DNA of 64,000 nucleotides from Tissierellia bacterium KA00581. GTDB lineage: Bacteria > Bacillota > Clostridia > Tissierellales > Peptoniphilaceae. Shown here piece by piece: positions 1 to 64,000 of the stretch. How positions within the stretch are numbered: position 1 is the stretch's first letter; each line of letters starts with the position of its first letter. The stretch covers positions 1 to 64,000 of the forward strand of contig KQ959659.1 of the NCBI GenBank assembly GCA_001552895.1, in the 5' to 3' direction. The notes beneath the pieces are model-generated. The model was given only the letters and a program-made list of their open reading frames with translations, did not search any database and had not been told where the DNA came from. A program made the translations under genes and the position numbers.

Positions 1-1361
1 TAGATGCACTAAAAGCTGAAATAATAAAGTCACATAAAGAAGAAGTTTTGAAAAAATCATTAAAAGAAGCGAAAGAAAAAGCAAAAGAAGAATTAAGAAA
101 AGAAGGTATAACTTCAAAACTATTCTTAGATAAAATAGACTTAGCAAAAACAAAAGAAGGCGTAGATGCACTAAAAGCTGAAATAATAAAGTCACACAAA
201 GAAGAAGTTTTGAAAAAAATAAAAGAAGAAGCAAAAAAACATGTAGATTTAAAGAATTTACCAGATAAAGTAAAGGAATTAGCTAAGAAAGATATTGATA
301 ATGCTATAACTGTTGATGATGTAAAAGATATAGTGTCAAGAGTTGATGTAATGGACAGAAAATTATCTGAAAAATCATTAAAAGAAGCAAAAGAAAAAGC
401 AAAAGAAGAATTAAGAAAAGAAGGTATAACTTCAAAACTATTCTTAGATAAAATAGACTTAGCAAAAACAAAAGAAGGCGTAGATGCACTAAAAGCTGAA
501 ATAATAAAGTCACACAAAGAAGAAGTTTTGAAAAAAACAAAAGAATTAGAAGCATTAAAAGCAAAATTAGAAGCATTAAAAATAAAATTAAAAGAATTAA
601 AAGCAAAATTAGAAGCATTAAAAGCAAAAAAATTAAAAAAATCAAATTCTGTTGATACTTTTAAATCTGGATATATGATGGATAGAACACCTTTTATGTT
701 ATTTGCATTATCTACATCTAATGAAAATAATGTTGAAAATCTTCAAAATGAAATAAATGGAACTAAAAATCAAATAGAAGATTTAGAAAAACAAATAAAA
801 GATTTAGAAAAACAAATAGAAGATTTGACAAAAGAAGATCCAGCACCGGTACCAAATCCAAATCCAGTACCAAATCCAATGCCAAATCCAAATCCAGCAC
901 CAAATCCAGCACCAGAAGCTGATAAAGAAGCAGAAAAGAAAGCTAAAGAATTACAAGAAACAAAAGAAAAGGCTATAGCAGAACTTAAAGAAGCATCAAT
1001 AGAAGATAAAGAATCTATAGCTAAGATAAATGCTTGTAAGAGTGTAGAAGAAGTAAATAAAGTAAAAGAAAATTTACTAAGTGAAAAGAAAGCTAAAGAA
1101 TTACAAGAAGCAAAAGAAAAAGCTATAGCAGAACTTAAAGAAGCGTCAATAGAAGATGAAGAATCTATAGCTAAGATAAATGCTTGTAAGAGTATAGAAG
1201 AAGTAAATGAAGTAAAAGAAGATTTATTAAAGCAAAAGAAAGGCATAGTTGTTAAAAAGAAAAAACAAAATACTCCTAATACTTCCATAGCAGGAGCATC
1301 TTTAGCTACTACAATTGTATCATTAGCTGGAGCTATAATGATTAAAAGAAAGAGAAGATAA
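1..1361 (+). CDS. GA-module (albumin-binding type) cell-surface protein, 5' partial
   Basis: The frame is open from base 3, inside a repeat, so the true start lies before the window; the TTG at 48 is internal. About 452 residues are visible. In order they are: the end of one GA-like module, a full module (codons at 57-218), a divergent spacer, a second almost identical module (375-536), a Leu/Lys/Glu coiled coil (about 540-830), a Pro/Asn-rich linker (840-916), two more divergent GA-like modules (about 940-1230), and a C-terminal hydrophobic stretch followed by KRKRR. The modules carry the pattern LKEAKEKA..EL...GITS and AKT.EGVDALK.EI, typical of GA modules that bind serum albumin in Finegoldia PAB and streptococcal protein G. 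The C-terminus looks like a sortase signal, but the motif region reads TPNTS rather than LPXTG. Albumin binding is inferred from the family. A terminator follows. Confidence 0.85.
   Translation, partial: DALKAEIIKSHKEEVLKKSLKEAKEKAKEELRKEGITSKLFLDKIDLAKTKEGVDALKAEIIKSHKEEVLKKIKEEAKKHVDLKNLPDKVKELAKKDIDNAITVDDVKDIVSRVDVMDRKLSEKSLKEAKEKAKEELRKEGITSKLFLDKIDLAKTKEGVDALKAEIIKSHKEEVLKKTKELEALKAKLEALKIKLKELKAKLEALKAKKLKKSNSVDTFKSGYMMDRTPFMLFALSTSNENNVENLQNEINGTKNQIEDLEKQIKDLEKQIEDLTKEDPAPVPNPNPVPNPMPNPNPAPNPAPEADKEAEKKAKELQETKEKAIAELKEASIEDKESIAKINACKSVEEVNKVKENLLSEKKAKELQEAKEKAIAELKEASIEDEESIAKINACKSIEEVNEVKEDLLKQKKGIVVKKKKQNTPNTSIAGASLATTIVSLAGAIMIKRKRR
57..536 (+). repeat. Two nearly identical 162-bp GA-module repeats, 318 bp apart
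   Basis: Bases 57-218 and 375-536 are almost identical (for example GCG against GCA in one codon). Bases 3-47 are the tail of another copy. The 318-bp offset keeps the reading frame, so copies can be gained or lost by recombination. A different spacer of about 50 residues lies between them. Confidence 0.9.
840..916 (+). repeat. Pro-Asn dipeptide repeat linker inside the surface protein
   Basis: A run of CCA/AAT-type codons encodes repeating P-N-P-x-P units. Such linkers act as wall-spanning spacers in Gram-positive surface proteins. The low-complexity DNA is prone to length variation. Confidence 0.75.
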
Positions 1362-1392
1362 ATTTTTAAAAATTTATTTTAAGTAATTTACT

Positions 1393-1442
1393 AAAAAGAC
1401 TATCATATCTCTATTTAAAGAGATTTATGATAGTCTTTTTTT
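1393..1442 (+). terminator. Intrinsic terminator after the surface protein gene
   Basis: The arms AAAAAGACTATCATA and TATGATAGTCTTTTT form a long stem with an inner CTC/GAG pair, followed by a T run. It ends the surface protein transcript before the dehydrogenase operon. Confidence 0.9.
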
Positions 1443-1500
1443 ATTGTAAAATTATGAAATTTATTTTTTACAAAAATGTAATATAAAAAAATAATTTACT

Positions 1501-1514
1501 GTGATTTAAATCAC
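1501..1514. promoter_or_regulatory. Palindromic CRP/FNR-like operator upstream of the dehydrogenase operon
   Basis: GTGATTTAAATCAC is a perfect 14-bp palindrome. With the preceding T it matches TGTGA-N6-TCACA except for the last base. Its centre lies about 66 bases before the inferred transcription start near 1574, a usual distance for an activator of the Crp/Fnr family. No such regulator is encoded in the window, so the assignment rests on the motif alone. Confidence 0.5.
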
Positions 1515-1538
1515 TATTTTATTTTTTAAAAAAATTTT

Positions 1539-1567
1539 TTGTTAAAAACAATAATATGTTTTAATAA
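1539..1567 (+). promoter_or_regulatory. Candidate promoter of the dehydrogenase operon
   Basis: TTGTTA (1539-1544) and TAATAA (1562-1567) are separated by 17 bases. The -10 is imperfect and the region is A/T-rich, so alternatives are possible. The untranslated leader would be about 58 bases. Confidence 0.45.
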
Positions 1568-1631
1568 ATATAACTTAATGGGGTAGAATATAACCGAGAA
1601 ACAATTTTAATTATCACTATGGAGGTTTTAA

Positions 1632-2606
1632 ATGAAAAATTCAGAAAAATTGACAAAAGAACAAATGTTAGAAATGTATAACAAAATGCTTTTAATAAGA
1701 AATTTTGATATGGAGCTTAATAAATTATACTCAAGAGGATTTGTTCATGGGATGACTCACTATTCAGTTGGTGAAGAAGCTGCAAATGTAGGTGCAATAT
1801 ATCCTATGAAAAAAACAGATTTAATGTATTCAAATCATAGAGGACATGGTCAAACTATAACAAAAGGAATTGATATTAATAGAATGATGGCTGAAGTTTT
1901 AGGAAAAGCTACAGGACAATGTCATGGACGTGGAGGTAGTATGCACCTTTACAATCTTGAAGTAAATAATATGGGTTGTAATGGTATTGTAGGTGGAGGA
2001 CATGGTTTAAGTACTGGTGCTGCACTTGCACAAAAGATGAAAAAAACTTCTAATGTTGTTGTTTGTTGTATGGGTGAAAGTGCAACAAATGAAGGAAGTT
2101 TTCATGAATGTTTAAATATGGCATCTATTTGGAAGTTGCCTTTAGTATTCTATGTAATAAATAATAATTATGGTATTTCAATGTCACAACAAAGGTCTAT
2201 GACTGTTCCAAGAATTGTTGATAGAGCATCTGCTTATAGAATAAAATCAATTTATGTTGAAAATGGAAATAATGTGTTAGATGTTTATGATGCAATGACT
2301 GAAGCTTTAGATTATGTAAGAGCTGGTAATGGTCCTATTCTTGTTGAAGCAAAAAGTTATAGATGGTTTGGACATTCTGCATCAGATGCTGGAAAATATA
2401 GATTAAAAGAAGAAGTTGATTCTTGGAAGAAAAAAGATCCAAATGAAGCATTTAAAAAATATTTACTTGAAAATAAAATAGCTACTGAACAAGAACTTGA
2501 TAAGTTAGAAGAAGATGCTAAAAATGTTATAAAAGATGCAGTTAAATTTGCAAAAGAATCACCTTTAGCAGATGAAAAAGAAGCATATACAAATAATTAT
2601 GCATAA
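1632..2606 (+). CDS. acoA: Pyruvate/acetoin dehydrogenase E1 component, alpha subunit
   Basis: 324 residues, full length for the two-subunit E1 alpha family. With the beta subunit it uses thiamine diphosphate to decarboxylate pyruvate (or cleave acetoin) and pass the two-carbon unit to lipoamide. Seen: the N-terminal NHRGHG (68-73) and CHGRGGSMH (97-105) segments, and the ThDP-binding region at about 148-179 ending in NNN. The usual GDG start of that motif reads GES (148-150). GGAGG precedes the ATG at 1632. It is the first gene of a four-gene operon with beta, E2 and E3, followed by lipoate ligase, the same order as the pneumococcal acoAB/pdh cluster. Sequence alone does not settle pyruvate against acetoin as substrate. 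Confidence 0.9.
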   Translation: MKNSEKLTKEQMLEMYNKMLLIRNFDMELNKLYSRGFVHGMTHYSVGEEAANVGAIYPMKKTDLMYSNHRGHGQTITKGIDINRMMAEVLGKATGQCHGRGGSMHLYNLEVNNMGCNGIVGGGHGLSTGAALAQKMKKTSNVVVCCMGESATNEGSFHECLNMASIWKLPLVFYVINNNYGISMSQQRSMTVPRIVDRASAYRIKSIYVENGNNVLDVYDAMTEALDYVRAGNGPILVEAKSYRWFGHSASDAGKYRLKEEVDSWKKKDPNEAFKKYLLENKIATEQELDKLEEDAKNVIKDAVKFAKESPLADEKEAYTNNYA

Positions 2607-2632
2607 TTATGATTTAATAGGAGAAAGATGAT

Positions 2633-3622
2633 ATGGAAAAACAAACAAAAATTATGACTTTGCGTGAAGCACTTAAAGAAGCAATGTCTGAAGAAATGCG
2701 TAGAGATGAAAATGTATTTTTGATGGGTGAAGATGTAGGAATTTTCGGTGGAGATTTTGGAACAACTGTTGGTATGCTTGAAGAATTCGGTGAAGAAAGA
2801 GTTAGAGATTGCCCAATAAGTGAAGCTGCAATAGCAGGTGCTGCTGCAGGTGCCGCTTCTGTTGGAATGCGTCCTATTGTTGATATGACTTTTATGGATT
2901 TTGTTACAATTGCTATGGATGCTATTGTAAATGAAGCTGCTCCTATGAGATATATGTTAGGTGGAGAAGTTAGTGTTCCTGTTGTTTATAGATGTGCATC
3001 AGGTTGTGGTACAGGTTCTGCTGCACAACATTCTAAGGCTCTTGAATCATGGTTTTGCCACATTCCAGGACTTAAGGTTGTAGCTCCTGGTACTGTTAAT
3101 GATGTTTATGGAATTTTAAAAGCTTCTATTAGAGATAATAACCCAGTTATTTTTATTGAACCAAAGGCTCTTTTTGGAAGAAAAGGCGAAGTTAATGTTG
3201 GAGAACTTGTTGAAATCGGAAAAGGTGAAGTAAAAATTGAAGGAAAAGATATTACACTTGTTTCTTGGGGAAGAATGCTTGAAAGAGCATTACAAGCTGC
3301 ACAAGATTTAAAAGAAGAAAATATAAGTGTAGAAGTTGTCGATCCTATTACATTAGTTCCATTAGATGAAGAAATAATTGTAAATTCTGTTAAAAAAACT
3401 GGTAAACTTGTAATTTGCCATGATTCATTTAAAACTGGTGGATTTGGTGGAGAAATTTCTGCAAGAATTGCTGAAAGTGATGCGTTTGATTATCTAGATG
3501 CTCCTATTTATAGACTTGCAGGAATGGATACAAATATTCCTTCTGCAAAAAATTTGGAAGATGTAATTGTTCCAAGTGTTGATGATATAAAAAATACAAT
3601 TAGAAAAGCACTTAATAAATAG
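2633..3622 (+). CDS. acoB: Pyruvate/acetoin dehydrogenase E1 component, beta subunit
   Basis: 329 residues with a transketolase-like pyrimidine-binding half (LREAL near the start, MGEDVGIFGG at 31-40) and a C-terminal transketolase domain (VSWGRML, VDPITLVPLDEE). It pairs with the alpha subunit encoded 26 bases upstream to form the ThDP-dependent E1 heterotetramer. AGGAGAAAG lies before the ATG. The family acts in the cytoplasm on pyruvate or acetoin. Nothing unusual was seen in the motifs. Confidence 0.92.
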   Translation: MEKQTKIMTLREALKEAMSEEMRRDENVFLMGEDVGIFGGDFGTTVGMLEEFGEERVRDCPISEAAIAGAAAGAASVGMRPIVDMTFMDFVTIAMDAIVNEAAPMRYMLGGEVSVPVVYRCASGCGTGSAAQHSKALESWFCHIPGLKVVAPGTVNDVYGILKASIRDNNPVIFIEPKALFGRKGEVNVGELVEIGKGEVKIEGKDITLVSWGRMLERALQAAQDLKEENISVEVVDPITLVPLDEEIIVNSVKKTGKLVICHDSFKTGGFGGEISARIAESDAFDYLDAPIYRLAGMDTNIPSAKNLEDVIVPSVDDIKNTIRKALNK

Positions 3623-3631
3623 GAGGAGTTT

Positions 3632-4654
3632 ATGTCTGATATTAAATTTAGAGCAACACCTGCTGCAAGGTTTTGTTCAAAAGAAAATAGTATAGATCTT
3701 TCTTTAATTAGAGGAACAGGTCCAAAAGGTAGGATTCAAAAAGAAGATGTTTTAAATTTTAAAAATTTTTCTATGGTTAGAATTTCTCCTTTAGCTAAAA
3801 AAATAGCTGAAGTTGAAGGAGTTGAAATTTCTAAGATAACTGGAAGTGGAGTTAGAGGAAAAATTTTAAAAGATGATGTTTTAAGATTTATTGGAAAAGA
3901 AAAAGATATAGAAAATGTAGCTGTAAATGATAACAAAGAAAAAGAAGTTAATAAAGTTTATGGAGAAATAGAAGAAGTTCCAATGTCGATGATGAGAAGA
4001 ACTGTTGCTAAGAGAATGAGCGAAAGCTATTTTACTGCACCGGTTTTTGTTGCAAACATTGATGTTGATATGACTGAAGTAAAGGCTTTAAGAAAGAAAC
4101 TTATAGACAATTTGAAAGAAGAAACTGGTTATAAATTGACTATAACAGATATAATTTCTTTTGCAGTTGTTAAGAGTTTGTTAAAACACCCTTATGTAAA
4201 TTCTTCTTTAGAAGATAATAAGATTATTCTTCATAAATATGTAAACTTAGCAATGGCTGTTGGTCTTGAAGGTGGACTTTTAACACCGGTTGTTAAAAAC
4301 GCCGAAAAATTATCTCTTAAAGAACTTATGATTTCATTAAAGGAACTTACTAAGAAAGCTACTGAAATGAAGTTAGAAAAAGAAGAATTAGAAGATAGTA
4401 CATTTACAATAAGTAATCTTGGTATGTTTGGAGTATCTTCATTTGTACCTATTATCAATCAACCTAATAGTGCTATTTTAGGAGTAAGTGGAATTACAGA
4501 TAAAGCTGTTGTTATAAATGGAGAAGTTTGTATAAGATCTATTATGAGTTTATCAATCACAGTTGATCATAGAGTTGTTGATGGAATGGAAGCTGCAAAG
4601 TTTTTAAATACACTAAAGGGATATTTAGAAAATCCTATTTTGATGTTAGTTTAG
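3632..4654 (+). CDS. acoC: Dihydrolipoamide acyltransferase (E2) without a lipoyl domain
   Basis: 340 residues, short for E2, because there is no N-terminal lipoyl domain. The protein begins directly with two peripheral-subunit-binding domains, about residues 6-43 (ATPAARF...IRGTGPKGRI) and 49-87 (VRISPLAKKIA...GSGVRGKIL). A linker follows, then the chloramphenicol-acetyltransferase-like catalytic domain from about 112. The catalytic motif DHRVVDG (312-318) is intact, with His313. It should transfer the acetyl group to CoA using lipoyl groups carried on the E3 gene product next door. AGGAGG precedes the ATG. The gene name follows synteny; a pdhC role is equally possible. Confidence 0.9.
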   Translation: MSDIKFRATPAARFCSKENSIDLSLIRGTGPKGRIQKEDVLNFKNFSMVRISPLAKKIAEVEGVEISKITGSGVRGKILKDDVLRFIGKEKDIENVAVNDNKEKEVNKVYGEIEEVPMSMMRRTVAKRMSESYFTAPVFVANIDVDMTEVKALRKKLIDNLKEETGYKLTITDIISFAVVKSLLKHPYVNSSLEDNKIILHKYVNLAMAVGLEGGLLTPVVKNAEKLSLKELMISLKELTKKATEMKLEKEELEDSTFTISNLGMFGVSSFVPIINQPNSAILGVSGITDKAVVINGEVCIRSIMSLSITVDHRVVDGMEAAKFLNTLKGYLENPILMLV

Positions 4655-4670
4655 TTAAAGGAGAAATATT

Positions 4671-6413
4671 ATGTTAACAGAAGTAATAATGCCAAAAGCA
4701 GGCAGTGAAATGGAAGAAGGACAAATTGTAAAGTGGATAAAGAAAGAAGGAGATAAAGTTAAAGAAGGAGATGTCATTCTTGAAATAATGACAGATAAGG
4801 TCAATATGGAAATTGAAGCTGAAGCTTCTGGAACTTTACTTAAGATATTAAGACATGATGGAGATATTGTTCCTGTTACAGAAACTATTGCTTATATTGG
4901 TGATGAAGGTGATGTAATTCCTGAACAAACTAAAGCTCCAAGCAAAGAAACTAAAGAAGTTAAAGAAGAAACTAAAGAAGAAACTAAAGTAGTTAAAGAA
5001 GCTTCTAATGAAACATCTAATGAATCTTCTAAAGAAAAATTAAAAGATGGAGAATATGATGTTGTCGTAATTGGTGCTGGTCCTTCAGGATATTATTCAG
5101 CTATAAGATCTGCTCAAAGAGGTCAAAAGGTTGCAATTGTAGAAAATAATAAATTTGGTGGTACTTGCTTAAATAGAGGATGTATCCCAACAAAAACTTA
5201 TTTACAAACTGTTGAAGATATAGAAAGAATAAAAGCTTCATCAAAAAGAGGCATAGTATTAGAAAATGATGATGCAAAAGTTGATTTGAAAAAATTATTG
5301 AAATTTAAAAATGGTGTTGTAAAGAAACTTTCTGCAGGTGTTGAATTTTTGTTAAAGAGTAACAAAATTGAAATGTTTAAAGAAACAGCTTATATAAAAT
5401 CAAATACTAAAGTTGTTTTAGAAAGTGGAAAAGAACTTAATACAAATAATATAATTCTTGCTAGTGGTTCAAAATGTGTTAAGAATATTAAAGGTTCAGA
5501 TATTAAAAATGTCTTAGATACAGATGAAATTCTTGATTTAGAAGAAGTTCCAGAAAGTCTAACAATAATTGGTGCAGGTTATATAGGAATAGAAATGGCA
5601 CAAATATTTGCATCTTTTGGCTCTAAAGTAACTGTTGTTGAAAAGAAAGATAGTGCTATTTCAAACTTCGACTCTGACGTTGTAAATATTTTAATTAAAT
5701 CTTTAGAAAAGTCTAAGATTAAATTTATCTTTGGTAAAGAAATTACAGAAATAAAAGAAAATGGCGATATTTTAGTAATGTCTAATGATGAAGAAGTTGC
5801 AAAATCAAAATTTGTTCTTTTAACAACAAGAGAAGCTGATTTGACTGCTTTAAGAGATTTTAAATTAGATTTAAAAGATGGTTTTGTAGTTGCTGATGAA
5901 AATATGAAAACAAAAGTAGATAAAATTTTTGCATCAGGAGATGTAAATGGAAAGAATTTATTAGCACATGCTGGATTTAAAATGGGAGATGTTGCAAGTG
6001 CAATTGTAAGTGGATTAGATGATGAAAAATATAATAATAATGTAATTCCAAGATCAATTTACACATATCCTGAAGTTGCAAGTGTTGGTTTAACTGAACA
6101 AGAAGCTAAAAATAGTTATGATATTAAAGTTGGAAAGTTTGCTTATAGTGCAAATGGTAGAGCATTAGCTCATGGAGATTCTTCAGGAATTGTTAAAGTA
6201 ATTTCTGATGCTAGATATGGAGAAATCTTAGGAGCTCATATCGTTGGTCCAAGAGCAAGTGAAATTATAAATGAAGTTTCAATTTTAATGCAATCTGAAA
6301 TGACTGTTGAAGAAGTAATAAAGATGGTATTTGGTCATCCAACTTTTTCTGAAGCAATTTATGAAGCTATAGCTGATATTAATTCAGTTAGTGTTCATTT
6401 ACCAAAGAAATAA
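4671..6413 (+). CDS. lpdA: Dihydrolipoamide dehydrogenase (E3) with N-terminal lipoyl domain
   Basis: 580 residues, about 110-120 longer than plain E3. Residues 1-80 form a lipoyl domain whose TDKV motif carries the lipoylated Lys43. A Lys/Glu-rich linker (about 86-126) follows, then the FAD/NAD disulfide oxidoreductase with GAGPSG (135-140), the redox pair Cys166/Cys171 in GGTCLNRGC, a second nucleotide fold (IGAGYIGIE), and the C-terminal dimer domain with HPTFSE near 556. It reoxidises dihydrolipoamide with NAD+. Because E2 has no lipoyl domain, this protein probably carries the swinging arm for the whole complex. It lies 16 bases after E2 and a terminator follows. Confidence 0.93.
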   Translation: MLTEVIMPKAGSEMEEGQIVKWIKKEGDKVKEGDVILEIMTDKVNMEIEAEASGTLLKILRHDGDIVPVTETIAYIGDEGDVIPEQTKAPSKETKEVKEETKEETKVVKEASNETSNESSKEKLKDGEYDVVVIGAGPSGYYSAIRSAQRGQKVAIVENNKFGGTCLNRGCIPTKTYLQTVEDIERIKASSKRGIVLENDDAKVDLKKLLKFKNGVVKKLSAGVEFLLKSNKIEMFKETAYIKSNTKVVLESGKELNTNNIILASGSKCVKNIKGSDIKNVLDTDEILDLEEVPESLTIIGAGYIGIEMAQIFASFGSKVTVVEKKDSAISNFDSDVVNILIKSLEKSKIKFIFGKEITEIKENGDILVMSNDEEVAKSKFVLLTTREADLTALRDFKLDLKDGFVVADENMKTKVDKIFASGDVNGKNLLAHAGFKMGDVASAIVSGLDDEKYNNNVIPRSIYTYPEVASVGLTEQEAKNSYDIKVGKFAYSANGRALAHGDSSGIVKVISDARYGEILGAHIVGPRASEIINEVSILMQSEMTVEEVIKMVFGHPTFSEAIYEAIADINSVSVHLPKK

Positions 6414-6437
6414 AAATAAATTACAAGAAAATTATTT

Positions 6438-6467
6438 AAGGGTAGAATTCTTTTTCTACCCTTTTTT
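6438..6467 (+). terminator. Intrinsic terminator after the dehydrogenase operon
   Basis: The stem AAGGGTAGAA / TTCTACCCTT with a six-base loop is followed by TTTT. It separates the E1-E2-E3 genes from the lipoate ligase gene. Confidence 0.9.
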
Positions 6468-6525
6468 AAAATTTTTTACAATAATAAAGTAAAAATTTTA
6501 TTTTTTTATATAAAATTTTTAAATA

Positions 6526-6554
6526 TTTGATATAATTAATATGTATATATCAAA
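6526..6554. promoter_or_regulatory. Promoter -10 enclosed by an inverted repeat, upstream of lplA
   Basis: TATAAT (6531-6536) lies within an inverted repeat with arms TTTGATATA (6526-6534) and TATATCAAA (6546-6554). The palindrome spans the -10 and the likely start of transcription, a position suited to a repressor. No clear -35 is seen, and the A/T richness makes chance palindromes likely. Confidence 0.4.
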
Positions 6555-6567
6555 TTAAGGAGAAATT

Positions 6568-7488
6568 ATGATTTTTATAGAAAACAATAGTAATGATATA
6601 TTTTTTAATCTTGCATTGGAAGAATATATTTTTGAAAAATTTAAAGATGATGATATTTTTATGCTTTGGATAAATTCACCTGTAGTAGTTATAGGAAAGC
6701 ATCAAAATCTTATTGAAGAAGTTAATATGAAATACTGTAATGAAAATAATATAAAAATAGCAAGAAGACTCTCTGGAGGAGGAACTGTATTTCATGATTT
6801 AGGAAATTTAAATTATAGTATTATAACAAATACTAAAGGAGATACACAAATAAATTTTAAAGAATTTTTAAAACCTGTTTATAAAGCTTTAAAAAATTTA
6901 AAAATTGATGTCTCTATTTCTAATAGAAATGACTTAAAACTTTATGATAAAAAAATTTGTGGTCATTCTGAATTTGTTAGAAAAAAAAGAGTTTTACATC
7001 ATGGTTGTATTTTGTTTGATACAGATTTAATTAATTTAAAAGGTGCTTTAAATGTTAAGAAAAAAAAGATTATTTCAAATTCGGCTAAGTCAGTTAGAAG
7101 TGAAGTTGGAAATCTTAAAGAACTTTGTAAACTTAATTATGATATTTTAGATTTTAAAAAAATTTTAAAAAATGAAGTTTGTAAGCTATTTTTAAAAAAT
7201 TCATCTTATGAATTAACTTGTAGTGATATTGAAAATGTAAATAAGCTCTCTAAAGAAAAATATTCTACAATTGAATGGATATATGGACAATCTCCTAAAT
7301 CTACAGTTATTTTAGATGATAATAAAAATATTAAAATGGATATATCTTCTGGTAAGATTGAAAAAGTTTATGGAGATGAAAATTTAAAAACTTTAATTGG
7401 AAAATATTATACATATAATGATATTTTAGATAAGTTTAATAACTCTAAACTTTCTATTTATAAGGAAAAAATAATGAATATGTTATAA
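6568..7488 (+). CDS. lplA: Lipoate-protein ligase A family
   Basis: 306 residues. The family activates lipoate with ATP and attaches it to the lysine of lipoyl domains. The signature RRLSGGGTVFHDLGN and the KICGH segment (KISG in most members) are present, with a C-terminal accessory domain after about residue 200. The obvious substrate is Lys43 of the E3 lipoyl domain encoded just upstream. AAGGAG precedes the ATG. It has its own promoter after the operon terminator, so it can be expressed apart from the complex. Confidence 0.9.
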   Translation: MIFIENNSNDIFFNLALEEYIFEKFKDDDIFMLWINSPVVVIGKHQNLIEEVNMKYCNENNIKIARRLSGGGTVFHDLGNLNYSIITNTKGDTQINFKEFLKPVYKALKNLKIDVSISNRNDLKLYDKKICGHSEFVRKKRVLHHGCILFDTDLINLKGALNVKKKKIISNSAKSVRSEVGNLKELCKLNYDILDFKKILKNEVCKLFLKNSSYELTCSDIENVNKLSKEKYSTIEWIYGQSPKSTVILDDNKNIKMDISSGKIEKVYGDENLKTLIGKYYTYNDILDKFNNSKLSIYKEKIMNML

Positions 7489-7559
7489 GAGTATATTATT
7501 ATATTTTTTAAATTGAATATTTCATTTAGGTTTTTATATAACATTTGATAATTAAAAAC

Positions 7560-7588
7560 TTGTATTTTTTAAGAAAATAGAGTATAAT
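7560..7588 (+). promoter_or_regulatory. Promoter of the cysteine desulfurase-led operon
   Basis: TTGTAT (7560-7565), a 17-base spacer and a perfect TATAAT (7583-7588) lie 46 bases before the ATG. No strong terminator was found until after 16703, so this may drive a ten-gene transcript. Confidence 0.75.
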
Positions 7589-7634
7589 TATATATAATAT
7601 TTTTATTATTGATAATGAAAAACAAAGGAGAATT

Positions 7635-8771
7635 ATGAACAATATAATTTATTTTGACAATTCAGCGACGACAAGATTAAGTGATGAAGTTTTTGAAAGT
7701 ATGAAAGAGTTTTTGATAAATAATTTTTCAAATCCATCGTCAATTTATGAAATTTCACAAAAATCTAAAGTTGCCATTGAAAAGTCAAGAGAAAATTTAG
7801 CAAATTATATAAACGCAAATAAGAATGAAGTTTTTTTTACATCTTCAGGCACAGAAAGTGATAATTGGGCAATCATAGGAAGTACAATTAGAAAAAAACT
7901 ACAGTCAGCTCATATAATAACTACAGCTTTTGAACATTCTGCAGTTTTAGAAACTTGTAAATTTTTAGAAAATTTTGGCTTTGATGTTACATATATATAT
8001 CCTAATAGAGAAGGGTTTATTTCTTATAAAGATGTTGTTGATGCTATAAGAGATGATACTGTTTTTGTTTCTGTTATGCTTGTTAATAATGAAGTTGGAA
8101 CAATTCAAGATATTGAAAAAATATGTAAAGCTGTAAAGGAAAAAAATGAAAAAATAATTTTTCATACAGATGCGGTACAAGCACTTTCAGAGCTTAATAT
8201 AGATGTAAAGAAATTGAAAGTCGATTTAATGTCTTTTTCTGCTCATAAAATTCATGGACCAAAGGGTGTTGGTGCATTGTATATAAAGCAAGGCACAGAT
8301 ATAGAAAATTTTATTCTTGGAGGTTCTCAAGAAAGAAAAAGACGTGCAGGAACAGAAAATGTAGCAGGAATTGTTGGATTTTCTAAGGCTATTGATATTT
8401 TAAGAAGTAAAATTTTAGAAAATGTACAGAAAAGAAAAAAGCTAAAGGAGTATTTACTTTTAAAATTAACAGAAAATTTTAAAAATTTTAAAATAAATGC
8501 AAGCTTAGAAAACAGACATTCTGGTAATTTAAACATTTCTTTTCCTGGAGTAGATAAAGAAATGATTATTATGAGTATGGATTTTAATGGTATATGTATA
8601 TCTAGTGGATCTGCTTGTAGTAGTGGTTCTTTAGAAAATTCTCATGTATTATCTTCTATGAAAATTGATTTAGATTTGCAAGATAGTGCTATTAGGATAA
8701 GTCTTGGTGAAGAAAATACTAAAAATGATATTGATAAGTTTATTAATGCTTTGAAAGACATTGTCAGTTAG
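7635..8771 (+). CDS. Cysteine desulfurase (NifS/IscS-like)
   Basis: 378 residues, usual for class V PLP aminotransferases. It should remove sulfur from cysteine to make alanine and a protein persulfide for Fe-S clusters or tRNA thiolation. Seen: FDNSATT at the start, the PLP lysine in SAHKIHGPKG (Lys205), and the persulfide-forming cysteine in SSGSACSSGS (Cys328). The loop length fits the NifS-type group that often sits beside thiI; here the next gene is an AI-2E family membrane protein, so the partner is not shown. AAAGGAG precedes the ATG. Confidence 0.92.
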   Translation: MNNIIYFDNSATTRLSDEVFESMKEFLINNFSNPSSIYEISQKSKVAIEKSRENLANYINANKNEVFFTSSGTESDNWAIIGSTIRKKLQSAHIITTAFEHSAVLETCKFLENFGFDVTYIYPNREGFISYKDVVDAIRDDTVFVSVMLVNNEVGTIQDIEKICKAVKEKNEKIIFHTDAVQALSELNIDVKKLKVDLMSFSAHKIHGPKGVGALYIKQGTDIENFILGGSQERKRRAGTENVAGIVGFSKAIDILRSKILENVQKRKKLKEYLLLKLTENFKNFKINASLENRHSGNLNISFPGVDKEMIIMSMDFNGICISSGSACSSGSLENSHVLSSMKIDLDLQDSAIRISLGEENTKNDIDKFINALKDIVS

Positions 8772-8782
8772 GAGGAAAAATA

Positions 8783-9985
8783 TTGGATAATTTATTAACG
8801 ATTAATTCACTTTTAAATATTGTTATAAGAGCATTATTTATAGTACTTTTAGTTTTATCAATTTATTTTTCTGTACATATATTAAATAGTAAATTAGATG
8901 ATAAATATAAAATACAGGTAAATAAAATTAAAACTTTTAGATATTTTCTTTATTGTTTAATTTTCTTTTTTGTGCTGTTTTTATATAAAACATATTCAAT
9001 TTTAAGGGTTACAACAGTTACATTTATAGTTGCGATTGTTATTTCGTATATATTAAATCCATTTGTTAAATTTTTTGAAAGAAAAAAAATAAAAAGACTT
9101 TATTCTATAATAATAGTATATTTGATAATAGTTTTATCAATTGTAGTTTTAATACTTGTTATTTTTCCAAGCACTATTGGACAGGTTAAAAATTTATTTA
9201 AGATTTTACCTGATGTTGTTAAAAACTTTATAAGTTATACTGAAAATTTAAGAGATAATTTATTTACTAATTTTCCAACAGTTAACAGTTGGATTGACGG
9301 TATTAATGTACAACTTTTAAAAGTTACAAATACTGTAGCATCTAGTGTTTTAACTTGGATAACAAATATGATATTTGGTGTAAAAACTATTATTGCATTT
9401 ATTATTCAACTTATTTTAATACCAGTTATTACATTTTATCTTTTACTTGAAAAAGATAAAATACTTGATAGTATAGGTAATTACACTCCTAAAAGATATA
9501 AAAGTTTTTTAGCAAATTTATGGCAAGAAGTTGATAGTGCTCTTTCTATGTTTGTTAGAGGAAGAATTATTATGGCAATATTTGTAGGAGTTGCAACTAT
9601 GCTTTATCTTGCAGCTTTTAGGATAGAATTTGCTTTGATTATAGGAATAGTTACTTGCGTTGCAGATATAATTCCATATATTGGACCGTTTTTAGGTTTT
9701 GTTCCGGCAGTATTACTTGCTCTTGTTAAAGGCCCTATTACTGCAGTTTGGGTAGGAGTATTGTTCTGCTTAGTTCAATGGGTAGAAAATAATATTATTG
9801 GACCTAAAATACTTGGAGATAGTACAGGTATGCATCCTTTAATAGTATTGATTTTATTAATAACAGGTGGTGGCATGTTTGGAGTTGTTGGAATGATTTT
9901 CTCTGTTCCAATTGTTGCTGCACTTGCAATAGTATATAGACATACTAAACCATATATAAAAAAATATTTGTATAAAGATAAATAA
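8783..9985 (+). CDS. AI-2E transporter family membrane protein
   Basis: 400 residues, TTG start preceded by GGAGGA with good spacing. The first 70 residues contain two hydrophobic segments. The family core follows, with the YILNPFVKFFE entry motif, several membrane helices and the C-terminal GGGMFGVVGMIFSVP-type segment. Members export small molecules or ions; quorum-signal export is shown for only a few, so substrate is unknown. It lies 11 bases after the cysteine desulfurase gene and 18 before alaS, which points to co-transcription. Confidence 0.85.
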   Translation: MDNLLTINSLLNIVIRALFIVLLVLSIYFSVHILNSKLDDKYKIQVNKIKTFRYFLYCLIFFFVLFLYKTYSILRVTTVTFIVAIVISYILNPFVKFFERKKIKRLYSIIIVYLIIVLSIVVLILVIFPSTIGQVKNLFKILPDVVKNFISYTENLRDNLFTNFPTVNSWIDGINVQLLKVTNTVASSVLTWITNMIFGVKTIIAFIIQLILIPVITFYLLLEKDKILDSIGNYTPKRYKSFLANLWQEVDSALSMFVRGRIIMAIFVGVATMLYLAAFRIEFALIIGIVTCVADIIPYIGPFLGFVPAVLLALVKGPITAVWVGVLFCLVQWVENNIIGPKILGDSTGMHPLIVLILLITGGGMFGVVGMIFSVPIVAALAIVYRHTKPYIKKYLYKDK

Positions 9986-10003
9986 ATAGATTAAGAGGTA
10001 TTT

Positions 10004-12607
10004 ATGAAGAAATTAGGATTAAATGAAATTAGAAAAGAATATTTAGATTTTTTTGAAAGTAAAGGACATTTGCGTTTAAAAAGTTACTCTTTAATTCCAA
10101 ATAATGATAAGAGTTTGTTACTTATAAACGCTGGTATGGCACCTTTAAAAGAGTATTTTACAGGTGTTAAAAAAATGAGCAAAAATAGAGCTACATCAAG
10201 TCAAAAATGTATAAGAACTGCAGATATTGACAATGTAGGTAAAACTCAAAGACATGGTACTTTTTTTGAAATGCTTGGGAATTTTTCTTTTGGAGATTAT
10301 TTCAAAAAAGAAGCTATAAATTGGGCTTATGAGTTTTTAACAAAAAGACTTGAAATTGATAAAAACAGACTTTCTGTTACAGTTTATAAAGATGATGATG
10401 AAGCTTATAATATTTGGAAAAGTTTAGGATTTTCTGATGATAAGATTCAAAGACTTGGCAAAGAAGATAATTTTTGGGAACTTGAAGTAGGTCCTTGTGG
10501 TCCTTGTTCTGAAATTATGTATGATAGAGGAGAAAAATATACTAATCCAGATGATAGATTTATGGAAATTTGGAATTTAGTTTTTACTCAATTTAATAAA
10601 GATAAAAATGGAAATTATGAAAGATTAGCTCATCCAAATATTGACACAGGAATGGGTCTTGAAAGACTTGCATTAGTTCTTGAAGAAAAAGATAATATTT
10701 TTGAAATAGGACTTGTAGATACAATAATAAAGAAAATAGAAGAACTTTCAAATATAAAATACAAATCAAATGAAATTTCTGATATTTCAATAAGAGTAAT
10801 TGCAGATCACTCAAGAGCTATAACTTTTTTAATTTATGATGGAGTAATTCCAAGTAATGAACAAAGAGGTTATGTTTTAAGAAGGCTTATAAGAAGGGCT
10901 GCAAGACATGGAAAACTTCTTGGAATAAAGGGAAACTTTTTGGAAAAAATTTCTAAAGTTGTTATGGAAGTTTATAAATCAGAATATCCAGAAATGTTAG
11001 AAGATAGTAAAAGAGTTTTTAAAATTTTAAATGCTGAAGAATCAAAATTTCAAGAAACCATTGAACAAGGTCTTGGAATATTAAATTCATATATTGAAGA
11101 AGAAAAGAGTAAAAATTCTAATGTTTTATCTGGAAAAAAAGCTTTTAAACTTTATGATACATACGGATTTCCTCTTGATTTAACAAAAGAAATTTTAGAA
11201 GAAAATAACATGAGTGTAAATGAAGATGAATTTAATAAAGATATGCAAGAACAAAAAAATAGAGCTAGAGAAGGTAGGCATACATCTTCATTTGGATGGA
11301 GTGAAAAAAATACAGATTATTTAAAGAATTTAAAATCAACTGAATTTTTAGGTTATACTCAAAATGAATGTAGTGCAAAAATTTTAAAATTATTTAAAGA
11401 TGAAAAAGAAGTTTCAAAACTTACTAAAGGAGATAAAGCTCTACTTATATCAGATAAGACAGTTTTTTATGGTGAAGGCGGAGGACAAGTTGGAGATATT
11501 GGTGTTATTGAAAATGATAAAGCCAAAATTAAAGTAGTTGATACAAAGAAAAATAAAAACAATGCAATTATTCATCATATTGAAGTATTAGATGGAACTG
11601 TCAATGTAGAAGATGTATTTGATTTTAAAATTGATATCAATTTTAGACGTGATGTTATGAAAAATCATTCAGCAACACATCTTTTACATAAAGCTTTAAG
11701 AGAAGTTTTAGGCTCTCATATCAATCAAGCTGGATCTTTAGTTGAACCTACAAGACTTAGATTTGATATAACTCATTTTGAACCTATAAGTCAAGAAGAT
11801 TTAAAAAGGGTTGAACAAATTGTAAATGACAAAATTGCTTTAAATCTTCAAACAGAAATTAAAGAGGTTACTTTAGAAGAATCGGCTAAAATGGGAGCGG
11901 TAGGTCTTTTTGAAGATAAATATAAAGATATTGTAAGAGTTGTTTCATTTGGAGGTTGGTCTGTTGAACTTTGTGGTGGAACTCATGTTAAAAATGTAAG
12001 TGAAATACAAATGTTTAAGATACTTTCTGAATCATCTGTTGCAGCAGGTGTTAGAAGAATAGAAGCAACAACTGGAAGAAATGTTTATGAATATTTAAAG
12101 AAAAATGATGAACAAATTTCAAAAATATCTTCTATTCTTAAAGTTAAACCTAATGATTTAGATTCAAAAATTTTATCTTTAACTGATGAAATAAAATCTT
12201 TAGAAAAAGAATTAAAAGAAATTAAATCAAAATTGACTTTAGATAGTTTAGATGATTTTATAAAGGAAAAAATAGATTTAGATGGAATTTCATTTGTAGC
12301 TAAAAAAGTTGAAATTGAAAATAAAAATGAGTTAATGGACTTAATTGATAAACTTCGTGATAAATTGGGTAGAAGTATAGTAGTGCTAGCCAATGTTTTT
12401 AATAACAAGTTGACTTTTACAGTTGCTGTTAGCAAAGATTTAGTTTCTAAAAAGATTCATGCAGGTAACATTGTAAAAGAAATTGCAAAACTTGTTGGAG
12501 GTAATGGAGGCGGAAGAGCTGATATTGCACAAGCTGGTGGTAAAGAAATTGAAAAAGTAGATTTTGCTTTAAAAGAATCTGAAAAAATAGTAAAATCGCT
12601 AATATAA
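10004..12607 (+). CDS. alaS: Alanine--tRNA ligase
   Basis: 867 residues, normal length. It charges tRNA-Ala and edits mischarged tRNA. The class II catalytic domain is at the N-terminus (IRKEYLDFFESKGH, SLIPNNDKSLLLINAGM). The editing domain carries the zinc-type motif HSATHLLHKAL and, further on, ELCGGTHV. A coiled segment (about 700-750) leads to the C-Ala domain with GGNGGGRADIAQAGG. The upstream gap is only 18 bases, so there is no T-box leader; expression comes from the upstream operon. IreB and RuvX genes follow, a common Firmicute order. Confidence 0.97.
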   Translation: MKKLGLNEIRKEYLDFFESKGHLRLKSYSLIPNNDKSLLLINAGMAPLKEYFTGVKKMSKNRATSSQKCIRTADIDNVGKTQRHGTFFEMLGNFSFGDYFKKEAINWAYEFLTKRLEIDKNRLSVTVYKDDDEAYNIWKSLGFSDDKIQRLGKEDNFWELEVGPCGPCSEIMYDRGEKYTNPDDRFMEIWNLVFTQFNKDKNGNYERLAHPNIDTGMGLERLALVLEEKDNIFEIGLVDTIIKKIEELSNIKYKSNEISDISIRVIADHSRAITFLIYDGVIPSNEQRGYVLRRLIRRAARHGKLLGIKGNFLEKISKVVMEVYKSEYPEMLEDSKRVFKILNAEESKFQETIEQGLGILNSYIEEEKSKNSNVLSGKKAFKLYDTYGFPLDLTKEILEENNMSVNEDEFNKDMQEQKNRAREGRHTSSFGWSEKNTDYLKNLKSTEFLGYTQNECSAKILKLFKDEKEVSKLTKGDKALLISDKTVFYGEGGGQVGDIGVIENDKAKIKVVDTKKNKNNAIIHHIEVLDGTVNVEDVFDFKIDINFRRDVMKNHSATHLLHKALREVLGSHINQAGSLVEPTRLRFDITHFEPISQEDLKRVEQIVNDKIALNLQTEIKEVTLEESAKMGAVGLFEDKYKDIVRVVSFGGWSVELCGGTHVKNVSEIQMFKILSESSVAAGVRRIEATTGRNVYEYLKKNDEQISKISSILKVKPNDLDSKILSLTDEIKSLEKELKEIKSKLTLDSLDDFIKEKIDLDGISFVAKKVEIENKNELMDLIDKLRDKLGRSIVVLANVFNNKLTFTVAVSKDLVSKKIHAGNIVKEIAKLVGGNGGGRADIAQAGGKEIEKVDFALKESEKIVKSLI

Positions 12608-12624
12608 CTATAGGAGGGGATTAT

Positions 12625-12876
12625 ATGTCAAAAGAATTTACTGAAACAACTAGGGTTGAACTACAACATGAAAAGAAGAGTATCAATGAAATTATTAAAA
12701 TTGTATACTCTGCACTTGAAGCAAAGGGATATAATCCTAAAAATCAAATTATAGGTTATATCTTGTCTGGAGATCCTACTTATATTACAAACTATAATAA
12801 TGCAAGAGGTCTTATTAGACAAATTAGTAGAGATGAAATATTAGAAGAATTTTTAGATTGCTATATGAAAATGTAA
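12625..12876 (+). CDS. IreB family regulatory phosphoprotein (DUF965)
   Basis: 83 residues, the normal size of this family. In Enterococcus the protein is a substrate of the Ser/Thr kinase IreK and influences cell-envelope stress responses. Seen: an N-terminal Thr pair in FTETTRVE, the likely phosphorylation region, and the conserved segments YNPKNQIIGYILSGDPTYIT and ARGLIR. It sits between alaS and ruvX, the usual context. AGGAGGGG precedes the ATG. Confidence 0.9.
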   Translation: MSKEFTETTRVELQHEKKSINEIIKIVYSALEAKGYNPKNQIIGYILSGDPTYITNYNNARGLIRQISRDEILEEFLDCYMKM

Positions 12877-12908
12877 GATAATTAAGGGATTATTCCTTTA
12901 ATTATCTT
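12875..12908 (+). other. Hairpin between the IreB and RuvX genes without a T run
   Basis: A 15-bp stem (AAGATAATTAAGGGA with TCCTTTAATTATCTT, one G-T wobble) and a four-base loop overlap the stop codon of the IreB gene. There is no T tract after it, so it is more likely an RNA processing or stability element than a terminator. Confidence 0.55.
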
Positions 12909-12925
12909 GTATAAATGAGGTATTT

Positions 12926-13351
12926 ATGAATAGATTTATGGCTTTAGATGTTGGAGATAAAACAATAGGCGTTGCTATAAGTGATCCTTTTTTTATCATG
13001 GCAAGTGGTCATAGTACAATTTTTAGAAAAACTTTACAAACAGATTTTGATATTTTAAAAGATATAATCGAAAAAGAAAATATAATTAAAATAATTGTTG
13101 GTCTTCCTAAAAATATGAACAATACTATTGGTCCACAAGGACAAAAAGTGTTAGATTTTGTAGAAGATTTAAAGACTTTTTTAACTGAGAATAATCTTAA
13201 ACTTGATATTATAATGCAAGATGAAAGACTTACAACTGTTAGTGCACAAAGGATTTTAATTGAAGGTAATATGAAAAGAAAAGATAGAAAAAAGGTTATA
13301 GATAAAGTTGCGGCAACGTATATATTACAATCTTTTTTAGATAGAAAGTAG
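12926..13351 (+). CDS. ruvX: RuvX/YqgF family Holliday-junction resolvase-like nuclease
   Basis: 141 residues with an RNase H-like fold. The first acidic residue lies in MALDVGDKTIGVAISDP, VGLPKNMNN follows, and ERLTT near residue 100 carries the second acidic site. The family processes the 5' end of pre-16S rRNA in Escherichia coli and is also named as a Holliday-junction resolvase. It sits in the alaS-ireB-ruvX-DUF1292 order conserved in Firmicutes. GAGGT precedes the ATG. Confidence 0.92.
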   Translation: MNRFMALDVGDKTIGVAISDPFFIMASGHSTIFRKTLQTDFDILKDIIEKENIIKIIVGLPKNMNNTIGPQGQKVLDFVEDLKTFLTENNLKLDIIMQDERLTTVSAQRILIEGNMKRKDRKKVIDKVAATYILQSFLDRK

Positions 13352-13360
13352 GAGAACTTT

Positions 13361-13597
13361 ATGGAGCGTTTTGAAGCAATAGATGAAAATGGAAAAAAGA
13401 TAGTTTTTGAACTTATAGAAACATTTGGCATGAACGATAGTGAGTATGCTGTTCTAAATTCTAAAGATGATGATTATACATACATATTGAAAATTATATA
13501 TGATAAAGATAAAAATATGAGTTTAGAAGGCATAGATGATGAAGAATTAAATAGTGCCATAGAAGTTTATGAAGAGTTAAAATTTAAAAAGGAGTAG
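13361..13597 (+). CDS. DUF1292 (YrzB-like) small acidic protein
   Basis: 78 residues, strongly acidic, with the family pattern FELIETFGMNDSEYAVL near residues 15-31 and YILKIIYD. Function is unknown; the family almost always lies after ruvX in Firmicutes, as here (9 bases after). AGGAG before the ATG supports the start. Confidence 0.82.
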   Translation: MERFEAIDENGKKIVFELIETFGMNDSEYAVLNSKDDDYTYILKIIYDKDKNMSLEGIDDEELNSAIEVYEELKFKKE

Positions 13598-13600
13598 ATT

Positions 13601-14047
13601 ATGGATTTAAAAGAGATGAGAAAGCTATTAATTGATAACAAGTATAAGATTACTAAACAAAGAGAAATACTTTTTACTATTTTAGATAAAAATCAAGGTA
13701 ATCATTTAAGTCCTGAAGAGTTACATTTACTTGCAAATAAGGTAGATAAAGATTTAGGAATAGCTACTGTTTATCGTACACTTGTAATTTTTGACAAGTT
13801 AAATATTGTTCACAAATTAGATTTTGATGATAATAGATATAGATATGAAATAATAAGAGATGATGATTCTCATCAACACCATCATCTTCTATGCAAAAAA
13901 TGCGGAAAAATTATTGAAGTAAAAGAAGATTATTTAGAAAATCTTGAAAATCTTATCGAAACTAAATATAAATTTAAAATTACAAATCATGATTTAAAAT
14001 TCTATGGAGTATGTTCTGATTGCTATGTTTCTGACGAAAAAAAGTAG
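13601..14047 (+). CDS. Fur family metal-responsive transcriptional regulator
   Basis: 148 residues. A winged helix (about 1-85, with LGIATVYRTL) precedes the dimer domain. The metal ligands are visible: HQHHH (91-95) and two CxxC pairs, Cys98/Cys101 and Cys138/Cys141, which form the structural zinc site. Fur, Zur and PerR cannot be separated on these residues alone. It could control the iron locus at 20690-30111, but no clean Fur box was found there. The ATG lies 3 bases after the DUF1292 gene and is preceded by AAGGAG. Confidence 0.9.
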   Translation: MDLKEMRKLLIDNKYKITKQREILFTILDKNQGNHLSPEELHLLANKVDKDLGIATVYRTLVIFDKLNIVHKLDFDDNRYRYEIIRDDDSHQHHHLLCKKCGKIIEVKEDYLENLENLIETKYKFKITNHDLKFYGVCSDCYVSDEKK

Positions 14048-14062
14048 AAGGAGAAATGTAGT

Positions 14063-15733
14063 TTGCAAAAAAATAAAAAGAAAAATTTAAAGCTTATACC
14101 TTTAGGAGGTGTTGGCGAAATAGGTAAGAATATGGCCATTCTTGAGTATGATGATGAAATAATTGTGCTTGATTGTGGAATGACTTTTCCTGATGATGAT
14201 ATGCCGGGAATAGATATTGTTATACCAGATATAACATATTTAATTAAAAATATTGACAAAGTCAAAGGAATTTTTTTAACTCACGGTCATGAAGATCATA
14301 TAGGAGCAGTTCCATATGTAATGAAAAAAATAAATGTTCCAGTTTATGGAACAAATCTTACATTAGGTCTTGTTGAAAGTAAACTTCAAGAACATAATAT
14401 AAGTAAAGAAAATTTGCATATTGTAAATCCTGGAGAAACTATAAAAACAAAATATTTTTCTGTTGAATATATACAAGCTTGTCATAGTATTCCAGATAGT
14501 GTTAGTTTTGGAATAAAAACACCTGTTGGTAATATTTTATTTACTGGAGATTTTAAGATAGATTATACTCCTATTGATGGAGATAAGATGGATCTTCATA
14601 GAATTGCACAGCTTGGTACAGAAGGTATTATGCTTTTATGTGCAGATAGTACAAATGTTGAAAGACCAGGATTTACTATGAGTGAACGTTCTGTTGGAAA
14701 AACTTTTATAGAACTTTTTAGTAAAGCAGAAGGAAGAATAATAGTAGCAACATTTGCATCAAATGTTCATAGAGTGCAACAAATAATAAAAGCTGCTGAA
14801 AAATTTAAAAGAAAAGTTGCAATTTCTGGTCGTTCTATGGTTAATGTAATAAAAGTTGCAACAGAACTTAATAAATTGGATGTAAAAAAAGGTACTTTAA
14901 TTGATTTAAAAGATATAAATAAATATGATGAATCACGTATAGTTCTTTTAATGACAGGAAGTCAAGGAGAACCTATGAGTGCATTAAATAGAATGGCTTA
15001 TGGTGAACATAGAAAACTTGTTTTAACAGAAAATGATACTGTAATTATTTCTGCATCACCAATTCCTGGAAATGAAAAAATATTTTTTGGGCTTGTAAAT
15101 AGGCTTGTTGAAATGGGAGTTAAAGTAATACATTCTTCTCTTGCAGATGTTCACGTTTCAGGACACGCTTGTCAAGAAGAGTTAAAGCTTATTCATACTT
15201 TAGCAAAACCTAAATTTTTTATTCCAGTACATGGAGAATCAAGACACCTAAAGAGACATGCAAAGCTTGCTGTTGAACTTGGAATGCCAGAAGAAAATAC
15301 TTTTATTGGAAGAAATGGTACTGTTTTTGAATTTACGCCTAAACAAGAATGTTTTATATCAGGAAATGTTGAATCAGGAAATGTATTGGTTGATGGACTT
15401 GGAGTTGGAGATGTAAAAAGTGCTGTTCTTAGAGATAGAAAGCATTTATCAGAAGATGGTATAATTATAGTTATGTTAGTTTTAGAAAAAAATACTAGAG
15501 AAATTATATCAGGTCCTGAAATTGTTTCAAGAGGGTTTATATATGTTAAAGAAAATCTAGATTTAGTTTCTGAAATGAGAAAAGTTGTAGAGAAAACTTT
15601 AAATATGTGTAAAAATGATGGTATTACAGATATTGGAACTATGAGATACAATATAAGAAAAGATTTAAACTCTTATATATATCATGAAATAAAAAGAGGA
15701 CCTATGATTATTCCAATTATAACAGAACTTTAG
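14063..15733 (+). CDS. rnj: Ribonuclease J
   Basis: 556 residues, TTG start after AAGGAG. The metallo-beta-lactamase core has the metal motif HGHEDH (74-79), a beta-CASP domain (MTGSQGEPMSALNRMA) and the C-terminal RNase J domain. The family combines endonuclease and 5'-3' exonuclease activity and is central to Firmicute mRNA decay and rRNA maturation. J1 or J2 type is not decided. It lies in the middle of the housekeeping operon, 15 bases after the Fur-family gene and 8 before the YlbF-type gene. Confidence 0.95.
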   Translation: MQKNKKKNLKLIPLGGVGEIGKNMAILEYDDEIIVLDCGMTFPDDDMPGIDIVIPDITYLIKNIDKVKGIFLTHGHEDHIGAVPYVMKKINVPVYGTNLTLGLVESKLQEHNISKENLHIVNPGETIKTKYFSVEYIQACHSIPDSVSFGIKTPVGNILFTGDFKIDYTPIDGDKMDLHRIAQLGTEGIMLLCADSTNVERPGFTMSERSVGKTFIELFSKAEGRIIVATFASNVHRVQQIIKAAEKFKRKVAISGRSMVNVIKVATELNKLDVKKGTLIDLKDINKYDESRIVLLMTGSQGEPMSALNRMAYGEHRKLVLTENDTVIISASPIPGNEKIFFGLVNRLVEMGVKVIHSSLADVHVSGHACQEELKLIHTLAKPKFFIPVHGESRHLKRHAKLAVELGMPEENTFIGRNGTVFEFTPKQECFISGNVESGNVLVDGLGVGDVKSAVLRDRKHLSEDGIIIVMLVLEKNTREIISGPEIVSRGFIYVKENLDLVSEMRKVVEKTLNMCKNDGITDIGTMRYNIRKDLNSYIYHEIKRGPMIIPIITEL

Positions 15734-15741
15734 GAGGATAT

Positions 15742-16062
15742 ATGAATATTTATGATAGCATTTTAACTTTTTCTAATGATTTTAAAAATTGTGATGAAGT
15801 TAAAGAATTTAAAAATTTAAAGAAGAAAATAGATGCAAATGAAGATAATAAAAAAATGATAGATGATTTTCATAAAAAATTATATGATTATCAAGTTGCT
15901 AAATCTAAGGGAGAAGATGTTAAAGAAAAAGAAAAAAAATTAAATGAATTAAATATGCTTTTGATGAGTAATACAGATATAGCTTCTTTTATGGCTTGTG
16001 AAGTTAGAATTTCTACAATCGTAAATGATATTGTAAAGATGTTGGAAGATACTATAAAGTAA
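15742..16062 (+). CDS. YlbF/YmcA family protein
   Basis: 106 residues, mostly helical and charged, with the family core from residue 33 (EDNKKMIDDFHKKLYDYQ) and MSNTDIASFMACE near 80. In Bacillus the YlbF-YmcA-YaaT complex works with RNase Y in mRNA maturation. Placement directly after RNase J fits an RNA-turnover role. AGGAGG precedes the ATG. Confidence 0.8.
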   Translation: MNIYDSILTFSNDFKNCDEVKEFKNLKKKIDANEDNKKMIDDFHKKLYDYQVAKSKGEDVKEKEKKLNELNMLLMSNTDIASFMACEVRISTIVNDIVKMLEDTIK

Positions 16063-16064
16063 TA

Positions 16065-16703
16065 ATGGAAATTGTAGCAAGTTTTGTTTCAGATTATATT
16101 AGAAATTTAGAAAAAAGTACAGATTCTCTTCTTATTGAAATGGAAGATTATGCTTTAAAAAATAAAGTGCCTATAATTGAAGTTGAAGTTGCAAGATTTT
16201 TGGAAATTTTAGTTAAACTAAAAAAACCAAAAAGAATTTTAGAAATAGGAACAGCGATAGGTTATTCCTCTATAATTATGCATAGAGCTTATCCAAAAAG
16301 TAAAATTACCACTATAGAAATAGATGAAAAAAATTTTTTAAAAGCAAAAGAATTTATAAAAAAATCTAATTATACTAAGAATATAGATGTGATTTTTGCT
16401 GATGCAAATGATGCTTTAGAATTTATTAAAGCAGATTATGATATGATTTTTATGGATGCTGCTAAGGGGCAGTATATAAATTTTTTTGAAAAGTCTGTTG
16501 AAAGATTAACTAAAGGTGGTATATTAGTTTCGGATAATATTTTGTTTAGAGGTCTTGTTGCAAAAGAAAAAAACAATGTAAGAAGAAAAAACACTATAGT
16601 TAAAAGATTAAAAGAATTTTTAAATATGATTACTAATAGTGAAATTTTTTCTACTACTATAGTTCCTATTGATGATGGTATGGCAATTTGTTATAAGAAG
16701 TAA
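16065..16703 (+). CDS. Class I SAM-dependent O-methyltransferase (YrrM-like)
   Basis: 212 residues. The SAM-binding signature LEIGTAIGYSSI (about 66-77), the acidic residue at TTIEIDE, and DMIFMDAAKG (motif IV, metal-linked) fit the catechol-O-methyltransferase-like family. The Bacillus homolog YrrM is linked to 5-carboxymethoxyuridine methylation of tRNA (TrmR). The U32-family genes with the related TrhP role follow, as in Bacillus. The ATG lies 2 bases after the previous stop and lacks a strong ribosome site, suggesting translational coupling. Confidence 0.85.
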   Translation: MEIVASFVSDYIRNLEKSTDSLLIEMEDYALKNKVPIIEVEVARFLEILVKLKKPKRILEIGTAIGYSSIIMHRAYPKSKITTIEIDEKNFLKAKEFIKKSNYTKNIDVIFADANDALEFIKADYDMIFMDAAKGQYINFFEKSVERLTKGGILVSDNILFRGLVAKEKNNVRRKNTIVKRLKEFLNMITNSEIFSTTIVPIDDGMAICYKK

Positions 16704-16730
16704 GGCTTTTAAGCCTTACTTTATTTTATT
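16701..16730 (+). terminator. Weak intrinsic terminator after the O-methyltransferase gene
   Basis: AAGGCTT and AAGCCTT arms around TT are followed by ACTTTATTTTATTT. The tail is interrupted, so readthrough into the U32 peptidase gene is likely. Confidence 0.6.
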
Positions 16731-16749
16731 TAGAAAATAAGGAGGTTTT

Positions 16750-17982
16750 ATGAAAAATATAGAATTATTAGCCCCCGCAGGTGATATAGAAAAATTAAAA
16801 ATGGCAATTGTTTATGGAGCAGATGCAGTTTATCTTGCTGGAGAGTCCTTTGGTCTTAGAAAAGCATCTAAAAATTTTACAAATGAACAATTAAAAGAAG
16901 CGACTGATTTTGTTCATAAAAATGGAAAAAAAATATACATAACATTAAATATAATTCCACATAATGATGATTTAGTTGGCCTTGAAGATTATGTTAAGAC
17001 TTTGGTAGAAATTGGTGTTGATGCTCTTATTGTGGCAGATGCTGGAATTTATTCTACAGTTCGTTCTGTAAGTAAAGAAATAGAAGTTCATTTAAGTACA
17101 CAGGCAAGTGTAACAAATTATAAAACTGTCAAATTTTGGCGTGATTTAGGCGTTAAAAGAATTGTACTTGCAAGAGAGTTGTCTTTAGAAGAAATTAATT
17201 TAATTCATAATAAAGTACCAGATGTAGATATTGAAGTTTTTGTACATGGAGCAATGTGTATTTCATATTCTGGAAGGTGTCTTTTAAGTAACTATATGTG
17301 TTCAAGAGATGCTAATAAAGGAGATTGTGCTCATGCTTGTAGGTGGAAATACAATTTAGTTGAAGAAAAAAGGCCGGGTGAATATTATCCTATAGAAGAG
17401 ACAAGTCAAGGAACGTTTATATATAATAGTAAAGATTTATGTATGTTAGATTCTCTTACAGATGTAATAAATGCAGGAGTTCATAGCCTTAAAATTGAAG
17501 GTAGAGTTAAAACACAATATTATGTTGCAACAGTTATAAGAAGTTATAGACTTATTCTTGATGCTATAGAAAATGGAAGTTATACTAAAGAAATGGCACA
17601 AAGACTTTTACTAGAAATAAAAAAAGCAAGTCATAGAGATTTTACAAAAGGATTTTATTACAAAAAGCCCGATGAAACAGATCAGCTTTACAACTCTAGC
17701 TCCTATATAAGAAATTATGATTTTGTAGGCTTAGTTTTAGATTATGATAAGAATACAAAAACCGCAACAATAGAGCAAAGAAATAGAATTTTTGTTGGAG
17801 ATGAGGTAGAAATTTTTGGCCCAAGAGATGGATTTGAAACTTTTAAAATAGAAAAAATGTATGATGATAATGATAAAGAAATTTCAGTTGCACCAAGAGC
17901 AAAACAAATTATAAAAATGCCATTACCATTTGAAGTAAAGCCTTGGGATATAATGAGAAAAAAATTAGATGAAAATAATTAA
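16750..17982 (+). CDS. Peptidase U32 family protein (tRNA hydroxylation type)
   Basis: 410 residues. The family signature is clear in EVFVHGAMCISYSGRCLLS (about 160-178), followed by a cysteine pattern at NKGDCAHACRW that suits a cluster or metal site. The N-terminal barrel begins ELLAPAGD. The Bacillus homologs YrrN/YrrO and E. coli TrhP act in prephenate-dependent 5-hydroxyuridine formation in tRNA; older annotation calls them collagenases. The neighbouring YrrM-like methyltransferase supports the tRNA role. Only one U32 gene is present here, while Bacillus has two. AGGAGG precedes the ATG. Confidence 0.88.
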   Translation: MKNIELLAPAGDIEKLKMAIVYGADAVYLAGESFGLRKASKNFTNEQLKEATDFVHKNGKKIYITLNIIPHNDDLVGLEDYVKTLVEIGVDALIVADAGIYSTVRSVSKEIEVHLSTQASVTNYKTVKFWRDLGVKRIVLARELSLEEINLIHNKVPDVDIEVFVHGAMCISYSGRCLLSNYMCSRDANKGDCAHACRWKYNLVEEKRPGEYYPIEETSQGTFIYNSKDLCMLDSLTDVINAGVHSLKIEGRVKTQYYVATVIRSYRLILDAIENGSYTKEMAQRLLLEIKKASHRDFTKGFYYKKPDETDQLYNSSSYIRNYDFVGLVLDYDKNTKTATIEQRNRIFVGDEVEIFGPRDGFETFKIEKMYDDNDKEISVAPRAKQIIKMPLPFEVKPWDIMRKKLDENN

Positions 17983-18005
17983 TTTTAAAAGTTACTTTTA
18001 TTTTG

Positions 18006-18052
18006 TAATGCACCCAAAGTCTTAAAAAGATTATGGGTGCATTTATTTTTTA
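18006..18052 (+). terminator. Intrinsic terminator after the U32 gene
   Basis: AATGCACCCA (18007-18016) pairs with TGGGTGCATT (18034-18043), followed by TATTTTTTAATTTT. Confidence 0.88.
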
Positions 18053-18066
18053 ATTTTATATAAAAC

Positions 18067-18095
18067 TTGTTATAGATTTATATATGTGTTAAAAT
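18067..18095 (+). promoter_or_regulatory. Promoter of the polysaccharide deacetylase gene
   Basis: TTGTTA (18067-18072), a 17-base spacer ending in TGTGT, and TAAAAT (18090-18095) lie 28 bases before the ATG. Confidence 0.65.
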
Positions 18096-18122
18096 AAGTG
18101 TGGTATTTATTAGGAGGTAGTT

Positions 18123-19130
18123 ATGGATTTTAAAAATGAAGATGATAAAAATAAAATAGATGAATATAAAATGAAAAAGAAAAAAGAAAATTTTGTTTTA
18201 ATTAGTGCAGTTTGTTTAGCTATAATTATTTTTTTATCTATAAACTATGCTTTAACAATTATACATGAAAATAAAACAAAAATAGCTATGAATAAAGAGC
18301 AGAATAAAGAAGAGGAAAATAAAAAAGATTTAACCAAAGATACAGATTCTAAAAATAATTCATCTAAAGATAAAACAGAAGATAAAGAAGATGTTTTAGA
18401 TTTATCTGAAAATGGTGGATTTTTGAAAAGCTCTGAAGATTACGCATACGATGCAAGTGAAATTAGAGAATATATACTTAGTAATAAAGAATATAATGGT
18501 GAAAAAAGAGTCTTTTTAACTTTTGATGATGGAGTAACTCCTGGAATTACAGATAAAGTTTTAGATATTTTAAAAGAAAATAATGTTCATGCAACTTTTT
18601 TTGTAGTTGGAAAAACTTTAAATAATGCAGCTAAACCTTACTTAGAAAGAGAACTTAAAGAAGGTAATGCTATAGCTATACATAGTTTTTCTCATGATTA
18701 TGCTAAACTTTATCCAAATAGAAATCCAGATGTTTCTGTAATAAAAGAAGAAGCAGAAAAAACATATACCAGATTAAAAGAACTTTTAGGAGAAAATTTT
18801 AAAACTAATGTTTGGAGATATCCTGGTGGACACCTTTCTTGGAAAGGACTTGATGGCGAAAATAATGCAGATGAAGCTTTGAAAAGTTTAGGACTTAACT
18901 GGATTGATTGGAACTGTCTATGTGGAGATGCAGAACCTTTAAAGACAAGACCAACAAATAAAGAAGAAATGATGAATTTTACTAAAAAATCTTTGATTTA
19001 TTGGAAACAAAAAGATGTTGTAGTTATCTTAATGCATGATGGAGTTGGAAAAAATTTAACTATTGAAACATTACCTGATATAATTGAGTATTTCAAATCA
19101 AATGGATATGAATTTGGAATTTTAAAATAG
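18123..19130 (+). CDS. Membrane-anchored polysaccharide deacetylase (NodB domain)
   Basis: 335 residues. One membrane segment (about 24-47) anchors it, a Lys/Glu/Asp-rich extracellular linker follows (50-95), then the NodB catalytic domain from about 128. The catalytic and metal residues are present: TFDDG with Asp135/Asp136, HSFSH with His187/His191, WRYPGGH, and LMHDG near the C-terminus. The family removes acetyl groups from peptidoglycan GlcNAc (lysozyme resistance) or other wall sugars; the actual substrate is not shown. AGGAGG precedes the ATG, and rmuC follows 8 bases later. Confidence 0.92.
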   Translation: MDFKNEDDKNKIDEYKMKKKKENFVLISAVCLAIIIFLSINYALTIIHENKTKIAMNKEQNKEEENKKDLTKDTDSKNNSSKDKTEDKEDVLDLSENGGFLKSSEDYAYDASEIREYILSNKEYNGEKRVFLTFDDGVTPGITDKVLDILKENNVHATFFVVGKTLNNAAKPYLERELKEGNAIAIHSFSHDYAKLYPNRNPDVSVIKEEAEKTYTRLKELLGENFKTNVWRYPGGHLSWKGLDGENNADEALKSLGLNWIDWNCLCGDAEPLKTRPTNKEEMMNFTKKSLIYWKQKDVVVILMHDGVGKNLTIETLPDIIEYFKSNGYEFGILK

Positions 19131-19138
19131 GAGGATAT

Positions 19139-20326
19139 ATGAATATACTACTTATTTTAATAATAATCTTTGTTGTTATTGATTTAATTTTACATTTTTT
19201 TACTTTAAGTAGAAAAAATAATCAGTTGTTAAATGATGAAGATTTATTAAAATTAAAACTTAATTTTTCACAGGAATTTAATAAACTTACTGAAAAATTA
19301 AATGTTAATAATGATAAATTACAAAATCAATTAACTGATTTTAAGTCATCTACAAATGAAAATATTTTAAAAGCTGGAAAAGATAATATAGATTCGATTT
19401 TTAATTTTAATAATAAACTTAGAAATGAACTAAAAGATGACTTTTTAAATTTAACTAAAGTTGTTGAAACTCGTCTTGATAAAATAAATGAAAGAGTTGA
19501 AATAAAACTTGAAAAAAATTTTGAAGATACTAAAAAAACTTTTAGTAATGTTATGCAAAGTTTAGCTCGTCTTGATGAAGCACAAAAAAAGATGGAATTT
19601 TTATCAAATAATGTTCAAAATTTAAACAATGTTTTGACAGATAAAAAAACACGTGGAATTTTTGGAGAAGTTCAGTTATATCAAATTTTAACAGCTGTAT
19701 TTGGTGAAAATAGCGAAATTTTTAAAAAACAATATAAACTTTCAAACGACTCTATTGCAGATGCTGTTATTTTTGCACCAAGTCCTGTTGGAACAATTTG
19801 TATAGATAGTAAATTTCCATTAGAAAATTATAAAAGATTATTTGATGAAAATGAAAATAAAATAGAAGCTGAAAAATTATTTGAACAAAATTTAAAAAAA
19901 CATATTGATGATATAGCATCAAAATATATAATAAAAAACGAAACAACAGATCAAGCTATTTTATTTTTACCAGCTGAAGCAATATTTGCACATATAAACG
20001 CATATAATTCAAAAATAGTAGAATATGCTTACAATAAAAGAGTGTGGATAACATCTCCTACAACTATGATGGCAATTTTAACAACTATTCAAGCTGTTTC
20101 ACAAAATTTAAAACAATCACAATATGCTCTTGAAATTCAAAAGGAATTAAATTTATTATCTGTAGAATTCGAAAGATATACTAAAAGATGGCAAGCTTTA
20201 GAAAAAGATATTAATAAAGTTAGCAAAGATGTTAAAGATATTTTTACAACATCTAGTAAAATTACTAAAAAATTTGATACAATTAAAAATGTTGATGGAA
20301 TAGAAATTAAAAAAATAGAAGAATAA
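19139..20326 (+). CDS. rmuC: DNA recombination protein RmuC
   Basis: 395 residues. An N-terminal membrane segment (about 1-20) is followed by a long coiled coil (30-150) and the RmuC domain (GIFGEVQL, CIDSKFPLENY, FLPAEAIFAHINAY, WITSPTTMMAIL). The family limits inversion at short inverted repeats, through a nuclease-like fold. AGGAGG lies before the ATG, 8 bases after the deacetylase gene. Confidence 0.92.
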   Translation: MNILLILIIIFVVIDLILHFFTLSRKNNQLLNDEDLLKLKLNFSQEFNKLTEKLNVNNDKLQNQLTDFKSSTNENILKAGKDNIDSIFNFNNKLRNELKDDFLNLTKVVETRLDKINERVEIKLEKNFEDTKKTFSNVMQSLARLDEAQKKMEFLSNNVQNLNNVLTDKKTRGIFGEVQLYQILTAVFGENSEIFKKQYKLSNDSIADAVIFAPSPVGTICIDSKFPLENYKRLFDENENKIEAEKLFEQNLKKHIDDIASKYIIKNETTDQAILFLPAEAIFAHINAYNSKIVEYAYNKRVWITSPTTMMAILTTIQAVSQNLKQSQYALEIQKELNLLSVEFERYTKRWQALEKDINKVSKDVKDIFTTSSKITKKFDTIKNVDGIEIKKIEE

Positions 20327-20344
20327 AAGTTCTTCTATTTTTTT
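20311..20344 (+). terminator. Intrinsic terminator overlapping the rmuC stop
   Basis: AAATAGAAGAA (20313-20323) pairs with TTCTTCTATTT (20330-20340) and runs into a T stretch. The left arm lies in the last rmuC codons. Confidence 0.85.
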
Positions 20345-20556
20345 AGTTAATATAGAATATATAATTGTAAAAAAACTACTATAAACTTAATTGCGATTAA
20401 ATAATAATTAACTATAAAAAATTTAATTTTACATATTATTTAGTAGTATTAAAGTTATCAAAAAAGAAAATTTAATTTAAAAATTATTTAATATTGTTAA
20501 AAACATCAAATATTAAAACTTATATACTTTAAAAAAAATAAAAATTTGTTTTTTTG

Positions 20557-20585
20557 TTGAAAAAAAATTAAAAATGTGTTAATAT
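20557..20585 (+). promoter_or_regulatory. Promoter of the iron locus
   Basis: TTGAAA (20557-20562), 17 bases, TAATAT (20580-20585). The predicted start near 20592 leaves a leader of about 110 bases. Confidence 0.65.
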
Positions 20586-20610
20586 ATTACTGATGATTTT
20601 TATTGTCAAT

Positions 20611-20641
20611 TTTAGTGTTCGTTTTTCTTATGGACACTAAA
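20611..20641 (+). promoter_or_regulatory. Stem-loop in the 5' leader of the FTR1 gene
   Basis: TTTAGTGTTC and GGACACTAAA pair over 10 positions (one G-T wobble) around an 11-base loop. No T run follows, so it is not a plain terminator. It may be an operator or an RNA control element for the iron genes. Confidence 0.5.
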
Positions 20642-20704
20642 CTTTTGCAATTTGTATGATATACATTATCTTTATCAATTCATTACATATTGGAGGTGAT
20701 TGTT

Positions 20705-22012
20705 ATAAAAAAGAGAGTGTTTTCATTATTAATGCTAATTATAACAGTTCTTTTCTCTTTTAATTTTGGTTCTTTTACAAATGCAAAAGTTGAAAAGAAA
20801 AAGTATAGTAATTGGCAAGAGGTTGCTAAAGATATGCACGCTAAGTTTACAGAAGCTAAGCAATTTGCTGATAAGAAGGAATTTAAGCAAGCATATCAAG
20901 CTATGAATTCAGCATACTTTGATTATTATGAAGTTCAAGGTTTTGAAAAAAACGTAATGGTTGCAATTTCAAATAATAGAGTTACAGAAATAGAATCTGC
21001 TTTTAGAGATATTAAGCACGCATTTTTAGGAAACACATCAAAAACAGTTGATGATCTTAAAAAGGCAATAGATGAACTTGATATGAAAGTTTATAAAGAT
21101 GCTTTAGTACTTGATAAAGTTATTTCTAAATCTGCTCCCGATACAGAAGGAAAAGTTGTATTTGGTAATGCTGAGATAAAAAAAGGTGATGAACAAGGTA
21201 AAAATATACAAGACTTTTTAACATCTTTTGGACTTATGCTTAGAGAAGGTCTAGAAGCTATTTTAGTTTGTGTAGCAATTATTGCTTATCTTATTAAAAC
21301 TGGAAATAAGAACCTTTGTAAATCAGTTTATCTTGGAATGGGAGCGGCTGTTTTGTGTAGTTTTGCTTTAGCAGTTGTTATAGATTATTTACTTGGTGGA
21401 ATAGCACAAGAATTACTTGAAGGATATACAATGTTCCTTGCAGTTATAGTGTTGTTCTATGTTAGTAACTGGATTTTATCCAAGTCTGAAGAACATGCTT
21501 GGGAAAGTTATATTCAATCTAAAGTTCAAAAATCAATAGATAATAAAAATAAATGGACTTTAGTTTTTGCGGCATTTCTAGCTGTTTTAAGAGAAGGTGC
21601 TGAACTTATATTATTCTATAAGGCAGCATTTACAGGAGGAACAAAATTAATTTATCCTGTTGGAGGATTTATTGTAGCCTCTATTGTATTGGTAGCTATA
21701 TTTTTAATATTCAGATTTACTTCTGTTAAGTTACCACTTAAACCATTTTTCTTATTCACAAGTATTTTATTATACTTAATGTGTATATCATTTATGGGTA
21801 AAGGTGTTGTTGAACTTACAGAAGCTGGTATTATTTCTGGTGCTACTGTAATTCCAGCAATGAATGGTTGGAGTATTCCTATCTTAAATGTTTATGATAG
21901 GGCAGAAACATTAATCCCACAATTAATGTTAGTAGTAATTACAGTGTGGATACTTTTAGGACATTATTTTAATCTTAAAAAGATAAAGAAAAATAATTCA
22001 AAAACAAATTAG
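20705..22012 (+). CDS. FTR1 family high-affinity iron permease, non-canonical ATA start
   Basis: About 435 residues from an ATA codon. GGAGGTGAT (20692-20700) is the ribosome site. The TTG at 20690 overlaps it and the GTG at 20696 lies inside it; ATA at 20705 has ideal spacing and yields MKKRVFSLLMLI, a normal signal peptide start. An extracytoplasmic domain (about 28-150) precedes seven or so membrane helices. The two REGLE-type iron motifs are REGLE (about 180-184) and REGAE (about 296-300). The family imports iron across the membrane, in partnership with P19-type lipoproteins and, in Campylobacter, the same neighbours. It is the first gene of the iron locus. Confidence 0.88.
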   Translation: MKKRVFSLLMLIITVLFSFNFGSFTNAKVEKKKYSNWQEVAKDMHAKFTEAKQFADKKEFKQAYQAMNSAYFDYYEVQGFEKNVMVAISNNRVTEIESAFRDIKHAFLGNTSKTVDDLKKAIDELDMKVYKDALVLDKVISKSAPDTEGKVVFGNAEIKKGDEQGKNIQDFLTSFGLMLREGLEAILVCVAIIAYLIKTGNKNLCKSVYLGMGAAVLCSFALAVVIDYLLGGIAQELLEGYTMFLAVIVLFYVSNWILSKSEEHAWESYIQSKVQKSIDNKNKWTLVFAAFLAVLREGAELILFYKAAFTGGTKLIYPVGGFIVASIVLVAIFLIFRFTSVKLPLKPFFLFTSILLYLMCISFMGKGVVELTEAGIISGATVIPAMNGWSIPILNVYDRAETLIPQLMLVVITVWILLGHYFNLKKIKKNNSKTN

Positions 22013-22024
22013 GAGGAAATTATT

Positions 22025-22738
22025 ATGAAAAAATCAAAAATGGTTGTAACATTAGCTTTATTAGCTTCAGTAGGTTTGGTTGGATGCCAAAAAAATGATA
22101 CTGCAAAATTAAATGAGTTACAAAAACAAGTTGAAGAAAAAGACAAAAAAATTAGCGAATTAACTGAAAAGTTAAAAGATGCTGGTGAAGATGACGAAGA
22201 AGAAGCAGAAGCTCCTGGTGAATCAGGATTTAAAGAAATTAATATTGGTGAAGAAACAATAGTTGGACCTTTCCAAGTTGCAGCTGTTTATTTCCAAGGT
22301 GTTGATATGATTCCTGAAGGAAAACAACCAAGTGCTGCTGAATCTGATATGCACTTAGAAGCAGATATACATCTTAAGAGAGAAGATGCTAAAAAATATG
22401 GTTTTGGTAATGGAAAAGAAGTTTGGCCAGCATATTTGAATGTAAACTATAAAGTTTTAAAAGATGGTAAAGAAGTTACTTCTGGATCAATGATGCCTAT
22501 GAACGCTGATGATGGTGCTCACTATGGTGTAAACATTAAAAAAGATGTAATAAAAGTTGGTAAATATAAATTACTTATCGAATTCCAACCTTCAGGAGAT
22601 TATTTACTTCATACTGATGAAGAAACTGGTGTTCCTGTTGTTAAAGAAGGCGGAAAAGAAGCTGCTGCTAAATATTTCCAAAAACAAAGTGTTGAATTTG
22701 ATTGGGATTATACAGGAGAACAATTACAAAATAGATAA
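22025..22738 (+). CDS. P19/Tp34-like iron-transport lipoprotein
   Basis: 237 residues. A lipoprotein signal with LVGC (Cys21) is followed by a coiled, acidic linker (25-70) and the Fe2+-transport (P19/Tp34) domain. Candidate metal ligands are in SDMHLEADIHL and in the Met/His cluster GSMMPMNADDGAHYG. P19 of Campylobacter binds copper and iron outside the membrane and works with the FTR1 permease, encoded 12 bases upstream here. GGAGG precedes the ATG. It would be anchored to the outer face of the membrane. Confidence 0.9.
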   Translation: MKKSKMVVTLALLASVGLVGCQKNDTAKLNELQKQVEEKDKKISELTEKLKDAGEDDEEEAEAPGESGFKEINIGEETIVGPFQVAAVYFQGVDMIPEGKQPSAAESDMHLEADIHLKREDAKKYGFGNGKEVWPAYLNVNYKVLKDGKEVTSGSMMPMNADDGAHYGVNIKKDVIKVGKYKLLIEFQPSGDYLLHTDEETGVPVVKEGGKEAAAKYFQKQSVEFDWDYTGEQLQNR

Positions 22739-22762
22739 TAATATTTAATATTTTTAAAAGTC

Positions 22763-22795
22763 AAAACCTCTCTTAATATAAGAGAGGCTTTGGCA
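22763..22795 (+). terminator. Hairpin after the P19-like gene, possible partial terminator
   Basis: CCTCTCTTA (22767-22775) pairs with TAAGAGAGG (22779-22787) around ATA. The following tail CTTTGGCATATTTT is poor in T, so it may only reduce expression of the downstream genes or protect the upstream mRNA. Confidence 0.55.
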
Positions 22796-22821
22796 TATTT
22801 TAAGGAAATGAGGTTTTTAGT

Positions 22822-24147
22822 TTGGGAAAATTTTTTATTGATATAATTTTTACAACATGTACATTTTGCTTTTTCTTTGGGCTTGTTTTATCTTTTCTTA
22901 AGAAGAATAATTCTTTAGTAAATAAAATAATTTCTTTATCTATTTTGTTTATTGGGATAATTTTAGGAATTTATATACACGTTTTAAGAATAAAAAATAA
23001 AAAAGAAATGGTTCATACTGTTGCTAAGCTAAATAGATATGTATTAATTTTAATTTTTATTTCTTTCATTGTAATGTCTTTAATTTTGATTTTCAGAGGA
23101 TTTTTAAAAAACAAAAAAATTTCTAATGTTTTAAATACATCAATTTTAACATTTATGTTTATTGCTATAGCTTCTATGTTATATCTTATAATACCTAGAC
23201 TACTTACTCAATCTATGGAATTTATTGCTTTTGGTGAAGATTCTGTTAGTACAATGACTTTGTTTAGAGTTGGAGGATATATACTAGGAGTTTTAGTTAG
23301 TATTATTCTTGTGATTTCTATATATAAATTTTTAATAAGATGTAATAAAAAAGAATATCTTTTTATGTTTATTGTTATATTTTTAAATGCTTTTTTTGAA
23401 TATTTTATAAGAGGTATTTCAGCTATTGTTAGACTTAAACAATATTTAAAAAAAGATTTTAATATGGGACCTATACTTACAGAAAAAAGCAGAATTTTTG
23501 GAATAAAAGCTTTTGATATAATGATTTTTGAATCGAAAAGTGATATTTATTTAATAATATCATCTTTTGTTATAATACTTATAGGATGTATATTTTTTAT
23601 ATGTTCAAATAGAAAAATTACAACTATATTTGAAACTAAAGCAAAATATAGAAAAGAAAAATGGCGTCTTATAGTAAATAGAAGATGGGCATATTCTTCA
23701 ATTTTCTTTGCATTGCTTTCAGTTTTTTCTGTTACTTACTTAAATTATATATTGACAAAACCTGTTGAATTAACAAAAGCACAACCTTACCAAGAAGAAG
23801 GAAATAATATAATTGTACCTCTTAATGAGGTTGAAGATGGACATTTGCATAGATTTTCATATAAGGTTGATGGTCATGATGTTAGGTTTATCGTTGTAAA
23901 AAAACCAAATAGTTCATCTTATGGAGTAGGACTTGATGCTTGTCAAATTTGTGGTGTGGCAGGATATTTTGAAAGAAAAAACGACATTGTTTGTAAAAGA
24001 TGTGATGTTGTTATGAATAAGGCAACAATAGGATTTAAGGGTGGATGCAACCCTATTCCGTTTGAATATAAAATTAAAAATTCTAAAATAATAATAGATA
24101 AAAAAGTTTTAGAAAAAGAAAAAGAAAGATTTCCAATAGGTGATTAG
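22822..24147 (+). CDS. DUF2318 family membrane protein of iron loci
   Basis: 441 residues, TTG start after GAGGT. About eight membrane helices occupy residues 1-315, then an extracellular domain of about 110 residues carries a cysteine pattern: CQICG, later CKRC and a final single Cys in GGCNPIPF. The domain matches the DUF2318 type found in Campylobacter p19/ftr1 clusters and probably binds a cluster or metal, with a redox role in iron uptake. It overlaps the next permease gene by 8 bases. Confidence 0.82.
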   Translation: MGKFFIDIIFTTCTFCFFFGLVLSFLKKNNSLVNKIISLSILFIGIILGIYIHVLRIKNKKEMVHTVAKLNRYVLILIFISFIVMSLILIFRGFLKNKKISNVLNTSILTFMFIAIASMLYLIIPRLLTQSMEFIAFGEDSVSTMTLFRVGGYILGVLVSIILVISIYKFLIRCNKKEYLFMFIVIFLNAFFEYFIRGISAIVRLKQYLKKDFNMGPILTEKSRIFGIKAFDIMIFESKSDIYLIISSFVIILIGCIFFICSNRKITTIFETKAKYRKEKWRLIVNRRWAYSSIFFALLSVFSVTYLNYILTKPVELTKAQPYQEEGNNIIVPLNEVEDGHLHRFSYKVDGHDVRFIVVKKPNSSSYGVGLDACQICGVAGYFERKNDIVCKRCDVVMNKATIGFKGGCNPIPFEYKIKNSKIIIDKKVLEKEKERFPIGD

Positions 24148-25429
24148 TATGTTTTGGAGAATGGTTTTTGGAACTGTAATTAGACAAAGAAAAAAAATGT
24201 TTATGATAGCATTTACTATAGCACTTGGAGTATCACTTGCAACTGCTATGCTTAATGTAATGTTAGGCGTTGGTGATAAAGTTAATAAAGAGCTTAAAAC
24301 TTACGGTGCTAATATAAATGTTGTTTCTAAGGATGCTTCTTTGATTTCTGATTTATATGAAATGGAAAATAAAGAAGATTCTAATAGTAAAAAATATTTA
24401 AAAGAGGAAGATTTACCAAAGATAAAACAAATTTTTTGGGGATTTTCTATAGTTGATTTTACTCCATATTTGGAAAAATATGTTGTTGTTAATGATCAAA
24501 AATCTAAGTTTATAGGAACTTGGTTTAATAAGCATATGGAGTTAACCACTGGAGAAAAGATAGATACAGGTATGAAAAATCTAAAAAATTGGTGGAAGAT
24601 AAAAGGTAACTGGCTTACTGAAGATGATAAAGATTCAGTAATGTTAGGAAGTCTTATTGCTGGTAAAAATTCTATAAAAGTTGGAGATAGTATTGAAGTA
24701 AAATTTTTAGATAAAAAGGTTAAATACAAGGTTAAAGGTATTTTTGAATCTGGTGGGAATGAAGATTTAAATATATTTACCAATTTAAAGACAGCTCAAG
24801 ATTTATTTGGAGTTGAAGGAAAAATTTCAAGTATTGAAGTTTCAGCACTTACAACACCTGATAATGAGCTTGCTAAAAAAGCAACAAGAGCTCCTAATAC
24901 TTTAACACCAACAGAATATGAAACTTGGTATTGTACTGCTTATGTAAGTTCTATTTGTTATCAAATTCAAGAAGTTGTTGAAGATAGTGTTGCTAAACCG
25001 ATAAGACAAGTTGCTGAATCAGAAGGAAAAATTTTAGATAAAACAAAGCTTCTTATGATTTTAATAACAGCACTTAGCTCGGTAGGATCAGCTCTTGGAA
25101 TTTCTAATCTTGTTACTGCAACTGTTATGGAAAAAAGTCAAGAAATTGGTCTTATAAAAGCTATAGGAGGTAGTACTATAAGAATTATTTTATTGATACT
25201 TACAGAAATAGTTATAACAGGAATCTTAGGTGGTATAGCAGGATATTTTATAGGACTTGGTTTTACACAAATTATAGGATTTAGTATATTTGGTTCATAT
25301 ATTATTCCAGCTGTAATGGTTATACCGATAGATATTGCATTGGTTATTGGAGTTTCTCTAATAGGAAGTATACCAGCTATAAATTATCTATTTAAACTTA
25401 AACCTACAGAAGTTCTTCATGGAAGGTAG
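24140..25429 (+). CDS. ABC transporter permease (FtsX/MacB type), iron locus
   Basis: 429 residues. One N-terminal helix, a large extracytoplasmic domain (about 45-300) and three C-terminal helices form the FtsX/MacB layout. MEKSQEIGLIKAIGGS is the family's coupling segment. The start overlaps the DUF2318 gene by 8 bases, with the second permease 8 bases downstream. In Campylobacter the homologous permeases lie between DUF2318 and an ATPase. MacB-type systems use ATP to drive work outside the membrane rather than to carry a substrate through it, so a mechanical or chaperone role on P19 or the flavoprotein is an inference. Confidence 0.87.
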   Translation: MISMFWRMVFGTVIRQRKKMFMIAFTIALGVSLATAMLNVMLGVGDKVNKELKTYGANINVVSKDASLISDLYEMENKEDSNSKKYLKEEDLPKIKQIFWGFSIVDFTPYLEKYVVVNDQKSKFIGTWFNKHMELTTGEKIDTGMKNLKNWWKIKGNWLTEDDKDSVMLGSLIAGKNSIKVGDSIEVKFLDKKVKYKVKGIFESGGNEDLNIFTNLKTAQDLFGVEGKISSIEVSALTTPDNELAKKATRAPNTLTPTEYETWYCTAYVSSICYQIQEVVEDSVAKPIRQVAESEGKILDKTKLLMILITALSSVGSALGISNLVTATVMEKSQEIGLIKAIGGSTIRIILLILTEIVITGILGGIAGYFIGLGFTQIIGFSIFGSYIIPAVMVIPIDIALVIGVSLIGSIPAINYLFKLKPTEVLHGR

Positions 25430-25437
25430 GATTTAAA

Positions 25438-26637
25438 ATGACAAAAAGAAAAATGTATTTAAAAATGATTTTGAGTTCTTTTATTAGAAGAAAATCAAGA
25501 ATGTTTGTTGCTCTTCTTGCTGTTGTTATAGGAGCTACTATAATGTCAGGTCTCATCACAATATATTTTGATATTCCAAGACAATTAGGTAAAGAGTTTA
25601 GATCTTATGGAGCAAATTTTGTTTGTTTACCTAATGAAGGTAAAATAACACAACAAGATTATGATAAATTAAAAACTTTAATTAAAGATAAAAATGTAGT
25701 AGGTATTGCACCTTATAGATATGAAACAACCAAAATTAATCAAAAGCCATATATCTTAGCAGGAACAGATATGGATGGAGCTAAAAAAAATAGTCCATTT
25801 TGGTATATTGAAGGACAATGGGTAAAAAATGGCGATGAAGATAATGTAATGGTTGGTAAAGAAATAGCAAAAACTTTAGGATTGTCTATAGGTGATAAGA
25901 TTAAAGTTGAAGGTGTAAAGCATGGTAAAAGTGCGGTAGCATCTAGCGTTTCTGATTCTGCTCAAAAGAGTAAAGAAAAAAATACTGGAGATGACTTTTA
26001 TGAAGCTTCTTTAACAGTAAAGGGAATTGTAACTACAGGTGGAAAAGAAGAATCTTTTATATTTCTTAATTTAGAAAAGCTAAATAAAATAGTTGAAGAT
26101 GATACAAAAATTGATTCAATTGAATGTAGTATAGAATCTAATCATGTTGAACTTGAAAAATTGGCAAAAGATATAAATAAACAAATACCTAATATGATAG
26201 GTAGTACAGTTAAAAGAGTTACTCAATCACAAGATACTGTACTTAGTAAATTGACAGCTCTTATCTTGTTAGTTAATGTTGTAATTTTAATTTTAACTAT
26301 AATTTCTGTTTCTACTACAATGATTGCTATGATTGCAGAACGTAAAAAAGAAATTGGATTGAAAAAAGCACTTGGAGCTCATAATAAAGAAATTATAATG
26401 GATTTTATAGGCGAAAGTGTTTTGTTAGGTTTAGTTGGAGGATTTATTGGTGTTATATTAGGATTTGAATTTGCACAAAGAGTAAGTCTTAGTGTATTTG
26501 GTCGAACAATAACATTTCAATATTTATTAATTCCAGTTATTATGTTAGTTTCAGTATTGGTAACAACTATAGGTTCTATGATACCAGTTAGAAAAGCTAT
26601 TGAAATAGATCCTGCTATAGTTTTAAAAGGAGAATAA
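25438..26637 (+). CDS. ABC transporter permease (FtsX/MacB type), second subunit
   Basis: 399 residues with the same layout as its upstream neighbour: one N-terminal helix, extracytoplasmic domain, three C-terminal helices, and the coupling segment AERKKEIGLKKALGAHN. It is not a close copy of the first, so the two could form a heterodimer. The ATPase gene follows after 1 base. AGGA lies before the ATG, overlapping the previous stop region. Confidence 0.87.
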   Translation: MTKRKMYLKMILSSFIRRKSRMFVALLAVVIGATIMSGLITIYFDIPRQLGKEFRSYGANFVCLPNEGKITQQDYDKLKTLIKDKNVVGIAPYRYETTKINQKPYILAGTDMDGAKKNSPFWYIEGQWVKNGDEDNVMVGKEIAKTLGLSIGDKIKVEGVKHGKSAVASSVSDSAQKSKEKNTGDDFYEASLTVKGIVTTGGKEESFIFLNLEKLNKIVEDDTKIDSIECSIESNHVELEKLAKDINKQIPNMIGSTVKRVTQSQDTVLSKLTALILLVNVVILILTIISVSTTMIAMIAERKKEIGLKKALGAHNKEIIMDFIGESVLLGLVGGFIGVILGFEFAQRVSLSVFGRTITFQYLLIPVIMLVSVLVTTIGSMIPVRKAIEIDPAIVLKGE

Positions 26638-26638
26638 T

Positions 26639-27319
26639 ATGGACGATAAACAAAAAGTTATATTAGAGCTTAAGGATATATCTAAAATTTACGGCTCTCT
26701 TCATGCATTAAGTCATATAAATTTAAAAGTAAAAAAAGGAGAATGGCTTGCTATAATGGGTTCATCAGGTTCTGGGAAAACAACAATGATGAATATTATA
26801 GGTTGTATGGATAGACCATCAAATGGAGAGGTTTTAATTGATGGTAAAGATATTTCTAAAGAAAGTCAAAGAAATCTTACAGAAATAAGAAGAGATAAGA
26901 TAGGACTTATTTTTCAACAATTTCATTTAATAACTTATTTAACTGCTCTTGAAAATGTAATGGTAGCACAATATTATCATAGTATGATTGATGAAAAAGA
27001 AGCACTTTAAGCACTTGAAAAAGTAGGACTTAAAGAAAGAGCTAAACATTTGCCAAGTCAATTATCTGGTGGTGAACAACAAAGAGTTTGTATTGCAAGA
27101 GCTCTTATAAATAATCCTGAAATTATTTTGGCAGATGAACCAACTGGTAACTTAGATGAAGCAAATGAAATTATGGTTATTGAAATACTAAAAAAGCTTC
27201 ATAAGGAAGGTTCAACTATAATAGTTGTAACACATGATCCTGAAGTTGGAGATGTGGCACAAAGAAAGATAATATTAGATTATGGAAAAATTATAGATGA
27301 TAAAATATTGACAAAGTAA
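26639..27319 (+). pseudogene. ABC transporter ATPase interrupted by an in-frame TAA
   Basis: The reading frame is continuous from 26639 to 27319 except for one TAA at 27008-27010. The first part (123 residues) holds Walker A (GSSGSGKTT) and the Q-loop region. The second holds the signature LSGGEQQRV, Walker B ([12 protein letters not shown]) and the switch His (VTHD). The sequence around the stop reads KEAL-stop-ALEKVG, where a Glu (GAA) is expected, so one G-to-T change explains it. Walker A and the signature are thus split and neither piece should work alone. The ATPase at 29437 could replace it. A sequencing error is also possible. Confidence 0.85.
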
Positions 27320-27353
27320 AATACTTATGTTAGAATTTGATTTGAGGTACGAT

Positions 27354-27752
27354 ATGAAAAAAATATTTAAAGGAATTTTAATCTTTTCATTAATTTTTTT
27401 AATTTCATCTTGTGGAAAGAAAAAATTAAAAGATGGAAATTATGAAGGAACATATAAAGATGAAAATTCTAGTGTAAAGGTTAATATTACAGTAAAAGAT
27501 GGTAAAATTACACGTTGTACAAGAGAAGAAAGAGATTTAAAAAATGGCAAAAATCAAATAAAAGATGAAAATTATGCTAAAGATGATGGAGACTACAATT
27601 ATAAAATAGCACAAAAAGCTGTTAAAAACAGTAAAGGTTATGCAGATAAATTAGTAGAAGTACAAGATATTAACAAAGTTGACTCTGTAAGTGGAGCTAC
27701 TGTTTCTTGTAAAAGATTTAAAGAAGCAGTTAAAAATGCTTTAAATAAATAA
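27354..27752 (+). CDS. FMN-binding domain lipoprotein (likely flavinylated)
   Basis: 132 residues. The ATG at 27354 is chosen over an upstream ATG because GAGG sits 6 bases before it and MKKIFKGILIF begins a proper signal. The lipobox is ISSC (Cys20). The FMN-binding domain ends with VDSVSGATVS, the covalent FMN attachment motif where ApbE modifies the threonine (Thr116). No apbE is in the window. The protein would be a membrane-bound extracellular electron carrier, possibly reducing Fe(III) for the FTR1 permease. Compact relatives act in extracellular electron transfer. Confidence 0.87.
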   Translation: MKKIFKGILIFSLIFLISSCGKKKLKDGNYEGTYKDENSSVKVNITVKDGKITRCTREERDLKNGKNQIKDENYAKDDGDYNYKIAQKAVKNSKGYADKLVEVQDINKVDSVSGATVSCKRFKEAVKNALNK

Positions 27753-27767
27753 TTAAGGAGGTATTTT

Positions 27768-28226
27768 ATGTCTTTTTTGAAAAAAAATTTTTTTAATGCT
27801 TTTATTATATTACTTAGTATAATTTTAGCACTTACTCCAACAGTTATCGCACCAGTTTGTCCGATTATGGAAAATGGTATGAAGATGGGTTGTTATTATA
27901 GTAAAATTTTTGTTTTATATTTAGCTATAGCAATGATAATAATATCTTTAATTTCAATTTTTATTAATAATAGAATAGTAAAAATTATTTTGAACATAAT
28001 AAATATCATATGTGCGCTTTTCGTTCATTTAGTTCCCCAACAAATTGTAAAAATTTCTGTTGGTTTAACAAAAATGGGAAAGCCTAAATATATAGGACAT
28101 TGTATGAAATCCACAATGAATTGTGTAAAACATCATACATTTACCATAACATCTACTTTAGGTATCATTATAGCTCTTTTATCTATTGGATATGTAGTTT
28201 ATTTATTAATGAAAAAGGAAAGTTAA
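27768..28226 (+). CDS. DUF4418-like four-helix membrane protein
   Basis: 152 residues with four predicted membrane helices (about 8-28, 46-67, 68-88, 126-147). Cysteines lie in outer loops: PVCPIMENGMKMGC and HCMKSTMNCVKHH. That pattern fits the DUF4418 family, though the match is by eye. Function is unknown; the Cys/His/Met-rich loops suggest metal binding or electron transfer with the flavoprotein encoded 15 bases upstream. AGGAGG precedes the ATG. Confidence 0.68.
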   Translation: MSFLKKNFFNAFIILLSIILALTPTVIAPVCPIMENGMKMGCYYSKIFVLYLAIAMIIISLISIFINNRIVKIILNIINIICALFVHLVPQQIVKISVGLTKMGKPKYIGHCMKSTMNCVKHHTFTITSTLGIIIALLSIGYVVYLLMKKES

Positions 28227-28234
28227 TATAATAT

Positions 28235-29437
28235 ATGAGAAAGATAGATGTAAAATTTTTAGCTAAAGAGAATATAAGAAAAAAACCGCTTAGAAGTTTG
28301 TCATTAATTTCTATGATTGCGATATTTGTTGTTTTTTTATTTTGTGGAACTATTCTTTCAAAGAGTATTTCAAATGGAGTAAATAGTCTTTCAAATAGAC
28401 TTGGGGCAGATGTTATAGTTGTTCCTGAAGGATATAAAGCAAATATAGAAAGTGTACTTCTAAAAGGAGAACCAAGTCAGTTCTATTTACCAGATGGTAC
28501 TTTTGATAAATTAAAGAAAATTGATGGTGTTGAAGCTATGACTCCACAACTTTATGTAGCTACACTTTCGGCTTCTTGTTGTTCATATCCTGTTCAAATA
28601 ATAGGAATAGATTATGATACAGATTTTTTAATCAAACCTTGGCTTGAAAAAAGTTTAAATAGAAAATTAAAAGATGATGAAGTAATTGTTGGTAATCATA
28701 TTATTGGGGAAAGAAATTCAAAAGTTAAATTTTTTGAAGAAAAGTTAGATATAGTAGGAAGACTTGAACAAACAGGAATGGGATTTGATGCTACAGTTTT
28801 TGTTAATATGAAAACTGCAAAAAAACTTGCTAAAGCAAGTGAAAGGATTCAAAAAAATCCAGCTTCTGAAGGGGAAAAAATTTCAACAGTTTTATTAAAA
28901 TTAAAGCCTGGATATGATTCTGTAAAAGTTTCTAATAAAATAATGAAAGAGTATGCAAAAGATGGAATATTTGCAATGTTTAGTAAAAAATTTGTAAATG
29001 AAGTTTCTTCTAATTTAAAGGTTATTTCAGGATATATATATTTTTCTATTGTTGCAATATGGATTATGTCAATGATTTTAATGGCAGTTGTGTTCTCTGT
29101 TATTTTAAATGAAAGGAAAAAAGAACTTAGTATTCTTAGAATACTTGGAGCTTCTAAAAAGAAAGTATCAAATATAATAATGGCAGAGTCTTTTTACATA
29201 GGACTTTATGGTTCTATTGTCGGACTGTTAGTTGGAATATTAGCTATTTTTAGTGTAGTTCCTATTATACAAAAAAATCTAAATCTTCCTTTCTTGATGC
29301 CTTCTATATTAAATATATGTTTGATTGGAATAATAAGTTTATTAGTTGGAATTTCAATAGGATGTATTTCTTCTTTTAATTCTGTAAGAAAGATTAGTAA
29401 GACAGATGCATATTTAACTATGAGGGAGAATGATTAA
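28235..29437 (+). CDS. ABC transporter permease (FtsX/MacB type), third subunit
   Basis: 400 residues: N-terminal helix (about 22-42), extracytoplasmic domain with an unusual SASCCSYPVQ cysteine pair, and three C-terminal helices. LNERKKELSILRILGASK is the coupling segment. It shares its last base with the start of the ATPase gene at 29437, so the two form one transporter. It lies 8 bases after the DUF4418-like gene. Substrate unknown; the context is iron or flavin-linked redox. Confidence 0.87.
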   Translation: MRKIDVKFLAKENIRKKPLRSLSLISMIAIFVVFLFCGTILSKSISNGVNSLSNRLGADVIVVPEGYKANIESVLLKGEPSQFYLPDGTFDKLKKIDGVEAMTPQLYVATLSASCCSYPVQIIGIDYDTDFLIKPWLEKSLNRKLKDDEVIVGNHIIGERNSKVKFFEEKLDIVGRLEQTGMGFDATVFVNMKTAKKLAKASERIQKNPASEGEKISTVLLKLKPGYDSVKVSNKIMKEYAKDGIFAMFSKKFVNEVSSNLKVISGYIYFSIVAIWIMSMILMAVVFSVILNERKKELSILRILGASKKKVSNIIMAESFYIGLYGSIVGLLVGILAIFSVVPIIQKNLNLPFLMPSILNICLIGIISLLVGISIGCISSFNSVRKISKTDAYLTMREND

Positions 29438-30111
29438 TGGTTTTAAAAATTGAAAATTTATATAAAAAGTATATTAGAAAAAATGAATTTAATGCTCTTG
29501 ATGATGTTAATTTAGAAGTTTTAGAAGGAGAATTTATCTGTATAGTTGGAAAATCTGGAAGTGGAAAATCTACTCTTTTAAATATAATTTCAGGTATTCT
29601 TTCGCCATCATCTGGAAAAGTTTTATATGATGATAAAGATATTACCAAACTTACAGATGATGAAAAATCACTTTTTAGAAATCAAAAGATAGGGTTTATT
29701 CCACAATCAACAGTAACTCTTTCTACATTAAATGTACTAGATAATATTTGTTTACCATCTTTTTTAGGAAAAAATCAGATAGATAAAAAGGGAAGAGGAA
29801 TGTATTTGTTACATGAACTTGGAATTGAAAATTTAGAAAATTCTTACCCAAAAGAACTCTCTGGTGGAGAATTAAAAAGAGTTACAATAGCAAGAGCACT
29901 TATGAATGAACCAAAAATTATTTTAGCAGATGAACCTACATCTGACTTAGATGTACAAAATACAAAATATGTTTTAGATATTTTAAAAAAAGTATCTAAA
30001 GAACAAAATACAACAGTAATTTTGGCAACACATGATATGGCGTGTCTTGATTATGCAGATAAAATTTATACAATGGAGTCTGGAAAAATTACAGAAGGAA
30101 AAAATATATAA
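29437..30111 (+). CDS. ABC transporter ATP-binding protein, iron locus
   Basis: 224 residues, LolD/MacB size. All motifs are intact: Walker A GKSGSGKST, Q-loop IGFIPQS, signature LSGGELKRV, Walker [13 protein letters not shown] and the switch His in ATHD. It overlaps the preceding permease by one base. Since the first ATPase gene of the locus has a stop codon, this one may be the only working ATPase. A hairpin follows. Confidence 0.92.
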   Translation: MVLKIENLYKKYIRKNEFNALDDVNLEVLEGEFICIVGKSGSGKSTLLNIISGILSPSSGKVLYDDKDITKLTDDEKSLFRNQKIGFIPQSTVTLSTLNVLDNICLPSFLGKNQIDKKGRGMYLLHELGIENLENSYPKELSGGELKRVTIARALMNEPKIILADEPTSDLDVQNTKYVLDILKKVSKEQNTTVILATHDMACLDYADKIYTMESGKITEGKNI

Positions 30112-30149
30112 TTGTATTTTGATTTATAAAAATTAATATTTAGTATAAA

Positions 30150-30193
30150 ATAAATGGATATAAACTATAAAGTAGTTAATATCCATTTTATTT
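30150..30193. terminator. Hairpin terminator between convergent genes
   Basis: AAATGGATAT (30152-30161) pairs with ATATCCATTT (30179-30188), with further AACT/AGTT pairing inside. The tail TATTTTAAC is modest. It can serve the iron locus. Confidence 0.65.
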
Positions 30194-30323
30194 TAACTAA
30201 TTATTTAATTTAAAATTATTTTATATAATTAAAGTTATAAAAAAGCAAGATAAACGTATTAAAACACGCATACTATTTATTTTAGTTTAAAAGAAATACA
30301 ATATTTTTTAAAACTAAAATTAT

Positions 30324-31418
30324 TTATACATTAAATCTAAAATAAACTACATCTCCATCTTGCATTATATATTCTTTTCCTTCTAGTCTTACAAGTCCTT
30401 TTTCTCTTGCAGTTACCATACTACCAAGATTTATTAAATCATCATAATTTACAATTTCAGCTCTTATAAAACCTCTTTGTATATCAGAGTGTATTTTACC
30501 TGCAGCATTTAATGCAGTTGTTCCTATCTTTATAGTCCAAGCTCTTGTTTCTTCTGGTCCTGCTGTTAAAAAGCTCATAAGTCCGAGAAGATTATAGCTT
30601 TCTTTTATTAATTTTGAAACTCCACTTTCTTTAATTGACAAATCATTTAAAAATTCGATTTGTTCTTCTATTTCGAGTTCAGAAATTTCTTTTTCAATTT
30701 GTGCACTTATAACGACAACAGATGAATTTTCGCTCTTTGCAAAATCTTGTAAAATTTTTACATATTTATTATTTTTACCTTCGTCAATCATATCATCTTC
30801 ATTTACGTTAGCTACATAAATTATAGGCTTTATACTCAATAGTGAAAAGTTTTTTAATAATTTTTTTTCATCATCATTAAAAGATAAGCTTCTTATAGAC
30901 TTTCCTTGTTCTAAAACGGGAAGAATTTTTTCTAATAAATCAACTTCTGATTTAAAGCTTTTACTTCCTTTTAAAGACTTTTTTGCCTTTTCTAATCTTT
31001 TTTCAACCATTTCCATATCTGCTAAAATAAGTTCTAAATTGATTGTTTCAACATCTCTTAAAGGATTAATATCTCCATCTACATGTACAATATTTTCATC
31101 TTCAAAAGCACGTACAACTTCAACTATTGCATCAACTTCTCTTATATGTGATAAAAATTTATTTCCAAGTCCTTCGCCTTTACTTGCACCCTTTACTAAT
31201 CCTGCTATATCGTAAAATTCTATAACAGCAGGAATTGTTTTTTTAGAATTATATAGTTTTGTTAATTTTTCAAGTCTTTCATCTGGAACATTAACAAGTC
31301 CTATATTTGGATCAATTGTACAAAAAGGGTAATTTGCAGATTCAGCTTTTGCCTTTGTTATTGCGTTAAATAATGTACTTTTTCCAACATTTGGTAATCC
31401 TACTATTCCTAATTTCAT
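30324..31418 (-). CDS. ychF: Redox-regulated GTPase/ATPase YchF
   Basis: 364 residues, full length for the OBG-like YchF family. GLPNVGKSTLFNA is the P-loop, FYDIAGLVKGASKGEGLG is switch II, and a coiled-coil insert and the C-terminal TGS domain (TARAWT-like TRAWTI, IHSDIQRGFIRAE, DGDVVYFRFNV) complete it. The protein binds ribosomes and prefers ATP. AAGGAG lies before the ATG on the minus strand. It is convergent with the iron locus. Confidence 0.96.
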   Translation of the reverse strand: MKLGIVGLPNVGKSTLFNAITKAKAESANYPFCTIDPNIGLVNVPDERLEKLTKLYNSKKTIPAVIEFYDIAGLVKGASKGEGLGNKFLSHIREVDAIVEVVRAFEDENIVHVDGDINPLRDVETINLELILADMEMVEKRLEKAKKSLKGSKSFKSEVDLLEKILPVLEQGKSIRSLSFNDDEKKLLKNFSLLSIKPIIYVANVNEDDMIDEGKNNKYVKILQDFAKSENSSVVVISAQIEKEISELEIEEQIEFLNDLSIKESGVSKLIKESYNLLGLMSFLTAGPEETRAWTIKIGTTALNAAGKIHSDIQRGFIRAEIVNYDDLINLGSMVTAREKGLVRLEGKEYIMQDGDVVYFRFNV

Positions 31419-31527
31419 TGATAATCTCCTTTTAATCTTAATAGATATATTATATAATATTTTAAACTTTTTTAAAAGAGTTTAAATAAGTTTTATTTTT
31501 ATCATAATTTTTCATAAAAATAAAAAA

Positions 31528-32091
31528 TTATTGAGTTATTATAGGTAAAGTTATAGCTAAAAAATAATTTGTAATAGTTTCTGGTGATTGTATCATATTA
31601 TCTTTTATCCACCATTTAATTGTTTCTATAAAAGAGAGGCTAATGTGATTTTTTAAAAATTCTATTGGAACTTTATATATTTTTTTTCAACTAATATATA
31701 AGAGTCTATTATTTTATCTATATATTTTTTAAGATAACTTATAAATAGATAGCTACTTTCACAGTTTAATATTGCTGTTAAATTTTTTTGATGTTCTTTT
31801 AAGTGATATAAAATATGGCTTATTACTATTTTTGGATTATTTTTTTCATTTTCAAATTTTTTATTGCATTCTATCTTAAGCTCTGGTGAAAAAATATGTT
31901 CAAATACTTCTTTACATATCTCTTTTAATAAATCATCTTTAGTTTCAAAATGCATATAGAATGTGCTTCTTCCAATATCTGCAAGATTTAATATATCCTG
32001 CACTGTAATTTTATTGTATTTTTTTTTCTGAAAGTAATTGTGTAAATGCGTTAAATATTGCTTTTCTTGTTTTGTTTTGTTGTCTATTCAT
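31528..32091 (-). pseudogene. TetR family regulator with two compensating frameshifts in A/T runs
   Basis: The start ATG at 32091 follows GGAGG and gives MNRQQNKTRKAIFNAF. A T9 run on the plus strand (32019-32027) shifts the frame. The helix-turn-helix part (ITVQDILNLADIGRSTFYMHF) continues in another frame to a T8 run (31680-31687), where a second shift restores the C-terminal segment with FLKNHISLSFIETIKWW and a stop at 31528. Total length 564 is a multiple of three, matching an intact protein of about 187 residues. It is divergent from the metal ATPase pseudogene and probably controlled it. Slippage, real decay or sequencing error could explain the shifts. Confidence 0.8.
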
Positions 32092-32118
32092 AAAAAACCT
32101 CCGTACATTTTAAAAAAA

Positions 32119-32210
32119 ATGTTCAATATTAAACTTTTATGTAAAATTAGTTGTTGATTTTAAAGTTTTTAAATGTCAAAATAAAATCATACAAGATGTT
32201 CAATAATAAA
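32119..32210. promoter_or_regulatory. Divergent regulatory region with two ATGTTCAATA repeats
   Basis: ATGTTCAATATTAAA (32119-32133) and ATGTTCAATAATAAA (32196-32210) differ at one base. They flank the divergent promoters of the TetR and P-type ATPase pseudogenes. They may be operator half sites for the TetR protein. Confidence 0.5.
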
Positions 32211-32253
32211 TTAATTGTAATATTTTTGAGAATTAAAATCAAGAGGAGGTAAT

Positions 32254-34127
32254 ATGATAAATTCAATTTGTAATTTTTGTGAAAGTAAAAAAGGAACTAT
32301 AATTTCAAGTTTATTTTTTATTTTAAGTGTATTTTTAAAATTATTTAATTTAAATTTTAAGTATGCGATCTTTATTAGTATTATTATTTCAGGATTTCCT
32401 TTTTTAGTTTCTGCACTTCAAACAATATTTTTAGGTAAAATAAAAAATTCTCTTTTGATTTAAGTTGCATTAATAGCATCAATTTTAATAGGTGAATATT
32501 TTGCTGCTGCTGAGATTAGTATTCTTTTACAAATAGGTGAATTTTTAGAAGATTATACTATAAATAGGGCAAAAAAGGGAATTTCAAAGTTGATATCTTT
32601 ATCTGCTAAAAAAGTTAAAATTGTAAAAAAAGAAAATAACATTTCGACTTTGAAAGAAGTTTATGCTTCAAATGTTAAAATATCAGAGATAATAAGAGTT
32701 TTTTCAGGAGATATAATCTCCCTTGATGGAGTTGTAGTTTCAGGGCAAAGTGTAGTTGACCAATCAACTTTAACTGGTAATCTTTTCCAGTAGATAAAAA
32801 AGTAGATGATTTAGTTTATTCAGGAACTTTAAATTTATCTGGTAGCATTGATGTTTTAGTTACAAAAGAAGCAAAAGATTCATCTATACAAAAATTAATT
32901 ACAATTGTCCAAAAAGCACAAAAAGAAAAAGCACCAACTCAACGTTTAATTGATAAATTTGCAAGTTTACTTGTTCCTTTAGCTTTGATTATAGCTATAT
33001 TAACTTTTTTAGTAACATTATTTTTAGGTTTTGAAATAAGTGATTCAATAAATAGAGCTGTAACAGTACTTGTTGTATTTTGCCCTTGTGCATTATTTCT
33101 TTCAACTCCAACTGCAATAATGGCTGCTATAGCTATAGCTACTAAACATAATATCATAATTAAATCAGGTGAAGTTTTAGAAAAAATGGGAGAAGTTAAT
33201 AAAATAGCATTTGATAAAACTGGAACTTTAACATATGGAAAATTAATAGTAGAAGATATTGTAAATTTATCTAATATTTCAAATGAAAAGTTTTTAGAAA
33301 TAATTGTAAGTTTAGAATCAAAAAGTGAACATCCAATAGGAAAATCAATTTTAGAATTTGCAGAAAAAAATAGTATTTCCAATACAAATGTTGAAGAATT
33401 TAAAGTACTACAAGGAAAAGGAATAGAAGGTATTATATCTTCTAAAAAATATTTTTTAGGAACAGAAAAATATTTAAAAGAAAATTTTATAAGTTTTGAC
33501 AATAGTATGTTTCAAAAGTATAGAAATGAATCAAAATTAGTTATACTATTAGCAGATGAAGAAAATTTTTTAGACTTTATAACTCTTTGTGATACATTAA
33601 GAGAAAATTCTATATCTACTATAGAAGAATTAAAAAAATTGTCAGTAGAACCTATTCTTTTAACAGGAGATAATAAAATTTCAGCTAATTATTTTTCAAA
33701 AAAACTTGGTATTGAAAATGTAAAAGCTGAACTTTTACCAGAAGAAAAATTAAATAATATAAAAAAATTAAAAAAAGAAAATGTAGTTTGCATGGTAGGA
33801 GATGGAATAAATGATACTCCAGCATTAAAACTTTCAGATGTTTCTATTGCAATGGGAAAATTTGGTAGTGATATGGTCATTGATACAGCAGATATTACAC
33901 TAATTTCAGACGATATTTCAAAAATACCTTATTTAAAAAAGCTTTCAAATAAAACATTAAAAACAATAAAGTTCAATATAGCTATATCGCTTATTATAAA
34001 TATTGTTGCTGTTTTTTTATCTACACTTGGACTTTTAAATCCATTAATAGGAGCAATAATTCATAATGCAGGATCATTAATTGTAATTTTAAATGCAACA
34101 TTACTATATGATAGAAAATTTGATTAA
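32254..34127 (+). pseudogene. P1B-type heavy-metal ATPase, broken by a stop and a frameshift
   Basis: Fragments span 1874 bases, enough for an ordinary ATPase of about 624 residues lacking an N-terminal metal domain. A TAA at 32461-32463 interrupts the frame after the first two helices. Near 32778 one base is missing from the expected GGTGAATCT (TGES region), shifting the frame. The rest from about 32780 to 34127 is intact and holds CPCALFLSTPTA, the phosphorylation motif DKTGTLT, SEHPIGKS and GDGINDTPALKLSDVSIAMG. The CPC motif and C-terminal HNAGSLIVILNA suggest Zn/Cd or Cu export. AGGAGG precedes the ATG. The gene should be inactive unless the lesions are assembly errors. Confidence 0.87.
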
Positions 34128-34130
34128 ATA

Positions 34131-34168
34131 AAAAAAGACTTGAAAATAAAAAATTCAAGTCTTTTTTT
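34131..34168. terminator. Intrinsic terminator after the P-type ATPase
   Basis: AAAAAAGACTTGAA pairs with TTCAAGTCTTTTTT around AATAAAAAA. It is symmetric, with A and T runs on both sides. Confidence 0.9.
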
Positions 34169-34194
34169 ACATTTAGAGCTAAAAATGGTATAAT
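34166..34194 (+). promoter_or_regulatory. Promoter of gatCAB
   Basis: TTTACA (34166-34171), 17 bases, TATAAT (34189-34194), with an extended TGG before the -10. The -35 overlaps the T run of the preceding terminator. Confidence 0.75.
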
Positions 34195-34269
34195 CATATG
34201 TAGATTTAAAAAATAAAATTATATTACAAAATAGTATAATTGAAATTATAATTTAATAGGAGAAAAGGT

Positions 34270-34554
34270 ATGGTAAGTAAGGAAGAAGTAAAAAAAATAT
34301 ACGATCTTGCAAATTTAAAAGTTAGTGAAGATGAACTTTTATCACTTTCTAAAAAATTTGAAGATGTTTTTAATTTTGCAAATGAAATTATGAAGCTTGA
34401 TACAACAGATTGTGAAGATTTAGAAATTGTTGTAGAACATAATAGTCCTCTAAGAGATGATGTTATAGGAATGTCTGTTCCAAGAGAAGATGCTCTTATG
34501 AATGTTAAAGATAGAGAGTTTGGTTATTTTAGAGTAAAAAGGGTTGTGGAATAA
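34270..34554 (+). CDS. gatC: Asp-tRNA(Asn)/Glu-tRNA(Gln) amidotransferase subunit C
   Basis: 94 residues, normal for GatC. It starts with the family pattern EVKKIYDLANLKVSEDEL and ends LRDDV near 55-60 and FRVKRVVE. It stabilises the GatA-GatB complex that amidates Glu-tRNA(Gln) or Asp-tRNA(Asn). Its stop overlaps the start of gatA. AGGAGAAAAGG lies before the ATG. Confidence 0.93.
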   Translation: MVSKEEVKKIYDLANLKVSEDELLSLSKKFEDVFNFANEIMKLDTTDCEDLEIVVEHNSPLRDDVIGMSVPREDALMNVKDREFGYFRVKRVVE

Positions 34555-35972
34555 TGGATATTTTAAGTATTAGAAATGATTTTATAAATGGAAAAGTTGA
34601 TTTAGAAGCTTTTTATGAAGATGTTATTAAAAAAGTTAAAGATAATGAAGATTTAAATATTTTTATTGATTTTTCTGCTGAAAATATTAGACAAAGAGTT
34701 AAATATTTGAAAGAAAAATTAAAGAATAAAGAAAAATTGGGTTCTCTTTTTGGAATTTCAGTTTCTGTTAAAGATAATATTTTAGTTAAAGGATATACAA
34801 ATACTTGTGCTTCTAAAATGCTTAAAGATTTTAGACCTATTTATAATGCTACAATTATAGATAGAATTCTTAAAGAAGATGCAATTATTTTAGGAAAAGT
34901 TAATATGGATGAATTTGCTATGGGAGCTTCTTCTGAAACTTCTTATTTTGGTGTTACTAAAAATCCATTAGATAAAACTTTAATTCCAGGAGGTTCTTCT
35001 TCTGGTTCTGCTGCAAGTATATCAGCAGATATTGCCATGATAAGTTTGGGTTCTGATACTGGAGGATCAGTTAGAAATCCTTCTGCATTTTGTTCTTGTG
35101 TTGGTTATAAACCAACTTATGGAGCTATTTCAAGATATGGAGTTGTTTCAATGGCAAACAGTTTAGATCAAGTCGGAATTTTATCAAATGATGTAAAGTC
35201 TATTTTTCCTGTTATGAATGTTATTTCCGGTTTAGATACGATGGATCCTACAAGTATGAGAGATAATTTTAATTTAAAATGTGATGAAAATTTTTCATTA
35301 AAGAAAATTAAAATAGCAACAGTTTCTAATCTTCAAATGTATAATACTAATGAAGTAGTGCTTAATGATTATAAAAAGGCAATAGAAAATTTGAAAAAAT
35401 TAGGAGCAAAAGTAGAAGTTGTTAATTTTGACTATATAAAGTATTCTACTAATGTTTATAATGTAATTATGAGTTGTGAAGTCTCTAGTAATATGTCAAG
35501 ATTTGATGGAATAAGATATGGTTATAGAACAGAAAATTATAATTCCACTAAAGAGCTTTTTACAAATACAAGAAGTGAAGGTTTTGGAGAAGAGGTAAAA
35601 AGAAGAATTGCCATGGGAACTTTTTATCTTGCAAGTTCAAACAATCAAAAACTTTATAAAAAAGGTTTAAAAGTTAGAGATTTGATTTCAAAAGAAGTAA
35701 ATAAAGTTCTTTTAGAATATGATTTTATTTTAACACCAACTGCTACAAATTTACCACCAAAAATAAGAGAGGGGAAAGATGATGCTTTAAGTTGCTATGC
35801 TTCGGATACTTTTAATGTACCGGTTAATTTTGCTGGTCTTTGTGCAATTTCTGTTCCTATAAATAAAAAGAAAATAGGTGGAAGTGTTCAATTTATAGCT
35901 AAAAGATTTGATGATGAAAGATTATTAAATGTTTCTAATATTTTTCAAAGGGGGTTAGAAAATGAGTTTTAA
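34554..35972 (+). CDS. gatA: Asp-tRNA(Asn)/Glu-tRNA(Gln) amidotransferase subunit A
   Basis: 472 residues. The amidase signature has the Ser-cisSer-Lys triad: Lys73 (SVKDNI), Ser148 (GGSSSGSAA) and Ser172 (SDTGGSVRNP). It releases ammonia from glutamine for the amidation carried out with GatB. It overlaps gatC at the start and gatB by 11 bases at the end, so the three subunits are translationally coupled. Confidence 0.96.
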   Translation: MDILSIRNDFINGKVDLEAFYEDVIKKVKDNEDLNIFIDFSAENIRQRVKYLKEKLKNKEKLGSLFGISVSVKDNILVKGYTNTCASKMLKDFRPIYNATIIDRILKEDAIILGKVNMDEFAMGASSETSYFGVTKNPLDKTLIPGGSSSGSAASISADIAMISLGSDTGGSVRNPSAFCSCVGYKPTYGAISRYGVVSMANSLDQVGILSNDVKSIFPVMNVISGLDTMDPTSMRDNFNLKCDENFSLKKIKIATVSNLQMYNTNEVVLNDYKKAIENLKKLGAKVEVVNFDYIKYSTNVYNVIMSCEVSSNMSRFDGIRYGYRTENYNSTKELFTNTRSEGFGEEVKRRIAMGTFYLASSNNQKLYKKGLKVRDLISKEVNKVLLEYDFILTPTATNLPPKIREGKDDALSCYASDTFNVPVNFAGLCAISVPINKKKIGGSVQFIAKRFDDERLLNVSNIFQRGLENEF

Positions 35973-37389
35973 AACTATTATCGGACTTGAAATTCATGTT
36001 GAATTGCAAACTAAAACAAAAATGTTTTGCTCTTGTAAGAATGAATATGGTTGTGTTCCAAATACAAATGTATGCCCTACTTGTTTAGGACACCCTGGAA
36101 CATTACCTTTAATAAATAAAAAAGCAATTGAATATGCTATAATGGCTGGTAATGCTTTTAATTGTAATATTGCTTTAGATATGAAAATGGATAGAAAAAA
36201 ATATTTTTATCCTGATTTGGTTAAAGGATATCAAATAACTCAAGAGAGAACTCCTATTTGTAAAAATGGTTATATAGAAATTGAAATTGAAAATAAAGTA
36301 AAAAAACTTCGTCTTCAAAGAATACATATTGAAGAAGATACTGGAAAGTCTATTCACAACGGAGAAGGATATACTCTTATAGACTATAATAGAGCAGGGG
36401 TTCCATTAATTGAAATAGTTTCTGAACCTGATATGAATAGTCCCGCAGAAGCTATAGCTTTTTTAAACACATTAAAAGAAACTATAAAATATCTTGATAT
36501 TTCTGATGTGAAGATGGAAGAAGGTTCTCTTCGTTGCGATGTAAACTTAAATGTTATTGATGAAGAAACTGGATTTAAAACAAAGATAACTGAAATAAAA
36601 AATTTAAACTCATTTAAAGCTGCTCAAAGAGCAATGGAATATGAAGAAAAAAGACATATAGAAAATGTAAAAAATAAAATTGAAGGTAAAAAGGAAACTA
36701 GACGTTGGGATGAAGAACAATTAAAAACTATAGTTATGCGTCAAAAAGAAGAAGGAAATGATTATAGATTTAGTGTCGAAGCAGATATTCCATATATACA
36801 TCTAGAAAAAGAATTTGTAGAACAAATAAAAGAAAACATGCCAGAATTACCTAAAGATAAAAAGAAAAGATTTATTGAAGAGTATAAAATTTCAAATTAT
36901 GATGCACAAATTCTTACACAAGATAGAGATTTATCATTGTATTTTGAAAAAGTTGTTTCAAAAGTTAAAGATGCAAATCTTGTTTCAAATTGGCTTTTAT
37001 CAGATGTTTTAAGAAGAGTTAAAGATTTAGAAATTGAATTTGAAAATATTCCTCTTAATATAGATTCTTTTGCGGTTCTTTTAAATTTAGTTAAAGAAAA
37101 TAAAATAAATGCAAATGTTGCTAAAAAATTGTTAAGAGAACTTTTTGAAAAAGGTGATTTTGATGTACTAAAAGCAGTAGAAGAAAGAGGCCTTGTTCAA
37201 ATTTCAGATGATAATTATTTAATTGAGATAGTTAATGAAGTTTTAAAAAATAACAAACAATCAATTGAAGATTATAAAAATGGTAAAGATAGGGCATTAG
37301 GTTTTCTTATGGGACAATGTATGAAAGCTTCAAAAGGTAAGGGAAATCCTCAAAAATTTAATGAACTTATTTTAGAAAGGTTAGTTTAG
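35962..37389 (+). CDS. gatB: Asp-tRNA(Asn)/Glu-tRNA(Gln) amidotransferase subunit B
   Basis: 475 residues. Seen: the GatB signature at the start (IGLEIHVELQTKTKMFC), the zinc-type cysteines at CSC and CPTC, RAGVPLIEIVSEPDM, and the C-terminal YqeY-like tRNA-binding domain ending KASKGKGNPQKFNELI. It activates the tRNA-bound Glu or Asp by phosphorylation. It follows gatA with an overlap and is 1 base before rdgB. Confidence 0.96.
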   Translation: MSFKTIIGLEIHVELQTKTKMFCSCKNEYGCVPNTNVCPTCLGHPGTLPLINKKAIEYAIMAGNAFNCNIALDMKMDRKKYFYPDLVKGYQITQERTPICKNGYIEIEIENKVKKLRLQRIHIEEDTGKSIHNGEGYTLIDYNRAGVPLIEIVSEPDMNSPAEAIAFLNTLKETIKYLDISDVKMEEGSLRCDVNLNVIDEETGFKTKITEIKNLNSFKAAQRAMEYEEKRHIENVKNKIEGKKETRRWDEEQLKTIVMRQKEEGNDYRFSVEADIPYIHLEKEFVEQIKENMPELPKDKKKRFIEEYKISNYDAQILTQDRDLSLYFEKVVSKVKDANLVSNWLLSDVLRRVKDLEIEFENIPLNIDSFAVLLNLVKENKINANVAKKLLRELFEKGDFDVLKAVEERGLVQISDDNYLIEIVNEVLKNNKQSIEDYKNGKDRALGFLMGQCMKASKGKGNPQKFNELILERLV

Positions 37390-37390
37390 A

Positions 37391-37993
37391 ATGAAAAAAG
37401 TCGCTTTGTCTACAGATAATGAAAATAAAGTAAAAGAAATTTTTGAAATATTAAAACATTACAATTTTGAAATTATTACAAAGAAAAAGCTAAAAATAAA
37501 TGAAGAGTTTGAAGAAATTTATAATACTTTAGAAGAAAATGCAACTCTTAAAGCAACAAAATTAAGACAATTTTGTAATTTTGCCGTTTTAGCAGATGAT
37601 ACTGGACTTTTTGTAAATGCTTTAAATGGAGAACCAGGAGTTTTCTCTGCAAGATATGCAGGTGTTCATGGAGATAGTTTAAAAAATAGAGAAAAACTTT
37701 TAAAAAAATTAGATGGCATTGAAGATAGAAGTGCTTATTTTAAAACTGTTATTGTTTTTATAGATGAAAATGGAGAAAAGATTATGGCTACTGGAATTTT
37801 AAAAGGAAATATTTCAAAATCTGAAAGAGGAAAAGAAGGTTTTGGGTATGATAAGATTTTTATTCCACAAGGTTATTCAAAGACACTTGCAGAAATTGGA
37901 TTTGAAGAAAAAAATAAAATAAGTCATAGAAAAAAAGCATTAGAAAATTTAAAAATACTTTTAGGTGAAAAATATGATAATAGCAGTTGTTAG
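37391..37993 (+). CDS. rdgB: XTP/dITP diphosphatase (RdgB/HAM1 family)
   Basis: 200 residues. The N-terminal STDNENKVKEI (the usual T-x-N-x-x-K), ADDTGLFVNALNGEPGVFSARYAG (about 67-90) and GFGYDKIFIP identify the family, which removes non-canonical purine nucleoside triphosphates. It starts 1 base after gatB and overlaps the following phosphodiesterase gene. Confidence 0.94.
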   Translation: MKKVALSTDNENKVKEIFEILKHYNFEIITKKKLKINEEFEEIYNTLEENATLKATKLRQFCNFAVLADDTGLFVNALNGEPGVFSARYAGVHGDSLKNREKLLKKLDGIEDRSAYFKTVIVFIDENGEKIMATGILKGNISKSERGKEGFGYDKIFIPQGYSKTLAEIGFEEKNKISHRKKALENLKILLGEKYDNSSC

Positions 37994-38444
37994 TGATACG
38001 CACGGCATCGTGCTTCCAGTTGCTTATAGTTTACAAAGAAATAATGTAGATGTTGTTTTACATCTTGGAGATTATTGTGAAGATATAAAACTTATAAATC
38101 AAATAACAGGTATGGAAAGCTATGTAGTTTCTGGAAATTGTGATGAAAATAATTTTGATGTTCCAGAAGAAATGGTAATCGAAATTAGAAGAAAAAAATT
38201 TTTTTTAACACACGGACATAATTATGATGTAAATAATGGACTTGAAAAAATTATTAAAAGGGCAAAAGAATTAGGCGTTGATTATGCACTTTTTGGGCAC
38301 ACTCATGTTCATTTAAGAAAAAAAGTAGATGGTATAACACTTTTAAATCCTGGTAGTACGACTTTGCCAAGACATGGTGATACAAAAGGATATTATATTA
38401 TTAATTTAATAGAAAAAAGTGTAAGTAGAATTGAATTAAAATAA
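37974..38444 (+). CDS. YfcE/MJ0936 family metallophosphoesterase
   Basis: 156 residues. The ATG at 37974 is preferred over a GTG at 37965: it gives MIIAVVSDTHG, the standard family start, with AGGTG at good spacing. Metal ligands are visible in SDTHG, HLGDYCED, SGNCD, THGHNYD and GHTHV. The family hydrolyses phosphodiesters; the substrate is not known. It overlaps the end of rdgB by 20 bases, a frequent pairing in Firmicutes. Confidence 0.9.
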   Translation: MIIAVVSDTHGIVLPVAYSLQRNNVDVVLHLGDYCEDIKLINQITGMESYVVSGNCDENNFDVPEEMVIEIRRKKFFLTHGHNYDVNNGLEKIIKRAKELGVDYALFGHTHVHLRKKVDGITLLNPGSTTLPRHGDTKGYYIINLIEKSVSRIELK

Positions 38445-38451
38445 AAATTTT

Positions 38452-38485
38452 AAAAGGAGTAAAATATAAATTTACTCCTTTTATT
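38452..38485. terminator. Bidirectional terminator between convergent genes
   Basis: AAAAGGAGTAAA pairs with TTTACTCCTTTT. The minus-strand S-component gene ends at its edge. Confidence 0.85.
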
Positions 38486-39056
38486 ATATATTTTTTGATT
38501 TTTTTCTTGCTAATAATTTTTTTAAGATTATTGGAGCTACAATTGAACAAACAATTATTTCAGCAATTCCGTTTGTTAATGCAACGGATAATAAAAATTT
38601 TTTTGGATCTATTTTTAATACTTCATATATTTGATTTTTACAAAAAACATATGCAAAAAACAAAACACCAAATGTATTTATAAAAGTTCCAACTACACTT
38701 GATAATACAAGAGATATAGTATTATTTAAATGTTTTTTAAAAAATGCATAAGAATAATACGCACAAACTCCTATTAACGCACGTGGCAATACTGATACAA
38801 ATGGATTAATAAATATAAACGACAACGCACTTATACCTTGTAAATGTTGAAAAAATGAAAAAAGTCCAAAAATAAATCCAACAAAAAAAGAAATTCTTGG
38901 TTTTTCCAAAATAGCTATTATTACTATCGGGATATGTATAGTTGTTATTCTTATCGCACCTATAGGAATAAAGCCAAGTGGTGATAAAGATAAGATTATT
39001 ATTAAAGCACTAAATAATCCTATTTTAGAAATTTCTTTAATTGAAATATTTTTCAT
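38484..39056 (-). CDS. ECF transporter S component, vitamin-type
   Basis: 190 residues with about six membrane helices. The segment PLGFIPIGAIRITTIHIPIVI is typical of the ECF S-component group often annotated for pantothenate or related vitamins. S components bind the vitamin and use a shared EcfA-A'-T module encoded elsewhere. GGAGG lies before the ATG on the minus strand, and a TATAAT at about 39105 is the likely -10. The leader is short and holds no riboswitch, so the substrate cannot be inferred from regulation. Confidence 0.82.
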   Translation of the reverse strand: MKNISIKEISKIGLFSALIIILSLSPLGFIPIGAIRITTIHIPIVIIAILEKPRISFFVGFIFGLFSFFQHLQGISALSFIFINPFVSVLPRALIGVCAYYSYAFFKKHLNNTISLVLSSVVGTFINTFGVLFFAYVFCKNQIYEVLKIDPKKFLLSVALTNGIAEIIVCSIVAPIILKKLLARKKSKNI

Positions 39057-39165
39057 AAAACCTCCTTAAGAATTTTTAGTTATTAATTTAATTACAGGTA
39101 TATTATATCATATTTAAAATTTATTTAAAGTAAAAATCTTTTCTCTTATTAAAATTTTAAAAATT

Positions 39166-39174
39166 GGGTATAAG
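39166..39174 (+). promoter_or_regulatory. GGGTATAAG -10-like element before the anti-sigma kinase gene
   Basis: GGGTAT overlaps TATAAG. GGGTAT resembles the -10 of SigB-type stress promoters, but the matching -35 is not clear. The distance to the ATG is about 35 bases. Confidence 0.3.
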
Positions 39175-39207
39175 AAAAGTACTGAATTTTGAAATGGAGT
39201 GTCTTAA

Positions 39208-39603
39208 ATGGACTTTGAATATAAAAAAGTTATAAAAAGTGATTTAAAAGATATAGATCAGGCGGTTTCTTTTGTATTAAAAAAGCTTTCTGATGTTATA
39301 AGAGATGAAGAAATTATGTTTAACATAAGACTTGTTATAAATGAAATAGTTATAAATAGTTATGAGCATGGAAATAAATGCTGTAAAACAAAAGGAATAA
39401 AATTAAAAGTTTGTGTAAATATGGACTGTATACATATAAATGTTAAAGATGAAGGTGAGGGAATAAACTATATCTTTAATGAAAATGAAAACATGAATAT
39501 GACTACTTCAGGACGAGGACTTAGAATTGTTAAAAACCTAGTCGATGAACTAAATATAAATAATAATGAAATTTCAGCTACAATTAAAACAAAAACGACA
39601 TAG
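39208..39603 (+). CDS. RsbW-like serine kinase / anti-sigma factor (HATPase)
   Basis: 131 residues, the size of RsbW/SpoIIAB. The GHKL ATPase boxes are present: N box NEIVINSYEHGN, G1 DEGEGI and G2 GRGLRIVKNLVDEL. Such proteins hold a sigma factor inactive or phosphorylate an anti-anti-sigma protein. No antagonist or sigma gene is next to it, so its partner must lie elsewhere. GGAGTG precedes the ATG. It stands alone between the ECF gene and the guanine riboswitch. Confidence 0.85.
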   Translation: MDFEYKKVIKSDLKDIDQAVSFVLKKLSDVIRDEEIMFNIRLVINEIVINSYEHGNKCCKTKGIKLKVCVNMDCIHINVKDEGEGINYIFNENENMNMTTSGRGLRIVKNLVDELNINNNEISATIKTKTT

Positions 39604-39637
39604 AGCTTTTATATATCATATCTAAGGCTCTTTTTTG
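39602..39637 (+). terminator. Weak terminator after the anti-sigma kinase gene
   Basis: AGAGCTT and AAGGCTCT can pair with one bulge over a long loop, followed by TTTTTTG. Confidence 0.5.
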
Positions 39638-39744
39638 TTAATTTCATAATGATTTAGCATTATTAAAGTTATCAAAAGAAAAATAACTACATAATATTTT
39701 TTATAAAAAATAAAAAAATATAATAAAAAAATATAAAAAATGTA

Positions 39745-39773
39745 TAGACAAAATTAAATTTTTAGTGTACAAT
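39745..39773 (+). promoter_or_regulatory. Promoter of the riboswitch-controlled pbuX-xpt operon
   Basis: TAGACA (39745-39750), a 17-base spacer, TACAAT (39768-39773). Transcription should begin near 39780, just before the aptamer. Confidence 0.7.
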
Positions 39774-39807
39774 ATGTGTATGAATGATATATCATGATTT
39801 TTTAATG

Positions 39808-39872
39808 ACTTATATATGCTTCGAATATGGCGAAGTGTTTCTACCTAAATCCGTAAAATTTAGACTATAAGT
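39808..39872 (+). ncRNA. Purine riboswitch aptamer, guanine type
   Basis: P1 arms ACTTATA and TATAAGT enclose P2 (GCTTCGAATATGGCGAAGT), the J2/3 core GTTTCTACC and P3 (CTAAATCCGTAAAATTTAG). The J3/1 reads GACTAT: the C (39865) at the position equivalent to residue 74 of xpt pairs with guanine, whereas an adenine switch has T. The P1 3' arm continues into AAGTTAGAT, which can pair with ATCTAACTT of the terminator, giving an antiterminator when no ligand is bound. The genes it controls are a xanthine permease and xanthine phosphoribosyltransferase, as in Bacillus. Confidence 0.97.
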
Positions 39873-39893
39873 TAGATTTTTTATTTTGTATTA

Positions 39894-39932
39894 AAATATC
39901 TAACTTAATTTTTAAAAGTTAGATATTTTTTT
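39894..39932 (+). terminator. Riboswitch-controlled terminator before pbuX
   Basis: AAATATCTAACTT (39894-39906) pairs with AAGTTAGATATTT (39916-39928), followed by T residues. Its left arm competes with the AAGTTAGAT after P1. Ligand binding would favour termination. Confidence 0.93.
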
Positions 39933-39954
39933 ATTTTTAAGGAGGTATTTTAAA

Positions 39955-41277
39955 ATGGAAAATTCAAGTTCTAAAGAATTAAATGAAGGACTAAAGTACA
40001 AAGTAGATGATGTTTTACCATTAGGTGTATCTTTTTTACTTGCACTTCAACATATTTTAGCTGCATTTGCAGGTATTGTTGCAGTTCCTCTTGTAGTTTG
40101 TAGTGCTTTAAAATTTAGCGTTGAAGAAACTTCATTTATGGTTAGTGCAACTATTTTTGCATCTGGTATAACTACAATATTACAATCTCGTGGTTTGGGA
40201 CCTATAGGAAGTAGAGTTTCTGCTATGATGGGAACAGATTTTACTTTTGTAAATCCATCTATAAGTGTTGGTTCTAAATTTGGAGTTGCAGGTATTATTA
40301 CAGCAACAATTACAGCTTCATTCGTTGAAATTATTTTAAGTAGATTTATTAAACCATTGATGAAATTTTTCCCACCACTTATAACAGGAACTGTTGTTTC
40401 ATTAATAGGAATAACTTTACTTCCTGTTAGTATTGATTGGGCTGCTGGTGGCGTTGGAGCAAAAGATTATGGCTCTATTAGAAATTTATCAATAGCACTT
40501 GTTATTATGCTTTTTACATTATTTTTAAATCATTTCGGTAAAGGAATTTTAAGTACTGCTGCAGTATTTATAGGCATGATTTTTGGTTACATAGTTTGTA
40601 TTCCTTTAGGAATGGTAAATTTACAAGCGGTAGTTGATGCACCTTGGATAGAAATTCCAAGATTTTTAAGATATGGATTTCATTTTGATTTAGCTTCAAC
40701 ATTGTCATTTGTTCCTGCATATATAGTTTCAACAATAGGAACTGTTGGAATAATGATAGCAATAGGTGAAGCTTCTAAAGAAAAAATTTCTAGTACAAGA
40801 GCAGCATCTGGAGTACTTTGTGACGGAATTGGTTCTATGATTTCAGGCTTCTTTGGAGCAGGTCCTAATACTTCATTTTCACAAAATGTAGGACTTATAA
40901 CACTTACAAAAGTTGCAAGTAAATATGTAATGATTTTAGCTGGTATTATATTAACAGTTTTAGGAATATTTCCTAAGCTTAGTGCTTTAATATCTGTTAT
41001 GCCACAACCAGTTTTAGGTGGCGTTGGCGTTATAATGTTTGGACTTGTAGCTGCACAAGGAATTAAAACTTTATCTAATATTCATTTGGGAGATAGAGAA
41101 CTTTTGATAATATCAGTTTCTTTTGCTCTTGGAATTGGAGTAACTGTAAAACCAGAAATATTAAATGGGCTTCCAAATGCAATTAAAATGATTTTATCAT
41201 CTGGAATATCAACAGGTACGCTTGTAGCAGTTATTTTAAACATCATATTGGTTGATAAGAAAAAAGGAGAAAAGTAA
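39955..41277 (+). CDS. pbuX: Xanthine permease, NCS2 family
   Basis: 440 residues, about 12-14 membrane helices. The NCS2 features are visible: QHILAAFAGIVAVPLV near residues 30-45, PITG-type PPLITGTVV, and GAGPNTSFSQNVGLITLTKVASK (about 302-324), containing the NxxxxxxNxG signature. It imports xanthine or guanine with protons. It is led by the guanine riboswitch and followed directly by xpt, as expected for purine salvage. AAGGAGG precedes the ATG. Confidence 0.93.
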   Translation: MENSSSKELNEGLKYKVDDVLPLGVSFLLALQHILAAFAGIVAVPLVVCSALKFSVEETSFMVSATIFASGITTILQSRGLGPIGSRVSAMMGTDFTFVNPSISVGSKFGVAGIITATITASFVEIILSRFIKPLMKFFPPLITGTVVSLIGITLLPVSIDWAAGGVGAKDYGSIRNLSIALVIMLFTLFLNHFGKGILSTAAVFIGMIFGYIVCIPLGMVNLQAVVDAPWIEIPRFLRYGFHFDLASTLSFVPAYIVSTIGTVGIMIAIGEASKEKISSTRAASGVLCDGIGSMISGFFGAGPNTSFSQNVGLITLTKVASKYVMILAGIILTVLGIFPKLSALISVMPQPVLGGVGVIMFGLVAAQGIKTLSNIHLGDRELLIISVSFALGIGVTVKPEILNGLPNAIKMILSSGISTGTLVAVILNIILVDKKKGEK

Positions 41278-41850
41278 ATGAAAATTTTAGAAGAAAGAAT
41301 TTTAAAAGACGGAAAAATTCTAGACGGAAATATTTTAAAAGTAGATAATTTTTTAAATCATCAAATTGATTCAGAACTTTTTATGGAAATGGCTAAAGAT
41401 TTTTCTAACCACTTTAAAGATAAAAATATAACTAAAATTTTAACAGTAGAAGTTTCTGGAATTGCAATAGCATTTGCAATAGCAACATATTTAAAGGTTC
41501 CATTTGTATTTGCTAAAAAAACTCTTTCTTTAACGCTTGGAGATAATGTCTATACAAGTAAAGTAATTTCTTATACTAAGAATAAAGAATATGATATAAG
41601 AGTTGATAAAAACTTTTTAAGTAAAGATGATAATGTTTTGATAGTAGATGACTTTTTAGCAACTGGTCAAGCATTAAATGGACTTATTGACATTTGTAAT
41701 CAAGCACAAGCAAAAGTTGTTGGAATAGCAATAGCAATAGAAAAAGTTTTTCAAGATGGGGGAAATAAATTAAGAAAACAAGGCTATGATGTATATAGTC
41801 AAGCAATGATAGAAAAATTTCAAGGAAATTCATTAGTATTTAAAAAATAA
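41278..41850 (+). CDS. xpt: Xanthine phosphoribosyltransferase
   Basis: 190 residues. The PRPP-binding motif LIVDDFLATGQAL (about 121-133) and the N-terminal LEERILKDG pattern fit Xpt. It converts xanthine to XMP with PRPP. The ATG immediately follows the pbuX stop, with AAAGGAG inside the end of pbuX. A strong terminator follows. Confidence 0.95.
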   Translation: MKILEERILKDGKILDGNILKVDNFLNHQIDSELFMEMAKDFSNHFKDKNITKILTVEVSGIAIAFAIATYLKVPFVFAKKTLSLTLGDNVYTSKVISYTKNKEYDIRVDKNFLSKDDNVLIVDDFLATGQALNGLIDICNQAQAKVVGIAIAIEKVFQDGGNKLRKQGYDVYSQAMIEKFQGNSLVFKK

Positions 41851-41862
41851 AAAATAAAAAAT

Positions 41863-41914
41863 AAAAATAACCTACCTTATCTATTAAATTAATAAATGGG
41901 TAGGTTATTTTTTT
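41863..41914. terminator. Terminator after xpt, between convergent genes
   Basis: AAAAATAACCTACC (41863-41876) pairs with GGTAGGTTATTTTT (41899-41912), then T residues. Confidence 0.92.
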
Positions 41915-41958
41915 ATTACTATTTTGATAATTTTTTTAAATTAATTGTAATTTTTTAA

Positions 41959-44877
41959 TTAGTTATTTTTATTTTTTTTATCTTTTTCTTTTTTCTTTTC
42001 TTTTTCCTTTTTTTCTCTTTCTTTTTTCTTTTCTTTTTCCTTTTTTTCCCTTTCCTTTTCTTTTTCTCTTTCACTATCATCATCATCTTCATCATCATCA
42101 TTTATATCAGATTGTTCTGTTGGAGGCTTTTCAGAATTATAATCTTCTGGAAGAATACCATCACTACCGGGAACAAATCCACCAGGTCTTACAAAATATG
42201 TTCTTTCTTCTATAAATTCTTCTGGTGTAGAATCAGTTGCAAGTTTACCATTTCTTTTATCTATTTTAACAGTAACAGAGCTTTTATCAAAATCTTTTGG
42301 CTCAGTTCCTTTTACAAAATATTCATTAATTCCTCCTTTAACTCCAGGAGCCATAAGTAATCCAGTTTTAGCAGAAACATATTTTTGAATTATATCAGAA
42401 GGAGGATTATCAAATTTTCTAGCCTCTTTATCTTTTAAGATAGTTTTATTTATAACACCCCAAAGAGTTGCACCAAGGTTTATATCTTGATTTATTTTTA
42501 TATTTACATTATCAAATCCAACCCAAGTACCAACTGTGTAATATGGAGAAAATCCTATAAACCATGAGTCTTGAACATTTTCTGTAGTTCCTGTTTTTCC
42601 AGCAGTGTCAATATCTTTTATCTTTGTTTGAGGAACTAAAACTTTTGGAACATCACTTAAAATACTTTGCATTATAAAAGCATTTTCAACAGATGTAACT
42701 TTTTGAGTATCTTGTTTTGCTTGTAAAACAACTTTTCCCGTAGAATCTGTTACTTTTGTAAAAGAAATAGGTTCAATATAAGTACCTTTATTTGCAATTG
42801 CACTAAAAGCAGCAGTCATTTTTAAATTTGTAACACCTTTTGTCATAGCTCCAAGAGCTAAACTTGCTAAATTTTCATCATTTGCATCTATATTTTCTGA
42901 TTTTGAAATAAATGTATCAGCAAGAGGATTAGATTTATTTATTATATTAAATTTTGTTAAGTATTCTTCAGATTTTTCAATTCCTATTTTTTCCAAAGTT
43001 TTAACAGAGTTAACATTTATAGATTGAACAACACTATTTCTCAAAGATTGAAGTCCTCTATAACCATTGTACCAGTTTTTTGGCCAAAGCTCATGCTTTT
43101 CGTTGTAATGTGGAACATCATCAATAGCGGTTGCAGCAGTATATCCATTATCTAAAGCAGGAATATAAACTGCTAGAGGTTTAATTGTAGAACCGGGTTG
43201 TCTTGGAATTCTATAAGCTCTATTTACAGGATTACCTTTAGTTTCACGACCACCAACTATTGCAATTATTTTACCTGTAGTATGATCTATTACAACAGAT
43301 GAAGATTGAGGTTGTAAAGTTCCTTCTTCATCAATTTGAAAATATTTAGAATTCAAACATAAATTGTTATTATCATCAATTTTATAAAAATCTTGATAGC
43401 TTTTAAGTAGTTCACTAGATAAAGTAAATGAATGAGCATTATCTACTTTTGCTAAGTCATCAGAAACAGCAAAATTTCCAATTCCATGTGTTACTAAATT
43501 ATTATTTTCATTTACAGTATAGAAGTTTGCAGGTGTAATTACATTTTCATAAATACTTATTCTATCACTTTGTATATTTAATGATCCATCTTCTGAAACG
43601 GAGTATTCTCCATTTGGAATTATAATTTCATTTTCAGAAGTTAATAAATTATTTTTAGCATAATAAATAATATTTTTGTTTTTGCTAAGTATATTACCAT
43701 AATTATCTCTTGTCCATCCAGCATATGAAGGAGTATTTCCATATTTTGGCATGTTTAAAACATTTGCTAAATTTTCATAAATATCTTCAATGCTTTTTTG
43801 TACATTTTGGTCCATTGTAGAATGAATAGTAAGACCGCCATTATATATCTTATCCCAAGCTTCTTCTTTAGAGTAGTTGTATTTATTCATCAACTTTTCA
43901 GCAACTTGAGTTTTAACAAGTTCTGTAAAATAAGTAGAAACAGATCTTTCAAAACCTTTATTAGGTTTTATAGATTCTAAAACGTCATAAGAAATAGCTT
44001 GTTCATATTCTTCTTTTGTAATTTTTTTAAGTTCATACATCTTTTTTAAAACATATTTTTGTCTATCTAAAACTTTAGGATTATAAACAGCTTTATAGAC
44101 TTGTCCACTAATGCTAAGATCACTTATTACAACAGAATCTTCTGAAACATTTTCTGGTTTGATAGTTTTATATAGAGAAAAGTTAGTTGGACTTTGTACA
44201 ATTGCAGCAAGAAGAGCAGATTCTGGTATTGTTAAATCTTTAACATCTTTTGAAAAATATACTTGACTTGCAGCTTGAACACCATAGGCGTGTTGCCCTA
44301 AAAAAACTCTATTAAGATAAGCTTCAAGTACGCCATCTCTTTTTATAGAATCAGTTATTTTTAATGCAAGGTAAGCTTCCTTTAGCTTTCTTTCTATTTT
44401 TCTTTCACTAGAAAGATACATATTTTTTGCAAGTTGTTGTGCGATTGTTGAACCACCACGAACTCTTCCTAAAAATACAGTATCTATAAAACTTTTTGAA
44501 ATACCAATAGGGTCAACACCATTATGTTTATAAAATCTTTCATCTTCTATGGAAACAAAAGCGTCAATTAAATGTTTTGGAATATCTTTAAGTTCAACTA
44601 ATGTTCTATTTTCTAAATTTTCAATTTTTTCAACAGTATTTCCATCTCTATCTAAAATTACAGAAGATTGAACCATAAGTTCATTCATTTTAGATGCATC
44701 TACTACAGGAGAATCTTTTATAACATCTACAAAAGTTGTTGCTAATATTCCTGTAATACCAGCACCAAACATAAAGATAGATAAAATTATAATATTTATA
44801 CCTGTTAAGATTTTTTTAGATATAGTATCTTTTTTATTTCCTTTAGTTTTAATTTCTTTATTTTTAAAAAAACCCAT
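41959..44877 (-). CDS. Penicillin-binding protein 1A (transglycosylase/transpeptidase)
   Basis: 972 residues, long for the family. A basic N-terminus and membrane helix (about 22-50) are followed by the glycosyltransferase domain with SIEDERFYKH (Glu111 catalytic) and GGSTIAQQLAKNMYL. A long insert rich in Asn/Tyr (about 375-530) follows. The transpeptidase has GSTIK (Ser563), and KTGT at 761-764. The last 60 residues after about 910 are an Asp/Glu run and then Glu/Lys repeats, low-complexity and unusual. It polymerises and cross-links peptidoglycan outside the membrane. GGAGG precedes the ATG on the minus strand. Confidence 0.95.
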   Translation of the reverse strand: MGFFKNKEIKTKGNKKDTISKKILTGINIIILSIFMFGAGITGILATTFVDVIKDSPVVDASKMNELMVQSSVILDRDGNTVEKIENLENRTLVELKDIPKHLIDAFVSIEDERFYKHNGVDPIGISKSFIDTVFLGRVRGGSTIAQQLAKNMYLSSERKIERKLKEAYLALKITDSIKRDGVLEAYLNRVFLGQHAYGVQAASQVYFSKDVKDLTIPESALLAAIVQSPTNFSLYKTIKPENVSEDSVVISDLSISGQVYKAVYNPKVLDRQKYVLKKMYELKKITKEEYEQAISYDVLESIKPNKGFERSVSTYFTELVKTQVAEKLMNKYNYSKEEAWDKIYNGGLTIHSTMDQNVQKSIEDIYENLANVLNMPKYGNTPSYAGWTRDNYGNILSKNKNIIYYAKNNLLTSENEIIIPNGEYSVSEDGSLNIQSDRISIYENVITPANFYTVNENNNLVTHGIGNFAVSDDLAKVDNAHSFTLSSELLKSYQDFYKIDDNNNLCLNSKYFQIDEEGTLQPQSSSVVIDHTTGKIIAIVGGRETKGNPVNRAYRIPRQPGSTIKPLAVYIPALDNGYTAATAIDDVPHYNEKHELWPKNWYNGYRGLQSLRNSVVQSINVNSVKTLEKIGIEKSEEYLTKFNIINKSNPLADTFISKSENIDANDENLASLALGAMTKGVTNLKMTAAFSAIANKGTYIEPISFTKVTDSTGKVVLQAKQDTQKVTSVENAFIMQSILSDVPKVLVPQTKIKDIDTAGKTGTTENVQDSWFIGFSPYYTVGTWVGFDNVNIKINQDINLGATLWGVINKTILKDKEARKFDNPPSDIIQKYVSAKTGLLMAPGVKGGINEYFVKGTEPKDFDKSSVTVKIDKRNGKLATDSTPEEFIEERTYFVRPGGFVPGSDGILPEDYNSEKPPTEQSDINDDDEDDDDSEREKEKEREKKEKEKKKEREKKEKEKKKEKDKKNKNN

Positions 44878-44902
44878 AAAAACCTCCTAACCTAATATTT
44901 AC

Positions 44903-44931
44903 ATTATACCATAAATATAAAATAATATGAA
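44903..44931 (-). promoter_or_regulatory. Promoter of the PBP1A gene
   Basis: On the minus strand TTCATA and TATAAT are separated by 17 bases, with TGG before the -10. It lies about 25 bases before the start codon. Confidence 0.65.
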
Positions 44932-45001
44932 TATTTTTGCAGGGATATAAAATATTTTATTAAGTTTTTGAAATAATTTACTACAAAAATATATTTATAT
45001 C

Positions 45002-45010
45002 TGATATAAT
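45002..45010 (+). promoter_or_regulatory. Extended -10 promoter of hflX
   Basis: TGATATAAT is an extended -10; the -35 is poor (TACAAA at 44982). The region is shared with the divergent PBP1A gene. Confidence 0.6.
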
Positions 45011-45041
45011 ATAGACATATATTATATTTAGGGAGAAAATT

Positions 45042-46331
45042 ATGAATAGAAAAGTTATTGCAGTAACCGTTAATATAGAAGATGATAATAAAATAGTAGA
45101 TAGTAAAAAAGATATTGAAAATAAAATTTTTGAGCTTGAAAATTTAATTGAAGCAATAGGTGATGAAACTGTAATAAATATAACTCAAAATAAAGATAAA
45201 ATAGATAAATCATATTACATCGGAAAAGGTAAAGCGTTAGAAATAAAAGATTATTGTCAAAAATTATCTGCTGATTTAGTTGTATTTAATAACGAACTTA
45301 CAGGATCGCAAGTTAAAAATTTAGAACAATTAATTGAAGCTGAAGTTATTGATAGAACAAATTTAATTTTAGATATATTTAATCAACGAGCAAAAACAAA
45401 AGAAGCAAAACTTCAAGTAAAAATTGCTAAACTAAAATATACACTACCAAGGCTTTCTATGTTAAGATCTGGTTTTTCTAGACAACAAGGTGGTATTGGA
45501 ACAAAAGGTGTAGGAGAGCAACAAATAGAGTTAGATAGAAGAACTATAAGTTCACAAATAGCTTCTATAAGTTCAAGATTAAAAGAAATACAAAAAAATA
45601 GAAATGAAACACGAAAAAAAAGAGTTAATTCAAAAAATAATATTATTTCACTTATCGGTTATACAAATGCTGGGAAATCAACTATAATGAATAAATTAAT
45701 TTCCTATAATAAAGAAGAAAATTCAATTACAAAAGAAGTTTTTGTAAAAGATATGCTTTTTGCAACTCTTGATACATATGTAAGAGAAGGTAAACTTTTA
45801 AATGGTCAAAATGTTATGTACGTAGATACAGTAGGATTTGTTTCAGATATTCCTCATAATCTAGTAGAAAGTTTTAAAAGTACACTTGAAGAAATAAAAT
45901 ATTCTAATCTTTTATTACACGTTATAGATATTTCTAATACTAATGTAGATAAACAAATTGAAATTACTAATGAAATGATTAAAGAATTAAATTGTGAACA
46001 AAAAGATGTTATATACGTATTTAATAAGACAGATAAACTTTTAGATGAAAATATAAAACTTCAATATGTAAATCTTAAAAATAAAGTATTTATAAGTGCT
46101 AAAAATGATAAAGATATAGTTATATTACTAAAAGAAATTGAAAAAGTTTTATTTTCAAAAGCGAAAAATACAAAACTTTTAATTCCATATGATAAACAAC
46201 AATTAGTAAATAAAATTTTAGAACATTATATTCCTAAAAATGTTCAATACCTTGATAATGGAAGCATGATAGAAATTTCTTTAAAAAAAGAAGATTACGA
46301 AATTTATAAAGGATATGAAATAAATGAATAA
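45042..46331 (+). CDS. hflX: GTPase HflX
   Basis: 429 residues. The N-terminal HflX domain has YYIGKGKALEI and FNNELTGSQVKNLE, a helical linker with GGIGTKGVGEQQIELDRR leads to the G domain: GYTNAGKST (G1), DTVGFVSDIP (G3), NKTDK (G4). The family splits stalled or hibernating ribosomes. GGGAG precedes the ATG. The YigZ gene overlaps its end. Confidence 0.94.
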   Translation: MNRKVIAVTVNIEDDNKIVDSKKDIENKIFELENLIEAIGDETVINITQNKDKIDKSYYIGKGKALEIKDYCQKLSADLVVFNNELTGSQVKNLEQLIEAEVIDRTNLILDIFNQRAKTKEAKLQVKIAKLKYTLPRLSMLRSGFSRQQGGIGTKGVGEQQIELDRRTISSQIASISSRLKEIQKNRNETRKKRVNSKNNIISLIGYTNAGKSTIMNKLISYNKEENSITKEVFVKDMLFATLDTYVREGKLLNGQNVMYVDTVGFVSDIPHNLVESFKSTLEEIKYSNLLLHVIDISNTNVDKQIEITNEMIKELNCEQKDVIYVFNKTDKLLDENIKLQYVNLKNKVFISAKNDKDIVILLKEIEKVLFSKAKNTKLLIPYDKQQLVNKILEHYIPKNVQYLDNGSMIEISLKKEDYEIYKGYEINE

Positions 46332-46968
46332 CGTAGAAAGTTTTTTTAGTATCCATAAAGATTCTACTATAAGTTTTATAGAAAATAAGTCAGAATTTAT
46401 AGGACATTGTTTTTATGTAGAAAATAAAAAAGAAGCAGAAAATAAAATTTTAGAAATAAAAGAAAAATATAAAGATGCAACACATAACTGTTTTGCGTAT
46501 ATAATAGGTAAAGATAGGCTTATACAAAAATATTCAGATGATAAAGAACCACAAGCAACAGCAGGTATTCCAATTCTTGAAGTATTAAAGAAAAAAAACA
46601 TTACAAATTGTTTAGTTGTTGTAACAAGATATTTTGGAGGAATTTTACTTGGAGCAGGTGGACTTGTACGAGCATATACCACCGCAACTATATTAGCTTT
46701 AGATTCATCTAAAATAGTTTTAAAAAATTTATTTTATATAGTAAATGTAACAGTAGATTATACCTACCTTGGAAAAATAGAATATATTTTAAAAAAGTTA
46801 GAAATTGAAATTAAAAGTATAGATTATTTAGAAAATGTAAATATAAAATTGTTTATAAAAAAATCAGAATTTAAAAAATTTGAAAAATTGCTTATAGATG
46901 AAACTTCAAATAACTGTTTAATATCTATCGAAGATGAACTTTTTAAATCAGTCTTTATTAAGAATTAA
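46324..46968 (+). CDS. YigZ family (IMPACT-like) protein
   Basis: 214 residues. The N-terminal UPF0029 domain has the family signature YFGGILLGAGGLVRAY, DKEPQATAGIPILE and THNCFAY. A smaller ferredoxin-like C-terminal domain follows. Function in bacteria is unproven; the eukaryotic IMPACT relatives control translation. It overlaps hflX by 8 bases. Confidence 0.9.
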   Translation: MNNVESFFSIHKDSTISFIENKSEFIGHCFYVENKKEAENKILEIKEKYKDATHNCFAYIIGKDRLIQKYSDDKEPQATAGIPILEVLKKKNITNCLVVVTRYFGGILLGAGGLVRAYTTATILALDSSKIVLKNLFYIVNVTVDYTYLGKIEYILKKLEIEIKSIDYLENVNIKLFIKKSEFKKFEKLLIDETSNNCLISIEDELFKSVFIKN

Positions 46969-47076
46969 ATAATCATGTTAAAATCGTAATACAAACATAT
47001 AAACAAAGGTTTTTAAAAAATATATTCATCATAAAGTCAATTGTATGATAACATAAGTCAAAAGCTAAAAAATATA

Positions 47077-47105
47077 TTTACTTTTTAAATACATTATTGT
47101 ATAAT
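47077..47105 (+). promoter_or_regulatory. Promoter of the DUF819 gene
   Basis: TTTACT (47077-47082), 17 bases, TATAAT (47100-47105). It rules out the upstream TTG at 47097 as start, since that codon is in the -10. Confidence 0.7.
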
Positions 47106-47141
47106 GAATATACAACAATATATTTAAAGGAGGAAAATTCG

Positions 47142-48305
47142 TTGAATGCTTTGATTACAAGAAATGACGGTTTACTTTTCGTCATATTATTAATGGTTTC
47201 GTTATCATTATGGGTACAAAAATATAAAGTTTTTAAATCTTTAGGCCCTGTTCTTACAGTTGTAGTAATAGGGATTATCTTATCAAATACCCATATTGTT
47301 CCTATTTCTCATGATTTATACGGAGAAATTTCTACTTATTTAGTTCCAGTTGCAATTTCAGTTTGTATGCTTAGTATGAATTTTAAAGAGCTAAAAAAGC
47401 TTACTAAAGAGCCTCTATTGGCTTTGATTTCTGCTATATTTTCCGTCTGTATAGTTGCAATAATATTGGGGATTTATTTTGCACCAAAAATAATTGAAGG
47501 TTGGAAATGTGCAGGTATGTTTGTAGGAACTTATACAGGAGGAACTCCTAACTTAACAGCTATAGCTACTGGACTTGATTGTTCAAGAGAAACTCTTGCT
47601 GCGGCAAATGCAGCAGATTATGTTGTTTCAACACCACTTATGGTATTTTTATTTGCATCTCCTATGATTCTTAAAGCATCAAAAAGATGGAATAAATTTT
47701 GGCCATATCAACTTAGTGATGAAGAATTAGAAGATGGTGAACAAGAAACACTTATGTCCGATAAAAAATGGTCAATAAAAGATATAACTTGGTTACTTAC
47801 TATAGGTTTTGCTGTAACATTTTTTACTACAATCATTTCTCAGAAAATATTTCCTGCAGATTTTTGGAAATCAGGAAGATTATTGATGCTTACAACCGTT
47901 TCTATAATCATTTCTCAATTGAAACCTGTAAAAAAATTAAGAGGAAATTTAGATTTAGGATTGTTTTTATCTTTGATTTTTCTTTCAACAATAGGATTTG
48001 CAGTTGATTTAAAACAATTTATTGGTTCAGCATTTATGATGACTTTGTATGTATTACTGATGTTAATATTATGTATATTAGTGCATTTAATAATCTGTAG
48101 ATTATTAAAAATTAAATATGAATATGTAATTTTATCAATGGTAGGATGCATTGTAGATGGACCAACATCTGCTCTTACAGCTGCAGGAGCTAATTGGAAA
48201 TCTCTTATAAATGTAGGATTGATAATGGGTATAATAGCTGGTGCTTTAGGAAATTATGTAGGAATATTTGTATCATATACAGTTAAATATTTATGTGGTA
48301 TATAG
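47142..48305 (+). CDS. DUF819 family membrane protein
   Basis: 387 residues. The TTG at 47142 follows AAAGGAGGA with good spacing; an earlier in-frame TTG lies in the promoter. About ten membrane helices are seen, with a characteristic GGTPNLTAIATGLD near residue 124 and an acidic loop (DEELEDGEQE) in the middle. The family is a putative sodium or anion-linked transporter with unknown substrate. It is a single-gene unit with its own promoter and terminator. Confidence 0.84.
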   Translation: MNALITRNDGLLFVILLMVSLSLWVQKYKVFKSLGPVLTVVVIGIILSNTHIVPISHDLYGEISTYLVPVAISVCMLSMNFKELKKLTKEPLLALISAIFSVCIVAIILGIYFAPKIIEGWKCAGMFVGTYTGGTPNLTAIATGLDCSRETLAAANAADYVVSTPLMVFLFASPMILKASKRWNKFWPYQLSDEELEDGEQETLMSDKKWSIKDITWLLTIGFAVTFFTTIISQKIFPADFWKSGRLLMLTTVSIIISQLKPVKKLRGNLDLGLFLSLIFLSTIGFAVDLKQFIGSAFMMTLYVLLMLILCILVHLIICRLLKIKYEYVILSMVGCIVDGPTSALTAAGANWKSLINVGLIMGIIAGALGNYVGIFVSYTVKYLCGI

Positions 48306-48334
48306 ATTATTGATTATGTAATATTAAAAAATTT

Positions 48335-48367
48335 AGGAAGTGATAAGTAAAATTCACTTCCTTTTTT
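48335..48367 (+). terminator. Terminator after the DUF819 gene
   Basis: AGGAAGTGA pairs with TCACTTCCT (48354-48362), followed by TTTTT. Confidence 0.9.
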
Positions 48368-48407
48368 AATAAAAATATTTATTTAAACAAATAAATGTTT
48401 TAAAAAT

Positions 48408-48436
48408 TTTACAATATTTAAATAATATGCTATAAT
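48408..48436 (+). promoter_or_regulatory. Promoter of typA
   Basis: TTTACA (48408-48413), 17 bases, TATAAT (48431-48436), extended by TGC. Confidence 0.78.
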
Positions 48437-48479
48437 AAGTTGTTATGCGTAGACAGTATTTAAATGAAAGGAATTTATT

Positions 48480-50312
48480 ATGAATAAAAAAATAGAAAAT
48501 GTAAGAAATGTAGCAATAATTGCACATGTTGACCATGGAAAGACAACATTAGTTGATGGATTATTAAAATGTAGTGGTGTTTTTAGAGAAAACCAAGATG
48601 TAAAAGAAAGAGTTATGGACTCTAATGATATTGAAAGAGAAAGAGGAATTACTATTCTTTCAAAAAATACGGCTATTAATCATAATGGAGTTAAAATTAA
48701 TATAATCGATACTCCAGGACACTCTGATTTTGGTGGAGAAGTTGAACGTGTTTTAAAAATGGCAAATGGTGTTGTTTTAGTTGTAGATGCCTTTGAAGGT
48801 CCTATGCCTCAAACAAAATTTGTTTTAAGAAAAGCATTTGAACTTAATTTGCCTACTATAGTATGTATAAATAAAATTGATAGACCAGAAGCAAGATGTG
48901 AAGAAGTTGTAGATGAAGTTTTAGATTTGTTTATTCAACTTAATGCATCAGAAGATTATCTTGAAAGTCCTTTTGTTTTTGCATCTGCAAGATTGGGATA
49001 TGCAACTATGGATTTTAATGTTAAAACAAAAGATATGAACACTCTATTAGATGTTATAGTAGATTATATCCCTGCACCCGTTGGAGATGAAAATGCTCCA
49101 TTTAAATTACTTATTTCTACAACTGACTACAATGAATATGTAGGAAGAATAGGAATTGGTAAAATTGAAAGTGGAAGCGTTAAGGTTGGAGATGACGCTA
49201 TAATTGTTAATTATAATGATGATAGCAAAAATAAAAAAATTAAAATTACAAAAATTTATGAATTTGAAAATTTATCAAGAAAAGAAGTGCAAAAATCATC
49301 TGTTGGTAATATAATAGCTGTAACAGGTGTTGAAGGAATAAGTATAGGAGATACTCTTTGTTCTTTAGATGATGTTGCACCGCTTCCTTTTGTTAAAATT
49401 TCAGAACCTACTCTTGCAATGAATTTTATTGTAAATAATTCTCCTTTTGCAGGAAGGGAAGGAAAATTTATAACAAGTAGACAAATTCGTGCAAGATTAT
49501 ATAAAGAATTACAAACAGATGTAAGTTTAAGAGTTGAAGATACAGATTCAACAGATAGTTTTAGAGTTTCAGGAAGAGGAGAACTTCACCTTTCAGTATT
49601 AATTGAAAATATGAGAAGAGAAGGATATGAATTTCAAGTATCTAAACCAGAAGTTTTATTTAAAAAAGATGAAAAAGGAAAGTTATTAGAACCAATAGAA
49701 ATTGTTACTATAGATGTTGATGAAAGTTTTGTTGGTTCTGTAATAGAAAAATTAGGTCAAAGAAAAGCAGAACTTATAGATATGAATCCATCACAAAGTG
49801 GATATACAAGACTTATTTTTAATATACCAGCAAGAGGACTTATAGGATATCGTAGTGAATTTTTAACAGATACTAGAGGTAGTGGAACTTTAAATTCTGA
49901 ATTTAAGGGCTATGAACCTTTTAAAGGAGAAATTCCAAAAAGAAACGTAGGTTCATTAATCTCTTTTGAAACTGGAGTTGCAACTGCTTATGGATTAAAT
50001 GCGGCACAAGAAAGAGGAATTTTATTTATCGAACCTCAAGCAGAAGTTTATGAAGGAATGATTGTAGGTTCTAATGCAAAAGGAATAGACATTGAAGTTA
50101 ATGTTTGTAAAAAGAAACAACAAACAAATATAAGATCATCTGCATCAGATGATGCTTTAAGATTAACTCCAGCTAAAATTATGAGCCTTGAAGAAATGCT
50201 TGAATTTATAGAAAGCGATGAGTATATAGAAATAACTCCAAAGAGTTTAAGGATGAGAAAGAAAATTTTAGATTCACAATTAAGATATAAATCTAAGAAA
50301 AATCATAAATAA
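48480..50312 (+). CDS. typA: Translational GTPase TypA/BipA
   Basis: 610 residues, full length. The G domain has [29 protein letters not shown] and NKIDR; EF-G-like domains and the conserved C-terminal region ([39 protein letters not shown]) follow. It helps 50S assembly and growth under stress. AAAGGAA lies before the ATG and no terminator separates it clearly from murA. Confidence 0.97.
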
Positions 50313-50393
50313 ATTAAAAATTGTATAATTTATTGTTTCTTTATGGTATAATTTAATTAATTAATAACTATGATACTTTTTGGAGGGATATAT

Positions 50394-51656
50394 TTGGCTA
50401 AAATATTAGTTAGAAATAACGGTCCGTTAAAAGGAAGGGTAAAAATTGACGGAGCAAAAAATGCTGCACTTCCTATAATAGCAGCTTCATTACTTGGAAC
50501 AGAACCAATTATTCTAGAAGAAGTTCCTAATTTGGTAGATGTTAAAATAATTTTAAAAGTTTTAGAAAGTTTAGGATCTAAAGTAGAATTTTTATCTGAA
50601 AATAGAGTTTTGATAGATTCAAGTAAAATTAATTCTTTTACCACAGATAGGAAATTAATGGAAAAGATGAGAGCATCATTTTTAGTAATGGGTCCTCTTC
50701 TTGCAAGGTTTGGTAAGGCAGAAACATTTTTGCCAGGAGGATGTGCTATCGGATCTAGACCGATTGATTTACATTTAAAAGGATTTAAAATTTTAGGAGC
50801 AGATATTAAAGAAGAACCTGATAAAATATCTGCAAAGTGTGAAAAACTTGTTGGAGATACGATATATTTGGATTTTCCTTCAGTTGGTGCAACTCAAAAT
50901 ATAATGATGGCTGCAACTTTAGCAAAGGGTGAAACAATTATAGAAAATGCAGCTAAAGAACCAGAGATAGTTGATCTTGGAAATTTTTTAAATAAAATGG
51001 GAGCTAAAATTTCTGGTGCTGGTACTTCAACTATAAGAATACTTGGAGTTGAAAAATTAAAAGGTACAGTTCATACTATAATTCCAGATAGAATTGAAGC
51101 GGCAACATTTATGATTGCAGCAGCTATTACAGCTGGAGAAGTTATAATTGAAAATTGTATTTCAAGTCATATAAAACCAGTAATAGCAAAGCTTAAAGAA
51201 ACAGGAGCTTATGTTGAAGTTAATGAGGATGAAGATTTAATTTTAGTTGTAGGAAATAAAAATATAAAGGGTACAGATATTAAAACATTACCATATCCTG
51301 GATTTCCTACAGATGTTCAAGCACAGTTTATGGCATATTTATGTATATGTGAAAATCATGCTAAAGTTACCGAAACTGTTTTTGAAAATAGATTTATGCA
51401 TGTCGAAGAGCTTAATAAAATGGGAGCAATAATAGCAACAAGTGGTAAAGAAGCTAGAATTGCTGGTGTAAATAAATTGATAGGAGCAGAAGTTAAGGCA
51501 ACAGATCTTAGAGCGGGAGCTGCTTTAGTTTTAGCAGGACTTGTTGCTGAAGGAACTACAACAATTACAAATGTATATCATATAGATAGAGGATATAATA
51601 ATTTTGTTGGTAAAATGAAAGCTTTAGGAGCAAATATAGAAAGAATAGAAGATTAA
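50394..51656 (+). CDS. murA: UDP-N-acetylglucosamine 1-carboxyvinyltransferase
   Basis: 420 residues from a TTG placed 7 bases after GGAGGG; the upstream ATG at 50370 lies before this site. The first committed peptidoglycan step transfers enolpyruvate from PEP. Catalytic Cys117 is present in LPGGCAIGSRP, and the start KIDGAKNAALP is standard. A fosfomycin-sensitive form is therefore expected. Two TATAAT sequences lie upstream (50323-50328 and 50347-50352). A short hairpin follows. Confidence 0.95.
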   Translation: MAKILVRNNGPLKGRVKIDGAKNAALPIIAASLLGTEPIILEEVPNLVDVKIILKVLESLGSKVEFLSENRVLIDSSKINSFTTDRKLMEKMRASFLVMGPLLARFGKAETFLPGGCAIGSRPIDLHLKGFKILGADIKEEPDKISAKCEKLVGDTIYLDFPSVGATQNIMMAATLAKGETIIENAAKEPEIVDLGNFLNKMGAKISGAGTSTIRILGVEKLKGTVHTIIPDRIEAATFMIAAAITAGEVIIENCISSHIKPVIAKLKETGAYVEVNEDEDLILVVGNKNIKGTDIKTLPYPGFPTDVQAQFMAYLCICENHAKVTETVFENRFMHVEELNKMGAIIATSGKEARIAGVNKLIGAEVKATDLRAGAALVLAGLVAEGTTTITNVYHIDRGYNNFVGKMKALGANIERIED

Positions 51657-51662
51657 TTGATG

Positions 51663-51683
51663 GGAAACTACTTTGTAGTTTCC
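51663..51683 (+). other. Short hairpin between murA and recD2
   Basis: GGAAACTAC and GTAGTTTCC pair around TTT. No T run follows, so it is not a standard terminator. Confidence 0.45.
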
Positions 51684-51703
51684 TACATTTATATGGAGAT
51701 TTT

Positions 51704-53929
51704 ATGAAAGTACAAGGATCTGTTTTAAAAGTTAGATATGTAAATGATACAAATGGATATTGTGTTTTTGATTTAAATACACAAGATGGAGTTGTAAAAG
51801 TTGTTGGTATTTTTGATTCTATTTCTGTTGGAGAAATTTTAGAAATAGAAGGAGAGTTTGAATATGATAACAAATATGGTGAACAAATTAGTGCTAAAAC
51901 TTATACCAAAAAGCTTCCTGATTCTATAAGTGAAATAGAAAATTATTTATCTAGCGGAATTATTTCTAATATCGGAAGAAAAAATGCAAAATTAATTGTA
52001 GAAAAATTTAAAAATAAAAGTTTAGATATTGTCTTTGATCAGACAGAAAAATTGTTAGATATTAATGGAATAGGTAAAAAAACGATTGAAAAAATAAAAA
52101 AATCTGTAAAATCTTTAAAAAAAAGTAAAGATATTTTATTTTATTTAACAAATTTAGGAATAAGTCTTTCACTATCTAAAAAAATTTATAACGTATTTAA
52201 AGAAGATACACTTGAAATTATAAATGAAAATCCATATAAACTTATAAAAAATGTAAAAGGTATTGGTTTTTTAAAAGCTGATGAAATAGCACTTAAAAAT
52301 AATTTAGATAAAAACAGTCCTTTTAGAATAGAATCTGCTATTATTTATGTTTTATCACAAAAGGCTATTAATTTTGGACATACATACTATCCTAAAAATA
52401 AGCTTACAAAAGAAGTTGTAAAACTTTTAGATGTACAAGAAGATCTTGTAGAAGCAATATATACAAATCTTTTAATTTCTAATGAGATAGTTGTTGATTT
52501 TTATGATGAAGAAAAAATAATTTATCTTTCATATTTTTATGAAGCTGAAAATTATATTTCAAGTAAAATATCGAAAATGATTTTTAATAAAGAATTTAAA
52601 ATTCTTGAAAATATAGATAAAGAAATAGAAGATTTTATCAAAAAATTAAGTATAAAACTTTCAAAAATACAAATATCTGCAATAAAATCATGTTTTTTAC
52701 AAAATGTATCTATTATTACTGGAGGTCCTGGAACAGGAAAAACAACTATAATAAATACTATAGCGAATATATTTTTATCTTTAGGTTACAATATAGCATT
52801 AGCTGCACCTACAGGAAGAGCAGCTAAAAGAATTGAAGAAACAACTAAGATAGAATCTAAAACAATACATAGACTTTTAGGTTATGTACCTAATAAATAT
52901 GATGATTTTGGATATTTTGAATATAACGAAAAAAATACTCTAGATGTTGATCTTGTAATAATAGATGAAATGAGTATGGTTGATGTATTACTTTTTGAAA
53001 AACTTTTAAAAGGTATAAAAGAAAGTACAAAATTGATAATAGTTGGAGATGTAGATCAGCTTCCAAGCGTTGGTGCAGGAAATGTATTAAGAGATTTAAT
53101 AGAGTCTAACGTGATTAAATATACTAAGCTTACAGATATTTTTAGGCAATCGAAAAAAAGTAATATAATTGTAAATGCTCATAGAATAAATAATGGAAAG
53201 TACCCAATTTTAAATGAAAAAAATAGTGATTTTTTCTTTTTGAAAACTAATAATCCTATTATAACTAGAAATACTGTAGTTGATTTGATAAAAAATCGTC
53301 TTCCAAAAGCATATGGTTATAATTTTTATAAAGATATTCAAATTTTAACACAAACTAGAAAAGGCATTTGTGGTGTATATGAACTTAATAGAATATTACA
53401 AGAAGTTTTAAATCCAAAAACTAAAGACTCATTAGAACTTAATTTTGGGAATAAAGTTTTTAGACTTAATGATAAAGTTATGCAAACTAAAAATAATTAT
53501 GATTTATCTTTTACTGATTCAAATGGAGAAGAAGGATTTGGAGTTTATAACGGCGATATGGGAATAGTCTTTGAAATTGATGAAAAAGAAAAAAAGATTA
53601 TTGTAAAAATGCAAGATGATAGAACTGTTGAATATGCAGTTGAAGATTTAGATAATTTAGAGCTTTCTTATGCAATAACTATTCATAAATCACAAGGGTC
53701 AGAATTTAAATCTGTTATAATTCCACTATTTGATAGTTTTTATATGCTTCAAACTAGAAATTTACTTTATACAGCTATAACAAGAGCAAAGGAAAATATT
53801 GTTTTAGTTGGAAATGAAGAAATTATGTTTAATATGATAAATAATAATACTATAAATGATAGATATTCAAATTTAAAAAACAGATTAAAATATTTTTTTA
53901 AATCAATAGGAGATATGTTAAATGATTAG
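51704..53929 (+). CDS. recD2: ATP-dependent RecD2-like DNA helicase
   Basis: 741 residues. An N-terminal OB-like and helix-hairpin-helix part (KLLDINGIGKKTIEKI) is followed by the SF1B helicase: GGPGTGKTT (Walker A), IIDEMSMVD, VGDVDQLPSVGAG, and the C-terminal UvrD-like motif TIHKSQGSEF and LYTAITRAK. The family unwinds 5'-3' and acts at forks and in recombination without RecBC. GGAG lies before the ATG. The ComFC-like gene overlaps its end by 8 bases. Confidence 0.95.
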   Translation: MKVQGSVLKVRYVNDTNGYCVFDLNTQDGVVKVVGIFDSISVGEILEIEGEFEYDNKYGEQISAKTYTKKLPDSISEIENYLSSGIISNIGRKNAKLIVEKFKNKSLDIVFDQTEKLLDINGIGKKTIEKIKKSVKSLKKSKDILFYLTNLGISLSLSKKIYNVFKEDTLEIINENPYKLIKNVKGIGFLKADEIALKNNLDKNSPFRIESAIIYVLSQKAINFGHTYYPKNKLTKEVVKLLDVQEDLVEAIYTNLLISNEIVVDFYDEEKIIYLSYFYEAENYISSKISKMIFNKEFKILENIDKEIEDFIKKLSIKLSKIQISAIKSCFLQNVSIITGGPGTGKTTIINTIANIFLSLGYNIALAAPTGRAAKRIEETTKIESKTIHRLLGYVPNKYDDFGYFEYNEKNTLDVDLVIIDEMSMVDVLLFEKLLKGIKESTKLIIVGDVDQLPSVGAGNVLRDLIESNVIKYTKLTDIFRQSKKSNIIVNAHRINNGKYPILNEKNSDFFFLKTNNPIITRNTVVDLIKNRLPKAYGYNFYKDIQILTQTRKGICGVYELNRILQEVLNPKTKDSLELNFGNKVFRLNDKVMQTKNNYDLSFTDSNGEEGFGVYNGDMGIVFEIDEKEKKIIVKMQDDRTVEYAVEDLDNLELSYAITIHKSQGSEFKSVIIPLFDSFYMLQTRNLLYTAITRAKENIVLVGNEEIMFNMINNNTINDRYSNLKNRLKYFFKSIGDMLND

Positions 53930-54575
53930 TGATATGTTAAAAAAAATATTTGATTTATTTTTTTATAATGAAAATTATTGTTTCTTTTGTAAAGAAGAAA
54001 AAATTTATAAAAATTTTTTATGTAAAAATTGTATTGATCGTTTAATAAAATATGATGTTGAAATATATAATGACTATGATGAAAAGAATTTAAAAAAAGA
54101 AATTATTTATTATTATAAATCAGATATAAAAAATAAAATAAGAGAATTTAAGTTTAAAGATGGAATATATTTAAAAAAGCCTTTTGCTTCATTAATATAT
54201 GATTTTTTAGATAAAAAACTATTAGAAAAAATAGATTATATAGCTTATGTTCCATCAAGCAAAAAAAAATTAATACTAAGAGGATATAATCATTGTAAAT
54301 TATTAGCAATAGAAATTTCAAAATATTCTAATAAACCTATTTTTGAAAATTTAAAAAAAATAAAAAATACAAAATCACAACATTTTTTATCATTAGAAGA
54401 AAGAAGAATAAATTTAAAAAATGCTTTTGAAGTTGATGTTGATTTGACAAAAAAGAAAATTCTTTTGATAGATGATATACATACATCTGGATCTACGGTA
54501 TATGAATGCTATAAAGAATTAAAAAGAAAAAATTGTGAATTTGTTTGGATTGTATGTCTTTGTGGAGTTATGTAA
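53922..54575 (+). CDS. ComFC-like phosphoribosyltransferase family protein
   Basis: 217 residues. The N-terminal CxxC pairs (CFFCKE and CKNCID) form a zinc finger, and the C-terminal PRT domain carries ILLIDDIHTSGSTV, a PRPP-type loop. ComF proteins aid single-strand DNA uptake in transformation and are also near DNA repair genes. Placement after recD2 supports a DNA role. comFA is not nearby. Confidence 0.88.
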   Translation: MISDMLKKIFDLFFYNENYCFFCKEEKIYKNFLCKNCIDRLIKYDVEIYNDYDEKNLKKEIIYYYKSDIKNKIREFKFKDGIYLKKPFASLIYDFLDKKLLEKIDYIAYVPSSKKKLILRGYNHCKLLAIEISKYSNKPIFENLKKIKNTKSQHFLSLEERRINLKNAFEVDVDLTKKKILLIDDIHTSGSTVYECYKELKRKNCEFVWIVCLCGVM

Positions 54576-54670
54576 AAATAAAAAATATAAAATAAATTTA
54601 AAAAAATTTTTAAAATCTATATTTTGTAAATTATGTTAGAGAAAAAATTATAAAAAATTATAAAAAACTC

Positions 54671-54698
54671 TTGCATTTTTTAAAAAATATGGTATAAT
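54671..54698 (+). promoter_or_regulatory. Promoter of rplJ-rplL
   Basis: TTGCAT (54671-54676), 16 bases, TATAAT (54693-54698). It starts an RNA that begins with the L10 leader. Confidence 0.75.
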
Positions 54699-54712
54699 AA
54701 ATATGTTAATTT

Positions 54713-54825
54713 TAAAGGCTACCCAAGACTGTAGGGACTTTCGTTTAAAAATCCTACATAGGTGGAAATACTTTGTTGTGTATTTTTATCTCTTCTTGGA
54801 AGAGATTTTTTTATATGTAGCCTTA
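54713..54825 (+). ncRNA. Ribosomal protein L10 leader
   Basis: The outer stem TAAAGGCTAC (54713-54722) pairs with GTAGCCTTA (54817-54825). Inside lie ACCCAAGACTGTAGGGAC-like and GGTGGAAATAC elements typical of the rplJ leader that binds the L10-L7/L12 complex. It lies directly before rplJ and holds an attenuator-like terminator. The identification is by pattern and position. Confidence 0.85.
54788..54812 (+). terminator. Attenuator terminator inside the L10 leader
   Basis: ATCTCTT (54788-54794) pairs with AAGAGAT (54800-54806) around CTTGG, followed by TTTTTT. Protein binding to the leader could favour this stop, as in the Bacillus rplJL leader. Confidence 0.75.
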
Positions 54826-54840
54826 TACGGAGGTGAAAAG

Positions 54841-55350
54841 ATGAAAGATTTTGTTTTAGAACAAAAACAAGCTGTTGTTTCTGGAATTAAAGAAAAAATT
54901 GAAAATTCAGGTTCTTTAGTTTTAGTTGATTACAGAGGTTTAACTGTTGAAGAAGTTACAGATCTTAGAAAAAAGTATAGAGAAGCTGGTGTTCAATATA
55001 AAGTTTATAAAAACACTATGATGAAGATAGCTTTTAAAGAATTAGGATTTGAAGATTTTAATCAATATTTACAAGGTCCTAGTGCAGTTGCTTTTTCAAG
55101 TGAAGATGTAACAGCAGCAGCAAGAATTACTAATGAATTTGCAAAAAATAATGAAAAATTAGTTATTAAAGCTGGTATATTAGAAGGAAAATTATTAGAT
55201 GCTCAAGAAGTTAAAGCAGTTGCAAATATTCCTTCAAGAGAAGTACTTATCGCAAAGTTACTTGGAAGCTTCAAAGCTCCAGTTTCAAACTTTGTTTATA
55301 TGTTAGATGCTTTAAGAAAAAAGAAAGAAGAACAAGAACAAGCCGTATAG
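54841..55350 (+). CDS. rplJ: 50S ribosomal protein L10
   Basis: 169 residues from the ATG at 54841, after GGAGGTG. In-frame upstream codons lie in the L10 leader and are not translated start sites. It has LVDYRGLTVEEVTDLRKKYREAG, YKVYKNTMMKIA and the C-terminal segment ending RKKKEEQEQAV that binds L7/L12 dimers. It forms the ribosomal stalk base. rplL follows after 27 bases. Confidence 0.96.
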   Translation: MKDFVLEQKQAVVSGIKEKIENSGSLVLVDYRGLTVEEVTDLRKKYREAGVQYKVYKNTMMKIAFKELGFEDFNQYLQGPSAVAFSSEDVTAAARITNEFAKNNEKLVIKAGILEGKLLDAQEVKAVANIPSREVLIAKLLGSFKAPVSNFVYMLDALRKKKEEQEQAV

Positions 55351-55377
55351 TCGCTTGAAAAATTTAGGAGGTTAATT

Positions 55378-55749
55378 ATGAATTTAGAACAAATATTAGA
55401 AGCAATAGAACAAATGTCAGTTCTTGAATTAAATGAATTAGTAAAAGCAGCAGAAGAAAAATTTGGAGTTTCTGCATCTGCACCAGTAGTAGTAGGTGGA
55501 GCAGCAGCTGGAGCAGCAGCACCAGCAGCAGAAGAAAAAACAGAATTTGATGTAATTTTAGTATCTGTTGGAGATGAAAAAATGAAAGTTGTTAAGGCTG
55601 TTAAAGATTTAAGCGGTTTAGGATTAAAAGACGCTAAAGCAGTTGTTGATAACGCACCAAAAGCTGTTAAAGAAGGAGTTTCTAAAGAAGAAGCTGAACA
55701 AATGAAAGCTAAATTAGAAGAAGTTGGAGCTACTGTAGAATTAAAGTAG
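55378..55749 (+). CDS. rplL: 50S ribosomal protein L7/L12
   Basis: 123 residues. The N-terminal dimer domain (1-35) is joined by an Ala-rich hinge to the C-terminal domain with [15 protein letters not shown] and [11 protein letters not shown]. It recruits translation factors to the stalk. AGGAGG precedes the ATG. A terminator follows; rpoB, often next, is absent here. Confidence 0.97.
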
Positions 55750-55773
55750 TTTATAATTATCAATAATATTATC

Positions 55774-55803
55774 AAAAATTCCTCTTATGAGGAATTTTTT
55801 TGT
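55774..55803 (+). terminator. Terminator after rplL
   Basis: AAAAATTCCTC pairs with GAGGAATTTTT around TTAT, with further T residues. Confidence 0.92.
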
Positions 55804-56143
55804 GCCTTTTTTTATTATTAATTAAATAATATAAAATAAAATTCTAATTTTCATTTTTTTACAAAGATTTATTAAAAAAAATAAGAATTAAAGTCATATA
55901 GTTATATTATTTCAAAAAAATTACTTATAAAATTTATTAATAATACAAATTTAATTTTACTATAATAATTTATTTTTTAACATTTAACATATAAATTGTT
56001 TATGATTACTACAAATATATAGATTACGATGGATTAAATTATGTTTTATATTCAAAAAAATTAATTAAAATATAAAAAAATGATTAAATTATAACAAAAA
56101 TAAAAAAATGTTAAAATTAAAAATATCTTTATACTAAAAATCA

Positions 56144-56172
56144 TTGACATTTTATTAAATAAGTTATATACT
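56144..56172 (+). promoter_or_regulatory. Promoter of the folate operon
   Basis: A perfect TTGACA (56144-56149), 17 bases, TATACT (56167-56172). It is one of the strongest promoters seen in the window. Confidence 0.85.
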
Positions 56173-56232
56173 AAATAAGAGGAACAAAAGAATTCCTTAA
56201 TTCAAAATTTTACCAATATGAGGAGGTATTTT

Positions 56233-57903
56233 ATGAAAACAGATGTTCAAATAGCTCAAGAAGCAAAAATGAAACCTATCAAAGAGGTTTGTAATTATTT
56301 AGGATTTCCAGAAGAAGCAATAGAACTTTATGGAAATTATAAGGCAAAAATAAATATTCATCAATTGAAAGATTATGAAAAAAGACCAAATGGTAAGCTT
56401 ATTTTAGTTACTGCTATAACTCCAACTCCAGCAGGAGAAGGAAAAACTACAACTGTTGTAGGGCTTGGAGATGGATTAAACAAAATCGGTAAAAGAACCT
56501 CTTTAGCTCTTAGAGAACCTTCTTTAGGTCCTGTTTTTGGTATTAAAGGTGGTGCAGCTGGAGGAGGATATGCTCAAGTTGTTCCTATGGAAGATATAAA
56601 TTTACATTTTACAGGTGATTTTAATGCTATTGGAGCTGCAAATAATCTACTTGCTGCACTTGTTGATAATCATATAAATCATGGAAATGAATTAGATATA
56701 GATGCAAGAACAATAACTTTAAAGCGTGTTGTTGATATGAATGATAGACAACTTCGTTTTATAGTTGATGGATTACATGGTAAAACAAATGGTGTTCCTC
56801 GTGAAGATGGATTTGAAATAGTTGTAGCATCAGAAGTTATGGCTATTTTGTGTTTGGCAAATGATTTAATGGATTTAAAAGAAAGACTTGGAAGAATTAT
56901 AGTTGCTTACAATAGAAAAGGTGAACCGGTAACTGCTAAAGATTTAAAGGCAAATGGTGCAATGGCTGCACTATTAAAAGATGCTATTAAACCTAATGTA
57001 GTTCAAACATTAGAACATACTCCTGCTTTTATTCACGGTGGACCTTTTGCAAATATAGCTCATGGTTGTAATAGTGCAATAGCAACTAAACTTGCTTTAA
57101 AATATTCTGATTATGTAATTACTGAAGGAGGTTTTGGTGCGGATTTAGGAGCTGAAAAGTTTTTAGATATAAAATGTAGATTTTCAGGATTAAAACCAAA
57201 TGCAGTAGTTATAGTAGCAACAGTAAGGGCATTAAAAATGCATGGTGGACTTGATAAAACAGAACTTGGAAAAGAAGATCTTGTCGCTCTTGAAAAGGGT
57301 CTTCCAAATCTTTTAAAACATGTTGAAAATATTCAAAATGTATTCGGTATACCATCAGTTGTTGCAATTAATAAATTCCCACTTGATACAGATGCTGAAA
57401 TTAAATTGATTGAAGATAAGTGTAAAGAACTTGGAGTAAATGTTGTTCTTTCAGATGTTTGGGCAAAAGGTGGAGAAGGTGCAATAGAACTTGCAAAAGA
57501 AGTTGTAAAACTTGCTGAAAATGAAAAAGAATTTAATCAAATTTATGATATAGAAGATTCAATAGAAGAAAAGATAAATAAGCTTGTTACTAAAGTTTAT
57601 GGAGGAAGTGGAGTTACATTTTCTGTTGGAGTTAAAAAGAAAATTAAAACAATTGAAAATTTAGGTTTTAAAAATGTACCTATTTGTATGGCTAAAACTC
57701 AATATTCTTTTTCAGATGATAAGAAAAAATTGGGTAGACCAGAAGGTTTTAAGATTAATATAAAAGATATAAAGATTGCTGCTGGTGCAGGATTTGCAGT
57801 AGTTTATAGTGGAGATGTTATGACTATGCCTGGACTTCCAAAAGTTCCAGCTGCAAATAATATTGATATTACACCAGATGGTAAAATAGTAGGTTTATTC
57901 TAG
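56233..57903 (+). CDS. fhs: Formate--tetrahydrofolate ligase
   Basis: 556 residues from the ATG after AGGAGG; the ATG at 56218 lies before this site. The enzyme joins formate to THF with ATP. The P-loop [10 protein letters not shown] (64-73) and the conserved [39 protein letters not shown] and [13 protein letters not shown] segments are intact. It leads a five-gene one-carbon operon with cyclodeaminase, folD, folC and the 5-formyl-THF cyclo-ligase. Confidence 0.97.
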
Positions 57904-57925
57904 TAGAATTAAAGAGGAAATGATT

Positions 57926-58564
57926 ATGCAAGAAAAAATGTGTGAAAAAAACATAAGTACTTTCCTTAATGAACTAAAAGACAAACAACCAGTACCGGGG
58001 GGCGGAGGAGCATCCGCCCTTGTAGGTGCTATAGGAGTTGCACTTTTAAATATGGATGCTATTTATACAACTGGAAATGAAAAGTATAAAGACGTTCAAG
58101 AGGAAATACTTTTACAATTAGAAAAATATTCTCTTTTGATTGAAGAATTAAAAGAATTAGTACAAAAAGATGCAGATGCTTTTTATCCACTTTCTAAATG
58201 CTATAAAATGCCTAAAAATACAGAAGAAGAAAAGAAGTTAAAAAAAGAAGCATTAGAAGAAAATTTATATAAAGCTGCTATGGTTCCATTAGATATAATG
58301 GAAAAAGTATATAATGTAAGTTTTCTTGTAGAAAGACTTACAGAAATTGGAAATAAAAGTGTAATTGGAGATGTTGCAACAGGAGCTGTATTTTTACAAG
58401 GTGCACTTAAAGGGGCATCTTTAAGTGTTTTTGCAAATACTTCATTTATGAAAAACAAAGAAAATGTAAATAATATAAATCAAAAGGCTTTTAAATTTTT
58501 AGATCAAGGAAGTAAAAATTTAGAAAAATCTTTTAAAAAAATTTTTGATAGTTTTTTGAAATAA
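57926..58564 (+). CDS. Formimidoyl-/methenyl-THF cyclodeaminase family protein
   Basis: 212 residues from the second ATG, 8 bases after AGAGG; the ATG at 57920 is too close to it. The family start FLNELKDKQPVPGGGGASA is plain, and helices with KDADAF follow. FTCD-type enzymes convert formimino-THF to methenyl-THF; stand-alone copies next to fhs and folD are named FchA (methenyl-THF cyclohydrolase). Either role fits, and folD here also covers cyclohydrolase. Confidence 0.9.
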   Translation: MQEKMCEKNISTFLNELKDKQPVPGGGGASALVGAIGVALLNMDAIYTTGNEKYKDVQEEILLQLEKYSLLIEELKELVQKDADAFYPLSKCYKMPKNTEEEKKLKKEALEENLYKAAMVPLDIMEKVYNVSFLVERLTEIGNKSVIGDVATGAVFLQGALKGASLSVFANTSFMKNKENVNNINQKAFKFLDQGSKNLEKSFKKIFDSFLK

Positions 58565-58579
58565 TATATGGAGGCATGT

Positions 58580-59431
58580 ATGACTACTATAATGAAAGGT
58601 AAAGATGTAGCTATTGACCTTAAAGAAAAGATAAAAAATGGAGTATTAGAGTTAAATAAAAAAGGAAAAAATACAACTTGTGGATTTATTAGAGTTGGAG
58701 ATTCTTCAGCTTCGATTGGTTATGAAAATGCCGCTGTAAAGGTTTTATCATCTTTAGGTATTGAGTGCGTAAAGTTTCATTTTGATGAAAATATAACTGA
58801 AAAAGACTTTATAGAAGAATTAAAAAAAATTGGTAATGACGATAATATAGATGGTTTTTTGCTTTTAAGACCTCTTCCAAAACAGATAGATGATGATTTA
58901 GTTGGTATGACTATTAATCCTAAAAAAGATATTGATGGAGTTAGTCCATATAATATAGGAGAAGTTTTTTATCCAAAAGAAGATAGTTTTATTCCATGTA
59001 CAGCAGCTGCAGTTATGAAAATGATAGAATTTTATAATTTAGACTTAACAGGAAAAACAGCTGTTGTTTTAGGAAGAAGTAATGTTATAGGAAAACCAGT
59101 TGCCATGCTTTTACTTTCTAAAAATGCAACAGTTACTATTTGTCATAGTAAGACCAAAGATTTACAAAAGGTTTGTAAAAATGCTGATATTTTAGTTTCA
59201 GCTATAGGAAAAGCTCATTTTGTTACAAAAGATTTTGTCAAAGAAGGAGCTATTGTAATTGACGTTGGAACAAATTATGATGAAAATGGAAAAGTTACAG
59301 GAGATGTTGATTTTGAAAGTGTAAGTGAAATTGCAAGTTTTATAAATCCTGTTCCTGGTGGTATTGGATCTATAACTACATCTGTTTTAGCTGAAAAATG
59401 TTTAATTGCAGCAAGAAAGAAGGTAAAATAA
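58580..59431 (+). CDS. folD: Methylene-THF dehydrogenase/methenyl-THF cyclohydrolase
   Basis: 283 residues from the ATG at 58580, after GGAGG; the ATG at 58568 overlaps this site. The core has IRVGDSSASIGYENAAVK, the LLLRPLPKQI motif, DGVSP, the nucleotide-binding GRSNVIGKPVA and the C-terminal INPVPGGIGSIT. It interconverts methylene-THF and formyl-THF with NAD(P). folC begins at the next base after its stop. Confidence 0.95.
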   Translation: MTTIMKGKDVAIDLKEKIKNGVLELNKKGKNTTCGFIRVGDSSASIGYENAAVKVLSSLGIECVKFHFDENITEKDFIEELKKIGNDDNIDGFLLLRPLPKQIDDDLVGMTINPKKDIDGVSPYNIGEVFYPKEDSFIPCTAAAVMKMIEFYNLDLTGKTAVVLGRSNVIGKPVAMLLLSKNATVTICHSKTKDLQKVCKNADILVSAIGKAHFVTKDFVKEGAIVIDVGTNYDENGKVTGDVDFESVSEIASFINPVPGGIGSITTSVLAEKCLIAARKKVK

Positions 59432-60709
59432 TTGAATTACGAAACTGCTATGCTTAAACTTAGAGGAAAGGTGTGCAGTGGAATTAAAATGGGATTAAAT
59501 AATATGATAGAACTTATGGAAAAGTTTGATAATCCACAAGACAAATTGAAAATAATTCATATTGCAGGAACCAATGGTAAAGGTTCCTGTAGTTCTTTTA
59601 TAAATTCGGTTTTAATTTCACAAGGATATAAAGTTGGACTTTTCACATCTCCATCTATTTTTAATTTTGAAGAAAGAATAAGAATAAATAATGAAAATAT
59701 AAAAGAAGATATACTTTTAGATTTAATGAAAGAAGTAAGAGAAAAAGCGAAAGAACTTAAAGTTTTCCCTGCTGATTTTGAACTTATAACAGCAATTGCA
59801 TTTTTATATTTTTATAGAGAAAATTGTGATTTTGTTGTGCTTGAAGTAGGACTTGGAGGAAGACTTGATGCAACTAATATTATTAAAAATCCTCTTTTAA
59901 CTTTAATAACTTCAATTAGTTTTGATCATCAACAATTTTTAGGAAATACATTAGAATCTATTGCAACAGAAAAAGCTGGTATTATAAAAAAAGGTTCTGA
60001 TTTGATTTTATACTCTCAAGATAAAAAAGTAATGGATACTATTTTAAATATCGCAAAAGAAAAAAATGTTAAATATTTTACTAATGATTTAAAAAAAATT
60101 GAAATTTTAGAAAATAATACCAATGGAGAAATTATAAATTATAAAAATTATAAAAATTTAAAAATAGCTTTATTAGGAAATCATCAAATAAAAAATGCAA
60201 CTTTATCTCTTGAAGCTATATTAAATCTTAAAGATAAAAAAATTAAAATTTCAGATGAAAGTGTTTATAATGGATTTAAAAATGTTATATGGCCTTGTAG
60301 ATTTGAAATAATAAAAAGAAAACCAGATTTTATTTTAGATGGAGCACATAATGTTGATGGAATTGATAAATTTGTTAAAAATATCAATGTATATTATGAA
60401 AAAAATAAAAAAATTGCAATTTTTGGAGTTTTAGCTGATAAAGATTATTATGATATGCTTAAAAAAATTATCCCTACATTTGATGTATTTTTAACAGTAA
60501 CACCAGATTCACAAAGAGCTATGAAATCTGAAAAGTTAAAAGAAATAATACAAGGATTAACTAAAAAGGAAGTTTATTCATTTGAAAATTATCAACAAGC
60601 AATAAAAAAAGCATTTGAAATAGCAAAAAAAGATGATATTATATCAGCGTTTGGTTCTCTTTATTTTGTAGGAGAAGTAAGAAATTTAATGTGTATTGAG
60701 GATTTTTAA
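59432..60709 (+). CDS. folC: Folylpolyglutamate synthase / dihydrofolate synthase
   Basis: 425 residues, TTG start directly after folD. The Mur-ligase-type P-loop IAGTNGKGSCSSF (about 44-56), FTSPSIFNFEERI, LEVGLGGRLDATNI and LDGAHNVDGI (about 303-312) are present. It adds glutamates to folate, which keeps it in the cell. It overlaps no neighbour, being 2 bases before the next gene. Confidence 0.93.
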   Translation: MNYETAMLKLRGKVCSGIKMGLNNMIELMEKFDNPQDKLKIIHIAGTNGKGSCSSFINSVLISQGYKVGLFTSPSIFNFEERIRINNENIKEDILLDLMKEVREKAKELKVFPADFELITAIAFLYFYRENCDFVVLEVGLGGRLDATNIIKNPLLTLITSISFDHQQFLGNTLESIATEKAGIIKKGSDLILYSQDKKVMDTILNIAKEKNVKYFTNDLKKIEILENNTNGEIINYKNYKNLKIALLGNHQIKNATLSLEAILNLKDKKIKISDESVYNGFKNVIWPCRFEIIKRKPDFILDGAHNVDGIDKFVKNINVYYEKNKKIAIFGVLADKDYYDMLKKIIPTFDVFLTVTPDSQRAMKSEKLKEIIQGLTKKEVYSFENYQQAIKKAFEIAKKDDIISAFGSLYFVGEVRNLMCIEDF

Positions 60710-60711
60710 TT

Positions 60712-61254
60712 ATGGATAAAAAATTTTTAAGAAAAGAAATTCAAAATAAATTAAAAAAAATATCTGCTTTTGAGAAAAAAGAATATGAAAATATTTTATA
60801 TAAAAAATTATTTGAAAATGAATTTTTTAAAAAGTCAAAATGTATAGCTCTTACAATATCTTTTGGGACAGAAATTGATACTTATCCAATAATAAAAAAA
60901 TTATTAAGTGAAAAAAAAATAGTTTGTTCACCAATATGTAATAAACAAACTAAAGAGATGATTTTTTATAAATTTAATTCAATTAATGAATTAGTTGATG
61001 GTTATTATGGTATTAAAACTCCAAAAGAGATTAAGGAAAATATAATAGAAAAGGAAAATATTGATTTAATTTTGGTACCAGGAGTTTGTTTTGATAAAGA
61101 AAATTTTAGAATAGGATTTGGCAAAGGATATTTTGATAGATATTTAAAAGATTTTAAAGGATATACAATATCTCTTTGTTTTAAAGAACAAATTATACAA
61201 AAAGTTCCAAGAAATAAGTTTGATTTAAAAGTAAAGCTTGTAATTACAAATTAA
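60712..61254 (+). CDS. 5-formyltetrahydrofolate cyclo-ligase family
   Basis: 180 residues. It starts RKEIQNKLKK, and GFGKGYFDRYL near residue 140 is the family signature; the VPGVCFD segment precedes it. The enzyme makes methenyl-THF from 5-formyl-THF with ATP, recycling a folate by-product. Its place at the end of the folate operon supports this. A terminator follows. Confidence 0.92.
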   Translation: MDKKFLRKEIQNKLKKISAFEKKEYENILYKKLFENEFFKKSKCIALTISFGTEIDTYPIIKKLLSEKKIVCSPICNKQTKEMIFYKFNSINELVDGYYGIKTPKEIKENIIEKENIDLILVPGVCFDKENFRIGFGKGYFDRYLKDFKGYTISLCFKEQIIQKVPRNKFDLKVKLVITN

Positions 61255-61270
61255 AATTTAATAAAATATT

Positions 61271-61310
61271 TAAAAGCTGATTTTTACATATGATAAAATC
61301 AGCTTTTATA
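61271..61310 (+). terminator. Terminator of the folate operon
   Basis: TAAAAGCTGATTTT pairs with AAAATCAGCTTTTA around a ten-base loop. Confidence 0.88.
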
Positions 61311-61390
61311 TTTATAAAATATATAAACTTAAGTTAAAGAATATATTTATTAGATTTAAATAACACTTTAATGTTTAAAATTGTTTTTGC

Positions 61391-61419
61391 TTGAAAAAAA
61401 AATAAAAATAAGTTATTAT
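61391..61419 (+). promoter_or_regulatory. Promoter of the DegV family gene
   Basis: TTGAAA (61391-61396), 17 bases, TATTAT (61414-61419), about 40 bases before the ATG. Confidence 0.6.
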
Positions 61420-61458
61420 ATATAGGGAATTTTTTTTTATTTTCAATTAGGAGGAATT

Positions 61459-62349
61459 ATGATAAAATTATTTTGTGATATGGGAGCTGATATTCCAAAA
61501 AATTTGATAGAAAAGTATGATATAACTGTTTTTACTATGGCAATTTCTGACGGCGATAATGAATATATATTGGGTGAAAATATAGATAGATTAAAAGTTT
61601 TTAAAGAAATGAAAGAAGGAGTTGTTTTTAATACATCTCAAGTAACTTACAAAGATTATTATGATAAATTTAAACAAGAAGTTTCAAAAGGAAATGAAGT
61701 TTTATATATTTCTTTATCTTCTGGAATAACTGGTACATATAATACTGCTATTATGGCTAAAAATGCAGTGCTAGAAGAAATGGATGCAAGAATAGAATTA
61801 ATAGATAGTTTTAATGCTGTTTTTGGTTATGGTTCAATGGTTATAAAATCTGCTAAGATGATTAGAGAAAATAAAAGTTTAGATGAGATTTTAAAATTAT
61901 TAAATTTTTTAAAAAAACATATAAGATACGCTTTTACAGTTGAAGATTTAAAATATCTTTATAGAGGTGGTAGACTTAGTAAAACTAAATATTTTTTAGG
62001 TAATCTTTTAAATGTATGTCCGATTTTAGATGTTAGTAAAGAAGATGGTACTTTAAGGGTTGTAGATAGAATAAGGGGAAAGAAAAATTTAAATAAAAAG
62101 TTATTTGAAAATGTAAAATCACATATAGCTGATATAGATGTTTTGAAAAAACAAACTTTATTTGTATTTCATGGTGATTGTGAAAATAAAGCATTAGAAT
62201 TAAAAGAATTTTTACAAAATGAACTTGATGTAGATGATGTAAAAATTTATACTGTAGATGCAGTTATAGGTTGTCATACTGGACCTGATATTTTTGCAGT
62301 TTGTTATTTAGATGAATTATATGGAAAATATGATAAGTTTGAAGCTTAA
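61459..62349 (+). CDS. DegV family fatty-acid-binding protein
   Basis: 296 residues. The family pattern DMGADIPKNLIEKYDI at the start, TSQVTYKDY (about 57-65), YISLSSGITGTYNTA (about 88-102) and YLYRGGRLSKTK fit DegV/FakB. FakB subunits present fatty acids to the kinase FakA, which then feeds phospholipid synthesis; no fakA is in the window. AGGAGG precedes the ATG. Confidence 0.92.
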   Translation: MIKLFCDMGADIPKNLIEKYDITVFTMAISDGDNEYILGENIDRLKVFKEMKEGVVFNTSQVTYKDYYDKFKQEVSKGNEVLYISLSSGITGTYNTAIMAKNAVLEEMDARIELIDSFNAVFGYGSMVIKSAKMIRENKSLDEILKLLNFLKKHIRYAFTVEDLKYLYRGGRLSKTKYFLGNLLNVCPILDVSKEDGTLRVVDRIRGKKNLNKKLFENVKSHIADIDVLKKQTLFVFHGDCENKALELKEFLQNELDVDDVKIYTVDAVIGCHTGPDIFAVCYLDELYGKYDKFEA

Positions 62350-62423
62350 AAGATAATTAACTAGATTGATTTTATAATATAAAATGTATAATATTTAAAA
62401 AATATTAGATATAAAAATTTAAC

Positions 62424-62460
62424 AAAAAAGCAATTAAGAAAAAATCTTAATTGCTTTTTT
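62424..62460. terminator. Bidirectional terminator between DegV and PPDK genes
   Basis: AAAAAAGCAATTAAGA pairs with TCTTAATTGCTTTTTT. It is symmetric and can serve both converging genes. Confidence 0.92.
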
Positions 62461-62468
62461 GTTTTGAA

Positions 62469-64000
62469 TTATTTGTTTTTTTGTTGCTTTATTTTTGCTC
62501 TTGCAGCTGCAAGTCTTGCAATAGGAACTCTAAATGGGGAACATGATACATAATCAATTCCAATAGAATTTAAAAATTCTATTGTGTCCGGATCTCCACC
62601 ATGTTCTCCACAAATTCCAACACTTAATTTAGGATTTACTTCTCTTCCAAGATGAAATGACATCTTTATTAATTTTCCAACACCTTTTTGATCTAATTTA
62701 GAGAAAGGATTAAAATCAAAGATTTTTTTATTTTCATATTCATTTAAAAATTTTCCAGCGTCATCTCTTGAAAAACCAAAAGTCATTTGTGTTAAGTCAT
62801 TTGTTCCATAACTAAAAAACTCAGCTTCTGTTGCAATTTCATCAGCTAAAAGTGCAGCTCTTGGAATTTCAATCATTGTACCTATTTTATATTTTATTGT
62901 TTCATTTAAATCTTTTAATGTATTTTCTATTTCTTCAATAATTTCTTTTTTAACATATTGTAATTCTTTTACATCTCCAACTAATGGAATCATTATTTGT
63001 GGAGTAATAGAAATATTTAAATCTTTTTGAGCTTTACATGCAGCAGTTATTATTGCTTTTACTTGCATTTTATATATTTCAGGGAAAGTTACAGCAAGTC
63101 TACATCCTCTATGACCAAGCATAGGATTTACTTCTTCTAGTTCCAAAATAACATCTCTTAGATATTCTTCTGAAATATCCATATCTGTTGCAAGTTTTAC
63201 AATATCTTCAGCTTCATAAGGTAAAAATTCATGTAGAGGTGGATCTAAAAGTCTTATTGTAGCTGGTTTTTCTTTTAAAACACAATAAATATCATAAAAG
63301 TCCTTTTCTTGCATTGGTCTTATTTTTTCTAAAGCTTTAACTCTTTGTTCTAAAGTTTTAGAAAGAATCATTTCTCTTACAACAGGAATTCTTTCTTTAT
63401 CGAAAAACATATGTTCTGTTCTACAAAGACCTATACCTTCAGCACCAAAGTCAATAGCTTGTTTAGCATCTCTTGGATTATCAGCATTTGCCTTAATACC
63501 TAAATCTTTTATTTCATTTACCCAGTCCATGAAAATTTTAAAATTTCCTGTAAGTTTTGGACTTAATTTTTCTATTTCACCTTTGTAGATTATACCAGTA
63601 TTTCCATCTAAAGATATAACTTCGCCTTCATGAATAACTAAATTATTAGCTCTAATAACTTTTTCAATTTCATCAACTTTTATATCATTAGCTCCAGCAA
63701 TACAACATTTACCCATTCCTCTTGCAACAACTGCAGCATGAGATGTCATTCCACCTCTAGCAGTTAATATGCCTTCAGCTTCAACCATACCTTCAATATC
63801 TTCAGGAGAAGTTTCTTGACGAACTAAAATAACTTTTTCTTTATTTTTTACTCCTTTAACAATATCTTTTGAATGAAAATATACCTTACCACTTGCAGCA
63901 CCTGGAGATGCAGCAAGTCCTTTTGCAATTATAGGAGTGTTTTTTAAAGTTTCGCTATCAAATACAGGATGAAGTAGTTGATCTAGACTTTTTGGTTCAA
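62469..64000 (-). CDS. ppdK: Pyruvate phosphate dikinase, C-terminal part (5' beyond window)
   Basis: The reading frame is open to base 64000 on the minus strand, so the start and the N-terminal ATP-grasp domain lie beyond the window; about 510 residues are visible. The phosphohistidine domain has GGMTSHAAVVARGMGKCCI, whose His is phosphorylated. The PEP/pyruvate barrel has GIGLCRTEHMFF, LLDPPLHEFLP, SYGTNDLTQMTFGFSRDD and SVGICGEHGGDP near the C-terminus. The enzyme interconverts PEP and pyruvate with AMP and pyrophosphate, common in anaerobes. It ends against a bidirectional terminator. Confidence 0.95.
   Translation of the reverse strand, partial: EPKSLDQLLHPVFDSETLKNTPIIAKGLAASPGAASGKVYFHSKDIVKGVKNKEKVILVRQETSPEDIEGMVEAEGILTARGGMTSHAAVVARGMGKCCIAGANDIKVDEIEKVIRANNLVIHEGEVISLDGNTGIIYKGEIEKLSPKLTGNFKIFMDWVNEIKDLGIKANADNPRDAKQAIDFGAEGIGLCRTEHMFFDKERIPVVREMILSKTLEQRVKALEKIRPMQEKDFYDIYCVLKEKPATIRLLDPPLHEFLPYEAEDIVKLATDMDISEEYLRDVILELEEVNPMLGHRGCRLAVTFPEIYKMQVKAIITAACKAQKDLNISITPQIMIPLVGDVKELQYVKKEIIEEIENTLKDLNETIKYKIGTMIEIPRAALLADEIATEAEFFSYGTNDLTQMTFGFSRDDAGKFLNEYENKKIFDFNPFSKLDQKGVGKLIKMSFHLGREVNPKLSVGICGEHGGDPDTIEFLNSIGIDYVSCSPFRVPIARLAAARAKIKQQKNK

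Follow-up and report, generated by a model that had tools for sequence, protein, structure and literature searches.

The window, i.e. the whole stretch of 64,000 nucleotides that we analysed, opens with the 3' part of a gene encoding a protein with GA-type modules, in which bases 57-218 and 375-536 are two among at least four near-identical module copies. On balance, we favor the reading that the product would be a PAB-like, wall-associated rod of GA-type modules whose PAB-type class was recently amplified, with albumin as the putative ligand. The genome (1.60 Mb in 68 contigs) belongs to the family Peptoniphilaceae, which is also that of Finegoldia magna. Base 1 of the window is base 1 of contig C61 (window = C61 1-64000) and, since the window opens there, the open frame at 3-1361 is without its 5' end. 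The following features were delineated:

1-56, plus strand: tail of a further PAB-type module, cut by the contig start; 55/56 against 163-218
3-1361, plus strand: 3' part of the GA-module surface protein gene, an open frame of 452 codons with its stop at 1359-1361
57-218, plus strand: m1, GA-like module of PAB type, first repeat copy; PF17573 74.4 bits (cut-off 25), 161/162 against 375-536
219-374, plus strand: spacer, a diverged GA-type three-helix module; PF01468 22.2 bits, predicted helices between m1 and m2
375-536, plus strand: m2, GA-like module of PAB type, second repeat copy; PF17573 74.4 bits, same protein as m1
540-650, plus strand: 7-residue (21-nt) repeats rich in Lys, Glu, Leu and Ala, coiled-coil-like; four copies spaced 21 nt
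762-831, plus strand: second short heptad-like stretch (IEDLEKQIKDLEKQIEDL), from the translation and a 21-nt repeat
838-918, plus strand: proline-rich P-N-P repeat in imperfect copies
933-1082, plus strand: c1, GA-like module of a second class (E27/S28, Cys); PF17573 52.3 bits, tree support 99/98
1083-1232, plus strand: c2, GA-like module of the second class, tandem copy of c1; PF17573 54.9 bits, 91-93% nucleotide identity to c1
1266-1358, plus strand: degenerate sorting signal, in which TPNTS precedes a hydrophobic stretch and a KRKRR tail; LPXTG model, below cut-off
1393-1440, plus strand, 3' of the stop: probable terminator, a 24-nt inverted repeat (arms 88% complementary) followed by T residues

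The terminator was graded as probable because a strict terminator scan made no call at 1393-1440.

The 452-residue protein matched the GA-like family PF17573 four times (E 6.5e-58 overall, 192.9 bits in total), and m1, m2, c1 and c2 each passed the curated cut-off (25 bits) singly, with 52-74 bits. The GA module family PF01468 (curated cut-off 24 bits) was matched in the window gene by the spacer only, below cut-off at 22.2 bits, and one stretch of contig C66 scored 29.5 bits against it in the genome search and 23.7 bits in the protein scan; profile analysis thus bore out the GA assignment with PF17573 for m1, m2, c1 and c2, and fell short with PF01468 (spacer 22.2 versus 24). A PDB sequence search returned the consensus albumin-binding domain 2n35 and PAB GA as best matches. 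Consistently with this, the best Foldseek match of an AlphaFold2 module model (pLDDT 89.9) was PAB GA 2j5y (rmsd 0.5 Å, TM 0.85), and the model lay at an rmsd of 0.4 Å from the GA module bound to human albumin in 2vdb; owing to the small size of the domain, the Foldseek E-values were modest, the best being 0.015. The sequence-only reading had proposed a surface protein with GA modules and had staked this on the presence of a GA fold: PF17573, the PDB matches and the AlphaFold2/Foldseek comparison all support the proposal, the predicted fold being that of PAB GA to within 0.4-0.5 Å. NCBIfam matches to PspA and SMC-like families were rejected as Lys/Glu-rich low-complexity similarity far below cut-off. 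A contig search with the whole 452-residue protein as query gave no match, while one with an alignment of the modules did.

The near-identity of 57-218 and 375-536, on which the sequence-only reading was built, was confirmed at 161 of 162 nucleotides, far above chance. Since the sole difference, G at 71 versus A at 389, is synonymous in an alanine codon (GCG/GCA), the m1 and m2 proteins are identical. We ruled out that the repeat is a by-product of a Lys/Glu-rich protein, as in 200 codon shuffles of the frame the best 162-nt self match averaged 88.8 and reached 95 at most. When the protein was held constant and codons were redrawn from the gene's own usage (n = 2000), 142.7/162 was expected and 153 was the maximum; because 161/162 exceeds this expectation, common ancestry of m1 and m2 at the DNA level is required. 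The repeat edges are sharp (14-15/15 inside the module, against about 5/15 upstream and 7/15 downstream), and a fourth near-identical copy lies on contig C66 (153/162). This DNA-level repeat supports the recent in-frame duplication or gene conversion that had been suggested, two processes that are indistinguishable here. The accompanying description of the spacer and the C-terminal modules as diverged was right in that the spacer at 219-374 is unlike both copies and the C-terminal modules diverge from m1 and m2, but it overlooked that the latter form a separate tandem pair, c1 (933-1082) and c2 (1083-1232) sharing 93% nucleotide identity by the repeat finder and 91% in our own register.

The 5' half of the gene very probably lies on the minus strand of contig C66, where a 731-residue open frame with four GA-like modules runs without a stop up to the contig end; C66 and C61 are the sole sites of GA-like domains in the genome. 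The C66 frame has a YSIRK-like signal peptide scoring 16.8 bits (cut-off 20), and the N terminus is absent from the window part. Both contig ends lie inside repeats: the terminal 34 nt of C66 are found again at C61 241-274, and the 34 nt that open C61 at 163 and 481. The two reading frames agree across this inferred join. Most simply, the two contigs would be parts of one gene, lacking between them about 206 bases at the least and, in addition, 318-base units in any number; a single protein would then carry two classes of GA-like module, with eight or more modules in all. Synteny was unusable as proof of this join, both flanks being without a GA gene in the five sister species, in which a UvrD-type helicase comes after the flavoprotein gene and, in the two species read in detail, an oppA-like gene precedes the pyruvate dehydrogenase E1 gene; neither the UvrD-type helicase nor the oppA-like gene was found in the window or on C66. 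If the join holds, the gene sits here at a rearranged junction (flanks on C66, L037, and in the window from 1632 on), because both flanks have other neighbors in the five sister species.

In a module tree of 46 columns, m1, m2 and two C66 modules grouped with PAB GA and with Finegoldia and Anaerococcus modules (support 99/98), so that the amplified repeats are PAB-type modules. The remaining modules, c1, c2, C66_m1 and C66_m3, formed the second class together with an Anaerococcus array (support 99/98), with Glu-Ser at positions 27-28, where PAB has Phe-Tyr. Among the older module copies, amino-acid changes outnumbered silent ones in raw codon counts, with 18 versus 2 for C66_m1 against C66_m3, 8 versus 3 for c1 against c2, and 6 versus 2 for m1 against C66_m4, a comparison that leaves out C61_m1 versus C66_m2 and C61_m1 versus C61_c2 (one codon out of register). 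The four second-class modules of this species share the position of a cysteine (KINAC or KINSC; window 933-1232 and the minus strand of C66, L037), which is unusual in Gram-positive surface proteins and is missing from the Anaerococcus relative.

Among the six genomes of the genus that were compared, all of them small (1.5-1.7 Mb), GA-like domains were found in this species only and in none of the five others. Within the family, 19/130 genomes carried them, in five genera and mainly in Anaerococcus and Finegoldia; widening the search to the order (249 genomes) added no further genome with GA-like domains. One relative is encoded on pFMC, a mobilizable plasmid of F. magna, and Anaerococcus G095 (L075, C2:1677762-1678556) has five tandem GA-like modules at 162-nt spacing, whose protein sequences agree fully over the 48 residues matched. 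The economical reading is that the gene was gained from a relative and then amplified locally, the alternative being loss in the sister species. The module count, which had been suggested to be variable between strains, may plausibly be so, given the contig break within repeats and the parallel Anaerococcus array; one genome of this species was compared.

The exchange of GA modules between streptococci and anaerobic cocci is a textbook example of module shuffling, and several known systems offer themselves for comparison. With PAB of F. magna (PDB 1gab/1prb/1tf0/2j5y/2vdb), the protein shares the three-helix GA module (57% identity over 46 residues) and a modular surface architecture in the same bacterial family; it differs in combining two classes of GA-like module, eight or more modules in all, within one inferred protein, in its degenerate sorting signal and in the F27L/Y28F/A31K/V38K changes of helix 2, albumin binding being putative here. 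PF17573 modules are also shared with proteins from Anaerococcus (G095 among others), from F. magna DSM 20470 and from the F. magna plasmid pFMC, and G095 has, in addition, the five tandem near-identical copies at 162-nt spacing; however, the copies in G095 fall into the second class, and these proteins differ in module order, number and flanks, the loci not being orthologous.

Compared with the helix-2 face of ALB8-GA, m1 and m2 have the changes F27L, Y28F, A31K and V38K, and they keep I32, K36, T37, L44, K45, E47 and I48 of the PAB albumin face, residues taken, in part after the 1tf0 structure, to touch albumin. Since the face is partly kept and partly changed in this way, we put albumin binding by m1 and m2 at somewhat better than even, while binding by c1 and c2 is unlikely, judging from their residues. 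The suggestion of a host-binding antigen therefore appears plausible for the duplicated PAB-type modules and unlikely to hold for the C-terminal ones, which are without the aromatics of the albumin-facing helix. In the favored account, tandem three-helix GA-type modules would form a rod-like, wall-associated surface protein of the kind of F. magna PAB, with two module classes of which the PAB-type one would have been amplified in frame recently, by unequal recombination or gene conversion, the unit being either the module (162 nt) or the module with its spacer (318 nt). The protein would most likely serve to keep serum albumin of the host bound to the cell through the PAB-type helix 2 and the following loop.

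A possible, though doubtful, alternative is that the protein is a structural stalk without albumin binding, like the Ebh/EbhA rods of staphylococci. Its GA-type bundles on long shared helices would then hold out a tip or make the surface layer stiffer, and the repeats would have been copied under selection for length rather than for a ligand. This reading draws on the 162-residue unit m1-spacer-m2, which, as predicted from sequence alone, consists of three bundles that share the long helices linking them (H33-64, H86-121; pLDDT 91.8) and loosely matches EbhA 2dgj and BibA 6poo, on the lack of albumin-facing aromatics in the spacer and the second-class modules, and on the presence in the same genome of two other GA proteins of PF01468/DUF1542 type. 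Yet the likeness to EbhA/Ebh of Staphylococcus (PDB 2dgj, 4kjm), a rod of three-helix bundles on long helices, comes with only 16-18% identity, and the repeated modules here belong to PF17573 and fit PAB rather than Ebh. The N-terminal domain of BibA from group B Streptococcus (PDB 6poo), a helical adhesin and the top Foldseek match of the 162-residue unit, agrees with it in loose overall shape only (17% identity, TM-score 0.43, rmsd 10 Å). Moreover, the amplified modules are precisely the PAB-type ones, nearest to true albumin binders and retaining the I32/K36/T37/L44/K45/E47/I48 set.

The changed residues of helix 2 may leave room for other partners. In the protein G domain, albumin is bound mainly by the second helix and the loop that follows, and variation at residue 21 is presented in a review as a likely mechanism of species specificity in albumin binding (PMC3962080); in our own alignment this residue equals PAB residue 27, one of those changed here. 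A second Finegoldia species has lysine or arginine at position 31 in each of its two modules (G063_a, G063_b), and these group with m1 and m2 (support 82/81), so the change at 31 looks inherited rather than noise. It seems to us rather unlikely that a single surface protein pairs two module classes and is amplifying a PAB-type class whose albumin face has been rebuilt around K31, the basic residue shared with this second Finegoldia, so as to bind an albumin of another kind or some other host protein. We consider it improbable that the ligand is a host protein other than albumin, or albumin from one particular host, bound via the changed helix-2 face (L27/F28/K31), given that no tool points to any ligand and that position 31 varies anyway, being A, L or Q in relatives. 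It is very improbable, finally, that the near-identity arose in assembly, by collapse of short reads from several modules or by insertion of one copy twice. The contigs do break within the repeat, in a genome of 68 contigs, and copies are missing at the contig edge; both named copies nevertheless lie in one contig, one base apart in sequence, with different flanks and a unique 156-nt spacer between them, and a further, more divergent copy is present on C66.

The heptads at 540-650, together with weak PDB matches to coiled-coil trimers, suggest a coiled coil, and the proline-rich repeat at 838-918 is a probable wall-spanning region. Against the LPXTG sorting-signal model (TIGR01167), the tail scored 12.7 bits, below the cut-off of 15.9 and over model positions 8-33 only, which, like the YSIRK score below its own cut-off, speaks against the favored account; other proteins of the genome end in LPKTS or LPQTN tails, and a sortase gene is present on contig C45. 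Two other surface proteins (L038 2843-5926 and L039 3167-5482) combine LRR, DUF1542 and PF01468 GA modules, with very similar C-terminal GA regions, LPKTS tails and a stretch of N in each.

A literature search on GA modules in Parvimonas found no paper, the sole co-occurrence with albumin-binding being a citation. The general picture of GA modules is unchanged by this gene; its interest lies in one species having at least eight GA-like domains in a recently copied array while the five compared congeners have none, in the natural variants of the albumin face that it offers and, if the module count varies, in a locus for strain typing.

Elsewhere in the window, a heavy-metal-type P-type ATPase gene at 32230-34127 looks broken into three open pieces, interrupted by a stop codon in frame near 32461 and by a change of frame near 32785, and a divergent TetR-like frame lies upstream of it at 31662-32087. 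Rfam models identified a purine riboswitch at 39790-39887 and a ribosomal protein L10 leader at 54704-54820.
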